64,000 bases of DNA from Chryseobacterium gleum. GTDB lineage: Bacteria > Bacteroidota > Bacteroidia > Flavobacteriales_D > Crocinitomicaceae. The translations under genes were made by a program, and so were the position numbers. Below the pieces are notes generated by a model. It ran no database searches and was not told the DNA's origin. It worked only from the letters and a program-made list of their open reading frames with translations. The DNA lies in assembly GCA_945888625.1 (NCBI GenBank), contig CAMDAH010000002.1, positions 124,001 to 188,000 of the forward strand. Direction: 5' to 3'. Positions 1-64,000 of this stretch are shown here, in pieces. Numbering within the stretch: the stretch's first letter is position 1; each line of letters opens with the position of its first letter.

Positions 1-1
1 A

Positions 2-187
2 TATGAATGGGATACCTTCAAGTTTTTTCCTGCATTTTTGTTTGGTGGAGTAGAGGCCTTGAAAACATACGGACAGGTTTTTCCGCACCTGAAATTTTGT
101 CCCACCGGTGGACTTACCAAAGAATCGTATCTAGATTACTTAGCCTTGGAAAATGTTATTTCTGTGGGCGGTTCTTGGATAAAATAG
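2..187 (+). CDS. eda: 2-dehydro-3-deoxyphosphogluconate (KDPG) aldolase, C-terminal fragment truncated by window edge
   Basis: Frame starting at base 2 reads YEWDTFKFFPAFLFGGVEALKTYGQVFPHLKFCPTGGLTKESYLDYLALENVISVGGSWIK*; KFFPA...FCPTGG...VGGSW are KDPG aldolase motifs. Not in the ORF track because it has no start codon in the window. Confidence 0.85.
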   Translation, partial: YEWDTFKFFPAFLFGGVEALKTYGQVFPHLKFCPTGGLTKESYLDYLALENVISVGGSWIK

Positions 188-201
188 CTTGATGACCAAT
201 T

Positions 202-1047
202 TTATTTCGTCCTCTTTTGGCAGAGTGGGAACTGTAGTCCAAATACCACATTGAATTGTGTCCACCAAAAATGTTGCGATGCTCGATCTTCTTCGTGCAT
301 AGTGGTTCGAATGTCTGGCATGCTGATAAATCCACCTTTTAACTCACTTTGAATAATTAGGTACTTGAAAAATGTAAGGTGTAGAGCAGCCACACCACCA
401 AAACCAACACCTGATAAATGAAATTCATCGTATCGCGGATTATTTAACAAAGTGGTATTAGTTCTAGGGAGTAAAACCCCAATACCCAATCCTTCATTTA
501 CACTTAATTGAAAGTATTTCTTGTTGATTAATATGTCGGATCGCCTAAATTCGGAATTAAGGTAATTCAAGCCATCGGTATGTTCGAAAAGTAAAAAATT
601 GGGTTTGATAACAAATGATTGCTGGTCATAGACTCCATCGTATGCTGTTCCACTGTTCGAGATGTAACCGTCAATGGTGGAAACTTGATTTGTTTTCATC
701 ACGTATTTCATGTGGTCCGCTCCTAACGAAATTTGGTAATGTTCGTTGATGAAATATCCCATACGAAAGTTGTATTGGGGTATCGTAAATTTCGTAAAGC
801 CAAAATAAACCTTTGGATCAAAGGGTGATTGACGATCATTCGCAATCACATTACTTAAGGTGAAATTATAGTCTGAGCCCGAAAAGTTAATGTCGCTTTT
901 TGAGTAAGCGCCTCTGTTCCAACCCCAGTAAAAGTAAAAGGTTCCTTTCTCTCCCGGCACTTCTTTTTTAGGATAAACTATTTTCTGGGAAAATAAAAAT
1001 GATTGACCTAAGAGCAAAAATAAAGGCAGGATATATATAAATTTCAC
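202..1047 (-). CDS. Outer-membrane/porin-like hypothetical protein with signal peptide
   Basis: 281-aa ORF, N-terminal signal peptide (MKFIYILPLFLLLGQSFLFSQ), aromatic/polar alternation suggestive of a beta-barrel. Confidence 0.6.
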   Translation of the reverse strand: MKFIYILPLFLLLGQSFLFSQKIVYPKKEVPGEKGTFYFYWGWNRGAYSKSDINFSGSDYNFTLSNVIANDRQSPFDPKVYFGFTKFTIPQYNFRMGYFINEHYQISLGADHMKYVMKTNQVSTIDGYISNSGTAYDGVYDQQSFVIKPNFLLFEHTDGLNYLNSEFRRSDILINKKYFQLSVNEGLGIGVLLPRTNTTLLNNPRYDEFHLSGVGFGGVAALHLTFFKYLIIQSELKGGFISMPDIRTTMHEEDRASQHFWWTQFNVVFGLQFPLCQKRTK

Positions 1048-1119
1048 GAGGTAAAATTAATAAAATTCAAGGTGCTATTATTCTTTTATATTCTGATAAT
1101 TTTATAGTACATTTACACT

Positions 1120-1233
1120 ATGAAAATGACAATCTTTCTTTTTAGCGCTGCTTTAATGATTTCATTGTTATTTTCCTCCTGCTCCTCTAGTAAATCATGC
1201 ACTTGCGCTCAGGTTTTAGCTCAATATAAATAA
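1120..1233 (+). CDS. Small predicted lipoprotein, 37 aa
   Basis: Translates to MKMTIFLFSAALMISLLFSSCSSSKSCTCAQVLAQYK*; lipobox-like LLFSSC. Below the ORF-track length cut-off. Confidence 0.45.
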   Translation: MKMTIFLFSAALMISLLFSSCSSSKSCTCAQVLAQYK

Positions 1234-1248
1234 ATAAACTAACTAATT

Positions 1249-2166
1249 ATGGGAACATTATACATTGTCTTGGGTATTATTGTAGTTGTTGTTTTTACTT
1301 CCTTCTTAACTGTTTCTCAAGGAAGTATTGCCGTGATCACACTTTTTGGAAAATATCAGCGTATTTTAATGCCGGGTTTACGTATGAAAATTCCATTTTT
1401 TGAAAAAATATACAGGCAAATTTCGGTTCAAAATCAAAGTATAGAAATGGAATTTCAAGCCATTACCATTGATCAAGCAAATGTATACTTTAAAAGTATG
1501 TTGCTTTACAGTGTGATGGACGAGCAAGAGGAAACCATCAAGAAAGTTGCGTTTAAATTTATTGGTAATAGGGATTTTATGCAAGCGCTAATTCGTACCA
1601 TCGAAGGTTCAATACGATCGTATGTAGCGAGCCAAAAACAAGCCGAAATACTCGGTTTACGTCATGAGTTAGTGGATAGTGTGAAAAATCAAATCGATAA
1701 TACTTTAGAAATGTGGGGTTACCATTTAATTGACCTTCAAATCAATGACATTACTTTTGATCAAGCGATTATTGAAAGCATGAGCAGAGTGGTTGCTTCA
1801 AACAACTTAAAAGCGGCAGCAGAAAATGAAGGTCAAGCGCTACTTATTACTAAAACGAAAGCAGCTGAAGCTGATGGAAATGCAATTAAAATTGCAGCAC
1901 TCGCCGAAAAAGAAGCGGCTATGTTGCGTGGTCAAGGGGTTGCTTTATTCCGTCAAGAGGTTGCAAAAGGAATGTCAGAAGCAGCGGAGCAAATGCAACA
2001 AGCAAATTTGGATACCAATGTGATTCTTTTTTCAATGTGGACAGAAGCAATAAAAAACTTTGCTGAATACGGAAAAGGAAATACCATTTTCTTAGATGGT
2101 AGTGCCGAAGGAATGCATAAAACAATGCAGCAAATTCAGGCGATGCTTAGTAAAGACAAAAAGTAA
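1249..2166 (+). CDS. SPFH/band 7 domain membrane protein
   Basis: N-terminal TM followed by 'TVSQGSIAVITLFGKYQRILMPGLRMKIPFFEKI' and a coiled-coil EA-rich region typical of SPFH proteins. Confidence 0.85.
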   Translation: MGTLYIVLGIIVVVVFTSFLTVSQGSIAVITLFGKYQRILMPGLRMKIPFFEKIYRQISVQNQSIEMEFQAITIDQANVYFKSMLLYSVMDEQEETIKKVAFKFIGNRDFMQALIRTIEGSIRSYVASQKQAEILGLRHELVDSVKNQIDNTLEMWGYHLIDLQINDITFDQAIIESMSRVVASNNLKAAAENEGQALLITKTKAAEADGNAIKIAALAEKEAAMLRGQGVALFRQEVAKGMSEAAEQMQQANLDTNVILFSMWTEAIKNFAEYGKGNTIFLDGSAEGMHKTMQQIQAMLSKDKK

Positions 2167-2187
2167 AAAACGAGTTCGTATCCAGTA

Positions 2188-3447
2188 ATGTTTCTGCGCT
2201 TAATTCTTATTCTCGTTTTACTAGCTAACTTAAGTGAAGCCTTTAGTCAAACTCCTTTGGAAATTAAAGAAGCGCAGTTAAGGGAAATTCAAACCAAAGA
2301 ACGCGCGATTTCGGATGAAATCGAGGCCTTAAAACTTCAAGATTGTGTTGTAAAATTAAATCAAATTGGTATTCCTCTTAGTCAGTCACCATTGGATATT
2401 GCCGAGCATTCAGCCATGATTCTTGGATTTGATTGTGATTCGAAATTAGCAGCTTGGTCATTCCACGTACTAAGTCCTGATGTTTTAGTTGGTGGTGTTT
2501 CGAGGACAAATGATTTCAGAAAGGATAGTTTAATCGAATGTGGAGATGGCATTGAGCAGGATTATTTCACAAAAAAACTGCAGGAGGATGGCACGTACAA
2601 ATTTGAAAATTTTGGGTTTGACCGCGGCCATTTAGCGCCATCTGCTGACTTTCGCTGGTCGCAAAAGGCCTTGAGTGAATCGTATTTTTATAGTAACATG
2701 ACGCCTCAACGACCAGGTTTTAATCGTGAATCGTGGGCTGAAGTGGAAGATTTAATGCGTCGAATAATCGCGAATACTCCAAAGCCCTATTATATTGTTA
2801 CTGGTCCTGTGTTGGAAAAAAGCCTTCCTAAAGTCGAAAAAGGCCAAAATCATTTGCCTATTCCAGCATTTCATTACAAAATTATCGCGGATGTAAGTGC
2901 TGAAAATCCGAAAGGGATGGCTTTTCTTATGCCGAATAAAAAATGCGATCTGCCACCAAGTGCCTACGTGGTTACCATTGATAGTATTGAAAAATTAACG
3001 GGGCTTGATTTTTTCTCTAAAATAGACGTCACAAACGCACAAAAAATAGAATCAAAAGCTGATTACTCTCTATGGAACGCGCAAACAAAAGAAGGCGATG
3101 TGGAACCGTTGTATGTTTTTGATCTACCCAAAGGGCATTTTAATACCGCTCAAGCACTTTCTAAAGTAGGCAGCAAAGTTTCAATTATTGGAAAGGTGGT
3201 GAGTGCTAAATTCGCAGCGAAATCGCAAGCTACATTTCTTAACCTAGATCAGTCCTTTCCGCACCAACTCTTCACCGTTACGATTTGGAAAGATGCTAGA
3301 CGAAATTTTAGCTATAAACCAGAAGATGATTTGAACGGAAAGTATATTGTCGTTACAGGTCTCGTGGAAATGGATAAAAATGGACTCCCGGTCATTAATG
3401 TGACCAACGAAAAACAAATTAAACTCTGGGAGGAAGAAGAGGAATAA
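2188..3447 (+). CDS. DNA/RNA non-specific endonuclease (NUC1-like), secreted, with extra C-terminal domain
   Basis: Signal peptide; DRGHLAPSADF catalytic motif, 'YSNMTPQRPGFNRESW'; about 100-aa C-terminal segment resembling an OB-fold ('VGSKVSIIGKVVSAKF...IVVTGLVEMDKNGLPVINV'). Confidence 0.85.
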   Translation: MFLRLILILVLLANLSEAFSQTPLEIKEAQLREIQTKERAISDEIEALKLQDCVVKLNQIGIPLSQSPLDIAEHSAMILGFDCDSKLAAWSFHVLSPDVLVGGVSRTNDFRKDSLIECGDGIEQDYFTKKLQEDGTYKFENFGFDRGHLAPSADFRWSQKALSESYFYSNMTPQRPGFNRESWAEVEDLMRRIIANTPKPYYIVTGPVLEKSLPKVEKGQNHLPIPAFHYKIIADVSAENPKGMAFLMPNKKCDLPPSAYVVTIDSIEKLTGLDFFSKIDVTNAQKIESKADYSLWNAQTKEGDVEPLYVFDLPKGHFNTAQALSKVGSKVSIIGKVVSAKFAAKSQATFLNLDQSFPHQLFTVTIWKDARRNFSYKPEDDLNGKYIVVTGLVEMDKNGLPVINVTNEKQIKLWEEEEE

Positions 3448-3498
3448 TCCACTCGTTTAAGGGAATTCAAACTGCTTAATTTATTTTTATTTTATTGT

Positions 3499-3516
3499 TT
3501 TAAACAATTGTTTAAA
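3499..3516. promoter_or_regulatory. Perfect 18-bp palindrome TTTAAACAATTGTTTAAA, candidate TetR operator
   Basis: Sequence equals its own reverse complement; lies about 35 bp upstream of the tetR ATG and just upstream of a TAnnTTTG-like -7 (TAAATTTG, 3526-3533). Confidence 0.6.
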
Positions 3517-3550
3517 TTAAGTGTTTAAATTTGTGTCCTAAATTGATTAA

Positions 3551-4174
3551 ATGTCATCTAGTTTATCCACTGAAGAGAAAATAAAAGCTGCTGCTAAGCA
3601 GGTTTTTATTTCGAAAGGTTTTTCGGGATGTACCTCGCGTGAGTTAGCGAAGGCATCCGGGATGAATGTGGCGCTTGTCAACTACTATTTCCGATCGAAA
3701 AATAAATTATTTCAGCTGATCTTTCAAACGGTCATGGAGGAGTTTTTTGAGTCGATGGTGAGTGTTTTTTCGTCGGATTTACCTTTAAAAGAAAAGCTAA
3801 AATTTCTAATTGAGCGTGAATATGCCTTTCTATCGAAACACCCTGAAATTCCACGCTTTATCATCAACGAATTATCTAGGAAGGATACCGATTTGATTGA
3901 GTTGACGCATGTTTTACCTGTGATTTACAATACCGGAGTCATTGAGCAGGCCATCGAAGCGCAGAAAAAAGGAGAAATGAGACAAGTGGATATGGTGGGT
4001 ATCACCTTATTGGTTGTTTCTAATTGTCAATATCCTTTTATGGCCAAACCGTTGATTAAAAACCTTCACAACCTAAGCGATGAGCAATACCAACAGCATA
4101 TTGAGTTGCATAAAGAAATGGTATCAGAAATGATTATCGGCTATTTATTTCCTCCCGCTTCAAAAACGATTTAA
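3551..4174 (+). CDS. TetR/AcrR family transcriptional regulator
   Basis: N-terminal HTH 'TSRELAKASGMNVALVNYYFRSKNKLFQLIF'; first gene of an efflux operon. Confidence 0.9.
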   Translation: MSSSLSTEEKIKAAAKQVFISKGFSGCTSRELAKASGMNVALVNYYFRSKNKLFQLIFQTVMEEFFESMVSVFSSDLPLKEKLKFLIEREYAFLSKHPEIPRFIINELSRKDTDLIELTHVLPVIYNTGVIEQAIEAQKKGEMRQVDMVGITLLVVSNCQYPFMAKPLIKNLHNLSDEQYQQHIELHKEMVSEMIIGYLFPPASKTI

Positions 4175-4183
4175 AAATAAAAT

Positions 4184-5482
4184 ATGAAATATAACTTCCT
4201 TATTACCGCAGTATTTTTAAGTTCATTTAGTTTCTTTTCTCAAGTGCTAGATTTAGCTACTTGTTTGAAAATGGCAGATACAGCCAATACCAACATTCGT
4301 AATGCTCGATTAGATATCGATATGAATGCGATTCAGAAAAAAGTGTATTTAGCGTCTCGACTTCCAAAACTTACAGCAACAGGCGATTACAGATATAATG
4401 CGATTATCGCTGGGCAGGTTGTTCCTGGTGAATTTTTTGGTGGTCCTCCCGGTACGTACTCAACAGTACAGTTTGGCGTCCCTTATAATCTTTCAAATAG
4501 CATTCAGCTTACGCAAATTCTGTATAATCCTCAATTAAATTATGGATTTGCGGCTTTAGATATTAATCAAAAAATTGTGGCGGCACAGGAGCGTTTGATG
4601 CAGCAGGACATTAAACAACAGGTGTCAAGCACTTATTTTAACCTTCAAGCGATTGTAAAACAGCTGGAATTCGTTGAATCGAATATCGCTAACCTAACTA
4701 AATTAATTGCCAACCTTCAAAAATCGTATGAATTAGGTTTGGTCATTGAAACGGAGGTGGATAAATTAAAAATTAGCCGTTTAACACTTCTTAACACTAA
4801 ACTTTCAACCGAAGCGACAAAAACTCAATTAAGTTCTTTACTAAAGATACTTATCGGTATTAATTCGGATGGCGAATTAAGCTTAGTAAGCGATGAGATG
4901 ATGGAAAACACCATCTTAGTGGATCAAAACAATATCAATCATCCGGAGCTTGAATTAATGGCAGCACAGAAAGAAATGAACGCGGAAGAAAGAAAGGGGA
5001 CAAAGATGGCCTATTTGCCAAGCCTTTCATTTTATGCTTCGTACAATTACGCATACAACATTAAGCCAAAAGATGATTTCCGAACCGGGATTAATTCTGC
5101 TTTTCTCGGTTTGCATTTAGATTGGACCCTTTTCGATGGTTTCGAAAAATACAACAAGCAAAAAATGAATGCCTTGAATAAGGATAAACTTGATAATCAG
5201 GAAGCGTTGTTGAAAAAGCAATTAGCGCTTCTTAGTGAAACCGCAAAAAATCAAATTGATGTGCAGGCGAGTTCACTGGAGACGGCCAAAGAGCAATTGG
5301 GCCTTGCCAATAAAGTGTATGTGCAAACACAAGCTCAATTTACTGCTGGAACAATTAGCAGCAACGAGTTGATACAAGCGGATAATGCGCTGCAGCAAGC
5401 CCAAACAAATGTAGTGGCGGCTTACATTCAGTTAAGACAAGCAGAATTAGCTTATTTGAGATCAATAGGCAGTATTAAATAA
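4184..5482 (+). CDS. TolC-family outer membrane efflux protein
   Basis: Signal peptide, duplicated coiled-coil architecture, operon context with HlyD and RND genes. Confidence 0.88.
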   Translation: MKYNFLITAVFLSSFSFFSQVLDLATCLKMADTANTNIRNARLDIDMNAIQKKVYLASRLPKLTATGDYRYNAIIAGQVVPGEFFGGPPGTYSTVQFGVPYNLSNSIQLTQILYNPQLNYGFAALDINQKIVAAQERLMQQDIKQQVSSTYFNLQAIVKQLEFVESNIANLTKLIANLQKSYELGLVIETEVDKLKISRLTLLNTKLSTEATKTQLSSLLKILIGINSDGELSLVSDEMMENTILVDQNNINHPELELMAAQKEMNAEERKGTKMAYLPSLSFYASYNYAYNIKPKDDFRTGINSAFLGLHLDWTLFDGFEKYNKQKMNALNKDKLDNQEALLKKQLALLSETAKNQIDVQASSLETAKEQLGLANKVYVQTQAQFTAGTISSNELIQADNALQQAQTNVVAAYIQLRQAELAYLRSIGSIK

Positions 5483-5514
5483 ATGGAATTGATTAATTAA
5501 AATTAAAGTTTAAC

Positions 5515-6570
5515 ATGAATAAAAGAGTCATCACAGTTAGTATCATTTGCATTGTTCTTATTTCCCTTACCGTTTTTCAATTAATGAAAAATAAAAATAA
5601 GATTGCTAAAGAAATTTACGTTCACGACACATCAACCCCAATTTTGGTAGAAGACGGACGTGCTGAAGTTCATACTTTCGACAGTCAGTTTTCGTTTCTA
5701 GGGACTTTCGAACCTAACCGAATCAATCTGATAGGTTCAGAGGGACAAGGGAAAATAATAAGCCTTAACGTGCAAGAAGGTCAGTTGATAAACCAGGGAG
5801 CAATCTTGTTGCAGTTAGATAATGAAATGCTGCAGTATCAACTTGAAAATTTGGATGTTTCTATCGAAAGTCAGTCCAATGATTTGGAACGCCTTACTGC
5901 TTTGGCAAAATCTGAAGCAGTACCGGCAGTGCAATTGGAAAAAGCAAAATTGGCATTAAAATCTTCTCAAATTCAACGAAAGCAAGTGTTAAAACAATTA
6001 AGTGGAAATGTATTGAAAGCTCCATTTTCAGGCGTTGTTACTAAGAAACTAGTCGATTTAGGTTCGGTGGTCGGTATAGGAACACCTGTTTTTGAAATCA
6101 CCGATATTTCTCAATTAAAATTAACGGTAAGTGTACCAGAAAGAGACATTCAAAATTTTGTGCTTAATCAGCAAGTCTCGGTTAATGTGGATGTTTTTCC
6201 AGGAAAAAGTTTTTCAGGTAAGGTATCACTGATTGGTATTCAAGCGGATAAGATGCATAATTTTAAAGTGCAAGTATTGGTTGCTAATGCCAAAAAAGAA
6301 TTGCGATCAGGAATGTTCGCTACTACCAGTTTATTATCTTCGAATAGCGTAACGGTCTTATCTGTTCCACGCAAGGCTTTGGTTGGTTCTACTAAAAATC
6401 CTGCAGTGTACCTTATCAAAAATGGAAAAGCAACGCTCACTTATTTTACTGCAGGAACCTCAGATGGTGATTATATCGAAGTCATCAATGGCCTAACGAA
6501 AGATGATCGCATCATCCTTAAAGGTCAGGTTAATTTAACGGCTGGATCTCCAGTTAAAACATTGAAATAA
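5515..6570 (+). CDS. Efflux RND transporter periplasmic adaptor subunit (HlyD/MFP family)
   Basis: Lipoyl/barrel-sandwich motifs 'LKAPFSGVVTKKLVDLGSVVGIGTPVFEI'. Confidence 0.9.
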   Translation: MNKRVITVSIICIVLISLTVFQLMKNKNKIAKEIYVHDTSTPILVEDGRAEVHTFDSQFSFLGTFEPNRINLIGSEGQGKIISLNVQEGQLINQGAILLQLDNEMLQYQLENLDVSIESQSNDLERLTALAKSEAVPAVQLEKAKLALKSSQIQRKQVLKQLSGNVLKAPFSGVVTKKLVDLGSVVGIGTPVFEITDISQLKLTVSVPERDIQNFVLNQQVSVNVDVFPGKSFSGKVSLIGIQADKMHNFKVQVLVANAKKELRSGMFATTSLLSSNSVTVLSVPRKALVGSTKNPAVYLIKNGKATLTYFTAGTSDGDYIEVINGLTKDDRIILKGQVNLTAGSPVKTLK

Positions 6571-6578
6571 CACCTAAA

Positions 6579-9500
6579 ATGACATTAACAGAATTATCGA
6601 TAAAAAGACCGTCTTTTATAATTGTCCTCTTTACCATTCTAATTGGTGGTGGAATTTTGTGTTATAAGCAGTTAAGTTATGAATTACTGCCTGATTTTTC
6701 TCCGCCAGTATTGATGATTACCACCACTTACCCTGGGGCGTCTCCTAAAACCGTTGAAAATCAAGTGTCTAAGCCACTCGAAGATGCCTTAAGTGGATTG
6801 GAAAATATTGCAGAGGTAACCTCTTTCTCCTTGGATAATGCATCCGTGGTATTGCTTGAATTTACAGCATCTGCAAACATGGATAAGTCAATTCAGGATG
6901 CCCAACGAAAAATAAATAACGTCGAAAATAAGTTACCTGATGGCGCCTTTAAGCCAGTTATTACTAAAATAGAACCGAATGCTTCGCCTGTCCTTCAAGC
7001 AACTGTGGTAGCTACTAAAACTACCGATAGGGAATTGATGGCTCTTATGGAAGATCAAATTCTACCGCAAATTAAGCAGACAAAAGGGGTAGCGCAAATT
7101 CAGATGATTGGGGGTGAAAATCGTGCCTTTAGAATTAATGTCGATAATGATAAATTGAAAATAATGGGGCTGTCCTTATCTTCCATTAATCAAGCCATTG
7201 CGGGAGCTAACGTAGAATTTCCGACCGGAAAGGTTAACAATGATAATGACCAATTTACCGTTCGTCTTTCGGGGAAGTTTATTTCTATTGATCAATTGGA
7301 AAATCTTATCATTTTTTCATCTAGTTCTTCCTCCATTCGCTTAAAGGATGTGGCTGAGGTGCTTGATTCGGAAATTGATAAATCAACGATTTGTCGCTTA
7401 AATGGGGTGAACGGTATTGGGCTCCGAATTAGTAAACAAAGTGATGCCAATGCGGTGAATATGGCGAACGCAACCAAAGAAAAACTGAAAGCCATAGAAG
7501 AAAAATATAAAAATATTGGTCTTCGTTTTACCATAGCGACTGATACCTCCATTCCTACTTTAGAATCTGTTGATGCGGTAATTCATGATTTAGAAATTGC
7601 TATTTTTCTTGTTGCACTCGTTATGCTCTTGTTTTTACATACGCTGCGAAACGCAATCATTGTTCTTATTTCTATTCCAGCGTCGTTAATTTCAACCTTC
7701 ATTGTGATGTACCTGCTGGGTTATACCCTAAACCTCATGACACTTTTAGCCATGTCTTTAGTCATTGGTATTTTGGTGGATGATTCGATCGTGGTTCTCG
7801 AAAATATCTACCGGCATTTGAAGATGGGCAAAGATAAGAGAACAGCTGCTTTAGATGGTCGAAATGAAATTGGTTTTACGGCACTTGCTATTACCTTGGT
7901 TGATGTAGTAGTTTTCTCTCCAGTTGTTTTCATTGATGGTATTATTGCCGATATTCTTCGTCAGTTTTCTGTGGTAGTAGTGGTATCTACGCTCATGTCT
8001 TTACTCGTTTGTTTTACTTTAACCCCTTGGTTGGCATCACGCATGGCAAAGGATATTACTTTAAATCCAAAAAATTGGTTTCATGCGATCTTGGCTTGGT
8101 TTGAAAGAAGAGTTCTCGCTTTTACCGATGCTTATGTTGCGCTAGTGGCTTGGTCCTTAAAACATAAAATAATCATGGGTTCAGCAATTTTACTCATTTT
8201 TATTGCGAGTTTCGGAACGATGGCCCTGGGAATTGTCGGTCAAGAATTTGTTGCTCAAGGTGATCAGGGGAAATTTATGCTTAAGCTGAAATACGATAAA
8301 AGCACTACGTTTAAGGAAAATAATGCGACAACACTCCAAATTGAACAGCTCATTCTGGACCAAAAAGACATGGTGGATATTGTGTTTGCTAATATTGGCG
8401 GCCCAAGTTCTGGCATGGGAGCAGCGGCTTTTGGAGTTGAAAATAAATCAGAGTTGACGGTTAAACTCAAAAAAGACAAACATTTAACGTATCCGACAAT
8501 TCCTTACATGAATAAAATCCGTAAGAAAATTGAAGATAAATTTCCGGGAATTCAGGTCAAGGCCATTAATATGGGAATGATTGAATCGGAGGAGGCGCCT
8601 ATTGAAATATTTTTATCTTCTGATGACAGTGAATTATTGATGAAAGAAGCAAGACGGATAAAAGGCGTTTTACTAGCCATGAAAGGGGCAAAAGACCCCG
8701 TTATTTCAACAGATGATATTACCTCAGAAATTAAGATTGAACTCGATCGCGAAAAAATGGGCCAATTAGGATTGCCAATTGCGGTTGTTGGTATGCAGTT
8801 GCAAAATGGACTAACCGGGAATGATGACGCACAATTCGATGTCAATGGCGAGGAATATGCAATAAAAGTGATGCTAGATAAAGCCAATCGAGAAAATATC
8901 GACGATTTAAAGCAAATTCCTTTTACTGCAACTGATGGAAAACAAGTTCTTTTAGGTGAGTTTGCCACGCTCTCAATTGATAAAGCAAATGGAAGTTTAG
9001 AGCGAAAAAACCGAATTGCAAGTACTACGATTCGTTGTTATGTATTAGGTACTGCCGCAGGGAATGTTGCCAGCGGATTAGATAAATATTTAGAGAAATC
9101 ACCCTTGGATAAAAATGTAAGAATGTTATGGGGGGGAGAAGTTAAGCGACAGAAAGAATCCGTTGGCTCACTCGGTACTGCTATGGGAATTGGTCTCATC
9201 TTAGTGTATTTAATTATGGTTGTTCTTTATGATAATTATGTTTATCCATTCGTTGTCCTTTTTTCCATTCTTGTTGCGCTTGTGGGAGCTATTCTTGCCT
9301 TGAATCTCTCAGCTTCCAGTATGGGGATTTTCACCATGCTTGGCATGTTAATGCTACTTGGTTTAGTCGCCAAGAATGCCATCCTTATTGTTGATTTTAC
9401 TAATAAACTTAAAGAAGATGGGAAATCAACGTATATGGCCCTACTAACAGCTGTTCGGGAGCGAATGCGTCCAATTTTAATGACCACTATTGCCATGGTG

Positions 9501-9692
9501 ATTGGTATGATACCAATTGCATTCGCAACAGGAGCTGGTGCCGTTTGGAAAAATGGATTGGCATGGGTACTTATTGGCGGACTTACTTCGTCGATGTTGC
9601 TAACGATTATCGTTGTGCCTATGATGTATTACGTGGTAGATAGAATTAAAGACAAGGTGGCATCCAGACGGGCGATCAAAGTAAATGCATAA
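6579..9692 (+). CDS. Efflux RND transporter permease (AcrB/HAE family)
   Basis: 1037 aa; 'ELLPDFSPPVLMITTTYPGASPKTVENQVSKPLEDALSGLENI', 'GILVDDSIVVLENIYRH', C-terminal TM block. Confidence 0.93.
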   Translation: MTLTELSIKRPSFIIVLFTILIGGGILCYKQLSYELLPDFSPPVLMITTTYPGASPKTVENQVSKPLEDALSGLENIAEVTSFSLDNASVVLLEFTASANMDKSIQDAQRKINNVENKLPDGAFKPVITKIEPNASPVLQATVVATKTTDRELMALMEDQILPQIKQTKGVAQIQMIGGENRAFRINVDNDKLKIMGLSLSSINQAIAGANVEFPTGKVNNDNDQFTVRLSGKFISIDQLENLIIFSSSSSSIRLKDVAEVLDSEIDKSTICRLNGVNGIGLRISKQSDANAVNMANATKEKLKAIEEKYKNIGLRFTIATDTSIPTLESVDAVIHDLEIAIFLVALVMLLFLHTLRNAIIVLISIPASLISTFIVMYLLGYTLNLMTLLAMSLVIGILVDDSIVVLENIYRHLKMGKDKRTAALDGRNEIGFTALAITLVDVVVFSPVVFIDGIIADILRQFSVVVVVSTLMSLLVCFTLTPWLASRMAKDITLNPKNWFHAILAWFERRVLAFTDAYVALVAWSLKHKIIMGSAILLIFIASFGTMALGIVGQEFVAQGDQGKFMLKLKYDKSTTFKENNATTLQIEQLILDQKDMVDIVFANIGGPSSGMGAAAFGVENKSELTVKLKKDKHLTYPTIPYMNKIRKKIEDKFPGIQVKAINMGMIESEEAPIEIFLSSDDSELLMKEARRIKGVLLAMKGAKDPVISTDDITSEIKIELDREKMGQLGLPIAVVGMQLQNGLTGNDDAQFDVNGEEYAIKVMLDKANRENIDDLKQIPFTATDGKQVLLGEFATLSIDKANGSLERKNRIASTTIRCYVLGTAAGNVASGLDKYLEKSPLDKNVRMLWGGEVKRQKESVGSLGTAMGIGLILVYLIMVVLYDNYVYPFVVLFSILVALVGAILALNLSASSMGIFTMLGMLMLLGLVAKNAILIVDFTNKLKEDGKSTYMALLTAVRERMRPILMTTIAMVIGMIPIAFATGAGAVWKNGLAWVLIGGLTSSMLLTIIVVPMMYYVVDRIKDKVASRRAIKVNA

Positions 9693-9770
9693 GTTTTTAT
9701 ACTTTAGGAACAATTAAATATCACACTGAATTATGCTATGTAAAATCACAGATAACTGACGAAGAATATC

Positions 9771-9854
9771 GGCAATAATACCATCAAAGGAATATACTTC
9801 TTGGAGGTTAAAACAGCAAATTCCTTTATCACAGAGAAGTTTATAAAAGAATGA
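9771..9854 (+). pseudogene. Remnant of a type IX secretion C-terminal sorting domain
   Basis: Frame reads GNNTIKGIYFLEVKTANSFITEKFIKE* (GGA ATA TAC at 9789; TGA at 9852-9854); the frame has a stop at 9753-9755. GIYFLxVxT...KFIKE is the typical end of a T9SS CTD. No ORF contains it. Confidence 0.5.
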
Positions 9855-9920
9855 CTTTCAAAAGAATTAGTTAATTTTAATGGCTAGTAGTAAATAAAGT
9901 CTAATTATACATTATTTTAA

Positions 9921-11330
9921 ATGATACGGAAGGATTGGCATGAAGCAGGATTTAATTTTAGGATTTTTATTTCATTTGTCTTGCTCGTTTTACAAACATC
10001 GCTATGTTTCTCGCAAACCCTTACAGCGACTTTCCCTTCTATGGCTGGAGAATTGGTACGCTTTGAAACCTTTAAAGGCATTCAATCCCGTACCTTAGAT
10101 AGCGTTAAAGTAGGTCCAACAGGTATCTTTACCTTTACCTTCAAAACCGACAAACCTGCCATCGGCTACTTGATTACTGCGGCGAATAAACCTTATTTCC
10201 TCATTCTCGATAAAAATGAACGCATTCGTTTAAAGGGGCAACACATTGGGTATCCAGAGAGCATACAAATTATAGAAGGTCAACAAAATCAAGCTTTCGC
10301 AAACTACGCCGCGCATCACCCAAGAAGAGAACAAGCCCTAAGTGCTTGGGGATACTTGGAGAAAATCTATACCATGGATAGTTTATTCGCCACGCAAGAA
10401 GTGCCGTCCAAGGCAATTCAATCGGAAAAAAGTCGAATTAAGCAAGAAGATCAATCTTTCCTCAACAACCTTAACCCTACGTGGTATGTGAGTTGGTACT
10501 TGCCCATGCGAAGGCTCGTAAGCGACGTTTCCACCATTGCTCAATACCGCACTGAAGAAATTCCGTCAACCATTACCGCGTTTCGAAAGCTCGATTATAC
10601 CGACGAACGTCTTTACCGCAGTGGTTTGTTGAAAGATGCCTTGGAAAATCATTTTTGGCTGCTGGAGAATTCTGGTCGTTCCCTAGATTCCGTTTTTATC
10701 GAAATGAAGGTTTCCATCGATTCGATGTTGCTTCACCTTGTGAAAAACGAGAGCCGCTTGAATGAAGTAACGGATTATCTCTTCGACCTACTGGAACGCC
10801 ATTCGTTGTTTGAAGCATCGGAATATTTGGCGCTTAAGGTATTAAACGAGAGCAGTTGCACGATTAATTCCAATTTGGCCAAGCAACTCGAAACGTATCG
10901 CGCCATGAAGAAAGGAAACACTGCTCCCGACATGGAATTTAAGGTCAATTTAAAAACAAGCATTCCTAAACTTAAGAAGTTATCGGAGTTAAAAAGTCCA
11001 TATACCTTAGTCGTCTTTGGTGCCAGCTGGTGCGAAACCTGCAAAGAGGAAGTTCCAAAAATTACCAACTTTTATTCGAAATGGAAAGGCAAAGGGGTGG
11101 AGGTAGTGTATGTTTCCTTAGACGAAAACAAAGAGGCTTTTGAGCAATTTACGCAGTCCTTTCCATTTATTACCTATTGCGATTACGGCAAATGGAATGG
11201 CCCAATTGTATCTGACTATTATGTTTTTGGTACCCCTACCATGTTTTTACTGGATAGCAAACGCGAAATCTTGCTTCGTCCCAATTCCATTAGTCAAATG
11301 GATGCCTGGGTGGATTGGTATTTGAAGTAA
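9921..11330 (+). CDS. TlpA/thioredoxin-like protein with N-terminal DUF4369-like domain
   Basis: Signal peptide; 'VVFGASWCETCKEEVPKITNFY' CxxC thioredoxin motif and 'FGTPTMFLLD' cis-Pro region. Confidence 0.8.
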   Translation: MIRKDWHEAGFNFRIFISFVLLVLQTSLCFSQTLTATFPSMAGELVRFETFKGIQSRTLDSVKVGPTGIFTFTFKTDKPAIGYLITAANKPYFLILDKNERIRLKGQHIGYPESIQIIEGQQNQAFANYAAHHPRREQALSAWGYLEKIYTMDSLFATQEVPSKAIQSEKSRIKQEDQSFLNNLNPTWYVSWYLPMRRLVSDVSTIAQYRTEEIPSTITAFRKLDYTDERLYRSGLLKDALENHFWLLENSGRSLDSVFIEMKVSIDSMLLHLVKNESRLNEVTDYLFDLLERHSLFEASEYLALKVLNESSCTINSNLAKQLETYRAMKKGNTAPDMEFKVNLKTSIPKLKKLSELKSPYTLVVFGASWCETCKEEVPKITNFYSKWKGKGVEVVYVSLDENKEAFEQFTQSFPFITYCDYGKWNGPIVSDYYVFGTPTMFLLDSKREILLRPNSISQMDAWVDWYLK

Positions 11331-11386
11331 GGGAATATGCAACAAAAAAGCGCTTTTATAATTGTCACTTTTGATGGAGATTTCTA

Positions 11387-11713
11387 TTAATGCAATTGAA
11401 ACAACGAATCTATCTTTTCAATTGAGATGAACGAACTACGAAAAAACGCTTTCTGTTCTTCCGTAAATTCATCCCACGTATTTATTACCGCTTGCTCAAA
11501 TACTGACATTTTCGAATAATCAGGTGATGGTAAAGTTGAATTTGAAAATGTTGAAGGGGCAATAAGTTTTTCAGGTTCTTTTTGTTTCAATGTAGGAAAT
11601 TTAGAATCAGCACTACTGTAATTTTTCTTTGGATAATAGTATTCGTTTTTCTTAAAAACTGAACATGATTCCAAATAGCATATTATTCCGATTAAAGAAA
11701 TGTATTTTATCAT
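11387..11713 (-). CDS. Hypothetical small lipoprotein
   Basis: 108 aa, N-terminal hydrophobic segment followed by ...YLESCSVFKK. Confidence 0.45.
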   Translation of the reverse strand: MIKYISLIGIICYLESCSVFKKNEYYYPKKNYSSADSKFPTLKQKEPEKLIAPSTFSNSTLPSPDYSKMSVFEQAVINTWDEFTEEQKAFFRSSFISIEKIDSLFQLH

Positions 11714-11862
11714 AACATTTGACTTATATTGAATCTTGTGAAAATGAATTATCCCTGGATAAAGAACTTAACCATAGGATATAAAACAATTAATAAATAA
11801 TTCTTCAATGGTTACATTAAATCATACGTTTATCCTATTCATAAATAAGCTAAGGCAACTGA

Positions 11863-12621
11863 ATGAAAAAAATGAAACAAATTCAGTTCTTATCGTTAGG
11901 GTTCAAAACGAAAACTAATTATATGAAGATCTTCTTTTTTACCTTTATCTCAGTGAACTCCATCTTTTGTTTTTCACAAGGAACCCAAAAACAATTAAAA
12001 GACCCGACCAGCAACCCTAAGGAAATTTCCACCTTGTTGGCTGCCCTTGATAAAGATGTTTTGGAACCTTTCAAATCATTTTCAAAAAGTAAAATCGTTC
12101 TAAAAGAAGCGAACGAAAGTGAAATCTTGGTCGAAGAAATAAAAATTGGTTGTGGTAATAATTTCTTTTGTGAATCAAAAAATCAGAATGCCATGATAGT
12201 AAGGGGTAAGTGGTGCGGTGATCTCTATTTTTGGGCACCAATAAGCATGGGGACCCAAATTACTGAGGAGGCTTTTCGTAATAATGAATTGTTTACCGGT
12301 GAATGTGTCGACCAAGATTCCGCAGGAAACATAATTGCAAAATACACATTTGAAAACGGGAAATTTATTTCTATTTCTCATTTTCATGAAAACGGGAAAG
12401 TGTTTCAAAAATATGCTTTTGATAAAGGTATTCCGAATGGGATCAGCTCAGAATATGACACAAAAGGAATTTTATATTTCAGCCGCACGTATGAACAAGG
12501 TATTTTAAATGGTCCCTTTTACGAAATTTATTACACCGATGATCCCGATTGTCGAAAACGTATTGATGAAGGCACCTACACTAATAACGAGAAGCTACTC
12601 AATAAATCTGTATGTAATTAG
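11863..12621 (+). CDS. Hypothetical secreted protein with MORN/YwqK-like repeats
   Basis: Repeated 'YTFENGKFISISHFHENGKVFQKYAFDKGIPNGISSEYDTKGILYFSRTYEQGILNGPFYEIY'; more likely start at the internal ATG giving MKIFFFTFISVNSIFCFSQ. Confidence 0.55.
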   Translation: MKKMKQIQFLSLGFKTKTNYMKIFFFTFISVNSIFCFSQGTQKQLKDPTSNPKEISTLLAALDKDVLEPFKSFSKSKIVLKEANESEILVEEIKIGCGNNFFCESKNQNAMIVRGKWCGDLYFWAPISMGTQITEEAFRNNELFTGECVDQDSAGNIIAKYTFENGKFISISHFHENGKVFQKYAFDKGIPNGISSEYDTKGILYFSRTYEQGILNGPFYEIYYTDDPDCRKRIDEGTYTNNEKLLNKSVCN

Positions 12622-12690
12622 ATTTTTAATTCCATAAAGTATCACCAATAAGAACCATTTTAGTAGAATAATTAATAAAAAAATAAAACC

Positions 12691-12954
12691 ATGAAAATAT
12701 TACTTGCTTCATTATCACTTTGCGTAGCCTCGAATTTGCTTTCTCAAACAATTAATAACAACCCTCAACTAACAAGCGTTGCTCAATATTCTGATTCAAT
12801 GGAATATGATTTGAACAAATTCACCTCAGAATATGCCGTTGAAATTTCAACTTGGCCCCAAGAAAGAAAAGACTGGTTTAATACATTCGCATATACTCGG
12901 GGAAACATTAGAATTCCAAAAGAACCAATAGTTCCTCCGAAATGGAATGAATAA
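12691..12954 (+). CDS. Hypothetical small secreted protein, 87 aa
   Basis: Signal peptide MKILLASLSLCVASNLLSQ, intact ORF. Confidence 0.4.
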   Translation: MKILLASLSLCVASNLLSQTINNNPQLTSVAQYSDSMEYDLNKFTSEYAVEISTWPQERKDWFNTFAYTRGNIRIPKEPIVPPKWNE

Positions 12955-13129
12955 CTATCCCTGCCTTGGTCGGACTTCCCGATAATTCGGTAAAATAAAT
13001 TCAATGCTAATAATTTCCTCTTTTCGATAATAAAAAACGATTTTGCTTTGGAACACAATTTCATTGAACAATTTTGATGCAAAAAAGTTATTTTTTTTAG
13101 TTCGGAGTCTGTTTTTTTTTAATCAGGTG

Positions 13130-13157
13130 TTGTATGATAAATAAATAGGTGTATCTT
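13130..13157 (+). promoter_or_regulatory. Candidate Bacteroidota promoter (TTG ... TATCTTTG) for the rpsL operon
   Basis: TATCTTTG at 13150-13157 matches TAnnTTTG; TTG at 13130-13132; upstream of rpsL. Confidence 0.5.
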
Positions 13158-13214
13158 TGCACCCCTCAAAGAACGTTTGAGTGAATTTTATTTATTACAA
13201 ATTAAGAGTATTTT

Positions 13215-13592
13215 ATGCCTACTATACAACAATTAGTTCGCAAAGGAAGAACTGCGGTGGTTAAGAAAAGTAAATCTGCTGCGCTTGATTCATGTCCTCA
13301 ACGAAAAGGAGTGTGCGTTCGTGTTTACACAACCACACCCAAAAAACCGAATTCTGCAATGCGAAAGGTTGCCCGTGTGCGCCTAACCAATGGTAAAGAG
13401 GTAAACGCGTACATAGGTGGAGAAGGCCATAACCTACAAGAACACTCATTAGTTCTTGTAAGAGGTGGCAGGGTAAAAGATTTACCTGGAGTTCGTTATC
13501 ATATTGTCCGTGGAGCTGAAGATACAGCAGGTGTACAAGGTCGTTCGCAAAGACGATCAAAGTATGGCACAAAGAAACCTAAGCAGAAATAA
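13215..13592 (+). CDS. rpsL: 30S ribosomal protein S12
   Basis: [12 protein letters not shown]...[22 protein letters not shown]... Confidence 0.98.
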
Positions 13593-13608
13593 TATAAAGC
13601 TTTAAGAA

Positions 13609-14079
13609 ATGAGAAGAAGAAAAGCCAAAAAAATCGCCATTCTGCCAGACCCGAAGTTTAACGAGGTTGTGGTTACCAAGTTTGTTAATAATTTAATGTA
13701 CTCGGGTAAGAAAAGCTTGGCATTTAGAATATTCTACGATGCAATTGAGCTAGTAGATCAAAAATTAGAAGATCAAGCACCACTCGATGTATGGAAAAAA
13801 GCATTGGAAAATGTAACGCCTGCCGTTGAAGTAAAAAGTCGTCGTGTTGGAGGTGCAACTTTCCAAATACCAACTCCTGTTCGTGAAGAGAGAAAATCTT
13901 CTCTTGCAATGAAATGGTTAATTGGGTACTCGCGTAAGAGGAATGAAAAAACAATGGCTCAACGTCTTGCTGCGGAAATAATAGCGGCCTCCAAAGAAGA
14001 GGGTGCAGCCTACAAAAAGAAGGAAGACACCATGAGAATGGCGGAAGCAAATAAGGCATTTTCACACTTTAGATTTTAA
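13609..14079 (+). CDS. rpsG: 30S ribosomal protein S7
   Basis: [17 protein letters not shown]...[11 protein letters not shown]; after rpsL. Confidence 0.98.
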
Positions 14080-14086
14080 TTAAGAA

Positions 14087-16192
14087 ATGGCAAGAGACCT
14101 CAAATACACGAGAAATATTGGAATTGCAGCACACATTGATGCTGGAAAAACCACTACAACTGAGCGAATTCTTTACTACGGTGGGGTTAGCCATAAAATT
14201 GGTGAAGTCCATGATGGCGCTGCTACGATGGATTGGATGGAGCAGGAGCAGGAAAGAGGGATTACGATTACTTCCGCTGCCACTACGTTAAATTGGAAAT
14301 ACCGTGATGAATTGTATCACGTTAACATTATTGACACGCCCGGACACGTTGATTTTACAGTAGAGGTAAATAGATCATTACGTGTTTTAGATGGTTTAGT
14401 ATTTTTATTTTCGGCAGTTGACGGGGTAGAGCCCCAATCTGAAACCAATTGGCGTTTGGCCAACAATTACAATGTACCTAGGATTGGTTTTGTAAATAAA
14501 ATGGACCGACAGGGTGCAGATTTTTTGATGGTTTGTCGTCAAGTTAAAGATATGTTAGGTAGTCACGCACTTCCTTTACAAATTAACATTGGTGCAGAAG
14601 ATGGTTTCTTAGGGGTCGTCGACTTAATAAATTTTAGAGGAGTGGTTTGGAATGAGGCAGATTTAGGTATGACTTTCAAGGAAATTCCTATTCCGGATGA
14701 CGTTATTGACGAGGCACGACAATTACGAAGTGAATTGTTAGAGGCAGTCGCTGAATTCGATGAGTCCCTAATGGAAAAATTCTTCGAAGATGAGAATTCC
14801 TTAACCGAAAGAGAAATATTAAATGCCTTGAGATCAGCCACCATTTCAGGCAAGGTAGTGCCAATGATGTGTGGATCTGCATTCAAGAATAAAGGGGTAC
14901 AAGCCATGTTGGATATGGTGATGGAAATTCTTCCTTCTCCAATGGACATTGATGGTATCACGGGCATTAATCCAAAAACAGATTTAGAGGTTGTAAGACA
15001 GCCATCTGTCTCTGAACCATTTGCCGGATTAGCATTTAAGATAGCAACTGATCCTTTTGTTGGACGCTTGTGCTTCGTTCGAGCTTATTCAGGTAAGTTA
15101 GAAGCTGGTTCGTATGTTTTGAATACGCGTTCTGGAAATAAAGAAAGAATTTCTCGTATTTTTCAAATGCACGCTAATAAACAAAATCAAATTCCTGAAT
15201 TAGGAGCTGGTGATATTGGAGCTGTAGTTGGATTTAAAGACATCAAAACAGGGGATACATTGTGTGCCGAAAATGCTCCTATTATCTTGGAGTCAATGAA
15301 TTTCCCTGAGCCAGTTATCGGTTTAGCTATTGAGCCAAAAACACAGGCCGATACGGATCGTCTTTCCATAGGGCTTAACAAGTTATCTGAAGAGGATCCA
15401 ACTTTTAGAGTGAAGACTGACGAGGAAACAGGTCAAACTATTATTTCTGGAATGGGTGAACTTCACCTTGAAATTATTATTGACAGATTAAAAAGAGAAT
15501 TTAAAGTAGAGGTAAGTCAAGGTGCTCCACAAGTGGCGTATCGTGAAAATATCAACGGAACTGTTGAACACCGCGAAGCTTACAAAAAGCAATCAGGTGG
15601 TCGTGGAAAATTTGCGGATATCTTGGTGCGTATTTCTCCTCAAGATAATCTTGAAAAAACAGGTCTTGAATTCATTAACAGTGTGAAAGGTGGTAACATT
15701 CCTCGTGAATTTATTCCTTCGGTTGAAAAAGGATTTAAAGAATCAATGAAAAATGGTGTACTTGCCGGATTTCCAATGGATTCTATGAAAGTTGAATTGT
15801 TGGACGGTTCCTATCATGCGGTCGATTCAGATTCATTGTCCTTTGAATTGTGCGCTAAAATGGCTTATCGTGCTGCGGTTAAAGGTTGCCAGCCAGCTTT
15901 ACTAGAGCCAATCATGAAACTTGAAGTAGTTACTCCAGAGGAAAATATGGGTGATGTGGTAGGAGATTTAAACAGAAGAAGAGGTATGATGAGAGGGATG
16001 GATGATAGAAATAATGCAAAGGTTTTGAAGGCGGATGTTCCGCTATCTGAAATGTTTGGTTACGTGACACAACTGCGTACAATAACCTCAGGTAGAGCCA
16101 ATTCGTCAATGGAGTTTTCACATTATTCGGAGGCACCAAAAAACGTTGCGGATGAAGTAATTTCAAAAATTAGCGGCAAAACAACTGCATAA
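14087..16192 (+). CDS. fusA: Elongation factor G
   Basis: [42 protein letters not shown]. Confidence 0.98.
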
Positions 16193-16204
16193 TTATTATA
16201 GACG

Positions 16205-16510
16205 ATGAGCCAGAAAATTAGAATAAAGTTAAAGTCATACGATTATAATCTTGTGGATAAGTCCGCAGAGAAAATCGTGAAAACAGTGAAATCAACGGGT
16301 GCCGTTGTTAGTGGTCCTATTCCATTACCAACTCACAAGCGTATCTACACAGTATTGCGTTCACCTCACGTAATGAAAAAAGCACGTGAGCAATTCGAAT
16401 TGTGTTCTTACAAGCGTTTGATTGATATATACAGTAGCTCATCAAAAACAGTTGATGCACTAATGAAGTTAGAGCTTCCTAGTGGAGTAGATGTAGAAAT
16501 TAAAGTTTAA
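16205..16510 (+). CDS. rpsJ: 30S ribosomal protein S10
   Basis: [39 protein letters not shown]. Confidence 0.98.
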
Positions 16511-16526
16511 TATTAATAATTAAGTT

Positions 16527-17141
16527 ATGCCTGGAATAATTGGTCGAAAAGTCGGAATGACTAGTATCTACAGTGCCGAGGGTAAGTCATTACCATGCAC
16601 GCTAATAGAAGCTGGTCCCTGCGTTGTTACACAACTAAAAACGCAGGACAGAGATGGTTACGAAGCCGTTCAATTGGGTTTTGGTGATCGTAAGGAAAAA
16701 AATACGCCTAATGCATTAAAAGGCCATTTTAAGAAAGCGAATACATCACCTAAATCTAAATTAGTGGAGTTCAAAGGTTTTGTAGATGTAAATGTGGGGG
16801 ATGTTATCAACGCTACCTTGTTTGAGGAAGGTGACTACGTGGATGTTATAGGTACTACTAAAGGTAAAGGTTTTCAAGGTGTCGTTCGTCGTCACGGTTT
16901 CGCCGGAGTAGGACAAGCAACGCACGGTCAACACAACAGATTACGTGCGCCAGGTTCGATTGGTGCTTGTTCCTATCCTGCTCGAGTATTCAAAGGGATG
17001 CGAATGGCTGGTCAAATGGGTAATAAAAGACGTTTAGCCCAAAACCTGGAAATTTTGAAGGTATTGGTAGAGAAAAATATAATTATAGTGAAAGGGTCGA
17101 TTCCTGGAGCTAATGGTTCATCTGTAACAATTAAGAAGTAA
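16527..17141 (+). CDS. rplC: 50S ribosomal protein L3
   Basis: [15 protein letters not shown]...[17 protein letters not shown]. Confidence 0.98.
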
Positions 17142-17767
17142 TGAAAGTAAATATATACGATACAGCCGGAACGCTTACTTCAAATACGGTAACGCTTTCA
17201 GATGATGTTTTTGGTATTGAGCCAAATAATCACGCTATTTATCTTGATGTTAAACAGCACTTGGCTAACAGACGTCAAGGAACACATAAAACAAAAGAAC
17301 GCGCTGAGATTTCAGGTTCTACGAAAAAACTTAAGAAGCAAAAAGGAACTGGTGGTGCTAGAGCGGGTAGTGTCAAATCTGGTACACGCGTTGGTGGTGG
17401 AAGAATCTTCGGCCCAAGACCTCGTAATTATCACTTTAAATTAAATATCAAGTTAAAGAGATTAGCAAGAAAATCAGCTTTCTCTTTCAAAGCGCAAAAT
17501 GAAGGACTAATTGTATTGGAAGATGTTACATTCGCTAACACAAAAACAAAGGAGTTCGTTAATTTAATGAATGTACTGAAGTTAACAAATCAAAAGGTGT
17601 TGTTGATTTTGGGCGAAAAGAACGACAGTGTTTACCTCGCTTCTCGAAACCTTGGTAAAGTTAAGGTCGTAACCGCTGACTCCGTAAATACATTCGATGT
17701 GCTTAACGCAAGAAAGGTAGTATTAACAAGTAGTTCTGTGGGACGCATTGAAGAAATTTTAAATTAA
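17141..17767 (+). CDS. rplD: 50S ribosomal protein L4
   Basis: KKLKKQKGTGGARAGSVKSGTRVGGGRIFGPRPRNY; operon position. Confidence 0.97.
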   Translation: MKVNIYDTAGTLTSNTVTLSDDVFGIEPNNHAIYLDVKQHLANRRQGTHKTKERAEISGSTKKLKKQKGTGGARAGSVKSGTRVGGGRIFGPRPRNYHFKLNIKLKRLARKSAFSFKAQNEGLIVLEDVTFANTKTKEFVNLMNVLKLTNQKVLLILGEKNDSVYLASRNLGKVKVVTADSVNTFDVLNARKVVLTSSSVGRIEEILN

Positions 17768-17772
17768 GGGTT

Positions 17773-18069
17773 ATGCAAGGAATTATTAAAAAACCAGTAA
17801 TTACAGAGAAGGCAACCATGTCAAGCGAAAAGCAAAACGCCTTTTCCTTCGAAGTAGATAAAAAAGCAAACAAGATAGAAATTAAAAATGCTGTAGAAAA
17901 AATGTATGGAGTTCATGTTGTAGATGTTCGTACAGCAAATTACGGCGGTGGAAAATCTTCTATGAAATACACCAACAAGGGAATTGTTGAGCAAAAAAGC
18001 AAGCAATGGAAAAAGGCCGTTGTTACTGTAGCAGATGGAGAAACGATTGATTTGTTTACTAATTATTAA
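17773..18069 (+). CDS. rplW: 50S ribosomal protein L23
   Basis: [44 protein letters not shown]. Confidence 0.97.
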
Positions 18070-18077
18070 TTGAAATA

Positions 18078-18902
18078 ATGAGCTTAAAAAAATTCAAACC
18101 AACATCACCAGGTCAACGGCATAAGATTGCGGTAGACATGAGTGATATTACTGCCTCCAAGCCTGAAAAGAGTTTGGTTTCAAGCATGAAGAAATCAGGT
18201 GGTAGGAATAATGATGGTCGCATGACAATGCGTTACATGGGTGGTGGACACAAGCAAAAATATAGGATTATTGATTTTAAAAGAGATAAATTCGATATCC
18301 CTGCTACCGTCAAAACAATTGAATACGATCCAAACCGTACAGCAAACATAGCATTGCTTTTTTATGCAGACGGTGAAAAAAGATACATAATTGCTCCAAC
18401 AGGTTTGAAAGTGGGTGAGGTAATTTTGTCAGGTAAGTCAGCTACCCCGAATGTAGGTCACGCAATGTTTTTATCTGATGTTCCACTAGGAACGGTTGTT
18501 CATAATATAGAATTGAAACCGGGTAAAGGTGGATCTATTGCTCGTGGTGCCGGTACTTACGGACAGTTGAATGCGAGAGACGGAAGATACGCTATCGTTA
18601 AAATGCCTTCAGGTGAAACAAGGTTAATTCTTACTACTTGTCTAGCAACCATAGGTTCGGTTTCTAATGCTGAACACAACTTATCGGTTTCTGGTAAAGC
18701 AGGAAGATCAAGATGGTTGGGTAGACGTCCACGTGTTAGAGGGGTAGTAATGAATCCTGTCGATCACCCAATGGGTGGTGGTGAGGGAAGAAGCTCAGGT
18801 GGACACCCAAGGTCAAGGAATGGTATGCCTGCAAAAGGGTTTAAAACCAGATCTAAAACAAAGTATTCAGATAAATTTATTATTGAAAGAAGAAAAAAAT
18901 AA
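18078..18902 (+). CDS. rplB: 50S ribosomal protein L2
   Basis: [11 protein letters not shown]...[23 protein letters not shown]. Confidence 0.98.
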
Positions 18903-18905
18903 CGT

Positions 18906-19184
18906 ATGAGTCGCTCACTAAAAAAACCTCCATTTATTCATTACAAGATAATGAAGCGCGTTGATGAAGCACAAGCTTCAAAGAGTAAAGCCGTGATTAA
19001 AACTTGGTCTAGGGCTTCAACAATAACACCTGATTTTGTGGGCCTAACTTTCGCCGTTCACAATGGAAATAAATTTATTCCTGTTTTCGTAACTGAAAAT
19101 ATGGTTGGTCATAAGTTAGGGGAATTTTCTCCCACAAGGACTTACAGAGGTCATGGCAATAACAAAAAAGATAAAAAACGATAA
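18906..19184 (+). CDS. rpsS: 30S ribosomal protein S19
   Basis: [15 protein letters not shown]...[16 protein letters not shown]. Confidence 0.98.
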
Positions 19185-19199
19185 GCAAAATAGATAGTA

Positions 19200-19598
19200 A
19201 TGGGTGCTAGAAAAAGATTAAGAGCAGATTTGCTCAAGGAAACAAAGAAAAAAACGGCGATTGCTGAATTGAATAATTCAACCATTTCTCCTCGTAAAAT
19301 GAGATTAGTGGCTGATATGATCAGAGGTATGGAAGTGAATAAAGCGTTAAATGTTTTAAATCACAACGCTAAGGATGCTTCGCTTAGCCTTGGAAAGTTA
19401 TTGCTTTCGGCAATTGCTAATTGGGAAGCGAAAAATGAAGGATTGGATGTTACCCAAGAAAATTTAGTGGTAAAAACCATAGACGTTGGTGGTGGTGCTG
19501 TGCTTAAAAGAGTTCAGCCTGCACCGCAAGGAAGAGCACACAGAATTCGGAAAAGGTCAAATCACGTGACTATCATTGTTGATGGCGCAAACAATTAA
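19200..19598 (+). CDS. rplV: 50S ribosomal protein L22
   Basis: [49 protein letters not shown]. Confidence 0.97.
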
Positions 19599-19604
19599 GA
19601 AGAA

Positions 19605-20324
19605 ATGGGACAAAAAACAAATCCAATAGGTAATAGATTAGGTTACATCACAGGATGGGAATCAAATTGGTTCGGTGGAAAAGACTATAAAGATAAGATT
19701 GTTGAGGATGATCAAATCCGAAAGTATCTAACTGCTCGACTAATTAAAGCAAGTATTTCCAAGATTATCATTGAACGTACACTCAAACTAGTTACGGTTA
19801 CAATAAACACGGCTCGTCCTGGTGTTATTATAGGTAAGGGTGGACAAGAAGTAGACAAATTAAAGGAAGAATTAAAGAAGATAACCAAAAAAGAAATTCA
19901 AATAAATATTTTTGAGGTAAAACGCCCTGAATTAGACGCCAGACTTGTGGCTGATGGTGTTGCTCGTCAACTTGAAGCAAGGATATCTTTTAGAAGAGCA
20001 ATCAAAATGTCTATCGCTACATCTATGAAAATGGGTGCAGAAGGAATTAAAATTAAAATTTCTGGACGTCTTAATGGCGCGGAAATGGCAAGATCGGAAA
20101 TGTATAAAGAAGGTAGAACACCGCTTCACACATTCAGAGCAGATATAGATTACGCACTTGCTGAAGCGCATACCACTTATGGTCGACTAGGTATTAAAGT
20201 ATGGATATGTCGCGGTGAGGTTTATGGAAAAAGAGATTTGTCGCCTAACGTAGGAGTATCTACGCAGTCTAACAATCCAATTCCGAACAATAGACCAATG
20301 GCACCTAGGAGAAAGAAAAATTAA
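19605..20324 (+). CDS. rpsC: 30S ribosomal protein S3
   Basis: [15 protein letters not shown]...[20 protein letters not shown]. Confidence 0.98.
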
Positions 20325-20344
20325 AACGGAGTAAATAAAATAAG

Positions 20345-20770
20345 ATGTTACAACCTAAAAGAACAAAATTTAGAAGAGTACAAAAAGGAAGAACTACTGG
20401 ACTTGCTAATCGAGGAGCAACTATAGCTTTTGGTTCTTTTGGTCTCAAAACTTTAGAGCCAGGATGGATTACTTCTCGTCAAATTGAAGCTTCTCGTATT
20501 GCAGTAACGCGCTACATGAAGAGAGAAGGTAAGGTTTGGATACGACTTTTTCCAGACAAGCCAGTTACCTCAAAGCCAGCTGAAGTTCGAATGGGTAAAG
20601 GTAAAGGTGCCCCTAGCCATTGGGTTGCTGTTGTTAAGCCAGGTAAAATTATGTTTGAGGCAGACGGAGTGTCATACGAAGTGGCAAAAGAAGCAATGCG
20701 CTTGGCTGCTCAAAAACTTCCTGTGAAATGTAAGTTTATTGTGAGGAATGATTTTGTTGTACCGATTTAA
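20345..20770 (+). CDS. rplP: 50S ribosomal protein L16
   Basis: [16 protein letters not shown]...[25 protein letters not shown]. Confidence 0.98.
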
Positions 20771-20780
20771 GAATAATTAA

Positions 20781-20987
20781 ATGAAACGAGAAGAAATATT
20801 AAAATTATCAAACGAGGATTTATCAAAGCGTTTGAATGAGTATAAAGATCAAATGGTCAGTTTGAAGTTAACCCACAAAATGGCCCCCATCGAAAATCCG
20901 ATGAGAATTACAGGGTTGCGTAAAATAATCGCTCGGTTGTGTACCGAGTTAACAGTTAGAGAAAATACAGCGAAAGCTCAAAATTAA
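20781..20987 (+). CDS. rpmC: 50S ribosomal protein L29
   Basis: 68 aa, position between rplP and rpsQ, L29-like sequence. Confidence 0.93.
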   Translation: MKREEILKLSNEDLSKRLNEYKDQMVSLKLTHKMAPIENPMRITGLRKIIARLCTELTVRENTAKAQN

Positions 20988-20996
20988 AAAGCTTAT

Positions 20997-21254
20997 ATGG
21001 AAAAGCGGAATCTTAGAAAAGAGAGAATTGGTACGGTAACAAGCAACAAAATGGAGAAATCTATTGTAGTTGCTGTGGAACGAAAAGTGAAGCACCCTAA
21101 ATACGGTAAATTCGTTAAAATGACAACCAAGTTTGTCGCACACGACGAAAAAAACGACTGTAACGAAGGGGATACCGTTAAAATAATGGAAACTCGTCCT
21201 TTGAGTAAATCAAAGAATTGGAGATTAGTAGAAATAGTAGAAAGAGCTAAATAA
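20997..21254 (+). CDS. rpsQ: 30S ribosomal protein S17
   Basis: [34 protein letters not shown]. Confidence 0.97.
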
Positions 21255-21262
21255 ATTGAATA

Positions 21263-21631
21263 ATGATACAAACAGAATCTAGACTTTCAGTAGCAGATAA
21301 TTCCGGAGCAAAAGAGGTCCTTTGCATTCGCGTGCTAGGGGGTACAAGACGTCGCTACGCTTCCATTGGTGACAAAATTGTAGTTGCTGTAAAAAGTGCT
21401 ATGCCTAATGGGGCTGTAAAAAAAGGAACTGTTGCTAAAGCAGTTGTTGTTCGGACTAAAAAAGAAATTAGAAGACCAGATGGATCGTACATTCGTTTTG
21501 ATGACAATGCCTGTGTAATCCTTAATCAAGCTGGTGAAATGAGAGGAACTCGAATATTTGGTCCAGTTGCACGTGAATTACGTGAAAACAACTTTATGAA
21601 AATTGTTTCATTAGCACCTGAAGTGTTATAA
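21263..21631 (+). CDS. rplN: 50S ribosomal protein L14
   Basis: [27 protein letters not shown]. Confidence 0.98.
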
Positions 21632-21641
21632 TTAGTAGAAT

Positions 21642-21959
21642 ATGCAAAAGAAATTAAATATCAAAGTTGGTGACTCTGTTCGTGTAATGAGTGGAGAATC
21701 TAAAGGACAAGAAGGCGATGTTATTGCTATTGATCGTACCAAAATGAGGGTGACAATCAAAGGGGTAAATATGATTAAAAAGCATAACAAGCCCAGTGCG
21801 GCAAATCCTCAAGGTGGAATTGAAGAGAGAGAGGGTACTGTGCACATCTCCAATCTAATGGTGGTTGTCAATGGACAAGTTACTAGGGTTGGGAGAAAAT
21901 TAAATGAAAATGGTAAATTGGTTAGATACGCTAAAAAATCAGGGGAGATTATAAAATGA
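21642..21959 (+). CDS. rplX: 50S ribosomal protein L24
   Basis: [29 protein letters not shown]. Confidence 0.97.
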
Positions 21960-22510
21960 CAACTTACTCACCAAGACTTAAGGAAAGGTACAACGCTGAA
22001 ATTATTCAGGGTTTAACCGAACAGTTTGGATATTCCTCTGTAATGAGGGTGCCAAAATTGAAGAAAATAGTGCTAAGCCAAGGTGTTGGTGATGCAGTAG
22101 CAGACAAAAAACTTATTGAAAGTGCAGCAGCAGACCTTTCGCGAATCGCAGGTCAGAAAGCAATTACTACTTTGTCCAAGAAAGATATTTCAAACTTCAA
22201 ACTCAGAAAGGGAATGCCAATCGGAACTAAGGTAACGCTTAGAGGTGATAGAATGTATGATTTCCTTGATCGTTTACTTTCTGTGTCCTTGCCAAGAACT
22301 AGGGATTTTAGAGGAATAAATCCAAAGGGGTTCGATGGTAGAGGTAATTTTAACTTGGGTATCAAAGAACATATAATTTTTCCTGAAATAGATATCGATA
22401 AGGTTAACAGAATATTAGGCATGGATATCACTTTTGTAACAAGTGCAGAAAGTGATGAAGAAGCGAAAGCTTTATTAGACGCATTTGGGTTTCCATTTAT
22501 AAAAAAATAA
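21956..22510 (+). CDS. rplE: 50S ribosomal protein L5
   Basis: [36 protein letters not shown]; 4-bp overlap with rplX. Confidence 0.97.
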
Positions 22511-22513
22511 GGA

Positions 22514-22828
22514 ATGGCTAAAGAATCAATGAAAGCGCGGGAGCGCAAAAGAGAAAGGTTAGTTGATCGCTACGCAAAAAAACGTGCTGAATTAACTAAA
22601 GTATTAAAATCTACATCTGCTGATGAAAACGTGCAAGCGGAAAAATGGAATGCCATGATGGCGCTTCAAAAGTTGCCTGCGAATTCATCTAAAGTGAGAA
22701 AACACAACAGATGCGGATTAACAGGTCGTCCGAGAGGATACATGAGACAGTTTGGTATTTCAAGGGTTACATTTAGAGAAATGGCACTCAATGGAAAAAT
22801 ACCTGGTGTGAAAAAAGCAAGTTGGTAA
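22514..22828 (+). CDS. rpsN: 30S ribosomal protein S14
   Basis: [30 protein letters not shown]. Confidence 0.97.
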
Positions 22829-22847
22829 TTGAATTAATAAATAGAAA

Positions 22848-23246
22848 ATGACTACAGATCCTATAGCAGACTTTTTAACCCGAATTCGAAACGCGAGTTC
22901 CGCAGGTTTAAAAATGGTTGAAATTCCTGGTTCGAATATTAAACGCGCAATGACGCAGATTTTATTCGATCAAGGTTACATTTTAAACTTTAAATTCGAA
23001 GAAGATGATAAGCAAGGTATTATTAAAATTGCCTTAAAGTATAACATTTCTACGCGGGTTCCAGCAATTACAAAATTACAGCGCGCTTCAAGACCGGGCT
23101 TACGTAAGTATAGCGGCTCAGTTGAAATGCCAAGAGTTTTGAATGGACTTGGTATTGCCATCGTGTCCACGTCGAATGGTGTGATTACAGACAAAGAGGC
23201 AAGAAAATTGAAAGTGGGTGGTGAGGTGTTATGTTATGTATATTAA
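22848..23246 (+). CDS. rpsH: 30S ribosomal protein S8
   Basis: MTTDPIADFLTRIRNA...GLGIAIVSTSNGVITDKEARKLKVGGEVLCYVY. Confidence 0.98.
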   Translation: MTTDPIADFLTRIRNASSAGLKMVEIPGSNIKRAMTQILFDQGYILNFKFEEDDKQGIIKIALKYNISTRVPAITKLQRASRPGLRKYSGSVEMPRVLNGLGIAIVSTSNGVITDKEARKLKVGGEVLCYVY

Positions 23247-23263
23247 TATTTAAGTTGTAGAAA

Positions 23264-23818
23264 ATGTCAAGAATTGGAAAACTACCTATAAATATCCCGA
23301 GTGACGTTGATGTAAGCATCAATGGTAGCGTGGTGACTGTAAAAGGTAAATTAGGAGAATTAACGCAAGATATTGATGAAAGTATTTCGTTGTCTATTGA
23401 AAACGGAATAATCACTTTTGTAAGAGCGTCTGACGCACCTAATCATCGATCAAAGCACGGCCTTTACCGCGCACTTGTTCAAAACATGATTATTGGTGTT
23501 TCTGAAGGATTTAAAAAGCAAATGGAGGTTATTGGTGTTGGATTTAGAGCAAATGCTGTAGGACAGCAAATCGAATTGTCCCTTGGATTCTCTCACGCTA
23601 TTATTTTAGAGGTGCCGAAGGAAGTTAAATTCACAACCTTAATGGAAAAAGGAAAGGCTCCACTTGTAACCATCGAGTCTTACGACAAGCAATTGTTGGG
23701 CCAGGTGGCAGCAAAAATAAGAAGTATGAGAAAACCTGAACCTTACAAAGGAAAAGGAATACGATTCTTGGGTGAACAAATTAGAAGAAAAGCTGGAAAA
23801 TCAGCTGGTAAAAAATAA
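23264..23818 (+). CDS. rplF: 50S ribosomal protein L6
   Basis: MSRIGKLPINIPSDVDV...EPYKGKGIRFLGEQIRRKAGKSAGKK. Confidence 0.98.
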   Translation: MSRIGKLPINIPSDVDVSINGSVVTVKGKLGELTQDIDESISLSIENGIITFVRASDAPNHRSKHGLYRALVQNMIIGVSEGFKKQMEVIGVGFRANAVGQQIELSLGFSHAIILEVPKEVKFTTLMEKGKAPLVTIESYDKQLLGQVAAKIRSMRKPEPYKGKGIRFLGEQIRRKAGKSAGKK

Positions 23819-23828
23819 ATAAATAGTC

Positions 23829-24182
23829 ATGGCATTAGATAAAGTATTACGTAGAGCAAAAATTAAGCGAAGAATTCGCAAAAAAATTAGCGGTACCGCA
23901 ATGGTCCCTCGTTTATCTGTCTACAGAAGTAACAAGCAAATTTATGCGCAAATAATCGATGATATTAGCGGTAAAACACTTGCTTCGGCTGCATCACTCA
24001 AAAATGATGACGCACAGAAAGTAGCAAAGTTGAACCAAGCGTCAATCGTTGGAAAACTAATTGCCGATAAAGCAATTAAAGCAGGTATCGAAACAGTTGT
24101 TTTTGACCGAAACGGGTATTTATACCATGGTAGAATTAAATCACTTGCTGATTCCGCTCGTGAAAGTGGACTTAAATTTTAA
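23829..24182 (+). CDS. rplR: 50S ribosomal protein L18
   Basis: [32 protein letters not shown]...[24 protein letters not shown]. Confidence 0.97.
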
Positions 24183-24188
24183 TTATAA

Positions 24189-24710
24189 ATGGGTACAACA
24201 GGAAATAAAGTAAAAACAACAGATAGTGCTGATCTCCTTAAGGATAAGTTGGTTGCTGTCAATCGCGTTACTAAGGTAACAAAAGGTGGTCGAACGTTTA
24301 GTTTTTCAGCTATTGTTGTGGTAGGTGACGAAAATGGTGTTGTAGGGCACGGTCTAGGTAAGGCTAAAGAAGTTACGGAAGCAATCACCAAAGGAATTGA
24401 TGATGCGAAAAAGAACTTGATTCGTGTTCCAATTTTGCATGGAACAGTTCCTCACACTCAAATAGGAAAGTATGGAGGTGCTGAAGTACTACTTAAACCA
24501 GCAACTGCCGGTACTGGTGTAATTGCAGGTGGTGCAATGCGCGCTGTACTTGAGAGTGTTGGTGTACACAATGTACTTGCAAAGTCGCAGGGTTCGTCAA
24601 ATCCGCACAACGTGGTTAAAGCAACCATTGATGCGCTATCAAAAATGCGGGATGCATTAGCAGTAGCTCGTCAAAGAGGTATTTCACTTGACAAAGTATT
24701 TAACGGTTAA
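24189..24710 (+). CDS. rpsE: 30S ribosomal protein S5
   Basis: [42 protein letters not shown]. Confidence 0.98.
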
Positions 24711-24721
24711 TAGATTTTATC

Positions 24722-24898
24722 ATGAGTATTATAAAAATAAAACAAGTTAAAAGTGCCATTAAAAGACCTGCTGACCAAAAGGCAACTATTAAAGCACTTG
24801 GATTTAGAAAATTACATCAAACACTGGAAAAAGAGGGTACTCCTCAAATTCTTGGGATGATAAATAAGGTAAAACACCTGTTAGTTGTTGTTGATTAA
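24722..24898 (+). CDS. rpmD: 50S ribosomal protein L30
   Basis: 58-aa ORF MSIIKIKQVKSAIKRPADQKATIKALGFRKLHQTLEKEGTPQILGMINKVKHLLVVVD*; too short for the ORF track, canonical position between rpsE and rplO. Confidence 0.95.
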   Translation: MSIIKIKQVKSAIKRPADQKATIKALGFRKLHQTLEKEGTPQILGMINKVKHLLVVVD

Positions 24899-24913
24899 TA
24901 AGAAGTAGAACAA

Positions 24914-25360
24914 ATGGAATTAAATAATTTAACGCCTGCTAAAGGTGCAGTAAAAAAAGAAAAACGAATAGCCCGAGGGCAAGGTTCTGGTCATGGTGGT
25001 ACCTCCACGCGAGGTCATAAAGGAGCTAAGTCCCGTTCTGGTTATTCAAAGAAGATTGGATTTGAAGGTGGTCAGATGCCGCTTCAACGACGTGTTCCTA
25101 AATTTGGCTTCAAAAATATTAACCGTGTCGAGTACAAAGCAATTAATATCGATGCGATTCAAATGTTGGCAGAAACGAAAGGTATAACCGACTTCAATAT
25201 GGATGTCTACAAGGATAACGGTCTAATTTCTAACAATGATTTAGTTAAAATTTTAGGTCGAGGCGATCTGAAAGCTAAAGTTACAGTTGCAGCTCACCAA
25301 TTCTCTGCTAAAGCGATAGAATTGATAGAGGCAAATGGGGGAACACATACACAAATTTGA
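24914..25360 (+). CDS. rplO: 50S ribosomal protein L15
   Basis: MELNNLTPAKGAVKKEKRIARGQGSGHGGTSTRGHKGAKSRSG. Confidence 0.97.
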   Translation: MELNNLTPAKGAVKKEKRIARGQGSGHGGTSTRGHKGAKSRSGYSKKIGFEGGQMPLQRRVPKFGFKNINRVEYKAINIDAIQMLAETKGITDFNMDVYKDNGLISNNDLVKILGRGDLKAKVTVAAHQFSAKAIELIEANGGTHTQI

Positions 25361-25380
25361 TTTTTATTGCTACCTAATAA

Positions 25381-26739
25381 ATGAAAAGACTAATAACAAA
25401 CTTGCAAAACATCTGGAAAGTTAAGGAGCTTCGGGAACGAATTATTCTGACTTTAGGACTAATCCTTGTGTACAGGGTGGGTTCGTTTGTTATTCTTCCA
25501 GGGGTGAATTATGAAGCATTAAAGGCAGCATCTGAAGGCAGCTCGGAAGGACAAAGAACGCTAGAAAATTTATTGTCAATGTTCTCCGGCGGAGGTTTTA
25601 ACAACGCTTCTGTTATGGCCCTTGGAATTATGCCGTACATTAGTGCTTCCATAATTATGCAATTATTAGGTATGGCTGTTCCAGCTGTGCAGAAAATGCA
25701 AAATGAAGGTGAATCTGGTCGCAAACAAATTAATAATTATACGCGAATCCTTACCATTGTAATTTGTGCATTGCAAGCGCCGAGCTACCTTTCCATGTAC
25801 GTGGAATCTAAAGGGGCACTACCCGCTGATGCAGGTTTGTTTTGGTGGACTCAAACTATTTTAGTACTCGTGGCTGGTTCAATGTTCGCAGTTTGGTTGG
25901 GGGAAAGAATCACTGAAAAAGGAATTGGTAACGGTATTTCATTGCTGATTGCCGTTGGTATTTTATCTCGTTTGCCCGGTGGTTTTATCGCTGAAGTAGG
26001 AAAATCTTTTGAGGCTGGGAATATGATAAAATTGGTACTCGAGATTATCGCTTTCATGTTGGTAGTGTTAGTTACCATATTGATTGTGCAAGGTGTTAGA
26101 CGCATACCACTCAACACTGCCAAACGGGTTGTAGGAGCTCGAGCTGCTGACGCTCAAGGAGCAAGAAACTACTTGCCTATAAAAGTGAACGCTAGTGGGG
26201 TAATGCCAATAATCTTTGCTCAAGCAATTATGACTATTCCTGTTATGATTTTCGTTGGTGCTTCTAGTTCTCAAGGGGAAGGGGGGTTTTTACAACGTAT
26301 GCTTAGCAATCCGTATGGCTTGAGCTACAACATATTATTGTGTATTTTGATTATCGTTTTTACTTATTTTTATACAGCCATCATGATTAACCCACGCAAA
26401 ATAGCGGATGATCTTAAACGAAGTGGCGGTTTTATTCCTGGTGTTCGACCTGGCGAGGATACGGCAAATTATATCGATACCTTGGTTTCTAGAATTACTT
26501 TTCCTGGTTCTTTATTTCTTGCTGCGATAGCAATCATTCCTGCAATTGCTAAGATGGTTGGGGTGAATGATGCGTTTGCTATGTTTTTCGGTGGCACATC
26601 GCTTTTAATCATGGTAGGGGTAGTTTTGGATACCTTACAACAAATAGAAACGTATTTACTAAACAAACACATGGATGGTTTGATGGAAGGAAGTAGAGTA
26701 AAAGGAAGAAGAGCAGCAAACGAATTATCAGGATTTTAA
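25381..26739 (+). CDS. secY: Preprotein translocase subunit SecY
   Basis: 452 aa polytopic; '[18 protein letters not shown]', '[10 protein letters not shown]', '[30 protein letters not shown]'. Confidence 0.98.
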
Positions 26740-26740
26740 T

Positions 26741-26959
26741 ATGGCTAAACAATCGTCTATAGAGCAAGATGGAACAATTCTCGAAGCATTACCCAATGCA
26801 ATGTTTCGGGTTGAATTGGAAAATGGACACGTACTTACGGCTCATATTTCTGGTAAAATGAGGATGTTTTATATTAAAATTTTGCCGGGAGATAAAGTAA
26901 AAGTTGAGATGTCTCCGTATGATTTAACAAAAGGACGTATTTCGTTCAGGTATAAATAA
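26741..26959 (+). CDS. infA: Translation initiation factor IF-1
   Basis: [62 protein letters not shown]. Confidence 0.98.
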
Positions 26960-26977
26960 TAGATTAAACTAATTGAA

Positions 26978-27094
26978 ATGAAAGTAAGAGCATCTGTTAA
27001 AAAACGCACAGAGGATTGTAAAATCGTAAAGCGAAAAGGAAGGGTTTATGTAATAAACAAAAAGAATCCAAAATTAAAACAACGACAAGGTTAA
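26978..27094 (+). CDS. rpmJ: 50S ribosomal protein L36
   Basis: 38-aa [41 protein letters not shown]; below ORF-track cut-off, canonical position. Confidence 0.97.
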
Positions 27095-27104
27095 ATTATA
27101 ATAT

Positions 27105-27479
27105 ATGGCACGTATTGCAGGTATAGATCTACCAAAAAACAAAAGGGGAGTAATTGGTTTAACATACATTTTCGGTATCGGAAGAAGTATGGCTAAGAAA
27201 ATTTTAACTGATAACGGAATTGATGAAAGCATCAAAGTTCAGGAATGGAACGATGATCAACTTGCTTTGATTCGAAATTCAGTGAATGAAGTTAAAACGG
27301 AAGGTTCTTTAAGATCAGAGGTTCAACTTAACATTAAGCGATTAATGGACATCGGTTGTTACCGAGGCATTCGTCACCGTTCCGGTTTACCATTACGTGG
27401 GCAACATACTAAAAACAACTCTAGAACTAGAAAAGGTAAGAGAAAAACAGTTGCGAACAAGAAAAAAGCAACTAAATAA
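27105..27479 (+). CDS. rpsM: 30S ribosomal protein S13
   Basis: [28 protein letters not shown]...[22 protein letters not shown]. Confidence 0.98.
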
Positions 27480-27489
27480 AAGTTAAAAA

Positions 27490-27876
27490 ATGGCAAAAAC
27501 TAATCAAAAAAAGAAGAAAAACGTCAAAGTTGAAGCAACTGGTGAAGCTCACATCCAAGCTAGTTTCAATAACTTGATTATTTCGCTAACAAACAACGCT
27601 GGCCAAGTTATATCCTGGTCCTCCGCTGGTAAAATGGGATTTAAAGGTTCTAAAAAGAATACGCCCTACGCGGCACAATTGGCAGCAGAGGATGCAGCAA
27701 AGGAAGCCCACGATTTTGGTCTTCGACGTGTGAAGGTTTATGTTAAAGGTCCGGGAGCAGGTAGAGAATCTGCCATTCGCTCATTAAACAATGCGGGCAT
27801 TGAGGTAACAGAAATTGTTGACGTTACGCCTCTACCGCACAATGGTTGTAGACCGCCAAAGAAAAGAAGGGTCTAA
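27490..27876 (+). CDS. rpsK: 30S ribosomal protein S11
   Basis: [43 protein letters not shown]. Confidence 0.98.
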
Positions 27877-27933
27877 TATTTTAATAATCAGTCATCGAAG
27901 GAATGCCTTAATTCATGACATAATATCTAAGAA

Positions 27934-28542
27934 ATGGCAAGATATACAGGTCCAACGACCAAAATAGCGAGGAGATTCCGAGATCCAATTTTCGGACCCG
28001 ATAAGGCGCTAGACAAAAGAAGTTATGGCCCCGGTCAGCATGGTCCGTCCAAAAGACGTGGGGGAAAGCAATCAGAATACGCTATTCAGCTTGGTGAAAA
28101 GCAAAAAGCAAAGTACACTTATGGTATTTTAGAGAAGCAGTTCGCTAACATGTTCGAAAAGGCTTCGCGAATGAAAGGAATTACGGGCGAAAACTTGTTG
28201 CAGTTGTGTGAAACTCGTCTAGACAATATGGTTTATCGACTTGGTGTATCGCCGTCTAGAAGAGGAGCAAGGCAGTTGGTTTCCCACCGTCACATTACCG
28301 TTAACGGAGATGTAGTGAATATTCCTTCGTATCATGTGAAGGCAGGTGATGTTGTGGGTGTGCGTGAAAAGTCTAAATCACTTGAAGCAATCGTTTCATC
28401 GCTTGATTCAACTAGTAAAAAATACGATTGGTTAGATTGGGACCGCGCTACAATGTCTGGAAAAGTGTTAAGTATTCCAGGTAGAGAAATGATTCCTGAA
28501 AATATCAAGGAACAGTTAATAGTCGAATTATATTCTAAATAA
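27934..28542 (+). CDS. rpsD: 30S ribosomal protein S4
   Basis: [15 protein letters not shown]...[33 protein letters not shown]. Confidence 0.98.
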
Positions 28543-28557
28543 TTTTAAAGTAAAAAA

Positions 28558-29550
28558 ATGGCAATTTTAGATTTTCAAAAACCTGACAAGGTTATTATGA
28601 TTCAATCAGATGAATTCAACGGTGAGTTTGAATTCCGTCCACTTGAACCTGGTTATGGAATTACAGTAGGTAATTCTTTAAGAAGAATTTTACTTTCTTC
28701 TTTGGAAGGCTTTGCGATTTCTTCCATAAAAATTGAAGGTGTTGATCATGAATTTACAACACTTAAAGGTGTCGTGGAGGACATCACTGAGATTATTTTA
28801 AGTTTGAAGCAGGTGCGCTTTAAGCAGCAAATCGAAGGAACTGACAATGAAACAGTTATCGTTTCCATTAGTGGACAAAATTCACTAACCGCTGGTGACA
28901 TAGGTAAATTTACAAGTGCTTTTCAGGTCTTGAATCCTGATTTAGTTATTTGTAACATGGAGTCTTCGGTGAAGTTTGAAATGGAATTAACTATCATCAA
29001 AGGTAGAGGGTATGTTCCTGCTGAGGAAAACAAAAACGCGAACGCTTCTTTTGGAACCATTTTTATCGACTCGATCTTTACGCCGATTGTGAATGTTCGT
29101 TATTCTGTTGAAAATTATAGGGTTGAGCAGAAAACAGATTATGAAAAGTTGGTTTTTTACATCACGAGTGATGGGGCAATTCATCCTAAAGAGGCACTTA
29201 AAGAGGCAGCAAAAATTCTTATTCATCATTTCATGTTGTTCTCTGACGAGCGTATAACGCTAGACAGCGAAAGTAAAGCAGAAACAGAGGAATTTGACGA
29301 GTCTTCTTTGCATATGCGTCAACTATTGAAAACCAAACTTGTTGATATGGATCTTTCAGTTCGCGCACTCAATTGCTTAAAAGCAGCTGAAGTGGAATCA
29401 CTTGGCGATTTAGTGGCAATTCCAAAGGCTGATTTGTTGAAGTTTAGAAATTTTGGAAAGAAATCACTAACTGAATTGGAAGACCTTGTCGATAACAAAG
29501 GGCTAAACTTTGGTATGAATGTCGTAAAATATAAATTAGATAAGGACTAG
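28558..29550 (+). CDS. rpoA: DNA-directed RNA polymerase subunit alpha
   Basis: [23 protein letters not shown]-terminal '[19 protein letters not shown]'. Confidence 0.98.
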
Positions 29551-29573
29551 TTCCTATTTAGAACAATTAAGAA

Positions 29574-30449
29574 ATGAGACACGGAAATAAATTAAATCAT
29601 TTAGGTAGAAAATCAGCTCACAGAAAAGCGATGCTTTCGAATATGGCTTGTTCGTTAATCGAGCATAAGCGTATATCTACTACTATTGCAAAAGCAAAAG
29701 CCTTACGGGTTTTTGTTGAGCCATTACTTACTAAATCAAAAACAGATTCTACGCACTCTCGAAGAATTGTCTTTTCGTACTTGCAAAGTAAGGAAGTGGT
29801 CGCTGAATTGTTTAGGGATGTAGCGCCCAAAATTGCAGAACGCGATGGAGGATACACGCGTATCATTCGTTTAGGTTATCGCCTTGGGGATAACGCAGAA
29901 ATGTGTATGATTGAGTTAGTTGACTTTAATGAGTTATATACTAATGAAAAGATTAAAAAGACAACACGTCGTTCAAGAAGGGGTGGTTCAGGTGCTGGTG
30001 TAACATCCAATAATGTTTTATCTGGTGATAATTCAGTTGTTGCTGAAGGAGACGTTGATATTGTTGCCGAGGAGGTAGTTGCTGAAGAAGTGTTAGCCGA
30101 GGAGGTAGTTGCTGAAGAAGTGGTAGCCGAGGAGGTAGTTGCTGATGAAGTGGTAGCCGAGGAGGTAGTTGCTGAAGAAGTGGTAGCTGAGGAGGTAGTT
30201 GCCGAAGAAGTAGTTGCTGAAGAAGTAGTTGCTGAAGAGGTAGTTGCAGTAGAGGTAATTGCTAATGAAGTGGTAGCCGAAGAGGTAGTTGCTGAAGCAG
30301 TGGTAGCTGAGGAGGTAGTTGCTGAGGCAGTGGTAGCTGAGGAGGTAGTTGCTGAGGAAGCTGTTGCTGAAGAAGCTGTTGCAGAAGATGAAACGCCTTC
30401 CGCATCGGATGATGCTGAAGAAGCAACTGATCCAAACAAAGAAGCTTAA
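29574..30449 (+). CDS. rplQ: 50S ribosomal protein L17 with long acidic V-A-E repeat C-terminal extension
   Basis: [34 protein letters not shown] is L17; 291 aa total with about 22 VAEEV pentapeptide units near the C-terminus. Confidence 0.95.
30061..30390 (+). repeat. 15-bp coding minisatellite within rplQ (about 22 units, higher-order 30-bp period)
   Basis: Repeated GTAGTTGCTGAAGAA / GTGGTAGCCGAGGAG units; period 15 bp preserves frame. Confidence 0.95.
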
Positions 30450-30468
30450 GATTTTAACATATGTTGAT

Positions 30469-30499
30469 AAAAAAAGGCGATTTCTAATCGCCTTTTTTT
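30469..30499 (+). terminator. Rho-independent terminator downstream of rplQ
   Basis: AAAAAAAGGCGATT-TCT-AATCGCCTTTTTTT: perfect 14-bp stem including A/T tracts, 3-nt loop, terminal T-tract. Confidence 0.85.
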
Positions 30500-30552
30500 G
30501 TTTAATCAAGTGCTATTTGCCTTAAGTTAATACCTTTGTCGAAATTCATAAC

Positions 30553-31656
30553 ATGGAATCTCGCAATCCTGCCATTTTGCTTTTAGAGGACGGAACTGTA
30601 TTTCACGGCTCAGCAATTGGTTCAATAGGGACATCTGCTGGTGAAATTGCATTTAATACTGGAATGACGGGCTATCAAGAGGTGTTTACGGATCCTTCTT
30701 ACTACGGACAATTACTAATTATGACCACTGCTCATATTGGTAATTATGGAACGCATGCTTCTGAGTATGAATCTGAATCGATAAAAATTGCCGGTTTAGT
30801 AACAAAAAAATTCTCTAACGGTTTTTCTAGGCCGTCTGGCCAAATGTCGCTTCAAGACAAATTGGTTCAAAACGGAACGGTAGGTATCTCTGATATAGAT
30901 ACGCGTTCGCTTGTTCGTCATATTCGTGGCAAAGGGGCCATGAATGCTATAGTTTCTTCAGATGTATTTACCATTGATGAGTTAAAGGAAAAGCTACTTG
31001 CTGTTCCCTCGATGGCTGGCCTAGAACTTTCTTCATTTGTCGCGACAAATGAAGCGTATGAAAAAATCCCTGCTAATCCATTGTTTAAAGTGGCATTAAT
31101 TGATTTTGGAGTGAAACAAAATATCATTAATTGTTTGCTAGTTAGAGGATGTCATGTTAAAGTTTTTCCAATGGATGTTAGCTTAACAGAAATACAATCA
31201 TTTAGTCCTGATGGTATTATGCTTTCTAATGGCCCAGGTGATCCTGCTGCTATGCCGAATGCAATTGCTTTGGTTAAGGAAATAGTTGATACATCATTGC
31301 CTATTTTTGGGATATGTCTTGGCCACCAAATTTTAGGATTAAGTCAAGGTCTCAAGACCATTAAGATGTTTAATGGCCATCGTGGGATTAATCATCCAAT
31401 AAAAAACTTAAAGACAGGGAAATGTGAAATAACTACCCAAAATCATGGGTTTGTAATCTCAAAAGATAGCATCGATTCTAATAATAATATAGAAGTAACG
31501 CACATACATTTAAACGATGATACAATTGCAGGTATTGCTTTAAAGAACAAGCCTGTTTTTTCTGTTCAATACCATCCTGAAGCGTCTGCTGGTCCGCATG
31601 ATTCTCGCTACCTATTCGATCAATTCATTGCCAATATGGCGCTTATTAATAATTAA
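30553..31656 (+). CDS. carA: Carbamoyl-phosphate synthase small subunit
   Basis: 'MTGYQEVFTDPSYYGQLLIMTTAHIGNYG', glutamine amidotransferase 'PIFGICLGHQILGLSQG'. Confidence 0.97.
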   Translation: MESRNPAILLLEDGTVFHGSAIGSIGTSAGEIAFNTGMTGYQEVFTDPSYYGQLLIMTTAHIGNYGTHASEYESESIKIAGLVTKKFSNGFSRPSGQMSLQDKLVQNGTVGISDIDTRSLVRHIRGKGAMNAIVSSDVFTIDELKEKLLAVPSMAGLELSSFVATNEAYEKIPANPLFKVALIDFGVKQNIINCLLVRGCHVKVFPMDVSLTEIQSFSPDGIMLSNGPGDPAAMPNAIALVKEIVDTSLPIFGICLGHQILGLSQGLKTIKMFNGHRGINHPIKNLKTGKCEITTQNHGFVISKDSIDSNNNIEVTHIHLNDDTIAGIALKNKPVFSVQYHPEASAGPHDSRYLFDQFIANMALINN

Positions 31657-32946
<1,290 letters not shown>

Positions 32947-32960
32947 TTTTTTAGATTTTT

Positions 32961-33998
32961 TCAGGCCAATGCCTTATTCACTCGGTGATTCATGACCTTG
33001 AAAAATAGGGGAGGAATGAAAGCTAAAACCATCATGCCTGGATAACCTGTTGGCATCACGGGTGAATCATCGGAGGTTTCCACTAATTGATAGGGTCGAT
33101 CTGCTTTAAAATGGTGATCGGAATGTCGGCTCAGTTCAAAAAGCACTGCCCGTCCAATCACGTGGTTGGAATTCCAAGAATGTTTCCTTTTCACTTGTTC
33201 GTAGTTGCCATTTTCTCTCTGTTGGCGATATAATCCATAGTGCTCAATATAGTTTACAGTTTCCAATAAGACTATGCCAACTAACGCTGCGAAAAGAAAG
33301 TAAATTAAGACGGTTAATCCGAAGTAGGCATAAATTGAACCCAAAAATAAGGAATGAAGCATTGTGTATTGAATCATTTTATTCTCCAAACTAAACGCAT
33401 GCTTTTTCATGATTTTCATTCGGGTAATTTCAATTTTCCACGCTTGGAAATAACTGCCAATTTGTGATCGAAACCAGAAAACAAAAAGCCATTCGTCTCT
33501 ACGGGCCGTTGCAGGATCACTCTTTGTTCCTACGTTCGTGTGGTGCCCCCTATTGTGATAGGGCAGAAAATGATTTTCTAAAGAACTTAATAAGAGTAAT
33601 TCGCCAATAAAACGTTCGAAACGATTTGAGCGATGTCCAAGTTCATGCCCTATGTTAATTCCTAAAACTCCACACATAAGTCCCATGGATGAAATTCGTC
33701 CGATCAACTCGCTGCTTGATTGCGCCTCTTGAATGTTGAACATGAAATACACCAAGAAGCCAAATTGTATCGGTAACATTAGGTACAGGAGCACTGAATA
33801 AAAGGAATCATTAGCAGCAAGTACTTTTTCTTGTTCAGATAAATTTTGCTGATCTACTTTTAAAATAAGTTCAAAGAAAGGAATGGCTCCAAATAAATAT
33901 AATGCAGGAAGAAAAGCAAGGATTCCGTTATTATGAAAGCTTATCCATACACAAATGGGCAGAGATAAAACGCTTAGGTATTTTAGCTTTTTGAACAT
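32961..33998 (-). CDS. AlkB-like membrane-bound alkane 1-monooxygenase/fatty acid desaturase-superfamily di-iron enzyme
   Basis: His boxes HELGHR, HNRGHH, NYIEHYGLYR, SRHSDHH typical of AlkB. Start set to internal ATG (MFKKLKYLSV) at 33998, which avoids overlap with the upstream gene; ORF extends to 34034. Confidence 0.8.
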   Translation of the reverse strand: MFKKLKYLSVLSLPICVWISFHNNGILAFLPALYLFGAIPFFELILKVDQQNLSEQEKVLAANDSFYSVLLYLMLPIQFGFLVYFMFNIQEAQSSSELIGRISSMGLMCGVLGINIGHELGHRSNRFERFIGELLLLSSLENHFLPYHNRGHHTNVGTKSDPATARRDEWLFVFWFRSQIGSYFQAWKIEITRMKIMKKHAFSLENKMIQYTMLHSLFLGSIYAYFGLTVLIYFLFAALVGIVLLETVNYIEHYGLYRQQRENGNYEQVKRKHSWNSNHVIGRAVLFELSRHSDHHFKADRPYQLVETSDDSPVMPTGYPGMMVLAFIPPLFFKVMNHRVNKALA

Positions 33999-34008
33999 AA
34001 GGAAAAAA

Positions 34009-34899
34009 TTATTTTGAAAAATTAGGTGAAACAATTAACTCTTTTGTCCCGTGTGCCCATGCATAAAATCCTTCACCGGACTTAATACCTTTTTTGCCCG
34101 CCGTAACCATATTCACCAATAAAGGACAGGGAGCGTACTTGGGATTTCCAAATCCGTCATGTAAAACACGAAGAATGGCTAAGCAAACATCTAATCCAAT
34201 AAAATCAGCCAATTGTAAGGGGCCCATTGGATGCGCCATACCTAATTTCATAACAGTATCAATTTCCTCAACACCGGCAACACCCTCATATAAAGTGTAG
34301 ATGGCTTCGTTAATCATAGGCATCAAAATACGATTGGCCACAAATCCAGGATAATCATTGACTTCAACAGGTACTTTATTTAATTTTCGTGAAGTATCCA
34401 TAATTAAATCTGTTACCTCATCTGAAGTGGAATATCCTCGGATAATTTCAACTAATTTCATTACAGGAACTGGGTTCATGAAGTGCATACCGATTACTTT
34501 ATCCGGACGATTGGTTACAGAAGCAATTTTCGTTATTGAAATGGAGGATGTGTTGCTTGCCAAGATAACTTCAGGAGCACATACTCGGTCTAGCTCATTA
34601 AATATTTTCAATTTTAATTCAATGTTCTCCGTTGCGGCTTCTACCACAAGTTGAACATTTTTCACCCCATTCTCAATACTAGTATCTGTCGTTATATTCA
34701 ATAGCGTATTGAGTTTCTCTGCTTCGCTTAACGTTCCTTTTGATACTTGTCGATCTAGGTTTTTTGTTATTGTTGCTCTTGCTTTGTCTAATGCATCTTG
34801 TGATACATCAATTAGGGTTACGGTATGTCCAAATTGTGCGAAAACATGTGCAATTCCGTTTCCCATTGTACCGGCACCTATAACAGCTAAATTTTTCAT
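34009..34899 (-). CDS. 3-hydroxybutyryl-CoA dehydrogenase (3-hydroxyacyl-CoA dehydrogenase family)
   Basis: 'LAVIGAGTMGNGIAHVFAQFGHTVTLID', 'ASNTSSISITKIA', 'HFMNPVPVMKLVEII', 'NDYPGFVANRILMPMINEA'. Confidence 0.93.
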   Translation of the reverse strand: MKNLAVIGAGTMGNGIAHVFAQFGHTVTLIDVSQDALDKARATITKNLDRQVSKGTLSEAEKLNTLLNITTDTSIENGVKNVQLVVEAATENIELKLKIFNELDRVCAPEVILASNTSSISITKIASVTNRPDKVIGMHFMNPVPVMKLVEIIRGYSTSDEVTDLIMDTSRKLNKVPVEVNDYPGFVANRILMPMINEAIYTLYEGVAGVEEIDTVMKLGMAHPMGPLQLADFIGLDVCLAILRVLHDGFGNPKYAPCPLLVNMVTAGKKGIKSGEGFYAWAHGTKELIVSPNFSK

Positions 34900-34947
34900 T
34901 CTACGAAGTTTTAATTAGCAAATATAATCATAGTATCTTTGTGACTT

Positions 34948-36240
34948 ATGCGTTCAAATAGAATAAGTAATATCTTAAAAGGGGATTTTTTTAAATCGTT
35001 TACGGTTTTACTGTCCGGGACGCTTATTGCCCAAGTAATTGGTTACGCAATAGCTCCCATTCTTACGCGCCAATACTCTACAGAAGAAATGGGTGAACTT
35101 GGCTTTTACATGCGACTTACGGGTTTTATTGCTGCCATTGCTACCCTTAGGTATGAAGCCGCTTTACCACTTCCAAAGCGTGATGAACATTCATTTTTAT
35201 TGTATCGTCTTGCCTACTTAATTTCGACGGTTGTATTACTTCTTGTGGCTGTCGTTTTTGCGTTCCTTGTCGTAAGCGGCACTGGAGGTCAATTTGAATG
35301 GTGGTTTTACGTATTTAGTTTATTAGGAACCGCTTTCGTTGTGATTATTAATGTAGGAACAAGTTGGTCAGTGCGAATGGGACAATATCCAATTATTTCT
35401 CGTCATAAAATTGCCAATTCGCTTGTGGCTAATTCGCTGAAATGGTGCTTTTCCTTTTTTCATTTAAGTGCATTCGGTTTAATTTTAGCCACACTTATCG
35501 GGTATTTTGTTTCCAGCTTAGAATTTGCCTTCAACTTTAAGAAAGTAAACAAGAAATTTAAATCGAGTGTTTCTACTAATAAAACAAAGGCATTAATGCG
35601 GGAACACAAAGAATTTCCCACCTTGAATTTACCGCATGTTTTTGTTGATAACGGAAGAGACATGCTAATTGCCACTTTGATTTTTAGTTATTTTTCTGTT
35701 GGTATTTACGGATCCTTTAATCATTCTTATACCATGTTGCGCATTCCTTTAATGCTAGTTGGGGTGTCTTTAGGACAAGTATTCTACAATAAAGCGTCTG
35801 AATTATACAATCAACATAAATCAATAATGCCTTTGCTGACCAGAATGTTATTGCTATTATCGGCTTTGTCTATCGTGCCTTTTTCTATCTTGTTTTTTTA
35901 TGGCGAACCCATCTTCATTTTTGTATTTGGGCCTAATTGGGGCCAGGCTGGTGCCTATTCTGAAACGATGTCAGTGTGGCTGCTTTTTAATTTTATTCTT
36001 TCGCCGATTACAGCGCTTCCCCTTATTTTAGGAAAACAAAAAATTTCATTTTTTTTGGGGATAGTTAGTTCACTTATTCAAGTACTGCCTTTGTGGATTT
36101 TACCTTCGACCTATGGGAACAGTCCAGAGGTATTTGGCTTTACCTTGCAAATAATATCGTATTCACAAGCTGCTTGGTTGGTCCTTACTTTAGTTGTCTT
36201 TTACACGCTAGCGAAAAAGGCAACAGCTGCTAATATTTAA
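34948..36240 (+). CDS. Oligosaccharide flippase/polysaccharide biosynthesis membrane protein
   Basis: Polytopic; N-terminal 'GTLIAQVIGYAIAPILTRQYSTEEMGELGFYM' typical of Wzx/MATE-like flippases. Confidence 0.85.
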   Translation: MRSNRISNILKGDFFKSFTVLLSGTLIAQVIGYAIAPILTRQYSTEEMGELGFYMRLTGFIAAIATLRYEAALPLPKRDEHSFLLYRLAYLISTVVLLLVAVVFAFLVVSGTGGQFEWWFYVFSLLGTAFVVIINVGTSWSVRMGQYPIISRHKIANSLVANSLKWCFSFFHLSAFGLILATLIGYFVSSLEFAFNFKKVNKKFKSSVSTNKTKALMREHKEFPTLNLPHVFVDNGRDMLIATLIFSYFSVGIYGSFNHSYTMLRIPLMLVGVSLGQVFYNKASELYNQHKSIMPLLTRMLLLLSALSIVPFSILFFYGEPIFIFVFGPNWGQAGAYSETMSVWLLFNFILSPITALPLILGKQKISFFLGIVSSLIQVLPLWILPSTYGNSPEVFGFTLQIISYSQAAWLVLTLVVFYTLAKKATAANI

Positions 36241-36334
36241 TAACCAATGCCACCTTTACTCAAGTTAAATTATCGGTATTGAATTTAGTTTTATAACGTC
36301 TATACCCGCCTTTTATGTGTACTTTTATAATTGC

Positions 36335-37531
36335 ATGAAATTTACCCAATTAAACCTTAACGAACAATTGTTGGAAGCAATTTCACACATGGGTTTCGAA
36401 GTTGCCACCCCTATTCAAGAATTAGCCATCCCTCAAATTTTAGGTAATAAGGATTTAATTGCTTGCGCCCAAACCGGAACAGGTAAAACCGCGGCATTCA
36501 TACTTCCAATATTAAATAAATTAACGGGAAAAGAAGATTGTTCAATCGACACATTAATCATTGTTCCTACGAGGGAATTGGCTGTTCAGATCGAACAAGA
36601 AATTCAGGGGCTTTCCTATTTCGTTTCCGTTGGCTCAAAAGCAATTTATGGTGGTGGAAGCGGCAAAGATTGGGATCTCCAAAAAGATGCGCTCAAGGAT
36701 GGAATTGACATTATTGTTGCTACACCAGGAAAATTACTTTCGCATATTGCGCAAGGTTATGTGGATTTTTCGAAAGTAAAACATTTAGTATTAGATGAAG
36801 CGGATAAGATGTTAGATATGGGTTTTACAGATGATTTAATGTCAATTATCTCAAAGCTGCCTGAAAAGCGTCAAACACTTATGTTTAGTGCAACTATGCC
36901 AAATAAAATCAGGGAATTAGCCAAGAAAATATTAACGAATCCAGAAGAAATAACACTGTCTGTATCTAAGCCAGCAGAAGGAGTGAAACAAGCCGTATAC
37001 TTGACCTACGATAATCAAAAAGTACCGCTCATTAAGCATATACTCACTGATAGACCCGATTATTCTAGCATCATTATTTTCACTTCGTCAAAAAGTAAAG
37101 TCAACGAAATTGTACATGCTTTGCGCAAAAATGGATTTAAGTCGCAGGGTGTTTCTTCTAATTTAGATCAAAGTGAAAGAGAGGAAGTACTTCTTGGCTT
37201 TCGTTCAAAACGAATTAGAATCATTGTTGCAACTGATGTTATGAGTCGTGGAATCGATATTAAAGAAATTAATTTGATCATCAATTATGATACTCCTTTT
37301 GATGCGGAGGATTATGTGCATCGTGTTGGACGTACTGCACGTGCCAACACAAAAGGCGAAGCAATAACACTTGTGAACGAGAAGGACATGAAAAAACTCT
37401 TGCAAATTCAAAAGTTAATCGAAGCTGAGATTACTCAAATTCCTCTGCCAGATGATTTAGGAGTAGGCCCTGAATTTAAAATTCAATCAAATTCTGAAAG
37501 AAGACCATTCAAAGGAAAGCGTAAGAATTAG
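36335..37531 (+). CDS. DEAD/DEAH box ATP-dependent RNA helicase
   Basis: 'ACAQTGTGKTAAFILPIL', 'VLDEADKMLDMGF', 'SATMP', 'HRVGRTAR'. Start set to MKFTQLNLNEQ; ORF extends to 36317. Confidence 0.95.
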   Translation: MKFTQLNLNEQLLEAISHMGFEVATPIQELAIPQILGNKDLIACAQTGTGKTAAFILPILNKLTGKEDCSIDTLIIVPTRELAVQIEQEIQGLSYFVSVGSKAIYGGGSGKDWDLQKDALKDGIDIIVATPGKLLSHIAQGYVDFSKVKHLVLDEADKMLDMGFTDDLMSIISKLPEKRQTLMFSATMPNKIRELAKKILTNPEEITLSVSKPAEGVKQAVYLTYDNQKVPLIKHILTDRPDYSSIIIFTSSKSKVNEIVHALRKNGFKSQGVSSNLDQSEREEVLLGFRSKRIRIIVATDVMSRGIDIKEINLIINYDTPFDAEDYVHRVGRTARANTKGEAITLVNEKDMKKLLQIQKLIEAEITQIPLPDDLGVGPEFKIQSNSERRPFKGKRKN

Positions 37532-37574
37532 TCCTATTTGTTAAGTATCAAAAGTTGTTTGAACAAGGAAAAAT

Positions 37575-38609
37575 TCATCTAATTTTGTTGTACAGACCAA
37601 CAAATGCCTTTTTATTCACCTCTTTTGTTGCTCTTTTTTCTATGTGTTCAAGATTAAGTTTTTGAACTTGTGGAATAGAAAGTCGTAAAGATTCTCGAAT
37701 TGATTCACTCAAATCTCCGTTATAGATTATCCCGTTTACACCTGAGTCAATCCATTCTTTGTTGGCAGGTAAGTTAGAAACAATAGGAATGCAACCGTAG
37801 GCCATTGCTTCTAAAAGACTGATTGAAGTGCCATCACTTGAAGGTATAGAAACGTATATCGTAGCACTTTGGTAATTTTCTTTGTTTTGCTCATTATTCA
37901 AAAATCCCACAAATTCATAACTATCAGAGGGTAAGTTTTCAAACGCTAATTTTTCTAATGCAATGGTGTTTTTACCATTTCCAGCAATTTTAATAGACCA
38001 ATCAGCATTTGACTTGAGGAAATCGGCACTTTCTTCAATAATTTTTTCTATTTGATAAAGAGGTGCATGCATCCTATTAGAGTAGATAATTTTTTTCTTT
38101 ATAATTGCATTGTTACTGGTGTCGATATCCACTCCGAAATTTGCGATGAGCACGGTTTTAGAACCAATAAGTTGATGTATTGCCGAAGCCATAAATTGTG
38201 CATCTGCCGTAATTTGATCTGCTTTGTTGAGCGCATACTTGACCATCCAACGATGGAAAAAACTCTTATTCGGTAGCAGTAAAACATCGCTTCCCCAGGT
38301 TGTAAGCACGAGCGGTATTTTTCTTTGATTCGCAAGAGCAGTCATAAAGCCGTACGAATTAGCTTGATGCACGTGGATTATATCAGGTCCAAATGCTTCA
38401 ATAATTTGTTTAAGTGCGCGCACATTTAGCCAAAATTGAATGGGATTTCTTAAGCTGAAATTGATTACTTCGCAGGAAGAAAAATCAACATGCTGATTAC
38501 TCACCACTAAGATTGTTTCAAATTGATCTGCTATTAGGTTGTGAAAATTTCGCAAATGGGTGCTTCCATTACTACCACCTATGAGTAAAAGTTTGTTAAT
38601 CTTCAGCAT
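37575..38609 (-). CDS. Glycosyltransferase family 4 (GT-B)
   Basis: 'DIIHVHQANSYGFMTAL', 'LTTWGSDVLL', 'SDGTSISLLEAMAYGCIPIVSNLPANKEWI'. Confidence 0.88.
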   Translation of the reverse strand: MLKINKLLLIGGSNGSTHLRNFHNLIADQFETILVVSNQHVDFSSCEVINFSLRNPIQFWLNVRALKQIIEAFGPDIIHVHQANSYGFMTALANQRKIPLVLTTWGSDVLLLPNKSFFHRWMVKYALNKADQITADAQFMASAIHQLIGSKTVLIANFGVDIDTSNNAIIKKKIIYSNRMHAPLYQIEKIIEESADFLKSNADWSIKIAGNGKNTIALEKLAFENLPSDSYEFVGFLNNEQNKENYQSATIYVSIPSSDGTSISLLEAMAYGCIPIVSNLPANKEWIDSGVNGIIYNGDLSESIRESLRLSIPQVQKLNLEHIEKRATKEVNKKAFVGLYNKIR

Positions 38610-39816
38610 GTGACTCTTTATTGTCGTAATTATTAAATGCCCAGCTCATTCCGAAAATATAGACTAACAGCATATTCTTTTCTGTTAGTGGATTATTCGT
38701 TAATGCGCTAATGGACATTAATAGAATTAATAATACCGCTTGAAGTGCGTAGGGTTCTATCTTTTTGAAGAATTTAATAAAAGGATAAATAAAGATACTC
38801 AAGTAAAACAACAAGCCAATTATTCCATAACGCCACGTCATTAAAAGGTATTCATTTTCTGAATAAATACGATTAACATAAAAAAAGTTTTTGTTTGGCC
38901 CGTAGCCAAAAATTGGATGTTTAATAATCATATTCCACAAAAGTTCCCAAGACTCCCACCGTCCTCTGACAGAACCACTATGAAATGCCGTTCCGTCAAG
39001 CAAACTATTATTGTATGAATTATACTTAAAAAAGGAAGTAACTAACACCCACGCCAAAATGTAAATCGTGCTTGTTCCAATTAATATAGTAAGCCATTGT
39101 TTTAGATTAAATGTTTGACGATGAAATAGGAACATAAAAAATAATATGGCTATAATTATAACCAATATGGTACGTGACTGACACAAAAATGTCATTAGTA
39201 GTGCAGCGAAAAATCCAATCAACTCTTTTTGCTTAAATTTAAAGGGGAAATAAAATATAGTGAACATTCCAAAGAGCAAGCCATTAATATTTGGATTGCC
39301 CATGGTACCAACTAATCGCTTAACGGCAGGACCACCCAAAGAATTTAATCCAAAAAACTGAATGTGAATGCCTCCGTTGTAATAGTTTTCTAGTAAAAAA
39401 TTGATGCCAAATAAATTAAAAAAATGTAATAAATTAACAAGAACTAGTAGGCCAAAAAGTACATGAACAAAGTTTTTGATTGAATTAAAATTTATTAGCG
39501 AAAAAAACAAGATTAAAAGAGCGATTTTTAACATTTTATACACTTCGAAATAAGGATTTAAATCGCTGTAGTTGTTGGTAATGAAAATTGAAATAAAAAT
39601 ATAAACGCTAAAAGCCAGCGGAATAAAGCTATAAAATCGAATGGTGTTATTTTTTCTATTTATCCATACTACCAATAATAGCATAGGGAGTAAAAAGTCT
39701 ATCAATTGAACAGCCGGCATAAAAGCGTTAAGTTTAATGTCCGGAAGAAGGACTGCAGCAAACAATAAAAAGAATCCTAAAAATGATGTGCTGAATTCAT
39801 TTCGCCCAAGCATCAT
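38596..39816 (-). CDS. O-antigen ligase/polymerase-like membrane protein (Wzy/WaaL family)
   Basis: Polytopic; 'RGRWESWELLWNMIIKHPIFGYGPNKNFF'. Confidence 0.8.
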   Translation of the reverse strand: MMLGRNEFSTSFLGFFLLFAAVLLPDIKLNAFMPAVQLIDFLLPMLLLVVWINRKNNTIRFYSFIPLAFSVYIFISIFITNNYSDLNPYFEVYKMLKIALLILFFSLINFNSIKNFVHVLFGLLVLVNLLHFFNLFGINFLLENYYNGGIHIQFFGLNSLGGPAVKRLVGTMGNPNINGLLFGMFTIFYFPFKFKQKELIGFFAALLMTFLCQSRTILVIIIAILFFMFLFHRQTFNLKQWLTILIGTSTIYILAWVLVTSFFKYNSYNNSLLDGTAFHSGSVRGRWESWELLWNMIIKHPIFGYGPNKNFFYVNRIYSENEYLLMTWRYGIIGLLFYLSIFIYPFIKFFKKIEPYALQAVLLILLMSISALTNNPLTEKNMLLVYIFGMSWAFNNYDNKESHAED

Positions 39817-40372
39817 AATTAGATTTTAGTGACGGATTTTCCTTTAAAAATGATTCATCTATTGTTCTCGTATCGCCAATTACTTTAGCAGGATTTCCAC
39901 CAATAATTGAAAAATCAGGAAAATCTCCTTTTACATAGCTATAGGCCGATACGATGCATCCTTTTCCAATATGCGTTTCTGGCATTATGGTGACATGGGG
40001 ACCAATAAATGAAAATTTGCCAATTTCTATATTCCCTTTAACATATCCTTTCATATCAGCGCCAGCATAATTAGCACCATAAATACGCAACGATAAATGG
40101 CTTGAATGACTTGTCATGGTTATAAATGAGGTGAGTTGACAGCCTTCATGAATAATAATCCCTTGGCTTGCCTCAATAAAATTATGATGCCCAATATAAA
40201 CGTTAGCCCCTAATTCTAACGATTCAGGATGATCAATAAATGTACTGCTGGAAATTCGAGTTTTTGGGATTTTGTTTTTGTTATTATCCCTTATTATTCC
40301 GATCATCCTAGGCATCCCAATGGGGAATATTCGACGAATAATTTTTTGAAATAAGCTGTTTGAAACGTACAT
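39797..40372 (-). CDS. Left-handed beta-helix (hexapeptide) acyltransferase
   Basis: 'SLELGANVYIGHHNFIEASQGIIIHEGCQLTSF', 'GKFSFIGPHVTIMPETHIGKGCIVSAYSYVKGDFPDFSIIGGNPAKVIG'. Confidence 0.87.
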   Translation of the reverse strand: MYVSNSLFQKIIRRIFPIGMPRMIGIIRDNNKNKIPKTRISSSTFIDHPESLELGANVYIGHHNFIEASQGIIIHEGCQLTSFITMTSHSSHLSLRIYGANYAGADMKGYVKGNIEIGKFSFIGPHVTIMPETHIGKGCIVSAYSYVKGDFPDFSIIGGNPAKVIGDTRTIDESFLKENPSLKSNYDAWAK

Positions 40373-40483
40373 TTTCTTTCACTAAGTATAACGAAGTTAA
40401 TAAAAAATAGGAAGTCACTTTTGCTAATTAGGCAAATTAAGACACTGCAGCTCCTTTATTCAATTTCATTACATTTGTAATAG

Positions 40484-41635
40484 ATGGAACAATCGAATAA
40501 TCAGGTAAACAACCACGGTCAGAAAGAACTTAAAATTATTCATTTAAGTAGTGCGCACGGGGATAGAGATGTACGTATTTTTCTTAAGGAGTGTTCTTCA
40601 CTTGCAAAAGTGTATCCTAACCAAGTTCATTTGATTTTAGCGGGTGTAGAGGAGAGAACAGAGGATGGTGTTTCGATTCATTCAGTTGCCAAAGTGAGAG
40701 GGGGGAGATTGAGCAGAATGTGGCGTACAGTCAATGAAGTTTCAAAATTAGCTATTGATTTGAAGGGCGATATTTATCATCTCCATGACCCTGAATTATT
40801 GCGTATTGCACAAAAACTAAAACGAAAAGGAAAAATTGTTGTGTATGATGCACATGAAGATTTACCTCGCCAACTATTGGGAAAATCGTATTTGCCATTT
40901 AAGTCCCTATTTGCTATAATATTTGAGCTCTTCGAAAACTTTATCGTTAAAAAGCTCGATGGAGTTGTTTGTGCCACGCCTTATATTGCCGATCGATTTA
41001 AAAAAATAAATCCCAACACGGTAGCGATTAATAATTTTCCCTTAGTCTCGGAGATTGATTTTAGCGTAGTTGCTACTGAAATTAAGGAAAATAAAGTTTG
41101 TTTTATTGGAGGAATAAGTCAAATCAGGGGAACGCGACAGTTAGTTGAGGCAATGGATAAAACAAAGACCAGTTTAGCATTAGCGGGTGTGATAGATGTC
41201 GCATACATGGAGGAATTAGTTGGACTGAAAGGATGGACAAATGTCGATGCTTTGGGTTTTATAAATCGCAAGCAAGCTCTAAAATTAAAACAAACCAGTA
41301 TTGCGGGCATGGTAACTTTTTTGCCTTATCCGAACCATATAAATGCACAACCGAATAAAATTTTTGAATACATGGCGGCAGGGCTTCCTGTCATTGGGTC
41401 TAATTTTCCACTTTGGAAAGAGATCATTGAAGGAAATAATTGTGGTATTTGTGTCGACCCAACAGATAGTACTGAAATAGCGACTGCCATTGATACGATT
41501 GCAAACAACAAAGAATTGGCCAAAGTGATGGGACATAATGGAAGCAGATTAGTAAAAGAAAAATACAATTGGGCAATCGAAGAAGAAAAGTTAGTACTTT
41601 TTTATCAGCAATTAAAAAACGAAGGGAAAGTATGA
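40484..41635 (+). CDS. Glycosyltransferase (GT4-like)
   Basis: 'DIYHLHDPELLRIAQKLKRKGKIVVYDAHEDLPRQ', 'NKIFEYMAAGLPVIGSNFPLWKEII'. Confidence 0.88.
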   Translation: MEQSNNQVNNHGQKELKIIHLSSAHGDRDVRIFLKECSSLAKVYPNQVHLILAGVEERTEDGVSIHSVAKVRGGRLSRMWRTVNEVSKLAIDLKGDIYHLHDPELLRIAQKLKRKGKIVVYDAHEDLPRQLLGKSYLPFKSLFAIIFELFENFIVKKLDGVVCATPYIADRFKKINPNTVAINNFPLVSEIDFSVVATEIKENKVCFIGGISQIRGTRQLVEAMDKTKTSLALAGVIDVAYMEELVGLKGWTNVDALGFINRKQALKLKQTSIAGMVTFLPYPNHINAQPNKIFEYMAAGLPVIGSNFPLWKEIIEGNNCGICVDPTDSTEIATAIDTIANNKELAKVMGHNGSRLVKEKYNWAIEEEKLVLFYQQLKNEGKV

Positions 41636-42888
41636 TGCAATCTGTTTTTATTCGTGCTCGGCAATTATCATGGACTGAATGGGCTTTATTGTTTAACGCC
41701 TTAACCATAATTCATTTAAACTTGGTCCCTTACGGAATTGTTCTTTTAGCGATTGCGGTTTTGATTGACTTTTTGCAGAAAAGAGTATTAGTAGAAGTTA
41801 AAATTTATTCGGTTATCTTCCTTTGTATCCCGTTTATTGTTTTTTGTATTGGTTTTATTAATACCGAAAACTTTGCGAAAGCTTTTGAGGACTTGGGGCG
41901 AATATTGCCATTTATTCTGTTCCCTTTTCTCCTTATTTTTACTAAGTCAAATACGAAGTTAAAGCAGCTACTTTTGCACGTTTTTATTATCGGATTATTG
42001 GCCTATTTTCTTTATCATCTGACCATATCCTTCGTGTTGTTTTGCAGGGACGGTGCTGTTTCCCATTTTTTTTATTCCTCATTAGTGGAAAATACAAATT
42101 CATTTTCTATTTTCAACATGTTTGCGATTACTGCTTTAATGGAGTATTTTTTAAAAAATAGCTTGGCTAAGTCAAGGCATATACTCGTAATCGCAACGCT
42201 GTTTTTTTTGGTCCTCATTCAAATGCAAATGCAGAGTAGGGTTATGATATTGGTTACACTTTTTTCACTTATACTTTTGTTTTTTATTTTTTGGAAGCGT
42301 AAAAAAAAGTGGTGGGTAATTTGTTTATTGGCTTTTTCCGTTTTATTATTTCAGCTTCCTGTTTTTCAAGGTCGATTTCAGTCTGGGATTTCTCAAACAA
42401 ATAAAATTCGTACAAACGTAAAGTTGCCCATCAATCAGGACGATGCTCCTATGCAAGTTGGTGATTGTAATTCTTCAGTTTCTTTACGATACCTCGCGCT
42501 AATTTCAGGATATGAAATTATTGTTAAGCATCCAATTGTAGGAGTTGGCAGTGGGGATTGGCTGGATGAATTGGTGGCTAATTATAAAAAAAATAATCGA
42601 TTATGTAATCTGAAGAGAAAAACAGCTCCACATAATCAATACCTTAGGATATTGATTAAACACGGCTTACTTGGTTTTTCTGTTTTTATTTTCTATTTCG
42701 TTTTTCTTTTTCGAACGGCAATTAAAGAATTTCAATTATCGCAGGTGTCTTTTTTGTTTTGTCTCGTTTTTTCATCTATCGGATATGATTTAATGGATGG
42801 GGGAGCTACTGCTCCGTTTGTTGCTTTTTTTGCGAGTATTTTGTTTTTAAAATCGACGAATCAAATAAGTCATAAAGAGGGTGTTTAA
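41632..42888 (+). CDS. O-antigen ligase/polymerase-like membrane protein
   Basis: Polytopic; 'SLRYLALISGYEIIVKHPIVGVGSGDWLDEL'. Start set to ATG at 41632, overlapping the upstream stop; ORF extends to 41569. Confidence 0.78.
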   Translation: MMQSVFIRARQLSWTEWALLFNALTIIHLNLVPYGIVLLAIAVLIDFLQKRVLVEVKIYSVIFLCIPFIVFCIGFINTENFAKAFEDLGRILPFILFPFLLIFTKSNTKLKQLLLHVFIIGLLAYFLYHLTISFVLFCRDGAVSHFFYSSLVENTNSFSIFNMFAITALMEYFLKNSLAKSRHILVIATLFFLVLIQMQMQSRVMILVTLFSLILLFFIFWKRKKKWWVICLLAFSVLLFQLPVFQGRFQSGISQTNKIRTNVKLPINQDDAPMQVGDCNSSVSLRYLALISGYEIIVKHPIVGVGSGDWLDELVANYKKNNRLCNLKRKTAPHNQYLRILIKHGLLGFSVFIFYFVFLFRTAIKEFQLSQVSFLFCLVFSSIGYDLMDGGATAPFVAFFASILFLKSTNQISHKEGV

Positions 42889-42906
42889 TGCTAGCTATAT
42901 CGAAGG

Positions 42907-43920
42907 ATGAAAAAAATATCTGTAGTTGTTCCGTGCAGAAATGAGTCAATGTTCATAAAGGAATGTATTGAAGCAATTTATCATTGCAGTCTACCTGAGC
43001 AGATCCAACTTTCCGTTTTTGTTGTGGATGGCATGAGTGACGACGGAACACGCGATAAAGTGCTTCAATTGATAAAGATTTTTCCTTCACTTCATTTGGT
43101 GGATAATCAGATGCAACTCACTCCTTTTGCATTTAATATTGGTATAGCTCAGCAAGACTTTGATTATTTGCAAATTGTTGGCGCGCGTCATGTATTAAGT
43201 CCGAACTATTTATCGCTAGCATGGAGTCAGTTGAATGCTGATGCTGACACATGGTGCGTCGGCGGTAAAATCAATAATAAATTCCTAACGAAAACAGGAG
43301 AAATAATATCCAAGGCAATGGCAACTCGATTTGGTATGGGTATTGGTAATTTTAGAACGCTCGATAAATCTGGTTTTACTGATACGGTTACAAGTCCCAT
43401 GTATAGAGCTGATGTCTTTGATAAAATCGGTTATTTCGATGAAGAATTGACTCGAAATCAAGACGATGATTTTAATTTTCGAATTAGTAATGCTGGCGGA
43501 AAAATTTACTATTGCAACGAAATATCACTTAGTTATTATGTTCGCGCCTCTTTTTCGGGTTTGTGGAGACAATTCTTTCAATATGGTTATTGGAAGGTGT
43601 ACGTTAATAAAAAACATCGTGCAATTACAACCTGGAGACAAATGGTTCCGCCAATTTTTGTTTTATATATTGGTTTAATGCTACTGCCAATAACAGTTTT
43701 ACCGGAATATACTTGGCTAGTTATTCTGCCCCTATTAACTTATGTGCTTTTCGCTTCTGTCACGGCAATAAAAGTAGCGAAATTTAATGTTTTTTTTATA
43801 GTGCTTAAGTCGTTTATTTATTTGCACATAAGTTATGGATTAGGTTATTTAGTTGGGATTATTCATTTTCTCCTACTCAATAAAAAGCCATCTAAAAAAC
43901 AAAAAAGAATGTCCCGATAA
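42907..43920 (+). CDS. Glycosyltransferase family 2
   Basis: 'ISVVVPCRNESMFIKECIEAIYHC', 'VVDGMSDDGTRD', 'NQDDDFNFRIS'. Confidence 0.92.
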   Translation: MKKISVVVPCRNESMFIKECIEAIYHCSLPEQIQLSVFVVDGMSDDGTRDKVLQLIKIFPSLHLVDNQMQLTPFAFNIGIAQQDFDYLQIVGARHVLSPNYLSLAWSQLNADADTWCVGGKINNKFLTKTGEIISKAMATRFGMGIGNFRTLDKSGFTDTVTSPMYRADVFDKIGYFDEELTRNQDDDFNFRISNAGGKIYYCNEISLSYYVRASFSGLWRQFFQYGYWKVYVNKKHRAITTWRQMVPPIFVLYIGLMLLPITVLPEYTWLVILPLLTYVLFASVTAIKVAKFNVFFIVLKSFIYLHISYGLGYLVGIIHFLLLNKKPSKKQKRMSR

Positions 43921-43951
43921 TTTGTAATTTTGTGTTAATTAATTAAACCTT

Positions 43952-45157
43952 ATGATTCCATTCTCCCCCCCACGTATTGACCAAAAAATTGTGGATGCTG
44001 TTGTTGAAACGCTCCACAGTGGCTGGATTTCTACCGGTCCGAGGACAAAGCTTTTTGAGAAGAAAATTACCGAATATTGTGGCTGTAAAACTACGGTTGC
44101 GGTGAGTGCTTGGACAACCGGAATGGAGGTTTTCTTGCGTTGGTGGGGCATCGGTCCCGGTGATGAGGTGATAATACCAGTTTATACCTATTGCGCTACG
44201 GCAAATGTTGTCCTACATACAGGTGCAAAACTAATCATGGTGGATATTAATCAGGATGATTTTAATATTTCAATTGAAAAAATAAAGGCCGTGATTACCA
44301 CTAATACGAAGGTGATAATGCCTGTTGATATTGCCGGTCTGCCTTGTGATTACGAGCGAATCTATGAACTTATTGAGGAATTCAAGCCCTTATTTTCACC
44401 TTCAAATGAAAAACAAGTGCAACTGGGAAGGATTTTATTAGCCTCCGATGCTGCGCATAGTTTCGGGGCGCTGTATCATGGTGTAAGGTCAGGTTCGCAC
44501 GCTGACGTTTCCTGTTTTTCTTTCCATGCTGTGAAAAACTTAAGTACGGCTGAAGGTGGTGCGGTCTGTTTTAACCTACCGGATAGCTTTAATCATGATG
44601 AAATCTATAAGGAATTTTGCATCAAAATATTACATGGGCAATCGAAGGATGCGCTCGCAAAAATGCAGAAGGGTGCTTGGCGATATGATGTATTAGAAGC
44701 AGGATACAAATGTAATATGACGGATATTCAAGCGGCAATTGGTTTGATTGAATTAGAACGCTACCAAGAAAATATGGATCGGCGGGCAGAAATTTTTAGG
44801 CAATATTATGAAGGATTTAAATCGGCCGAATGGGCTATTTGCCCTATTTCTGTTGATGATTCAAGGCATACGTCGTATCATTTATTTCAGCTATGTATTG
44901 CTAATGTAACGGAAGCCCAACGAGATGCTATCATGCATGAGATTTTTGAGCAAGAGGTATCTGTGAATGTCCATTTTCAGCCCTTACCACTCTTCACAGT
45001 TTATAAAAAATTAGGGTATTCTATCGAAAATTATCCTGTTGCGTACGCAAAATATGCTTCAGAAATATCACTCCCAGTTTATTTTCAATTAAGCGATTCA
45101 AACGTACAAACTATCATTTCAGCAGTGAAGATTGCCTATAATAAGGTGATGGGATGA
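43952..45157 (+). CDS. DegT/DnrJ/EryC1/StrS family aminotransferase
   Basis: 'HSGWISTGPRTKLFEKKITEYCG', 'GDEVIIPVYTYCATANVVLHTGAKLIMVDI', 'FSFHAVKNLSTAEGGAV'. Confidence 0.92.
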   Translation: MIPFSPPRIDQKIVDAVVETLHSGWISTGPRTKLFEKKITEYCGCKTTVAVSAWTTGMEVFLRWWGIGPGDEVIIPVYTYCATANVVLHTGAKLIMVDINQDDFNISIEKIKAVITTNTKVIMPVDIAGLPCDYERIYELIEEFKPLFSPSNEKQVQLGRILLASDAAHSFGALYHGVRSGSHADVSCFSFHAVKNLSTAEGGAVCFNLPDSFNHDEIYKEFCIKILHGQSKDALAKMQKGAWRYDVLEAGYKCNMTDIQAAIGLIELERYQENMDRRAEIFRQYYEGFKSAEWAICPISVDDSRHTSYHLFQLCIANVTEAQRDAIMHEIFEQEVSVNVHFQPLPLFTVYKKLGYSIENYPVAYAKYASEISLPVYFQLSDSNVQTIISAVKIAYNKVMG

Positions 45158-45741
45158 AACGATTTTTTGATCTTCTATTTTCAATTATTGTTTTAGTCTT
45201 GTTTTTACCAATTGGTGTTTTAATTGCTAGTTTAATTGTTTTAGATTCAAAAGGGGGCGTGTTTTTTAGGCAGCAGCGGGTAGGGAAGGATGGTGTTTTA
45301 TTTTATGTCTTGAAATTTCGTTCAATGCACCTTAATTCAGCTATGAAAGGTACACTTACAGTTGGCGATGATGCCAGAATTACGCGTATTGGGTCGCTAA
45401 TTCGAAGAGTAAAACTAGATGAATTTCCACAATTTATGAATGTTGTCCTTGGTGATATGAGCATCGTTGGGCCACGGCCTGAAGTTCCTGAATTTGTTGC
45501 TTTGTATTCCGAGGATCAACGAAAAGTATTATCGGTTAGACCTGGAATTACTGATGAGGCATCTTTGGCTTATTTTGAGGAAAATAAACTATTGGCAACT
45601 TCAACCAATCCAAAAAAAACTTATATTGAGGAAATTATGCCTGCAAAGATTACTATTAATCTAGCGTATTTAGAAAACCGAACACTTTTGGCAGATATTA
45701 CAGTAATTGGAAAAACAATCTTGAGAATATTTCGAGCGTAA
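45154..45741 (+). CDS. Sugar transferase (initiating phosphoglycosyltransferase, WcaJ/PglC-like)
   Basis: 'MKRFFDLLFSIIVLVLFLPIGVLIASLIVLDSKGGVFFRQQRVGKDG', 'KFRSM', 'DELPQ-like DEFPQFMNVVLGDMSIVGPRP'. Confidence 0.93.
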   Translation: MKRFFDLLFSIIVLVLFLPIGVLIASLIVLDSKGGVFFRQQRVGKDGVLFYVLKFRSMHLNSAMKGTLTVGDDARITRIGSLIRRVKLDEFPQFMNVVLGDMSIVGPRPEVPEFVALYSEDQRKVLSVRPGITDEASLAYFEENKLLATSTNPKKTYIEEIMPAKITINLAYLENRTLLADITVIGKTILRIFRA

Positions 45742-45785
45742 GCTATTATTTATGTGTTAATTTTTCAAACACTGTATAATTAATT

Positions 45786-45803
45786 GTAATATTGCAATAT
45801 TAC
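45786..45803. promoter_or_regulatory. Perfect 18-bp palindrome GTAATATTGCAATATTAC, candidate ArsR operator
   Basis: Equals its own reverse complement; sits upstream of arsR and shares ATATTGCAAT with the downstream tandem repeats. Confidence 0.6.
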
Positions 45804-45840
45804 GATATGACAATATGTTTTGCTTTTTTATAACTTCTTG

Positions 45841-46028
45841 TCGTGTTAAGATTAAAGTTATTTTGGCATATTGCAATAAGACGATTAATGCTATTTTTTT
45901 ATCAATTTGGTTTAAAGTTATATTTAGATATTGCAATGAGACGATTAATGCTACTTGTTTATCAATTTAGTTTAAAGTTATATCTGCATATTGCAATAAG
46001 ACGAACGACATTATTTACGTGTCAATTA
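45841..46028 (+). repeat. 60-bp tandem repeat, about three units, upstream of arsR
   Basis: Lines 45841, 45901 and 45961 align at exact 60-bp register: TTAAAGTTA ... ATATTGCAAT(A/G)AGACGA(TTAATG) ... ; core ATATTGCAATNAGACGA at 45868, 45928 and 45988. Confidence 0.9.
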
Positions 46029-46071
46029 AATTAAAAAGAAATTTATTTCTTTTAACCAATTAAAAAAATAA

Positions 46072-46407
46072 ATGGGAGCTACAAAACACGAAATTTTTCA
46101 AGATCAAATTAACGAAGAAGCAGCAATTTTTAATGCGCTTGGGCATCCAGCAAGGCTAGCAATTGTAAAGACTTTATTGACTTATAAGACCTGTGTTGGT
46201 AATTACCTGACAGAGGAAATTGCTCTTTCACAACCAACAATCTCTCAACATTTGAAAGTACTGAAAAATGTGGGCATTATCCAAGGAACTATTGAAGGTA
46301 AAACTGTTTGTTATTGCCTAAATCATTCGCTTATCCAAAGACTGCGTGTTTTTGTTGGGGATATGCTCATACAATACGATTTACATCAAACTAATTGTAA
46401 CTGTTAA
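46072..46407 (+). CDS. arsR: ArsR/SmtB family transcriptional regulator
   Basis: 'IFNALGHPARLAIVKTLLTYKTCVGNYLTEEIALSQPTISQHLKVLKNVGIIQGTIEGKTVCYCLN'; ars gene neighbourhood. Confidence 0.92.
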   Translation: MGATKHEIFQDQINEEAAIFNALGHPARLAIVKTLLTYKTCVGNYLTEEIALSQPTISQHLKVLKNVGIIQGTIEGKTVCYCLNHSLIQRLRVFVGDMLIQYDLHQTNCNC

Positions 46408-46408
46408 T

Positions 46409-46873
46409 ATGAAATATCTTGAATTTAAAGAATCACTGCAAAAGTTAGAAAGTTTGACTTTTATAATGCCAAACGGAATTTTATTTCCCGCTCATTTTCA
46501 TATCACGGAAGTCGGACGTACGCAAAAACAATTTATTGATTGTGGTGGGGTTGTTAGAAACTCAAGTGAAATAAGTCTTCAACTTTGGTTGGCAAATGAT
46601 ACTAATCATTGTTTATCTCCCAAAAAACTGTTGCAAATTTTGGAAGATACGGAAAGTAAAGTAATACTGCCTGATGAAAATGTAGTGTTGGAATTACAGG
46701 GGCAAACCATCGAAAAATATGCCATTTCGTTAACTGAAAAAGGGTTTTTACTCCTTCCAACTCATACGGCATGCTTAGCCGAAGACACTTGTGGAATTAT
46801 CCCTGAGAAAGCAAAATTAGACTTGGCAAACTTAGGAGGTAAATCATGTTCGCCTGGTTCTGGCTGTTGTTAA
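46409..46873 (+). CDS. DUF6428-like protein of ars operons
   Basis: MKYLEFKESLQKLESLTFIMPNGILFPAHFHITEVGR..., between arsR and ArsC-like gene; Cys-rich C-terminus CSPGSGCC. Family name from memory of similar operons. Confidence 0.7.
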   Translation: MKYLEFKESLQKLESLTFIMPNGILFPAHFHITEVGRTQKQFIDCGGVVRNSSEISLQLWLANDTNHCLSPKKLLQILEDTESKVILPDENVVLELQGQTIEKYAISLTEKGFLLLPTHTACLAEDTCGIIPEKAKLDLANLGGKSCSPGSGCC

Positions 46874-46883
46874 ATTTAGTTTT

Positions 46884-47507
46884 ATGTACATAGATATATC
46901 ACTTAAAATCGAAAAATTAGTTACGCAATTTGACTTAATTCCTGTCTCAAGAAACTTGGCTTTGCGTCAATTAGCAACGCACATTTTAAGTCATCGGAGT
47001 CAATCTAGTTCTTTACAGCTTCTTTTTGTTTGCACCCACAATTCAAGGCGAAGCCATATGGGGCAAGTATGGGGGCAGTTAGCAGCGAATTATTATAAGG
47101 TGGAAAATGCCAACTCTTTTTCTGCGGGGACAGAAGTGACAGAACTAAATTCCAATGTGATAGAAATGCTTCAAAAAGTTGGTTGCAAGGTGTCGACTTT
47201 TCAAAAAGTATCAAACCCAGCTTATTTAATTGAATTTGGAGAAAATCAATCGCTTACTTGTTTTTCAAAATTGATGGAACACGAAGCAAATCCAAGGGCC
47301 GATTTCTTTGCCATTATGATGTGTACTGAAGCAGAGGCCAATTGTCCTTTTGTTCCTGGAGCTATAGCCAGAATTGGCTTACCTTTTGATGATCCTAAAG
47401 CTTACGATAACACGCCTATGGTTAGCGATGCTTATCTTTCTACTTTTGAAGAAATTGGCGTTCAAATTCTATATCTTTTTAATCAAATTAAGCATGACAA
47501 CTACTAA
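46884..47507 (+). CDS. Low-molecular-weight protein-tyrosine-phosphatase/arsenate reductase-like protein
   Basis: '[21 protein letters not shown]' (CX5R(S) P-loop) in an ars operon. Confidence 0.85.
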
Positions 47508-48525
47508 AAGACTTTCTTTTCTAGATCGATATCTCACAGGGTGGATTTTTATTGCAATGGCAATTGGAATTGGAATTGGGTATTTCTTCCCCTCTCAAAA
47601 CCAAAATGTAAAAGAAGAAGTTTTCAATCTACCCCTTGCACTTGGATTAATAATTATGATGTATCCTCCGCTTGCGAAAGTGAAATATGAGTCGATGGGG
47701 ACTGTTTTTAAAAACGTGAAGGTTTTGGTATTGTCGCTGGTGTTAAATTGGGTCGTTGGTCCATTGTTAATGTTTGTTTTAGCGATAACTTTTTTAAAGG
47801 ATCTTCCACATTATATGGTTGGTTTAATCATAATTGGACTTGCTAGATGTATTGCGATGGTAATTGTTTGGATAGAATTGGCGAGTGGAAACCGTGAGTA
47901 TGCTGCAGGATTGGTAGCAATGAATAGTATTTTTCAAGTCTTCTTTTTTAGTTTTTATGCTTTTATTTTTCTTTCGTTTCTTCCAAGTCAAATGGGGATT
48001 GAAGCAACAAATGTTTCTGTCGACATGCTCGAAATTGCCAAAACGGTTGGTATTTATCTCGGTATACCTTTTTTATTAGGATTCACTTCTCGCTATTTAT
48101 TGATCAAGATCAAAGGGGAAGCTTGGTTCACCTCTTCTTATTTGCCTGCGGTTTCCCCCTTGACTTTAATCGCTTTGCTCTTTACTATTATGTACATGTT
48201 CTCGCTAAAAGGAGAAATGGTGTTAGCACTACCAGTTGATGTGGTAAGAATTGCAATTCCGATGATTATATACTTTGTTTTGATGTTTGTTATCAGTTAT
48301 TTAATGGCGAAAAAGTTTGGCGCAAAACAAGATGAGGTAACGGCTATTGCTTTTACAGCGACAGGAAATAATTTTGAATTAGCTATTGCTGTTTGTATTG
48401 GGGTTTTTGGCATCAATTCCGGCGAGGCATTTGCAGGTGTTATTGGTCCCTTGATTGAAGTGCCTGCGCTAATCGTATTGGTGAAACTCGCAAATTATTG
48501 GAATGCGAAATGGAAAAGTAGTTAG
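47494..48525 (+). CDS. arsB: ACR3-family arsenite efflux transporter
   Basis: '[28 protein letters not shown]', '[34 protein letters not shown]', '[20 protein letters not shown]'. Start set to ATG at 47494 (14-bp overlap with upstream gene). Confidence 0.93.
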
Positions 48526-48706
48526 GTTGATTAGTTAGGAAGTATCAAGAATTAGCCGTGTGATTTCATCGAGATCTGATTATCGTTTATTGTAATTGGT
48601 GAAAAAAATAAAGTAGTGTTGTTCGATTATTATCAGATATTCGTGATTTTTTGTTAGGTTAATAGTGAGTTTTAGTAATTTTAGCAGGATATTCTTTAGC
48701 AAATCT

Positions 48707-49609
48707 ATGAGTAATTGGAATTGGAATTGGTTGGTTATTATTTGTTTCTTTCTGTCGCAATTTGTTTGTTTCGCTCAAGTTGACGAAGAAAGTCAGTTTT
48801 CCGATACGACAGTAATTCCTGCCAAAGTGTTGCTCGTAGTTCCACCTTTTCAGCGGATTTTAGCTGATACTTTATCTATCGGGGAGTTTGATGAGTTGGT
48901 CATCGATTCTTATTGCGCTCGCCAAATGCCTGCCGTGTACGATGCTCTACACTCCTTTCAAACCAGACAAATGGATAATTTTGGTGGGCATTTAAATGAC
49001 AAGGTTAATCTCGGCTTGGAAAATATCCGAAAAAAAGGTTTTAAGTCAGACGTTAAACAGTTTTACATTCAAATTGATCCAAAAACATTAACAGTATATT
49101 GGATTGCGGTTGTTGGACCAAGTACCGACGGTAAGTGTTACGTTAGAGTTGATAGCCGAGGAAGTGCCGGCGGTGGTTTGCCTGCTGTATTGAAACAATT
49201 AAATCGAATGCATGGGTATTACCCGACTTTAGCAGAAGTTAAATTTTATGAGTTAAATGAAAATGTTATAAAATGCTTCAATTGGAATGGCGATACCTTG
49301 AAAGAATTTACCTCCTTCGTCAATATACAACAACATTTTTTTAAATACGCTGACGCTCAAATAGGGTTAAGCATATCGCTCGAGGAATACACAAAAAAAT
49401 ATCCTTTTCATACAAGCGGCAATAATTTACCAGGAACTAAAAATAGACCTCCGGTGACTTACAACTCAAAAAAATACAAGGTTAAGTTAGGAGATACCTT
49501 GTCTGAAATTGCACAAAAATACCACACTTCAGTTGCTAAAATTAAAAAGGCAAACGGGCTAAGATCCAATACCATTCAAATCGGTCAGGTTTTAAAAATA
49601 CCGCGTTGA
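48707..49609 (+). CDS. LysM domain-containing secreted protein
   Basis: C-terminal LysM '[45 protein letters not shown]'; signal-peptide-like N-terminus from ATG 48707; ORF extends to GTG 48665. Confidence 0.82.
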
Positions 49610-49686
49610 TTATAAGATTTTTTTAAACTTTAACTTAAAGTTGGAAATGACTATTTTTATACTTTAGCTAAAATAGAATTAAACAA

Positions 49687-49920
49687 ATGGAATCTTGCGA
49701 TAATAAAATTCAAAACACCAGTAACTTACAACGTTTAGCAGTGTTAATTGGCGCTATCTGTACCGCACTTTTTTATGTATTGCTCCGTTGCACAATCAAA
49801 GAGTTAACTTTTTTGGATAAGTTTTGGTGTGCATTACCAATTTTCAGTAGTTTGATTGTTACCGATAGGTGTATAATTAAACGCTTCATAAATTTAATAA
49901 TAAACAGAAAAATAAAATGA
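49687..49920 (+). CDS. Small hypothetical membrane protein
   Basis: 77-aa ORF with two hydrophobic stretches, preceded by TTTTTATACTTTAG motif. Confidence 0.35.
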   Translation: MESCDNKIQNTSNLQRLAVLIGAICTALFYVLLRCTIKELTFLDKFWCALPIFSSLIVTDRCIIKRFINLIINRKIK

Positions 49921-49982
49921 TAGAAATTGCAATTGCTGTTTGTCTCGGAATATGTTTGTTTCGTTGTTGTTGCGGAAGGTAG
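49917..49982 (+). CDS. Candidate 21-aa Cys-rich hydrophobic micropeptide, ATGA-coupled to upstream ORF
   Basis: ATG overlaps upstream TGA; MIEIAIAVCLGICLFRCCCGR*. Confidence 0.25.
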   Translation: MIEIAIAVCLGICLFRCCCGR

Positions 49983-50204
49983 TAAACTTAAGAAATTAGG
50001 CCATTTTTTTCGAGTGAATGAACCTTCACGTGCTAATCTGCACCTTTGTGGCAAGATAGCGATCAGCCAATTTAATTAGTTGCTTTTGATTAAACTACGC
50101 ATTTCAAAATTGGCTAAATAAGTTTTAAAACGAATAAAATATTTTACTCAAAGCAAGGCTCGAAGCAGTAAATTTCCTTAAACTTGTTGAAAATTTAATT
50201 CGCT

Positions 50205-53200
50205 ATGCCCTTTCAACAATTTTTTACCAAAAAACGCGTGCGATTATTTTTTTGGATCTTAATTATTATCCCTGTTATCCTCTTTACATTACTTGTTGGC
50301 ATTATTTATTACGGCCAAGATTCTATCGTTCAACACGCTATTGGTATTGCAAATAAAGATATGAAGGGTAGATTTAGTGTTTTGGGGAGTCATATTGCGC
50401 CTTTTGCCAATTTTCCCCAAATATCAATTGACCTTGAACATGTCAAAGTATATGAGTCTAAAAAAAAGAATGCCGATTGTCTAGTTCATGTAAACGATGT
50501 ATATGTTGGCTTTAGTTTGTGGGATATTGTAAGTGGAAACTATACCATAAAGGGAATAAAATTAAAAGACGGCCACATTGATGTTAAACAACACAAAGAT
50601 GGCAGTATTAATATCGCTAATGCACTTGCTTCCGAATTACCACCTGAAAAAGTAGAGGAAGATTTCCACGTGGATTTAAAGGCTATTTCAATCGTAAATA
50701 TTGATATTTCTAAGCTCAACGAAGAAACGAATTTAAAACTGGATATTTTTATTAATAAAGCGAAATCTAAGTTTAAGTCGGACAAAAAAAACATTGATTT
50801 TCGTCTAGAAACTGATTTTTTTATTAGCGTTTTACAAGACGGGGATAGTACTTTTTTTAAACATAAGCACATTCATTTTGACACGCAGTTTACATATAAA
50901 AAAGCCACTAAAATGGCAATTTTTAACGAAACGCAGGTGGAATTAGAAAAGGCTGTATTGGATTTTAATGGCAGTGTTCGCCTTAATAATGACATAGAAG
51001 TAGACTTAAAATTCAAAGGGCATAAGCCAGATTTTAACTTGTTTTTAGCTGTTGCTCCCGATGAATTAAAAGATGCGTTGAGCACTTTTGAAAATCGAGG
51101 AAAGATTTATTTTAATGCAACGGTAAAAGGCAAAACAGCAAATGGCAATCGACCCGCAATAGGGGCTCATTTTGGTTGCAAGGAGGGGTATATAGCGAAT
51201 ATTGAATCAGGAAAAAAAATGAATGACATTGGTTTTGATGGGTATTTTTCGAATGGTAAAAATAGGGACTTGAACACCATGCTTTTTACCCTGAATAATA
51301 TTAAAGTGAAACCAGAAGTGGGAAGATTTAAAGGGAAGTTAAGTGTTTTTAATTTTCTTTCCCCCAACGTAGAAATGCAAGTTGATGCCGATTTAGACCT
51401 TGATTTTCTTGCCAAGTTCACCAAAGCAAAAGAGCTAAAAGATGTTGGAGGAAAAATTTTATTGCAAATGAATTTCCATGATATCATCGATTTTAATCAG
51501 CCTGAAAAAAGCCTCGCGCGTTTAAATGAATCGTATAATTCTAGTCTTAAAGTGGAGAATTTTCACGCAAAAATACCAGGTCTTAGCCTTCCCATCAAAA
51601 ATTTGAATCTTTTTGCCACCTCACAAGGCCATGCGGTAAACTTAAAATACATGAGCGTAACTATTGGAAAGTCAGATTTCGAAATGCTTGGATTTCTAAG
51701 TGATTTACCAGCGATTATTCATCATACCGATATTCCAGTTGAGGCAGACCTAAAAATTCATGCGAATCGAATCGATTTGGCAGAGTTAACAGAGGACGAT
51801 GCCGGTAAAGTAGGGCTCAATGAAGAAGTAAGACAGCTGGATATGAAGCTAAAGTTTATTACTTCTGCTCGTGCCGTTACCGAATCAGAGAACCTGCCGC
51901 TTGGTGAATTTTTCTTGGAAAAATGTAACGCAAAGTTGAAAAATTATCCTCACGCTATTCACGATTTACACGCAGACTTACTCATTGGAAAGCAGGATTT
52001 AACCTTGAAGGATTTCAAGGGATTTGTGGACGCATCCGATTTTCATTTTTCAGGTCTTTTTCATCATTATGACTTCTGGTTTAAACCCAATTTGGAGGGA
52101 GATGCGAAAATCACTTTTGATTTTAAGTCAAATCACTTAAAATTAGCAGAGCTATTGTACTACGGTGGACATAATCATTTGCCATTGGAGTATCGGAAGG
52201 AAGAGTTATCAAATTTTGATTTGAAAGGTCATTCTGATCTACACTTTAAAGCCGGTGAATTTGTAAAAACTGCCGTTCATCTTGATAATCTAACGGGTAA
52301 ATTTAAAACGCATCCGGTTAGTCTAGCAGGGATAAATGGAAAAATAAATTACCAAGCCGACCAACTTTCTCTTGAGCATTTAAAAGGGGTAGTTGGGCAT
52401 TCTGACTTTGATGTGAGTCTTTTGGTGCATCTAGACAAATCAAAGCGGCGTGACTTTATAACGCTGCGCGCAAATCGGATAGATTTGGACGAGTTTTTAA
52501 GTCATTCCACGCAACAACCTACCGAATTACACGGAGCAGAGCATGATAAGGTCTGGAGTATATTTGACGCCGAATTCCCTAATATTGATTGTAAACTCGA
52601 CGTGGGATCTTTCAACTATGATGCCTATACCATTAACAAGTTAACGGCCGATTTCAAGGTTTTTCACGACCACCACGTAGAAGTTAAAAAAATTGGACTA
52701 GAAACAGCTGAAGGTGCTATTTCTGGATCTGGCGTATTTAGCGGAAGGGATAAAAATCACATTTATTTAGAACCAAATTTAACAATACATCATTTAAATC
52801 TGGATAAATTCATGGTGAAGTTTGATAATTTTGGACAAGATTACCTGGTTTCTCAAAATGTTCATGGGTATTTTCAAGGAAAAGTTACAGGTAAAATCCA
52901 CCTCCATGCAGATTTAGTTCCGAAGCTAGATGATTCTAATCTTAAAGTCAATATGACTATCACCAAGGGAAAGTTGGAAAACTATGCGCCTTTAATTGAT
53001 TTGGGAACATATTTTGAAGATAAAAATGTTGCCATGGTACAATTTGATACACTTACAAATGAACTTCTTTTGAGTAACGGAAAATTGAGTATTCCACAAA
53101 TGATTATTTGTTCAAGTTTGGGTTTCTTAAAAATTGAAGGTTCTCAAGGGATCCTTGGAAAAATGGATATGGATTATACCATTGGCGTTCCTTGGGCGAT

Positions 53201-53366
53201 GATTAAGGACGTGGCTAGGAACAAAATTTTTAAAAGGAAAGCAGATGACGATAAAGATCCCGATGAAATCGTAAAAGAAAAAGACGGTGCGAAATACGTC
53301 TATTTTAGAGTGTCTGGTGATTTGGAAAATTACTCAGTAAACCTGATTAAAGGAAAGAAAAAATAA
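50205..53366 (+). CDS. AsmA-like C-terminal domain/large envelope protein (AsmA/TamB superfamily)
   Basis: 1053 aa, N-terminal TM, then a long beta-rich repeat body; 'SGNYTIKGIKLKDGHIDVKQHKDGSINIANAL' typical of AsmA. Confidence 0.8.
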   Translation: MPFQQFFTKKRVRLFFWILIIIPVILFTLLVGIIYYGQDSIVQHAIGIANKDMKGRFSVLGSHIAPFANFPQISIDLEHVKVYESKKKNADCLVHVNDVYVGFSLWDIVSGNYTIKGIKLKDGHIDVKQHKDGSINIANALASELPPEKVEEDFHVDLKAISIVNIDISKLNEETNLKLDIFINKAKSKFKSDKKNIDFRLETDFFISVLQDGDSTFFKHKHIHFDTQFTYKKATKMAIFNETQVELEKAVLDFNGSVRLNNDIEVDLKFKGHKPDFNLFLAVAPDELKDALSTFENRGKIYFNATVKGKTANGNRPAIGAHFGCKEGYIANIESGKKMNDIGFDGYFSNGKNRDLNTMLFTLNNIKVKPEVGRFKGKLSVFNFLSPNVEMQVDADLDLDFLAKFTKAKELKDVGGKILLQMNFHDIIDFNQPEKSLARLNESYNSSLKVENFHAKIPGLSLPIKNLNLFATSQGHAVNLKYMSVTIGKSDFEMLGFLSDLPAIIHHTDIPVEADLKIHANRIDLAELTEDDAGKVGLNEEVRQLDMKLKFITSARAVTESENLPLGEFFLEKCNAKLKNYPHAIHDLHADLLIGKQDLTLKDFKGFVDASDFHFSGLFHHYDFWFKPNLEGDAKITFDFKSNHLKLAELLYYGGHNHLPLEYRKEELSNFDLKGHSDLHFKAGEFVKTAVHLDNLTGKFKTHPVSLAGINGKINYQADQLSLEHLKGVVGHSDFDVSLLVHLDKSKRRDFITLRANRIDLDEFLSHSTQQPTELHGAEHDKVWSIFDAEFPNIDCKLDVGSFNYDAYTINKLTADFKVFHDHHVEVKKIGLETAEGAISGSGVFSGRDKNHIYLEPNLTIHHLNLDKFMVKFDNFGQDYLVSQNVHGYFQGKVTGKIHLHADLVPKLDDSNLKVNMTITKGKLENYAPLIDLGTYFEDKNVAMVQFDTLTNELLLSNGKLSIPQMIICSSLGFLKIEGSQGILGKMDMDYTIGVPWAMIKDVARNKIFKRKADDDKDPDEIVKEKDGAKYVYFRVSGDLENYSVNLIKGKKK

Positions 53367-53374
53367 CCTTTTTG

Positions 53375-55207
53375 TTACTCAACAATTATTTTTTTGACGT
53401 AGTTTTTGCCACCAATATTTATTTTAAGTGTGTACATTCCAGATGGAAATTTGGAGACATCTATTTTTATCGACTTTGAATTGGGACGCAAAGTCCGTAA
53501 TTCCCGCCCTGTATCATCATTGATGTGAATAGTTCTTATTACCGCCTCACTTTGTATTTGTAGAAAGTCACTCGTCGGATTTGGAAATACGGAAAATGGT
53601 AGCGTGGATTCATCAATAGAACCGATGCAGTCATTCACAACGACTTCATAAGTGGCAGTTGCCTGTTGCCCTGTCAAATTATCGGTTACTGTTAATTGAT
53701 AGCTCGTTGTCTGATTTGGACTTACCGAAAGTTGATTTTCTGATGTGCCATTATTCCAAAGTAAATCAAGGGAATCAGATCCGCCTGATATGGAGCTTTG
53801 CAAGGTAATTGTTTCGCCAATGCAGATAGTATCTGTGGAGTTTTGTAGCGCTAAATTCTTTTTTAGGATGGTAAACTCATCTAAAATTTGTCCATTAGAT
53901 CGTAGGTATTTAGCATCTAAGCGGTTTCGATAAACATCCATGATGAAAGAGCCATAGACGCCACTTCCGTTGTCGCCAAAATGAAAAACAGGATGATTCA
54001 TTGTACCGTCGTTGTTTTCACTTCCCGAATTACCGCAAACTACATAAACGGTTCCATCGCTATTAGTAGCAAATTTATCTTTCACGTAAGCATTCCCTTC
54101 ACTGAACTTACCATTCGTTCCATTTACTAAATTCGTGGCAGGGTTCCACGTAGAGCTATTACCAAAATGGTCTTTGATAAGGTAACTTCGCTCAAACACA
54201 TGGCTGTGTCCGCATACAACAAGGTCAACGTTGTATGACTCTAAAACGGGCACAACGTCTTCGCGCATCGTTTTCATGACAAGCTCCGTAGCTCCATCAG
54301 AGTCATGTGAGCCTTTTGAGTAAGGAGGTTGATGGAAATAAGCAATCGTGAAATCTTGCTGGTTTTGCGACAAATCATCGTGTATGTAATCAATCATGCG
54401 CTGAACTCCCGTTCCGGTTTGTAAGAAATCAAATACCTCGGAATTTAATGAAATAAAATGAACGTTACCGTAATCATAAGAATAGAAAACTTCTAAGTTG
54501 GACGGGTAGCCCCCTGCCTCTGCTTGCTCTGGAACATCGACTATATCGAAGTAAGGTCCTTCATGGTTTTCCAAAGGAATGTTCGAATACGGGATTCCTA
54601 AAAAGGCACTTTGAGCCCAAATTTCATTGTAATCATGGTTTCCCGGTGTTGGCATAAATGGTAACCATGAGAAAATATCCATAAATCCGTTGAGACCAAA
54701 TAGTTTACTTTGGTATTCCGCATCTTTTCCGTCGTTGTATACGTTGTCACCTAACCACAACCACACATCGGTCGCTTGGTTTCCTGTCCAATTTAAATAG
54801 GAAGATTTTACAGCTATTTGTCCAGCATTACCTTTTCCAAAGTCACCAATGGCCCAAATTCGTATCGAATCCTGTGATCCAGAAACAGGATTTGTTTTGA
54901 ACCGATGCATGCTGGTATTCCCACCATAAATTTGTTGATCGCCAACGGCATAGAAATAATTGCTTGATGAAGGCAATCCAGTAATCGTTACCGTATGATC
55001 GGTGGTATTTGAATTCCCAAGCGCCATAGCAGATAAATTTGTCGTATCGGGTCCGTACCATACTGTTGAATTCGTGGCAATGTTGCTTCGCCATTTTATT
55101 ACAATGCTGTTGGGCGTGGGGGTTTGTAAATAGGGGCCACGAACAACTGTTGCAATTTGTGCCGCAAATGGAAAGCTTAATAAAAGAAAAAATAGTAATA
55201 ATCGCAT
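53375..55207 (-). CDS. Secreted metallophosphoesterase (purple acid phosphatase-like) with T9SS C-terminal sorting domain
   Basis: 'VVRGPYLQTPTPNSIVIKWRSN', 'GDFGKG', 'LGDNVYNDG', 'PGNHDY', 'CGHSHVFERS'; C-term 'FSVFPNPTSDFLQIQSEAV...FPSGMYTLKINIGGKNYVKKIIVE'. Confidence 0.92.
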   Translation of the reverse strand: MRLLLFFLLLSFPFAAQIATVVRGPYLQTPTPNSIVIKWRSNIATNSTVWYGPDTTNLSAMALGNSNTTDHTVTITGLPSSSNYFYAVGDQQIYGGNTSMHRFKTNPVSGSQDSIRIWAIGDFGKGNAGQIAVKSSYLNWTGNQATDVWLWLGDNVYNDGKDAEYQSKLFGLNGFMDIFSWLPFMPTPGNHDYNEIWAQSAFLGIPYSNIPLENHEGPYFDIVDVPEQAEAGGYPSNLEVFYSYDYGNVHFISLNSEVFDFLQTGTGVQRMIDYIHDDLSQNQQDFTIAYFHQPPYSKGSHDSDGATELVMKTMREDVVPVLESYNVDLVVCGHSHVFERSYLIKDHFGNSSTWNPATNLVNGTNGKFSEGNAYVKDKFATNSDGTVYVVCGNSGSENNDGTMNHPVFHFGDNGSGVYGSFIMDVYRNRLDAKYLRSNGQILDEFTILKKNLALQNSTDTICIGETITLQSSISGGSDSLDLLWNNGTSENQLSVSPNQTTSYQLTVTDNLTGQQATATYEVVVNDCIGSIDESTLPFSVFPNPTSDFLQIQSEAVIRTIHINDDTGRELRTLRPNSKSIKIDVSKFPSGMYTLKINIGGKNYVKKIIVE

Positions 55208-55307
55208 AGCTTTATTTTTGCATATATTTAATCAAAATTATGTACTAAGCTTTTCTTAAATGTTAAGGTAATTTTAAATAAAACAATATTTTTTCACACT
55301 TTTGCAG

Positions 55308-56444
55308 GTGCTTAAATTTATACTATTCTTTTTTTATTTTGGTTTTATTCAATTGGCTATATGTCAAGTGAAAAATCCAAATTTTGTCCGGCGATACATC
55401 AATAAGTTTACTAATGATACGACAGAAAAGGCGGGCTTCCAAAACTTAATCTATCCAATTGCAGCTTATGCACCCGAAACTAAATGGGAGTTTGGTGCGA
55501 GTAGCGTCCTAATCGGTTATGCAAAAAAAGACACAAATAATCGACTATCTGAATTGAGTGTTTTTACATTTTTTACAACCGAAAGGCAATATGGAGCAAC
55601 GATTGAACATGCACTATATGCCGATAAAAATAAGTGGTTTCTCTTGGGGAAGTTGAAAACCCAAAGTTTTCCCCTATCCTACCATGGTATTGGAGCGAAC
55701 AGTGCTAAAGAAAAAATTGCTGTTGTTGAATCTTTCACCTTCAATTGGAAAGAGCGTATACTTCGGAAAATTTGGCGAGATTTTTTTATCGGTCTTGAAT
55801 TGGATTTTCAAAGTTTAAGCCGAGTAAACTTTAAATCGTACACTAATGATGTTTCCCTGTTGACACCTATAGGCTTTCAGGGGTCGAACAATTTGGGGAT
55901 TGGTATTGGACTATTGCACGACAATAGGCAAAATGTGTTAAACGTGCGAAATGGACTTTTTGCAGAAACAGCCTTTTTAAGTTATCGTAAGCGACTGGGG
56001 AGCATCAATAATTTTAGCACATTATTTACTGATTTGAGGTATTTTATTCCAATTCGAACCAGAAATGTGTTGGCAATTCAATCCGTTGGACAATTTACCC
56101 TTGGTGACGCGCCATTCAATCAGTATGCGCTGATGGGTGGAGAAATGATGATGAGGGGTTATTATTTTGGGAGGTTTCGAGACAGAAACTTCATTAGTTT
56201 ACAGACAGAATACAGAATGCTTCCCTTGTTTTTTGCTAAAAAGTTCGGTCTAGCAGTTTTTGCCTCCACGGGAATTATTTATGATAAAGCAATAAACATC
56301 AGTACCATGAACTTAAAATATGCTGGTGGTGCCGGGATTCATTACCTTTTATTCCCCAAAAAAGACGTGTGGACACGCTTTGATTTTGCTGTCAACAATG
56401 AAGGTAAAACCGGCGTTTATCTTTACATGGGTTGTGCGTTTTAG
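55308..56444 (+). CDS. BamA/TamA (Omp85)-like outer membrane beta-barrel protein
   Basis: Signal-peptide-like N-terminus; 'GGEMMMRGYYFGRFRDRNFISLQTEYRM' is the Omp85 surface-antigen motif. Start codon uncertain (TTG 55302 or GTG 55308). Confidence 0.75.
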   Translation: MLKFILFFFYFGFIQLAICQVKNPNFVRRYINKFTNDTTEKAGFQNLIYPIAAYAPETKWEFGASSVLIGYAKKDTNNRLSELSVFTFFTTERQYGATIEHALYADKNKWFLLGKLKTQSFPLSYHGIGANSAKEKIAVVESFTFNWKERILRKIWRDFFIGLELDFQSLSRVNFKSYTNDVSLLTPIGFQGSNNLGIGIGLLHDNRQNVLNVRNGLFAETAFLSYRKRLGSINNFSTLFTDLRYFIPIRTRNVLAIQSVGQFTLGDAPFNQYALMGGEMMMRGYYFGRFRDRNFISLQTEYRMLPLFFAKKFGLAVFASTGIIYDKAINISTMNLKYAGGAGIHYLLFPKKDVWTRFDFAVNNEGKTGVYLYMGCAF

Positions 56445-56856
56445 GATGAATTGGGTTGTTAATTTAACCTCTTTACGGGGAATTTATCTACTTTTTTTGA
56501 ATAACATGCGAGTTACTTATCGTTGACTTATTTTATATTTTCTTTTGGATTATGTTTCCTTAATTGCAAATACGGGTGTTCAAATAATAGATTTAAGAAT
56601 TAAATTAAATCATGTAAAGTTTAGAACATTAAAATTCAATTATTTTGAGGGACTTGATAGTTTCTCTCTAAATTATTGGTTTGATGAGTTGATTGAAATC
56701 AAAAACATAGCAAAATTTATTAGAAAGTATGACCTTGAACAATTGGTTAATTAAGAATATCATTATCATCAGCTTGTTATGAAAACATCTTTAATATAAT
56801 ATTTTATTAACATGCCGAAACTAAAGTATATTTATTTTTACTTAAAAAAACAAAAT

Positions 56857-58080
56857 ATGAAACTTCAATTTACCCTCGTATCTTTATTCTTCACCTTAAT
56901 CATGTTTGCTTCTCAACCTAGAAAAGTATTGATTATTGGAATAGATGGTGTTCGTACGGATGCTTTACAACAAGCAAACACTCCCAATATTGACGCCTTG
57001 ATTGCTTCAGGTTTTTATACCTATGAGTCCTGGCATGAGGGTATAACAGTATCCGGTCCGTCATGGTCTACCATAATGTGTGGAGTAGAATTTCCGAAGC
57101 ACGGAGTAACCAGCAATTCGTATTCAGGAAGCAACTACAACCAGTACCCCTATTTTACCCGCCTTGCTAAAGATTGTCTACCTGACTTATATGAAGTTCA
57201 AATCGTGCAATGGGCTCCTATGAGCGATAATGTGTACAACGATGGATGGGACCAAAAAATTAAAGTGTGTGATGGATGCGGCGCCAACAGCGTTTCTGCT
57301 GCGCAAACCCAACTGGCCAATCCTAATTTGGATGTACTTTTTGTATATTTTGATGAATGCGACTTAACAGGGCATTCTATTGGATTTAACCCTGCGAATC
57401 CGGCCTACATTGCTGCTATTCAAACCGTTGACGGTCATGTAGGTAGCATATTAAACGCCTTGTACAGTCGTCCGAATTATGCCAATGAAGATTGGATTAT
57501 CTTATTAACCACCGATCATGGCGGCATTGGAACTGGGCATGGAGGAAATACCAATTCAGAACGCAAGATTTGGTGGGTAGGAAGTGGAAACAACCCTGTT
57601 TCAAAACAACTCACCAATGTTGCTGATCCTGGAAGTTATGTAATGGGAAATCATAACGCACAAGTCGCGCTTAACAATCCGTCGCAAGCCGATATCGCGG
57701 TAACAGCACTTGATCATTTATTTAGGGGTACTTCCTGCAATCCTACTGACCCAGCGTTTAACTTAGATGGAACCTCATGGTTGGATTCCTTGCATTCAGA
57801 TCCTATTGTTGCTACTACTGAAATTCAAGAAGATTTCATAAAAATGTACCCCAATCCTGCAACGGATATTCTGAGCATTTGGTTTGAGAATAATGATCAA
57901 CAATCGATATCCTACGTGATTTATAACCTTCAGGGAAAGGCTGTGAAAGAAGAAGAGAATGCTGAAGCAATTAATGCAAATAAGCTCAATATCGATTTAT
58001 CCAAGCTTAGACGAGGAAATTACCTCTTGAAATTTCAAATTGGAGGTAAGCTTCTCACCAAGCCCTTCATTGTAGAATAA
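56857..58080 (+). CDS. Alkaline-phosphatase-superfamily hydrolase (type I phosphodiesterase/nucleotide pyrophosphatase-like) with T9SS C-terminal domain
   Basis: 'KVLIIGIDGVRTDALQQANTPNIDALIASG', 'SGPSWSTIMCGV', 'TTDHGGIGTGHGG'; C-term 'IKMYPNPATDILSIW...LRRGNYLLKFQIGGKLLTKPFIVE'. Start set to signal-peptide ATG. Confidence 0.88.
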   Translation: MKLQFTLVSLFFTLIMFASQPRKVLIIGIDGVRTDALQQANTPNIDALIASGFYTYESWHEGITVSGPSWSTIMCGVEFPKHGVTSNSYSGSNYNQYPYFTRLAKDCLPDLYEVQIVQWAPMSDNVYNDGWDQKIKVCDGCGANSVSAAQTQLANPNLDVLFVYFDECDLTGHSIGFNPANPAYIAAIQTVDGHVGSILNALYSRPNYANEDWIILLTTDHGGIGTGHGGNTNSERKIWWVGSGNNPVSKQLTNVADPGSYVMGNHNAQVALNNPSQADIAVTALDHLFRGTSCNPTDPAFNLDGTSWLDSLHSDPIVATTEIQEDFIKMYPNPATDILSIWFENNDQQSISYVIYNLQGKAVKEEENAEAINANKLNIDLSKLRRGNYLLKFQIGGKLLTKPFIVE

Positions 58081-58253
58081 TTGTGTGCTTCTCAAGCGAT
58101 CATAGGTAAAAATATTAGGATAGCATTGAAGATTTTTTCGTTGCTTTCCGTTTATCAATCTATAACTATGATTTATTCAACAAAGATGATCAAGCGTTTC
58201 AAATTTAATATAAAGGGAATAATAAGTTTGGAAAATCATCTTAGTTTAGGTGT

Positions 58254-59528
58254 GTGAAAAAGGTTCCGAATCAAAGTTTATTGTTTTTCTTTTGGTCATT
58301 TACGGCGGTTTTCATGGCCTATTCCACCATGTACGCCTTTAGAAAGCCTTTAAATGCAGGGACCTATGAAGGCGAAACTGTTTGGGGATTTGGATTAAAA
58401 TCGATATTACTTACGAGTCAAATTGTCGGGTACATGCTTTCCAAGTTTATTGGAATCAAAGTGATTTCTGAATTATCTAACACCTCTCGAAAACGCTTAA
58501 TACTTTACCTTATTCTTTTTGCTCATGCCGCACTTTTACTTTTTGCATTAGTGCCTGTTCCATATAAATTCATATGTTTATTTCTCAATGGTTTGCCGCT
58601 GGGCCTCGTTTGGGGGGTGCTTTTTTCGTTTGTAGAAGGAAGGAAACTAACTGAAGCCTTAGCTGCAGGTATCGCCATTGGCGCCATTCTCTCCTCAGGT
58701 TTGGTGAAATCCTTGGCAAGATACCTAATGGATAATGCCTACTTCAATGTACCAGAATTTTGGATGCCCTTCGCGGTTGGTCTTATCTTCCTACCTATAT
58801 TGCTGTTGTCTATTTGGATGTTACAACAAATACCCGAACCTGATGCAGAAGACATCCATCTCAAGACCAAACGGTCTGCCTTAACTGGAAAAAAACGAAT
58901 CCGTTTGTTATTTCTTTTTTTGCCGGGTATACTTTCGTTTGTTTTTTTGTACTTGTGCTTAACGGTATTTCGTGATTTTCGAGATAACTACGCTGTTGAA
59001 ATTATGGAAGCGTCTGGCGAATTCAATTCAGGAGTTTTTATAAAAACCGAACTTCTCGTTGCATTTACCGTTTTGCTAACGACCTCATTGGTCATTTTTG
59101 TAAAAAATAATTCCCGCGCTTTTTTTCTGTGCCAATGGCTCATTTTATTGGGGTTTATCCTTATGTTTCTAGCAGGTATAAGCTTAAGTAATGGGCAAAT
59201 TTCGTTTATAAGTTTTACCATTTTAAGCGGAATTGGCATGGCTATGGGTTACGTGCCTTTTCAAATCGTACTCCTTGAACGTTTTGTTGCGGCTTATCGA
59301 ATCGAAGGAAACGTTGGATTCCTTATGTATTTATCTGATAGTTTTGGATATTTAGCAAGCGTTATTCTCATTTTTTCAGGGGAATTTGGTTGGTGGAATT
59401 TTAACAAAAGTGACCTAATTGTCCAATTGGCGATTTACGGCAGTGCTGCGGGATTGGTGTTTTCGATTTTTGGTCTTATTTATTTCCATCTGCGTGGAAC
59501 TGTCTATGAAAAAGCATTAAATATTTAA
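58254..59528 (+). CDS. MFS-like transporter, DUF5690-like
   Basis: Polytopic; 'FFWSFTAVFMAYSTMYAFRKPLNAGTYEG' resembles organophosphate:Pi antiporter-type MFS N-termini; GTG start. Confidence 0.75.
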   Translation: MKKVPNQSLLFFFWSFTAVFMAYSTMYAFRKPLNAGTYEGETVWGFGLKSILLTSQIVGYMLSKFIGIKVISELSNTSRKRLILYLILFAHAALLLFALVPVPYKFICLFLNGLPLGLVWGVLFSFVEGRKLTEALAAGIAIGAILSSGLVKSLARYLMDNAYFNVPEFWMPFAVGLIFLPILLLSIWMLQQIPEPDAEDIHLKTKRSALTGKKRIRLLFLFLPGILSFVFLYLCLTVFRDFRDNYAVEIMEASGEFNSGVFIKTELLVAFTVLLTTSLVIFVKNNSRAFFLCQWLILLGFILMFLAGISLSNGQISFISFTILSGIGMAMGYVPFQIVLLERFVAAYRIEGNVGFLMYLSDSFGYLASVILIFSGEFGWWNFNKSDLIVQLAIYGSAAGLVFSIFGLIYFHLRGTVYEKALNI

Positions 59529-59572
59529 CACTCAATTCATGTTTTAGTCACCTTAGGATTTTAAATTTACTT

Positions 59573-60529
59573 GTGAATTTCAGACTTATTATAATTTTAT
59601 CTTTCCTTTTTTTGTTGTTGAACAGCATGCTTGTGACTGGTCAAAAAACAAAGAAAGTTTTAATCATCGGAATTGATGGTTGTCGTTCAGATGCTTTATT
59701 GAAGGCCAATACACCAACAATTGACTCGTTAATTTCCATTGGATTATTTACTCAAAGTTCATGGCATTTGGGAAAAACTAAATCCGGACCTGGATGGTCG
59801 AGTATGTTAACAGGCGTTTGGGATGCGAAACATCGCGTGCACAACAACCGATTTTCGGGACATCAGTTCGAGAAATACCCTTTTTTTCCAGCATACCTTA
59901 AGGCCTTGGATAGCACGATCAATAGCACTATAATCATAAGTTGGAAATCGCTAGCAAACCTTGCGCCGAAATTTGGTTGGGATCAAAGTATTTTCGCATA
60001 CAACGACGAAGAATGTTTGCAAAAGACCTTACAGTGCCTTTCAACCCGAGATCCAGAAATCATTATGGTACATTTTAATGATGTAGACCACATTGGGCAC
60101 CTTAGTGGTTTTGAACTTGACAACCCAAGATATATCAAAGCAATTGAAGGGTTAGATGAAAAAATAAAACGCCTGTTCTATTACCTTAATAACCGCCCTA
60201 ATTTTACCAATGAAGATTGGTTAATACTCTCGTCCACCGACCACGGAGGAACAAAGCATGGGCATTCCAATAGTAGTGTAATGGAACGTAAAATTTGGTG
60301 GTTGGGTGTGAATTCAGCACTGCCTAAAGGTCAGCTAATTTCACAAGATCCGGGTTCATTTTATTACCCGGAAGTTCCTTTCTGTAGCCATGCTCAAACG
60401 CCAACACCCTATATTGTAGATATTGCAGCAACTGCCTTAGATTTTCTCATGCCCAATTCAAAGGAATTACCCTTAACTTTGGAAGGCAAATCATGGCTTA
60501 ATAAACCTATTTCTAATGCGAAAAATTGA
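59573..60529 (+). CDS. Alkaline-phosphatase-superfamily hydrolase without T9SS domain, paralogue of 56857-58080
   Basis: 'KVLIIGIDGCRSDALLKANTPTIDSLISIG', 'SGPGWSSMLTGV', 'SSTDHGGTKHGHS'; signal peptide MNFRLIIILSFLFLLLNSMLVTGQ; GTG start; ends at 'GKSWLNKPISNAKN'. Confidence 0.87.
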   Translation: MNFRLIIILSFLFLLLNSMLVTGQKTKKVLIIGIDGCRSDALLKANTPTIDSLISIGLFTQSSWHLGKTKSGPGWSSMLTGVWDAKHRVHNNRFSGHQFEKYPFFPAYLKALDSTINSTIIISWKSLANLAPKFGWDQSIFAYNDEECLQKTLQCLSTRDPEIIMVHFNDVDHIGHLSGFELDNPRYIKAIEGLDEKIKRLFYYLNNRPNFTNEDWLILSSTDHGGTKHGHSNSSVMERKIWWLGVNSALPKGQLISQDPGSFYYPEVPFCSHAQTPTPYIVDIAATALDFLMPNSKELPLTLEGKSWLNKPISNAKN

Positions 60530-61322
60530 CACCATCATTTTTGATTGGGCGGGTACCTTAGTAGATTTTGGGTGCATGGCTCCAGTTAAGGTCTTTATTG
60601 AAGTTTTTAGGGAAGTAGGCATAGAAATTACGGAAGCCGAAGCACGCGAACCCATGGGCCTCAGTAAGCGTCAGCATATTATAGCCATTATAAAACAACC
60701 GCGTGTGCAACAATTATGGATAGAACATTTCGGTGAACCTGCAACGAAGCGGGATATTGATATACTATACAAAGCATTTGAGCCGAAACTTTTAGCCTCG
60801 GTTTCAGACTACGTTGAACTCATTCCTGGCGTAGTTGAGACCTTGAACAAATTGCGAAAGCAAGGCATTAAAATCGGTTCTACCAGCGGTTACAGCCGCC
60901 AAGTGCTGGATAAAATCATCTCATTGGCCCAAGCACAAGGCTTGGAGTTAGATTACTCTGTTGCAGGAGATGAATGCAAGGAAGGAAGGCCATCTCCCTT
61001 TATGATTTTTAGAAACATGGAACATTTCAGTACCTATCACACAGATTCCGTGATCAAAGTAGGTGATACGGTTTCCGACATCGAAGAAGGATTGAATGCG
61101 GGGGTATGGACTGTGGCTGTTATTACAGGTAATGAAATTGGAATGTCGAACGGCGATTGGACTGCGCTATCCACTGAGAAAAAGGAAGAAATAATGCATC
61201 ACGCCAAGGATAATTTTAATCGTTACGGTGCACATTTCATCTTAAAAGACCTGAACAGACTCATAGAAGTTATCGAAGAAATTAATCTGATTTTAATTTG
61301 TGAAACCAATAATCAATACTAA
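60516..61322 (+). CDS. phnX: Phosphonoacetaldehyde hydrolase (phosphonatase)
   Basis: 'IIFDWAGTLVDFGCMAPVKVFIEVFREVGIEITEAEAREPMGLSKRQHIIAI', 'GSTSGYSRQVLDKI', 'VIKVGDTVSDIEEGLNAGVWTVAVITGNEIG'. Confidence 0.92.
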   Translation: MRKIDTIIFDWAGTLVDFGCMAPVKVFIEVFREVGIEITEAEAREPMGLSKRQHIIAIIKQPRVQQLWIEHFGEPATKRDIDILYKAFEPKLLASVSDYVELIPGVVETLNKLRKQGIKIGSTSGYSRQVLDKIISLAQAQGLELDYSVAGDECKEGRPSPFMIFRNMEHFSTYHTDSVIKVGDTVSDIEEGLNAGVWTVAVITGNEIGMSNGDWTALSTEKKEEIMHHAKDNFNRYGAHFILKDLNRLIEVIEEINLILICETNNQY

Positions 61323-61325
61323 CCT

Positions 61326-62579
61326 ATGAAAACAGTTACAATTTTATTTTTTACAGCCTTTAGTTACGGAATTATGGCGCAATGCCAACCGAGTCCTGCA
61401 ATTACTAACATTTACCAACCCATTGGTGCACTAAACTCACCTAGCGGTGGGCTGCTTACCCCTTCGAACTTTTATGCGAGTCCTGGACAACCCTTTAGCC
61501 AAGTGGTTACGGCAATGGCTCCTGAACAATTGACGGTTGCTAACCCTTTAGGATTTCCACCGACCATTACGGTCAATGTCAATTGGATTAGAGTAACGAA
61601 CATTCAAAATCTTCCTTCATGGGTATCCTATCAATGTGGTGGGCAACTTGACCCCTCGGATCCGTGCAAAATGGCTTATCCAACATGGAGTTGCGTAAAC
61701 GCCTATGCCAATACCGCAAATGGAACAGTACCCTTGAATGAAGTTCCAGGGAGTGTGTATTCGCTAGAAGTCATTGTTGACGCAAATGCGACTATTCTTG
61801 GCACCCAATCGAATTACAACGGAGGAAACATCAGCTTGTATATTTTAAATAGTTTGGTCAATAGCCTTTCCTTTGATTCTTGTAACGGAGGAACAATAAG
61901 CACTACTACTTCAGGGGGATTTAACGATCCAGGAGCCTACGTTTACACATGGAGTAACGGACAACAAACACCTCAAATCAGTAACTTACAAAACGGGTGG
62001 TACACCTGTACAGTGTTGGACCAAGCCACAGGATGGGTTACTACCGATAGCGTTTTAGTAAGTGGGATTCAGCCCGTAATACTAGTGAACGATATTGCCG
62101 TAACGCAACCTACAAACACTAACAATGGCGCAATCAACGTTGCAGTAAGTGGGGGAAATGCTCCATTTAGCTATGCTTGGAGCGGTCCTAATGGTTTCAC
62201 CGCTTCCACTTCCTCTATCACTAATTTGTTTGGAGGTACTTACATCTTGACTGTTACAGATGCCTCGGGTTGCGTTGCTACCAAAACGTATTTTTTAAGT
62301 GCTTTGGGCATTTCAAATAATTCTATAGGACACATTAAGTTATTTCCAAACCCTGCAAATGATTACATTATCGTAAAAGGATTAAAAAGCTCAGAAGCAA
62401 CCGTTGAAATCGCCATTTATTCTTTAGATGGTGCTCGTGTAGCGATGAAAACCTATCACGTAAATGACTCGAAAGTTCAGATTGAAACAGCTGAGTTGGC
62501 CGATGGAAAGTACATGCTTGAAATAATACAATCCAACTTAAGTATTTTCAGGCCTTTTGTTATTAAGCACATGGAATGA
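61326..62579 (+). CDS. Surface protein with SprB-like repeat and T9SS C-terminal sorting domain
   Basis: 'NDIAVTQPTNTNNGAINVAVSGGNAPFSYAWSGPNGFTASTSSITNLFGGTYILTVTDASGCVATKTYFL' (SprB repeat); C-term 'IKLFPNPANDYIIVKG...LADGKYMLEIIQSN'. Confidence 0.85.
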   Translation: MKTVTILFFTAFSYGIMAQCQPSPAITNIYQPIGALNSPSGGLLTPSNFYASPGQPFSQVVTAMAPEQLTVANPLGFPPTITVNVNWIRVTNIQNLPSWVSYQCGGQLDPSDPCKMAYPTWSCVNAYANTANGTVPLNEVPGSVYSLEVIVDANATILGTQSNYNGGNISLYILNSLVNSLSFDSCNGGTISTTTSGGFNDPGAYVYTWSNGQQTPQISNLQNGWYTCTVLDQATGWVTTDSVLVSGIQPVILVNDIAVTQPTNTNNGAINVAVSGGNAPFSYAWSGPNGFTASTSSITNLFGGTYILTVTDASGCVATKTYFLSALGISNNSIGHIKLFPNPANDYIIVKGLKSSEATVEIAIYSLDGARVAMKTYHVNDSKVQIETAELADGKYMLEIIQSNLSIFRPFVIKHME

Positions 62580-63268
62580 TAAATAATTTTCCAAAAGGAA
62601 TAGAACTCTTCGTTTTTGATATGGCGGGGACAACGGTTGACGAAACCTTTGCGGTTCATGATGCCTTAATTGCAGCATTCGCCAGCGTTGGAAAAAACAT
62701 CACTCGGAACCAAGCGAACCTTTCGGTCGGCGTACCAAAACCTTTGGGAATTGAGTCCATTTTAATAGCTTTCTTTGAACCTGCCAGCTCCGATGAAGTA
62801 TATAAACTTCACAATAAATTTCTCGAAAATATCAATAAATATTACTTGGAAAAACAAATTCAGCCCACTGAAGGAACGCTTGAACTATTCCAAGCACTGC
62901 GATCTAAAGGCATAAAAATAATGTTAGATACCGGCTTTTCAAGTACCACAGCGGATATCATTATTCAACGTTTAGGATGGGAAGCCCTTATTGATGGGAG
63001 AGTTTGCAGCGACGAAGTACCAAACGGAAGACCTCATCCCGATATGATTTATCAGGCCATGGAACAGTGTGGAATTCAACATCCAAACCATGTTGTAAAA
63101 GTAGGCGATACACCAGTCGATATCCAACAAGGGAAAAATGCAAATTGCGCTTACATCATTGCTGTGGATGCAGGAACTTTTCCCAAAGAGTCTTTAGAAG
63201 CTGAAAACCCTGATTTGATCGTAAAAAAATTGAATGAAATCATCCCTCTTATTGAAGCCCATGTATGA
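62576..63268 (+). CDS. Phosphonatase-like HAD hydrolase (PhnX-like, cf. TIGR03351)
   Basis: 'IELFVFDMAGTTVDETFAVHDALIAAF', 'MLDTGFSSTTADIIIQRLGW', 'VVKVGDTPVDIQQGKNANC'. Confidence 0.85.
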   Translation: MINNFPKGIELFVFDMAGTTVDETFAVHDALIAAFASVGKNITRNQANLSVGVPKPLGIESILIAFFEPASSDEVYKLHNKFLENINKYYLEKQIQPTEGTLELFQALRSKGIKIMLDTGFSSTTADIIIQRLGWEALIDGRVCSDEVPNGRPHPDMIYQAMEQCGIQHPNHVVKVGDTPVDIQQGKNANCAYIIAVDAGTFPKESLEAENPDLIVKKLNEIIPLIEAHV

Positions 63269-64000
63269 TATAGCAATAATTGGTAGCGGTGTCTTGGGAA
63301 GTTTTCACGCATTTCATGCGGCGAAGGTTGGATTGCGCGTTGCCGTCTTTGAAAAAGACTTAATGCCCATGGAATCGAGCGTTCGTAACTTCGGGCAAGT
63401 GGTACCATCTGGGTTTGCTCCAGGACGATGGCATTATTACGGAAGATATTCCACCAAACTTTATCTCGACTTACAGCAAAAAATAGGCATTGGAGTGCGT
63501 AATAACGGTTCGGTTTACCTCGCAAACACCGCTTGTGAAGCCCAGCTATTGGATGCCTTGCACGAGAGCTTCAACCAAGTAAATTATTCGTCGGAACCGA
63601 TGAATCAGCAGCAAGTTTTATCCCGATGGTCGTCCATGAAAAAGGACTATGTTCGAAGTGGCCTATTTTTCCCTCAGGAAGTTTCTGTGGATCCGCGCAT
63701 CATGATTCACAGAATTCACGGGTACATGATCGAACAAATGGGTGTGGACATGCATTTTCTTTCCCCCGTTATCGAATTGAACGACCGTGGTGATAAGGTT
63801 GAAATTTCCACGAGTAATGGAAAAAAAATTCAAGCGAAACAGGTGATTGTTTGCAATGGCCGAGATTTTAAAATACTATTTCCTGAGCTCTTTAACACTT
63901 CTGATATCGAGGTGTGTAAACTTGCCATGATGGTGACAAAACCTATGCCCGAAATTGAACTCAAAGGAAATATTCTTACCGGTCTCACGATTCGTCGTTA
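63261..64000 (+). CDS. FAD-dependent oxidoreductase of phosphonate clusters (cf. TIGR03364), C-terminus cut by window edge
   Basis: Open frame from ATG 63261: MYDIAIIGSGVLGSFHAFHAAKVGLRVAVFEKDLMPMESSVRNFGQVVPSGFAPGRWHYYGRYSTKLYLDLQQKIGIGVRNNGSVYLANT...; dinucleotide-binding GxGxxG. Absent from ORF track (no stop in window). 8-bp overlap with upstream HAD gene. Confidence 0.85.
   Translation, partial: MYDIAIIGSGVLGSFHAFHAAKVGLRVAVFEKDLMPMESSVRNFGQVVPSGFAPGRWHYYGRYSTKLYLDLQQKIGIGVRNNGSVYLANTACEAQLLDALHESFNQVNYSSEPMNQQQVLSRWSSMKKDYVRSGLFFPQEVSVDPRIMIHRIHGYMIEQMGVDMHFLSPVIELNDRGDKVEISTSNGKKIQAKQVIVCNGRDFKILFPELFNTSDIEVCKLAMMVTKPMPEIELKGNILTGLTIRR

Follow-up and report, generated by a model that had tools for sequence, protein, structure and literature searches.

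A probable operon for release, import and breakdown of aminophosphonates in Bacteroidota, with DUF5690 as candidate permease

Phosphonate in organisms is mostly bound in lipids and glycans. To our knowledge, the known catabolic operons begin from free aminoethylphosphonate (AEP). The hydrolase PhnX cleaves phosphonoacetaldehyde. One route to this aldehyde has been described by Zangelmi et al. (2023, PMC10590968): members of the TIGR03364 family of FAD enzymes, named PbfD, oxidise N-methyl-AEP, and partly AEP, to phosphonoacetaldehyde and replace PhnW where it is absent. The main text of that study mentions no Bacteroidota by name and no TonB receptors. A described importer is AepP of Pseudomonas putida, a GlpT-related 2AEP permease that the bacterium requires to grow with 2AEP as its source of nitrogen (PMC8316502). 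In Flavobacterium, the PusCD loci combine outer-membrane TonB/SusCD receptors with adjoining phosphoesterases (Lidbury et al. 2021, PMC8115612). DUF5690 is not named in that work, and we found no mention of DUF5690 or PF18943 in the literature searched.

Here we analyse a stretch of 64,000 nucleotides (the window; contig C2:124001-188000) from a 2.4 Mb, 98% complete Bacteroidota genome. As in the PbfD-PhnX pathway, a TIGR03364 FAD enzyme occurs with PhnX and without PhnW. Unlike the published clusters (PMC10590968), the operon in the window adds a second, PhnX-like HAD hydrolase, surface hydrolases, TonB receptors and DUF5690. Its nine genes form a conserved operon that, in this T9SS-bearing member of the Bacteroidota, most likely frees, imports and breaks down aminophosphonates. 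For DUF5690 as a whole, we lean towards an unrecognised family of OPA-like permeases that works with the majority of the known bacterial routes of phosphonate breakdown, in Bacteroidota and in some Proteobacteria. In Bacteroidota it would be coupled to outer-membrane receptors dedicated to the task and to ENPP-like hydrolases at the surface that split phosphonate esters, mining phosphonolipids or phosphonoglycans.

Extent and conservation of the operon

Nine plus-strand genes run from 56812 to approximately 6.3 kb past the window end, so that the final two and a half fall outside it (Table 1). Extension of the contig past 64000, which the first-pass annotation had advised, recovered the rest of the FAD gene followed by two genes for TonB-dependent receptors. 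The intergenic distances from 56812 rightwards are 173, 44, -14, 3 and -4, followed by overlaps. The first-pass annotation had taken the whole of 53375-64000 as one unit. Of this unit, the part from 56812 holds, lying on one strand with short gaps or overlaps and being conserved in two congeners (G397 and G400), while the left third (53375-56444) does not belong to it. The metallophosphatase encoded there is on the opposite strand and outside the conserved cluster, and its orthologues (57-72% identity) occur in congeners of which most lack DUF5690; we rejected it as part of the operon. The Omp85-like gene, which also lies outside the conserved cluster, was rejected as well.

Table 1. Genes of the operon, with bit scores and, where given, family cut-offs
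Feature	Position	Strand	Evidence
ENPP/NPP-type alkaline-phosphatase-superfamily hydrolase a; signal peptide, T9SS C-terminal sorting domain (surface)	56812..58080	+	PF01663 72 bits; PF18962 60 bits; TIGR04183
DUF5690 MFS transporter; probable inner-membrane aminophosphonate permease	58254..59528	+	PF18943 433 bits (gathering cut-off 25)
ENPP-like hydrolase b; no T9SS tail (periplasmic or secreted)	59573..60529	+	PF01663 64 bits; signal peptide by inspection
PhnX, phosphonoacetaldehyde hydrolase	60516..61322	+	TIGR01422 324 bits (curated cut-off 220)
SprB-repeat, T9SS-tagged surface protein	61326..62579	+	PF13573; PF18962
PhnX-like HAD hydrolase, partner of PbfD; predicted phosphonoacetaldehyde (or analogue) hydrolase	62576..63268	+	TIGR03351 174 bits (best family; below cut-off 218.9)
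PbfD-family FAD oxidoreductase	~63261 to window-equivalent 64430 (window ends 64000)	+	TIGR03364 361 bits (curated cut-off 285)
TonB-dependent receptor 1	window-equivalent 64423-67368	+	TIGR01782 395 bits
TonB-dependent receptor 2	window-equivalent about 67302-70265	+	directly after receptor 1

The neighbourhood is kept in two congeners and recurs across Bacteroidota, in answer to a check that the annotation had proposed. In G397, another species of the same genus, the genes for DUF5690, hydrolase b, PhnX, the SprB protein, the PhnX-like HAD, PbfD and the two receptors follow in identical order at 44-69% protein identity, and hydrolase a (73% identity) has moved to the opposite end of the cluster, where it follows a LamG/T9SS protein. 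In G400 the order is identical at 99% or more protein identity up to the end of its contig. Copies of the SprB/T9SS protein occupy the equivalent operon position in both (49% in G397 and 99.8% in G400), and the PhnX genes of the congener loci were identified by BLAST. With a near-complete set kept in G397 (44-73%) and G400 (99% or more), the clustering of these genes exceeds chance. DUF5690 was present in 2 of 12 congeners in one survey and in none of six further congeners; because most congeners lack it, the operon is accessory. Its G+C content (40.2% versus 37.2 +/- 1.3%) gives only a weak hint of horizontal acquisition, and no RNA element was found upstream of the operon in Rfam. Additionally, two operon proteins score above the TIGR04183 cut-off and the genome encodes the T9SS sortase PorU (1222 bits by profile search), so that both sorting domain and sortase of T9SS cargo are present.

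The intracellular enzymes

The first-pass annotation had named PhnX, an FAD oxidoreductase of a phosphonate family, a DUF5690-like transporter, two alkaline-phosphatase-superfamily hydrolases and an SprB/T9SS surface protein, and the profile matches in Table 1 bear out each of these assignments. Two of the outcomes it had listed as speaking against its reading, namely HAD and FAD proteins outside phosphonate families and an unconserved neighbourhood, did not occur, and the core of its reading, the intracellular route, is well supported. PhnX scores above its curated cut-off, matches B. cereus PhnX (2iof) with E 9e-64 and keeps D10 (the nucleophile), K51 (Schiff-base Lys53 in B. cereus numbering), H54 (His56) and D184 (the Mg ligand Asp186). 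The FAD enzyme is likewise a TIGR03364 member by score and has the gene context of PbfD, with phnX in the same operon and phnW absent. In a profile search of the whole genome the best match to PhnW reached 51 bits against a cut-off of 361, and we therefore rejected a PhnW hidden elsewhere in the genome. The earlier suggestion that the FAD enzyme stands in for PhnW thus agrees with the genome and with the biochemistry of the family, for which this role is already published and not new (PMC10590968).

The second HAD protein had been placed in TIGR03351. This is indeed its best family, but the score falls below the cut-off, and we do not count the protein as a member. The protein has phosphonatase-type catalytic residues and adjoins PbfD, in synteny with TIGR03364. 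All 67 of the PhnX and PhnX-like proteins collected retain the Asp nucleophile, the Lys of the Schiff base and the Asp that binds Mg; at the position equivalent to Lys53, another HAD of the source genome has Ile. In a survey of 395 Bacteroidia genomes, 36 are PbfD genomes as defined by a TIGR03364 score above cut-off. A TIGR01422-related HAD of at least 80 bits is present in 35 of the 36 (counted from the survey table), and PhnX above cut-off in three. Because 33 of the 36 lack true PhnX, it is probably the PhnX-like HAD that acts on what PbfD makes, and the simplest reading of the sequences is that PhnX-like HADs would be the phosphonatases of PbfD pathways. In other loci of the DUF5690 set, true PhnX adjoins PhnW. 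The genus of the window is unusual in having true PhnX, PhnX-like HAD and PbfD together without PhnW.

In the cytoplasm, PbfD, whose reaction is established for the family, would very probably oxidise the imported phosphonate to phosphonoacetaldehyde. PhnX, the assignment of which we are most confident, and the PhnX-like hydrolase, for which the same activity is likely, would then cleave the C-P bond to give acetaldehyde and phosphate. Alternatively, the PhnX-like HAD and PbfD could act on another aminophosphonate, such as the 1-hydroxy-2-aminoethylphosphonate proposed in the original TIGR03364 note, leaving PhnX to handle phosphonoacetaldehyde made otherwise. The two HADs stand side by side in three congeners, and the PhnX-like protein, which is about 40 residues shorter than PhnX, lacks His56, a residue kept in true PhnX only. 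However, tested PbfD members make phosphonoacetaldehyde (PMC10590968), the genome has no PhnW to feed PhnX, and true PhnX is missing from most PbfD genomes, and we consider such a division of substrates quite unlikely.

DUF5690 and its genomic association

DUF5690 is found in all 36 PbfD genomes and in 20 of the 359 others (Fisher p=5e-37), and at the level of families the association is 15/15 versus 3/63. PbfD and DUF5690 lie within ~12 kb of each other in 26 of the 36 genomes; in the remaining 10 DUF5690 is elsewhere, in seven of them on another contig. We also collected the 80 named loci whose DUF5690 is closest to that of the window, a set that is best-scoring and not random, while the class survey is free of such bias. 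Among these 80 loci, a phosphonate gene lies within 10 kb of DUF5690 in 61, and one on the same strand within 150 bp in 45; about a quarter, some on truncated contigs, have none within 10 kb. Between them, the neighbours cover almost all phosphonate-breakdown genes that are known; they include PbfD, PhnX-type HADs, PhnW, PhnY, PhnA and PbfA, as well as PbfC-like FAD enzymes, TIGR03276 HD oxygenases and TIGR03366 dehydrogenases. In Rhodanobacteraceae (Dyella/Rhodanobacter) the DUF5690 loci contain the C-P lyase operon genes phnF, phnH, phnK, phnM and phnN. Of the 80 loci, 38 have TonB/SusC receptors (33 of the 38 together with phosphonate genes) and 17 have ENPP-like hydrolases.

The AlphaFold model of the window DUF5690 (pLDDT 93) has an MFS fold, and a structure search returned sialin, GLUT4, GlpT and G6PT as top matches, a result that indicates the fold and does not discriminate among its families. 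A DUF5690 profile matched GlpT/UhpT/UhpC with E 4e-6 over 393 columns, versus 0.3 for a control profile built from further MFS proteins of E. coli, the OPA profile being built from three sequences only. Phosphate binding in GlpT involves the Arg and Lys of a YxxxYxxRK motif. This motif is present in helix 1 (TM1) of 49 of 56 DUF5690 sequences, in each of the three OPA proteins of E. coli (GlpT, UhpT and UhpC) and in none of three MFS controls, and the SK phosphate-site motif of TM2 is present in 50 of the 56. No curated OPA/GlpT model in NCBIfam matched the 56 DUF5690 members at E < 1, and a DUF5690 sequence profile found no match in the PDB up to E 10, GlpT chains included. We therefore propose that DUF5690 would work like OPA proteins and do not claim it as a member of their family, because no curated OPA model recognises it. 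AepP, likewise a GlpT-related 2AEP importer of the MFS, encoded beside PhnWAY or PhnWX, is reported to be 28% identical to GlpT (PMC8316502), whereas the likeness of DUF5690 to GlpT was recovered only by profile-profile comparison.

Taken from genomic association and motif, DUF5690 is probably a general aminophosphonate permease. In the window operon it would, we hold with good confidence, import the phosphonate across the inner membrane as a divergent relative of organophosphate:phosphate antiporters. That it carries something else shared by such loci, such as phosphate or a counter-ion, is very improbable: the MFS fold alone is uninformative as to cargo, but DUF5690, the importer family searched, turns up repeatedly as the inner-membrane transporter next to phosphonate routes of differing chemistry.

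The direction in which a DUF5690 permease is coupled bears on the role of the operon, which the first-pass annotation had called phosphonate scavenging. As an exchanger of phosphate for phosphonate, DUF5690 would give the cell nitrogen and carbon with no net phosphorus, comparable to AepP-dependent growth on 2AEP; as a symporter, it would let the operon yield phosphorus. The coupling mode thus decides whether the label fits. A possible though not favoured reading is that the operon serves nitrogen and carbon, with DUF5690 swapping internal phosphate for external aminophosphonate 1:1, so that phosphate released by PhnX would go out again and the cell would retain ammonia/methylamine and acetaldehyde. 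The OPA phosphate-site motif, the requirement for AepP in P. putida when 2AEP is the nitrogen source (PMC8316502) and an XRE-cupin regulator in 26 of the 80 nearest loci are consistent with it. On the other side, DUF5690 may be a proton symporter, and Flavobacterium loci induced by low phosphate look similar to its surface hydrolases and TonB receptors (PMC8115612). Phosphorus scavenging is not established as the role, nitrogen and carbon use being also possible.

The surface genes and the candidate route

ENPP7 is an alkaline sphingomyelinase that removes phosphocholine from sphingolipid. The two hydrolases of the operon share the PF01663 fold and the metal-ligand pattern of the ENPP7/NPP family, and both pass the PF01663 gathering score. 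Seven catalytic residues of hydrolase a (D45, S81, D184, H188, D235, H236 and H243) do not vary among the 17 complete homologues in the alignment, and hydrolase b keeps the same D-S-D-H-D-H-H set. The nearest PDB sequence is ENPP7, a weak match at about 20% identity, from which the hydrolases differ in having Ser for the Thr nucleophile and, in hydrolase a, a T9SS tail. A search with the predicted fold of hydrolase a returned NPP1/3/5 and ENPP7. We also considered these PF01663 proteins as PhnA, which was not supported, as TIGR02335 gave no match to the window hydrolases at E 1e-3; true PhnA is present in other DUF5690 loci.

In other genera, too, a hydrolase-receptor pair is found close to PbfD/DUF5690 (loci L073, L076, L079, L083 and L116), often accompanied by a LamG/T9SS protein with a possible role in glycan binding. 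The window operon has two TIGR01782 receptors and no SusD nearby, so that the SusC-SusD pair of PUS/PUL loci is absent and the arrangement differs from that of Flavobacterium PusCD loci (PMC8115612). In many related loci SusC/SusD pairs take the place of the receptors.

Because ENPP7 is the nearest sequence, the fold matches are NPP proteins and the hydrolase-receptor pair recurs, we regard it as a good hypothesis, and not as a result, that AEP is freed from ceramide-AEP or glycan in the manner of ENPP7. From fold, conserved catalytic residues and recurrence, release of phosphonate from lipids or glycans by surface hydrolases is plausible. In the window operon, the surface and periplasmic ENPP-like hydrolases might split phosphonate esters, such as AEP-bearing lipids or glycans, to AEP or N-methyl-AEP, a step on which we are evenly divided. 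The two TonB-dependent receptors may well bring the phosphonate, or a conjugate of it, through the outer membrane. Another view is that hydrolases, receptors and T9SS protein serve to scavenge phosphodiesters or nucleotides in general and just happen to adjoin the phosphonate cluster. ENPP relatives commonly act on nucleotides and ordinary phosphodiesters, and NPP1/3/5 were returned besides ENPP7. We judge this unlikely, since the genes overlap or nearly touch and are interleaved with DUF5690 and PhnX in one operon, and since the pairing of hydrolase and receptor next to PbfD/DUF5690 is seen again in other genera.

While the intracellular route itself is known, the association of DUF5690 with PbfD and the presence of a PhnX-like HAD in 35 of 36 PbfD genomes, with true PhnX in only three, are new. 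The operon and its relatives are a complete candidate route from surface-bound phosphonate to cytoplasmic phosphate in a polymer-degrading phylum. They provide a candidate function for a Pfam family of unknown function, DUF5690, and for the 'PhnX-like' hypothetical equivalog. With these families, metagenome surveys could count phosphonate users that are missed by phnW, phnX, phnJ or AepX markers.

Recurrent neighbours of DUF5690

Among the 80 named loci that score best against the DUF5690 protein (MFS fold) of the window, 26 carry a 190-aa XRE-cupin regulator (L054, L055, L059, L107 and L129 among them), which is a candidate aminophosphonate sensor. A protein of ~360 aa (cluster c9) recurs in phosphonate loci L054, L056, L060, L061, L089 and L107, where it lies behind SusD or close to the FAD oxidoreductase PbfD; it had no match in Pfam or NCBIfam.

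DUF5690 loci without nearby phosphonate genes

Nearby phosphonate genes are absent from a conserved DUF5690 group (L118, L092, L093 and L149), in which DUF5690 follows a PHP-domain HisJ-like phosphoesterase and lies opposite a two-component-propeller/SpoIIE protein. Additionally, genes for XRE-cupin, SusC, SusD and DUF5690 are closely packed in Chitinophaga (L141, L161 and L182), and the surrounding 10 kb lacks any phosphonate enzyme.

Oxidative and C-P lyase genes

In many Bacteroidota loci, PhnZ-like HD-domain oxygenases (TIGR03276) adjoin PhnX-like HADs and DUF5690, pointing to an oxidative C-P cleavage route running in parallel.

Positions of individual features
Feature	Location	Remark
TIGR03276 HD-domain oxygenase (PhnZ-like)	L144:8637-9236	~30 loci besides
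Acr3-type arsenite efflux permease-like ORF	window 47374-48525	likeness judged by eye

In Dyella/Rhodanobacter (L123, L137, L140, L150, L153 and L156), DUF5690 adjoins a C-P lyase operon in which phnF, DUF1045/TIGR03223, phnH, phnK, phnM and phnN were recognised, suggesting that DUF5690 also supplies the C-P lyase route there.
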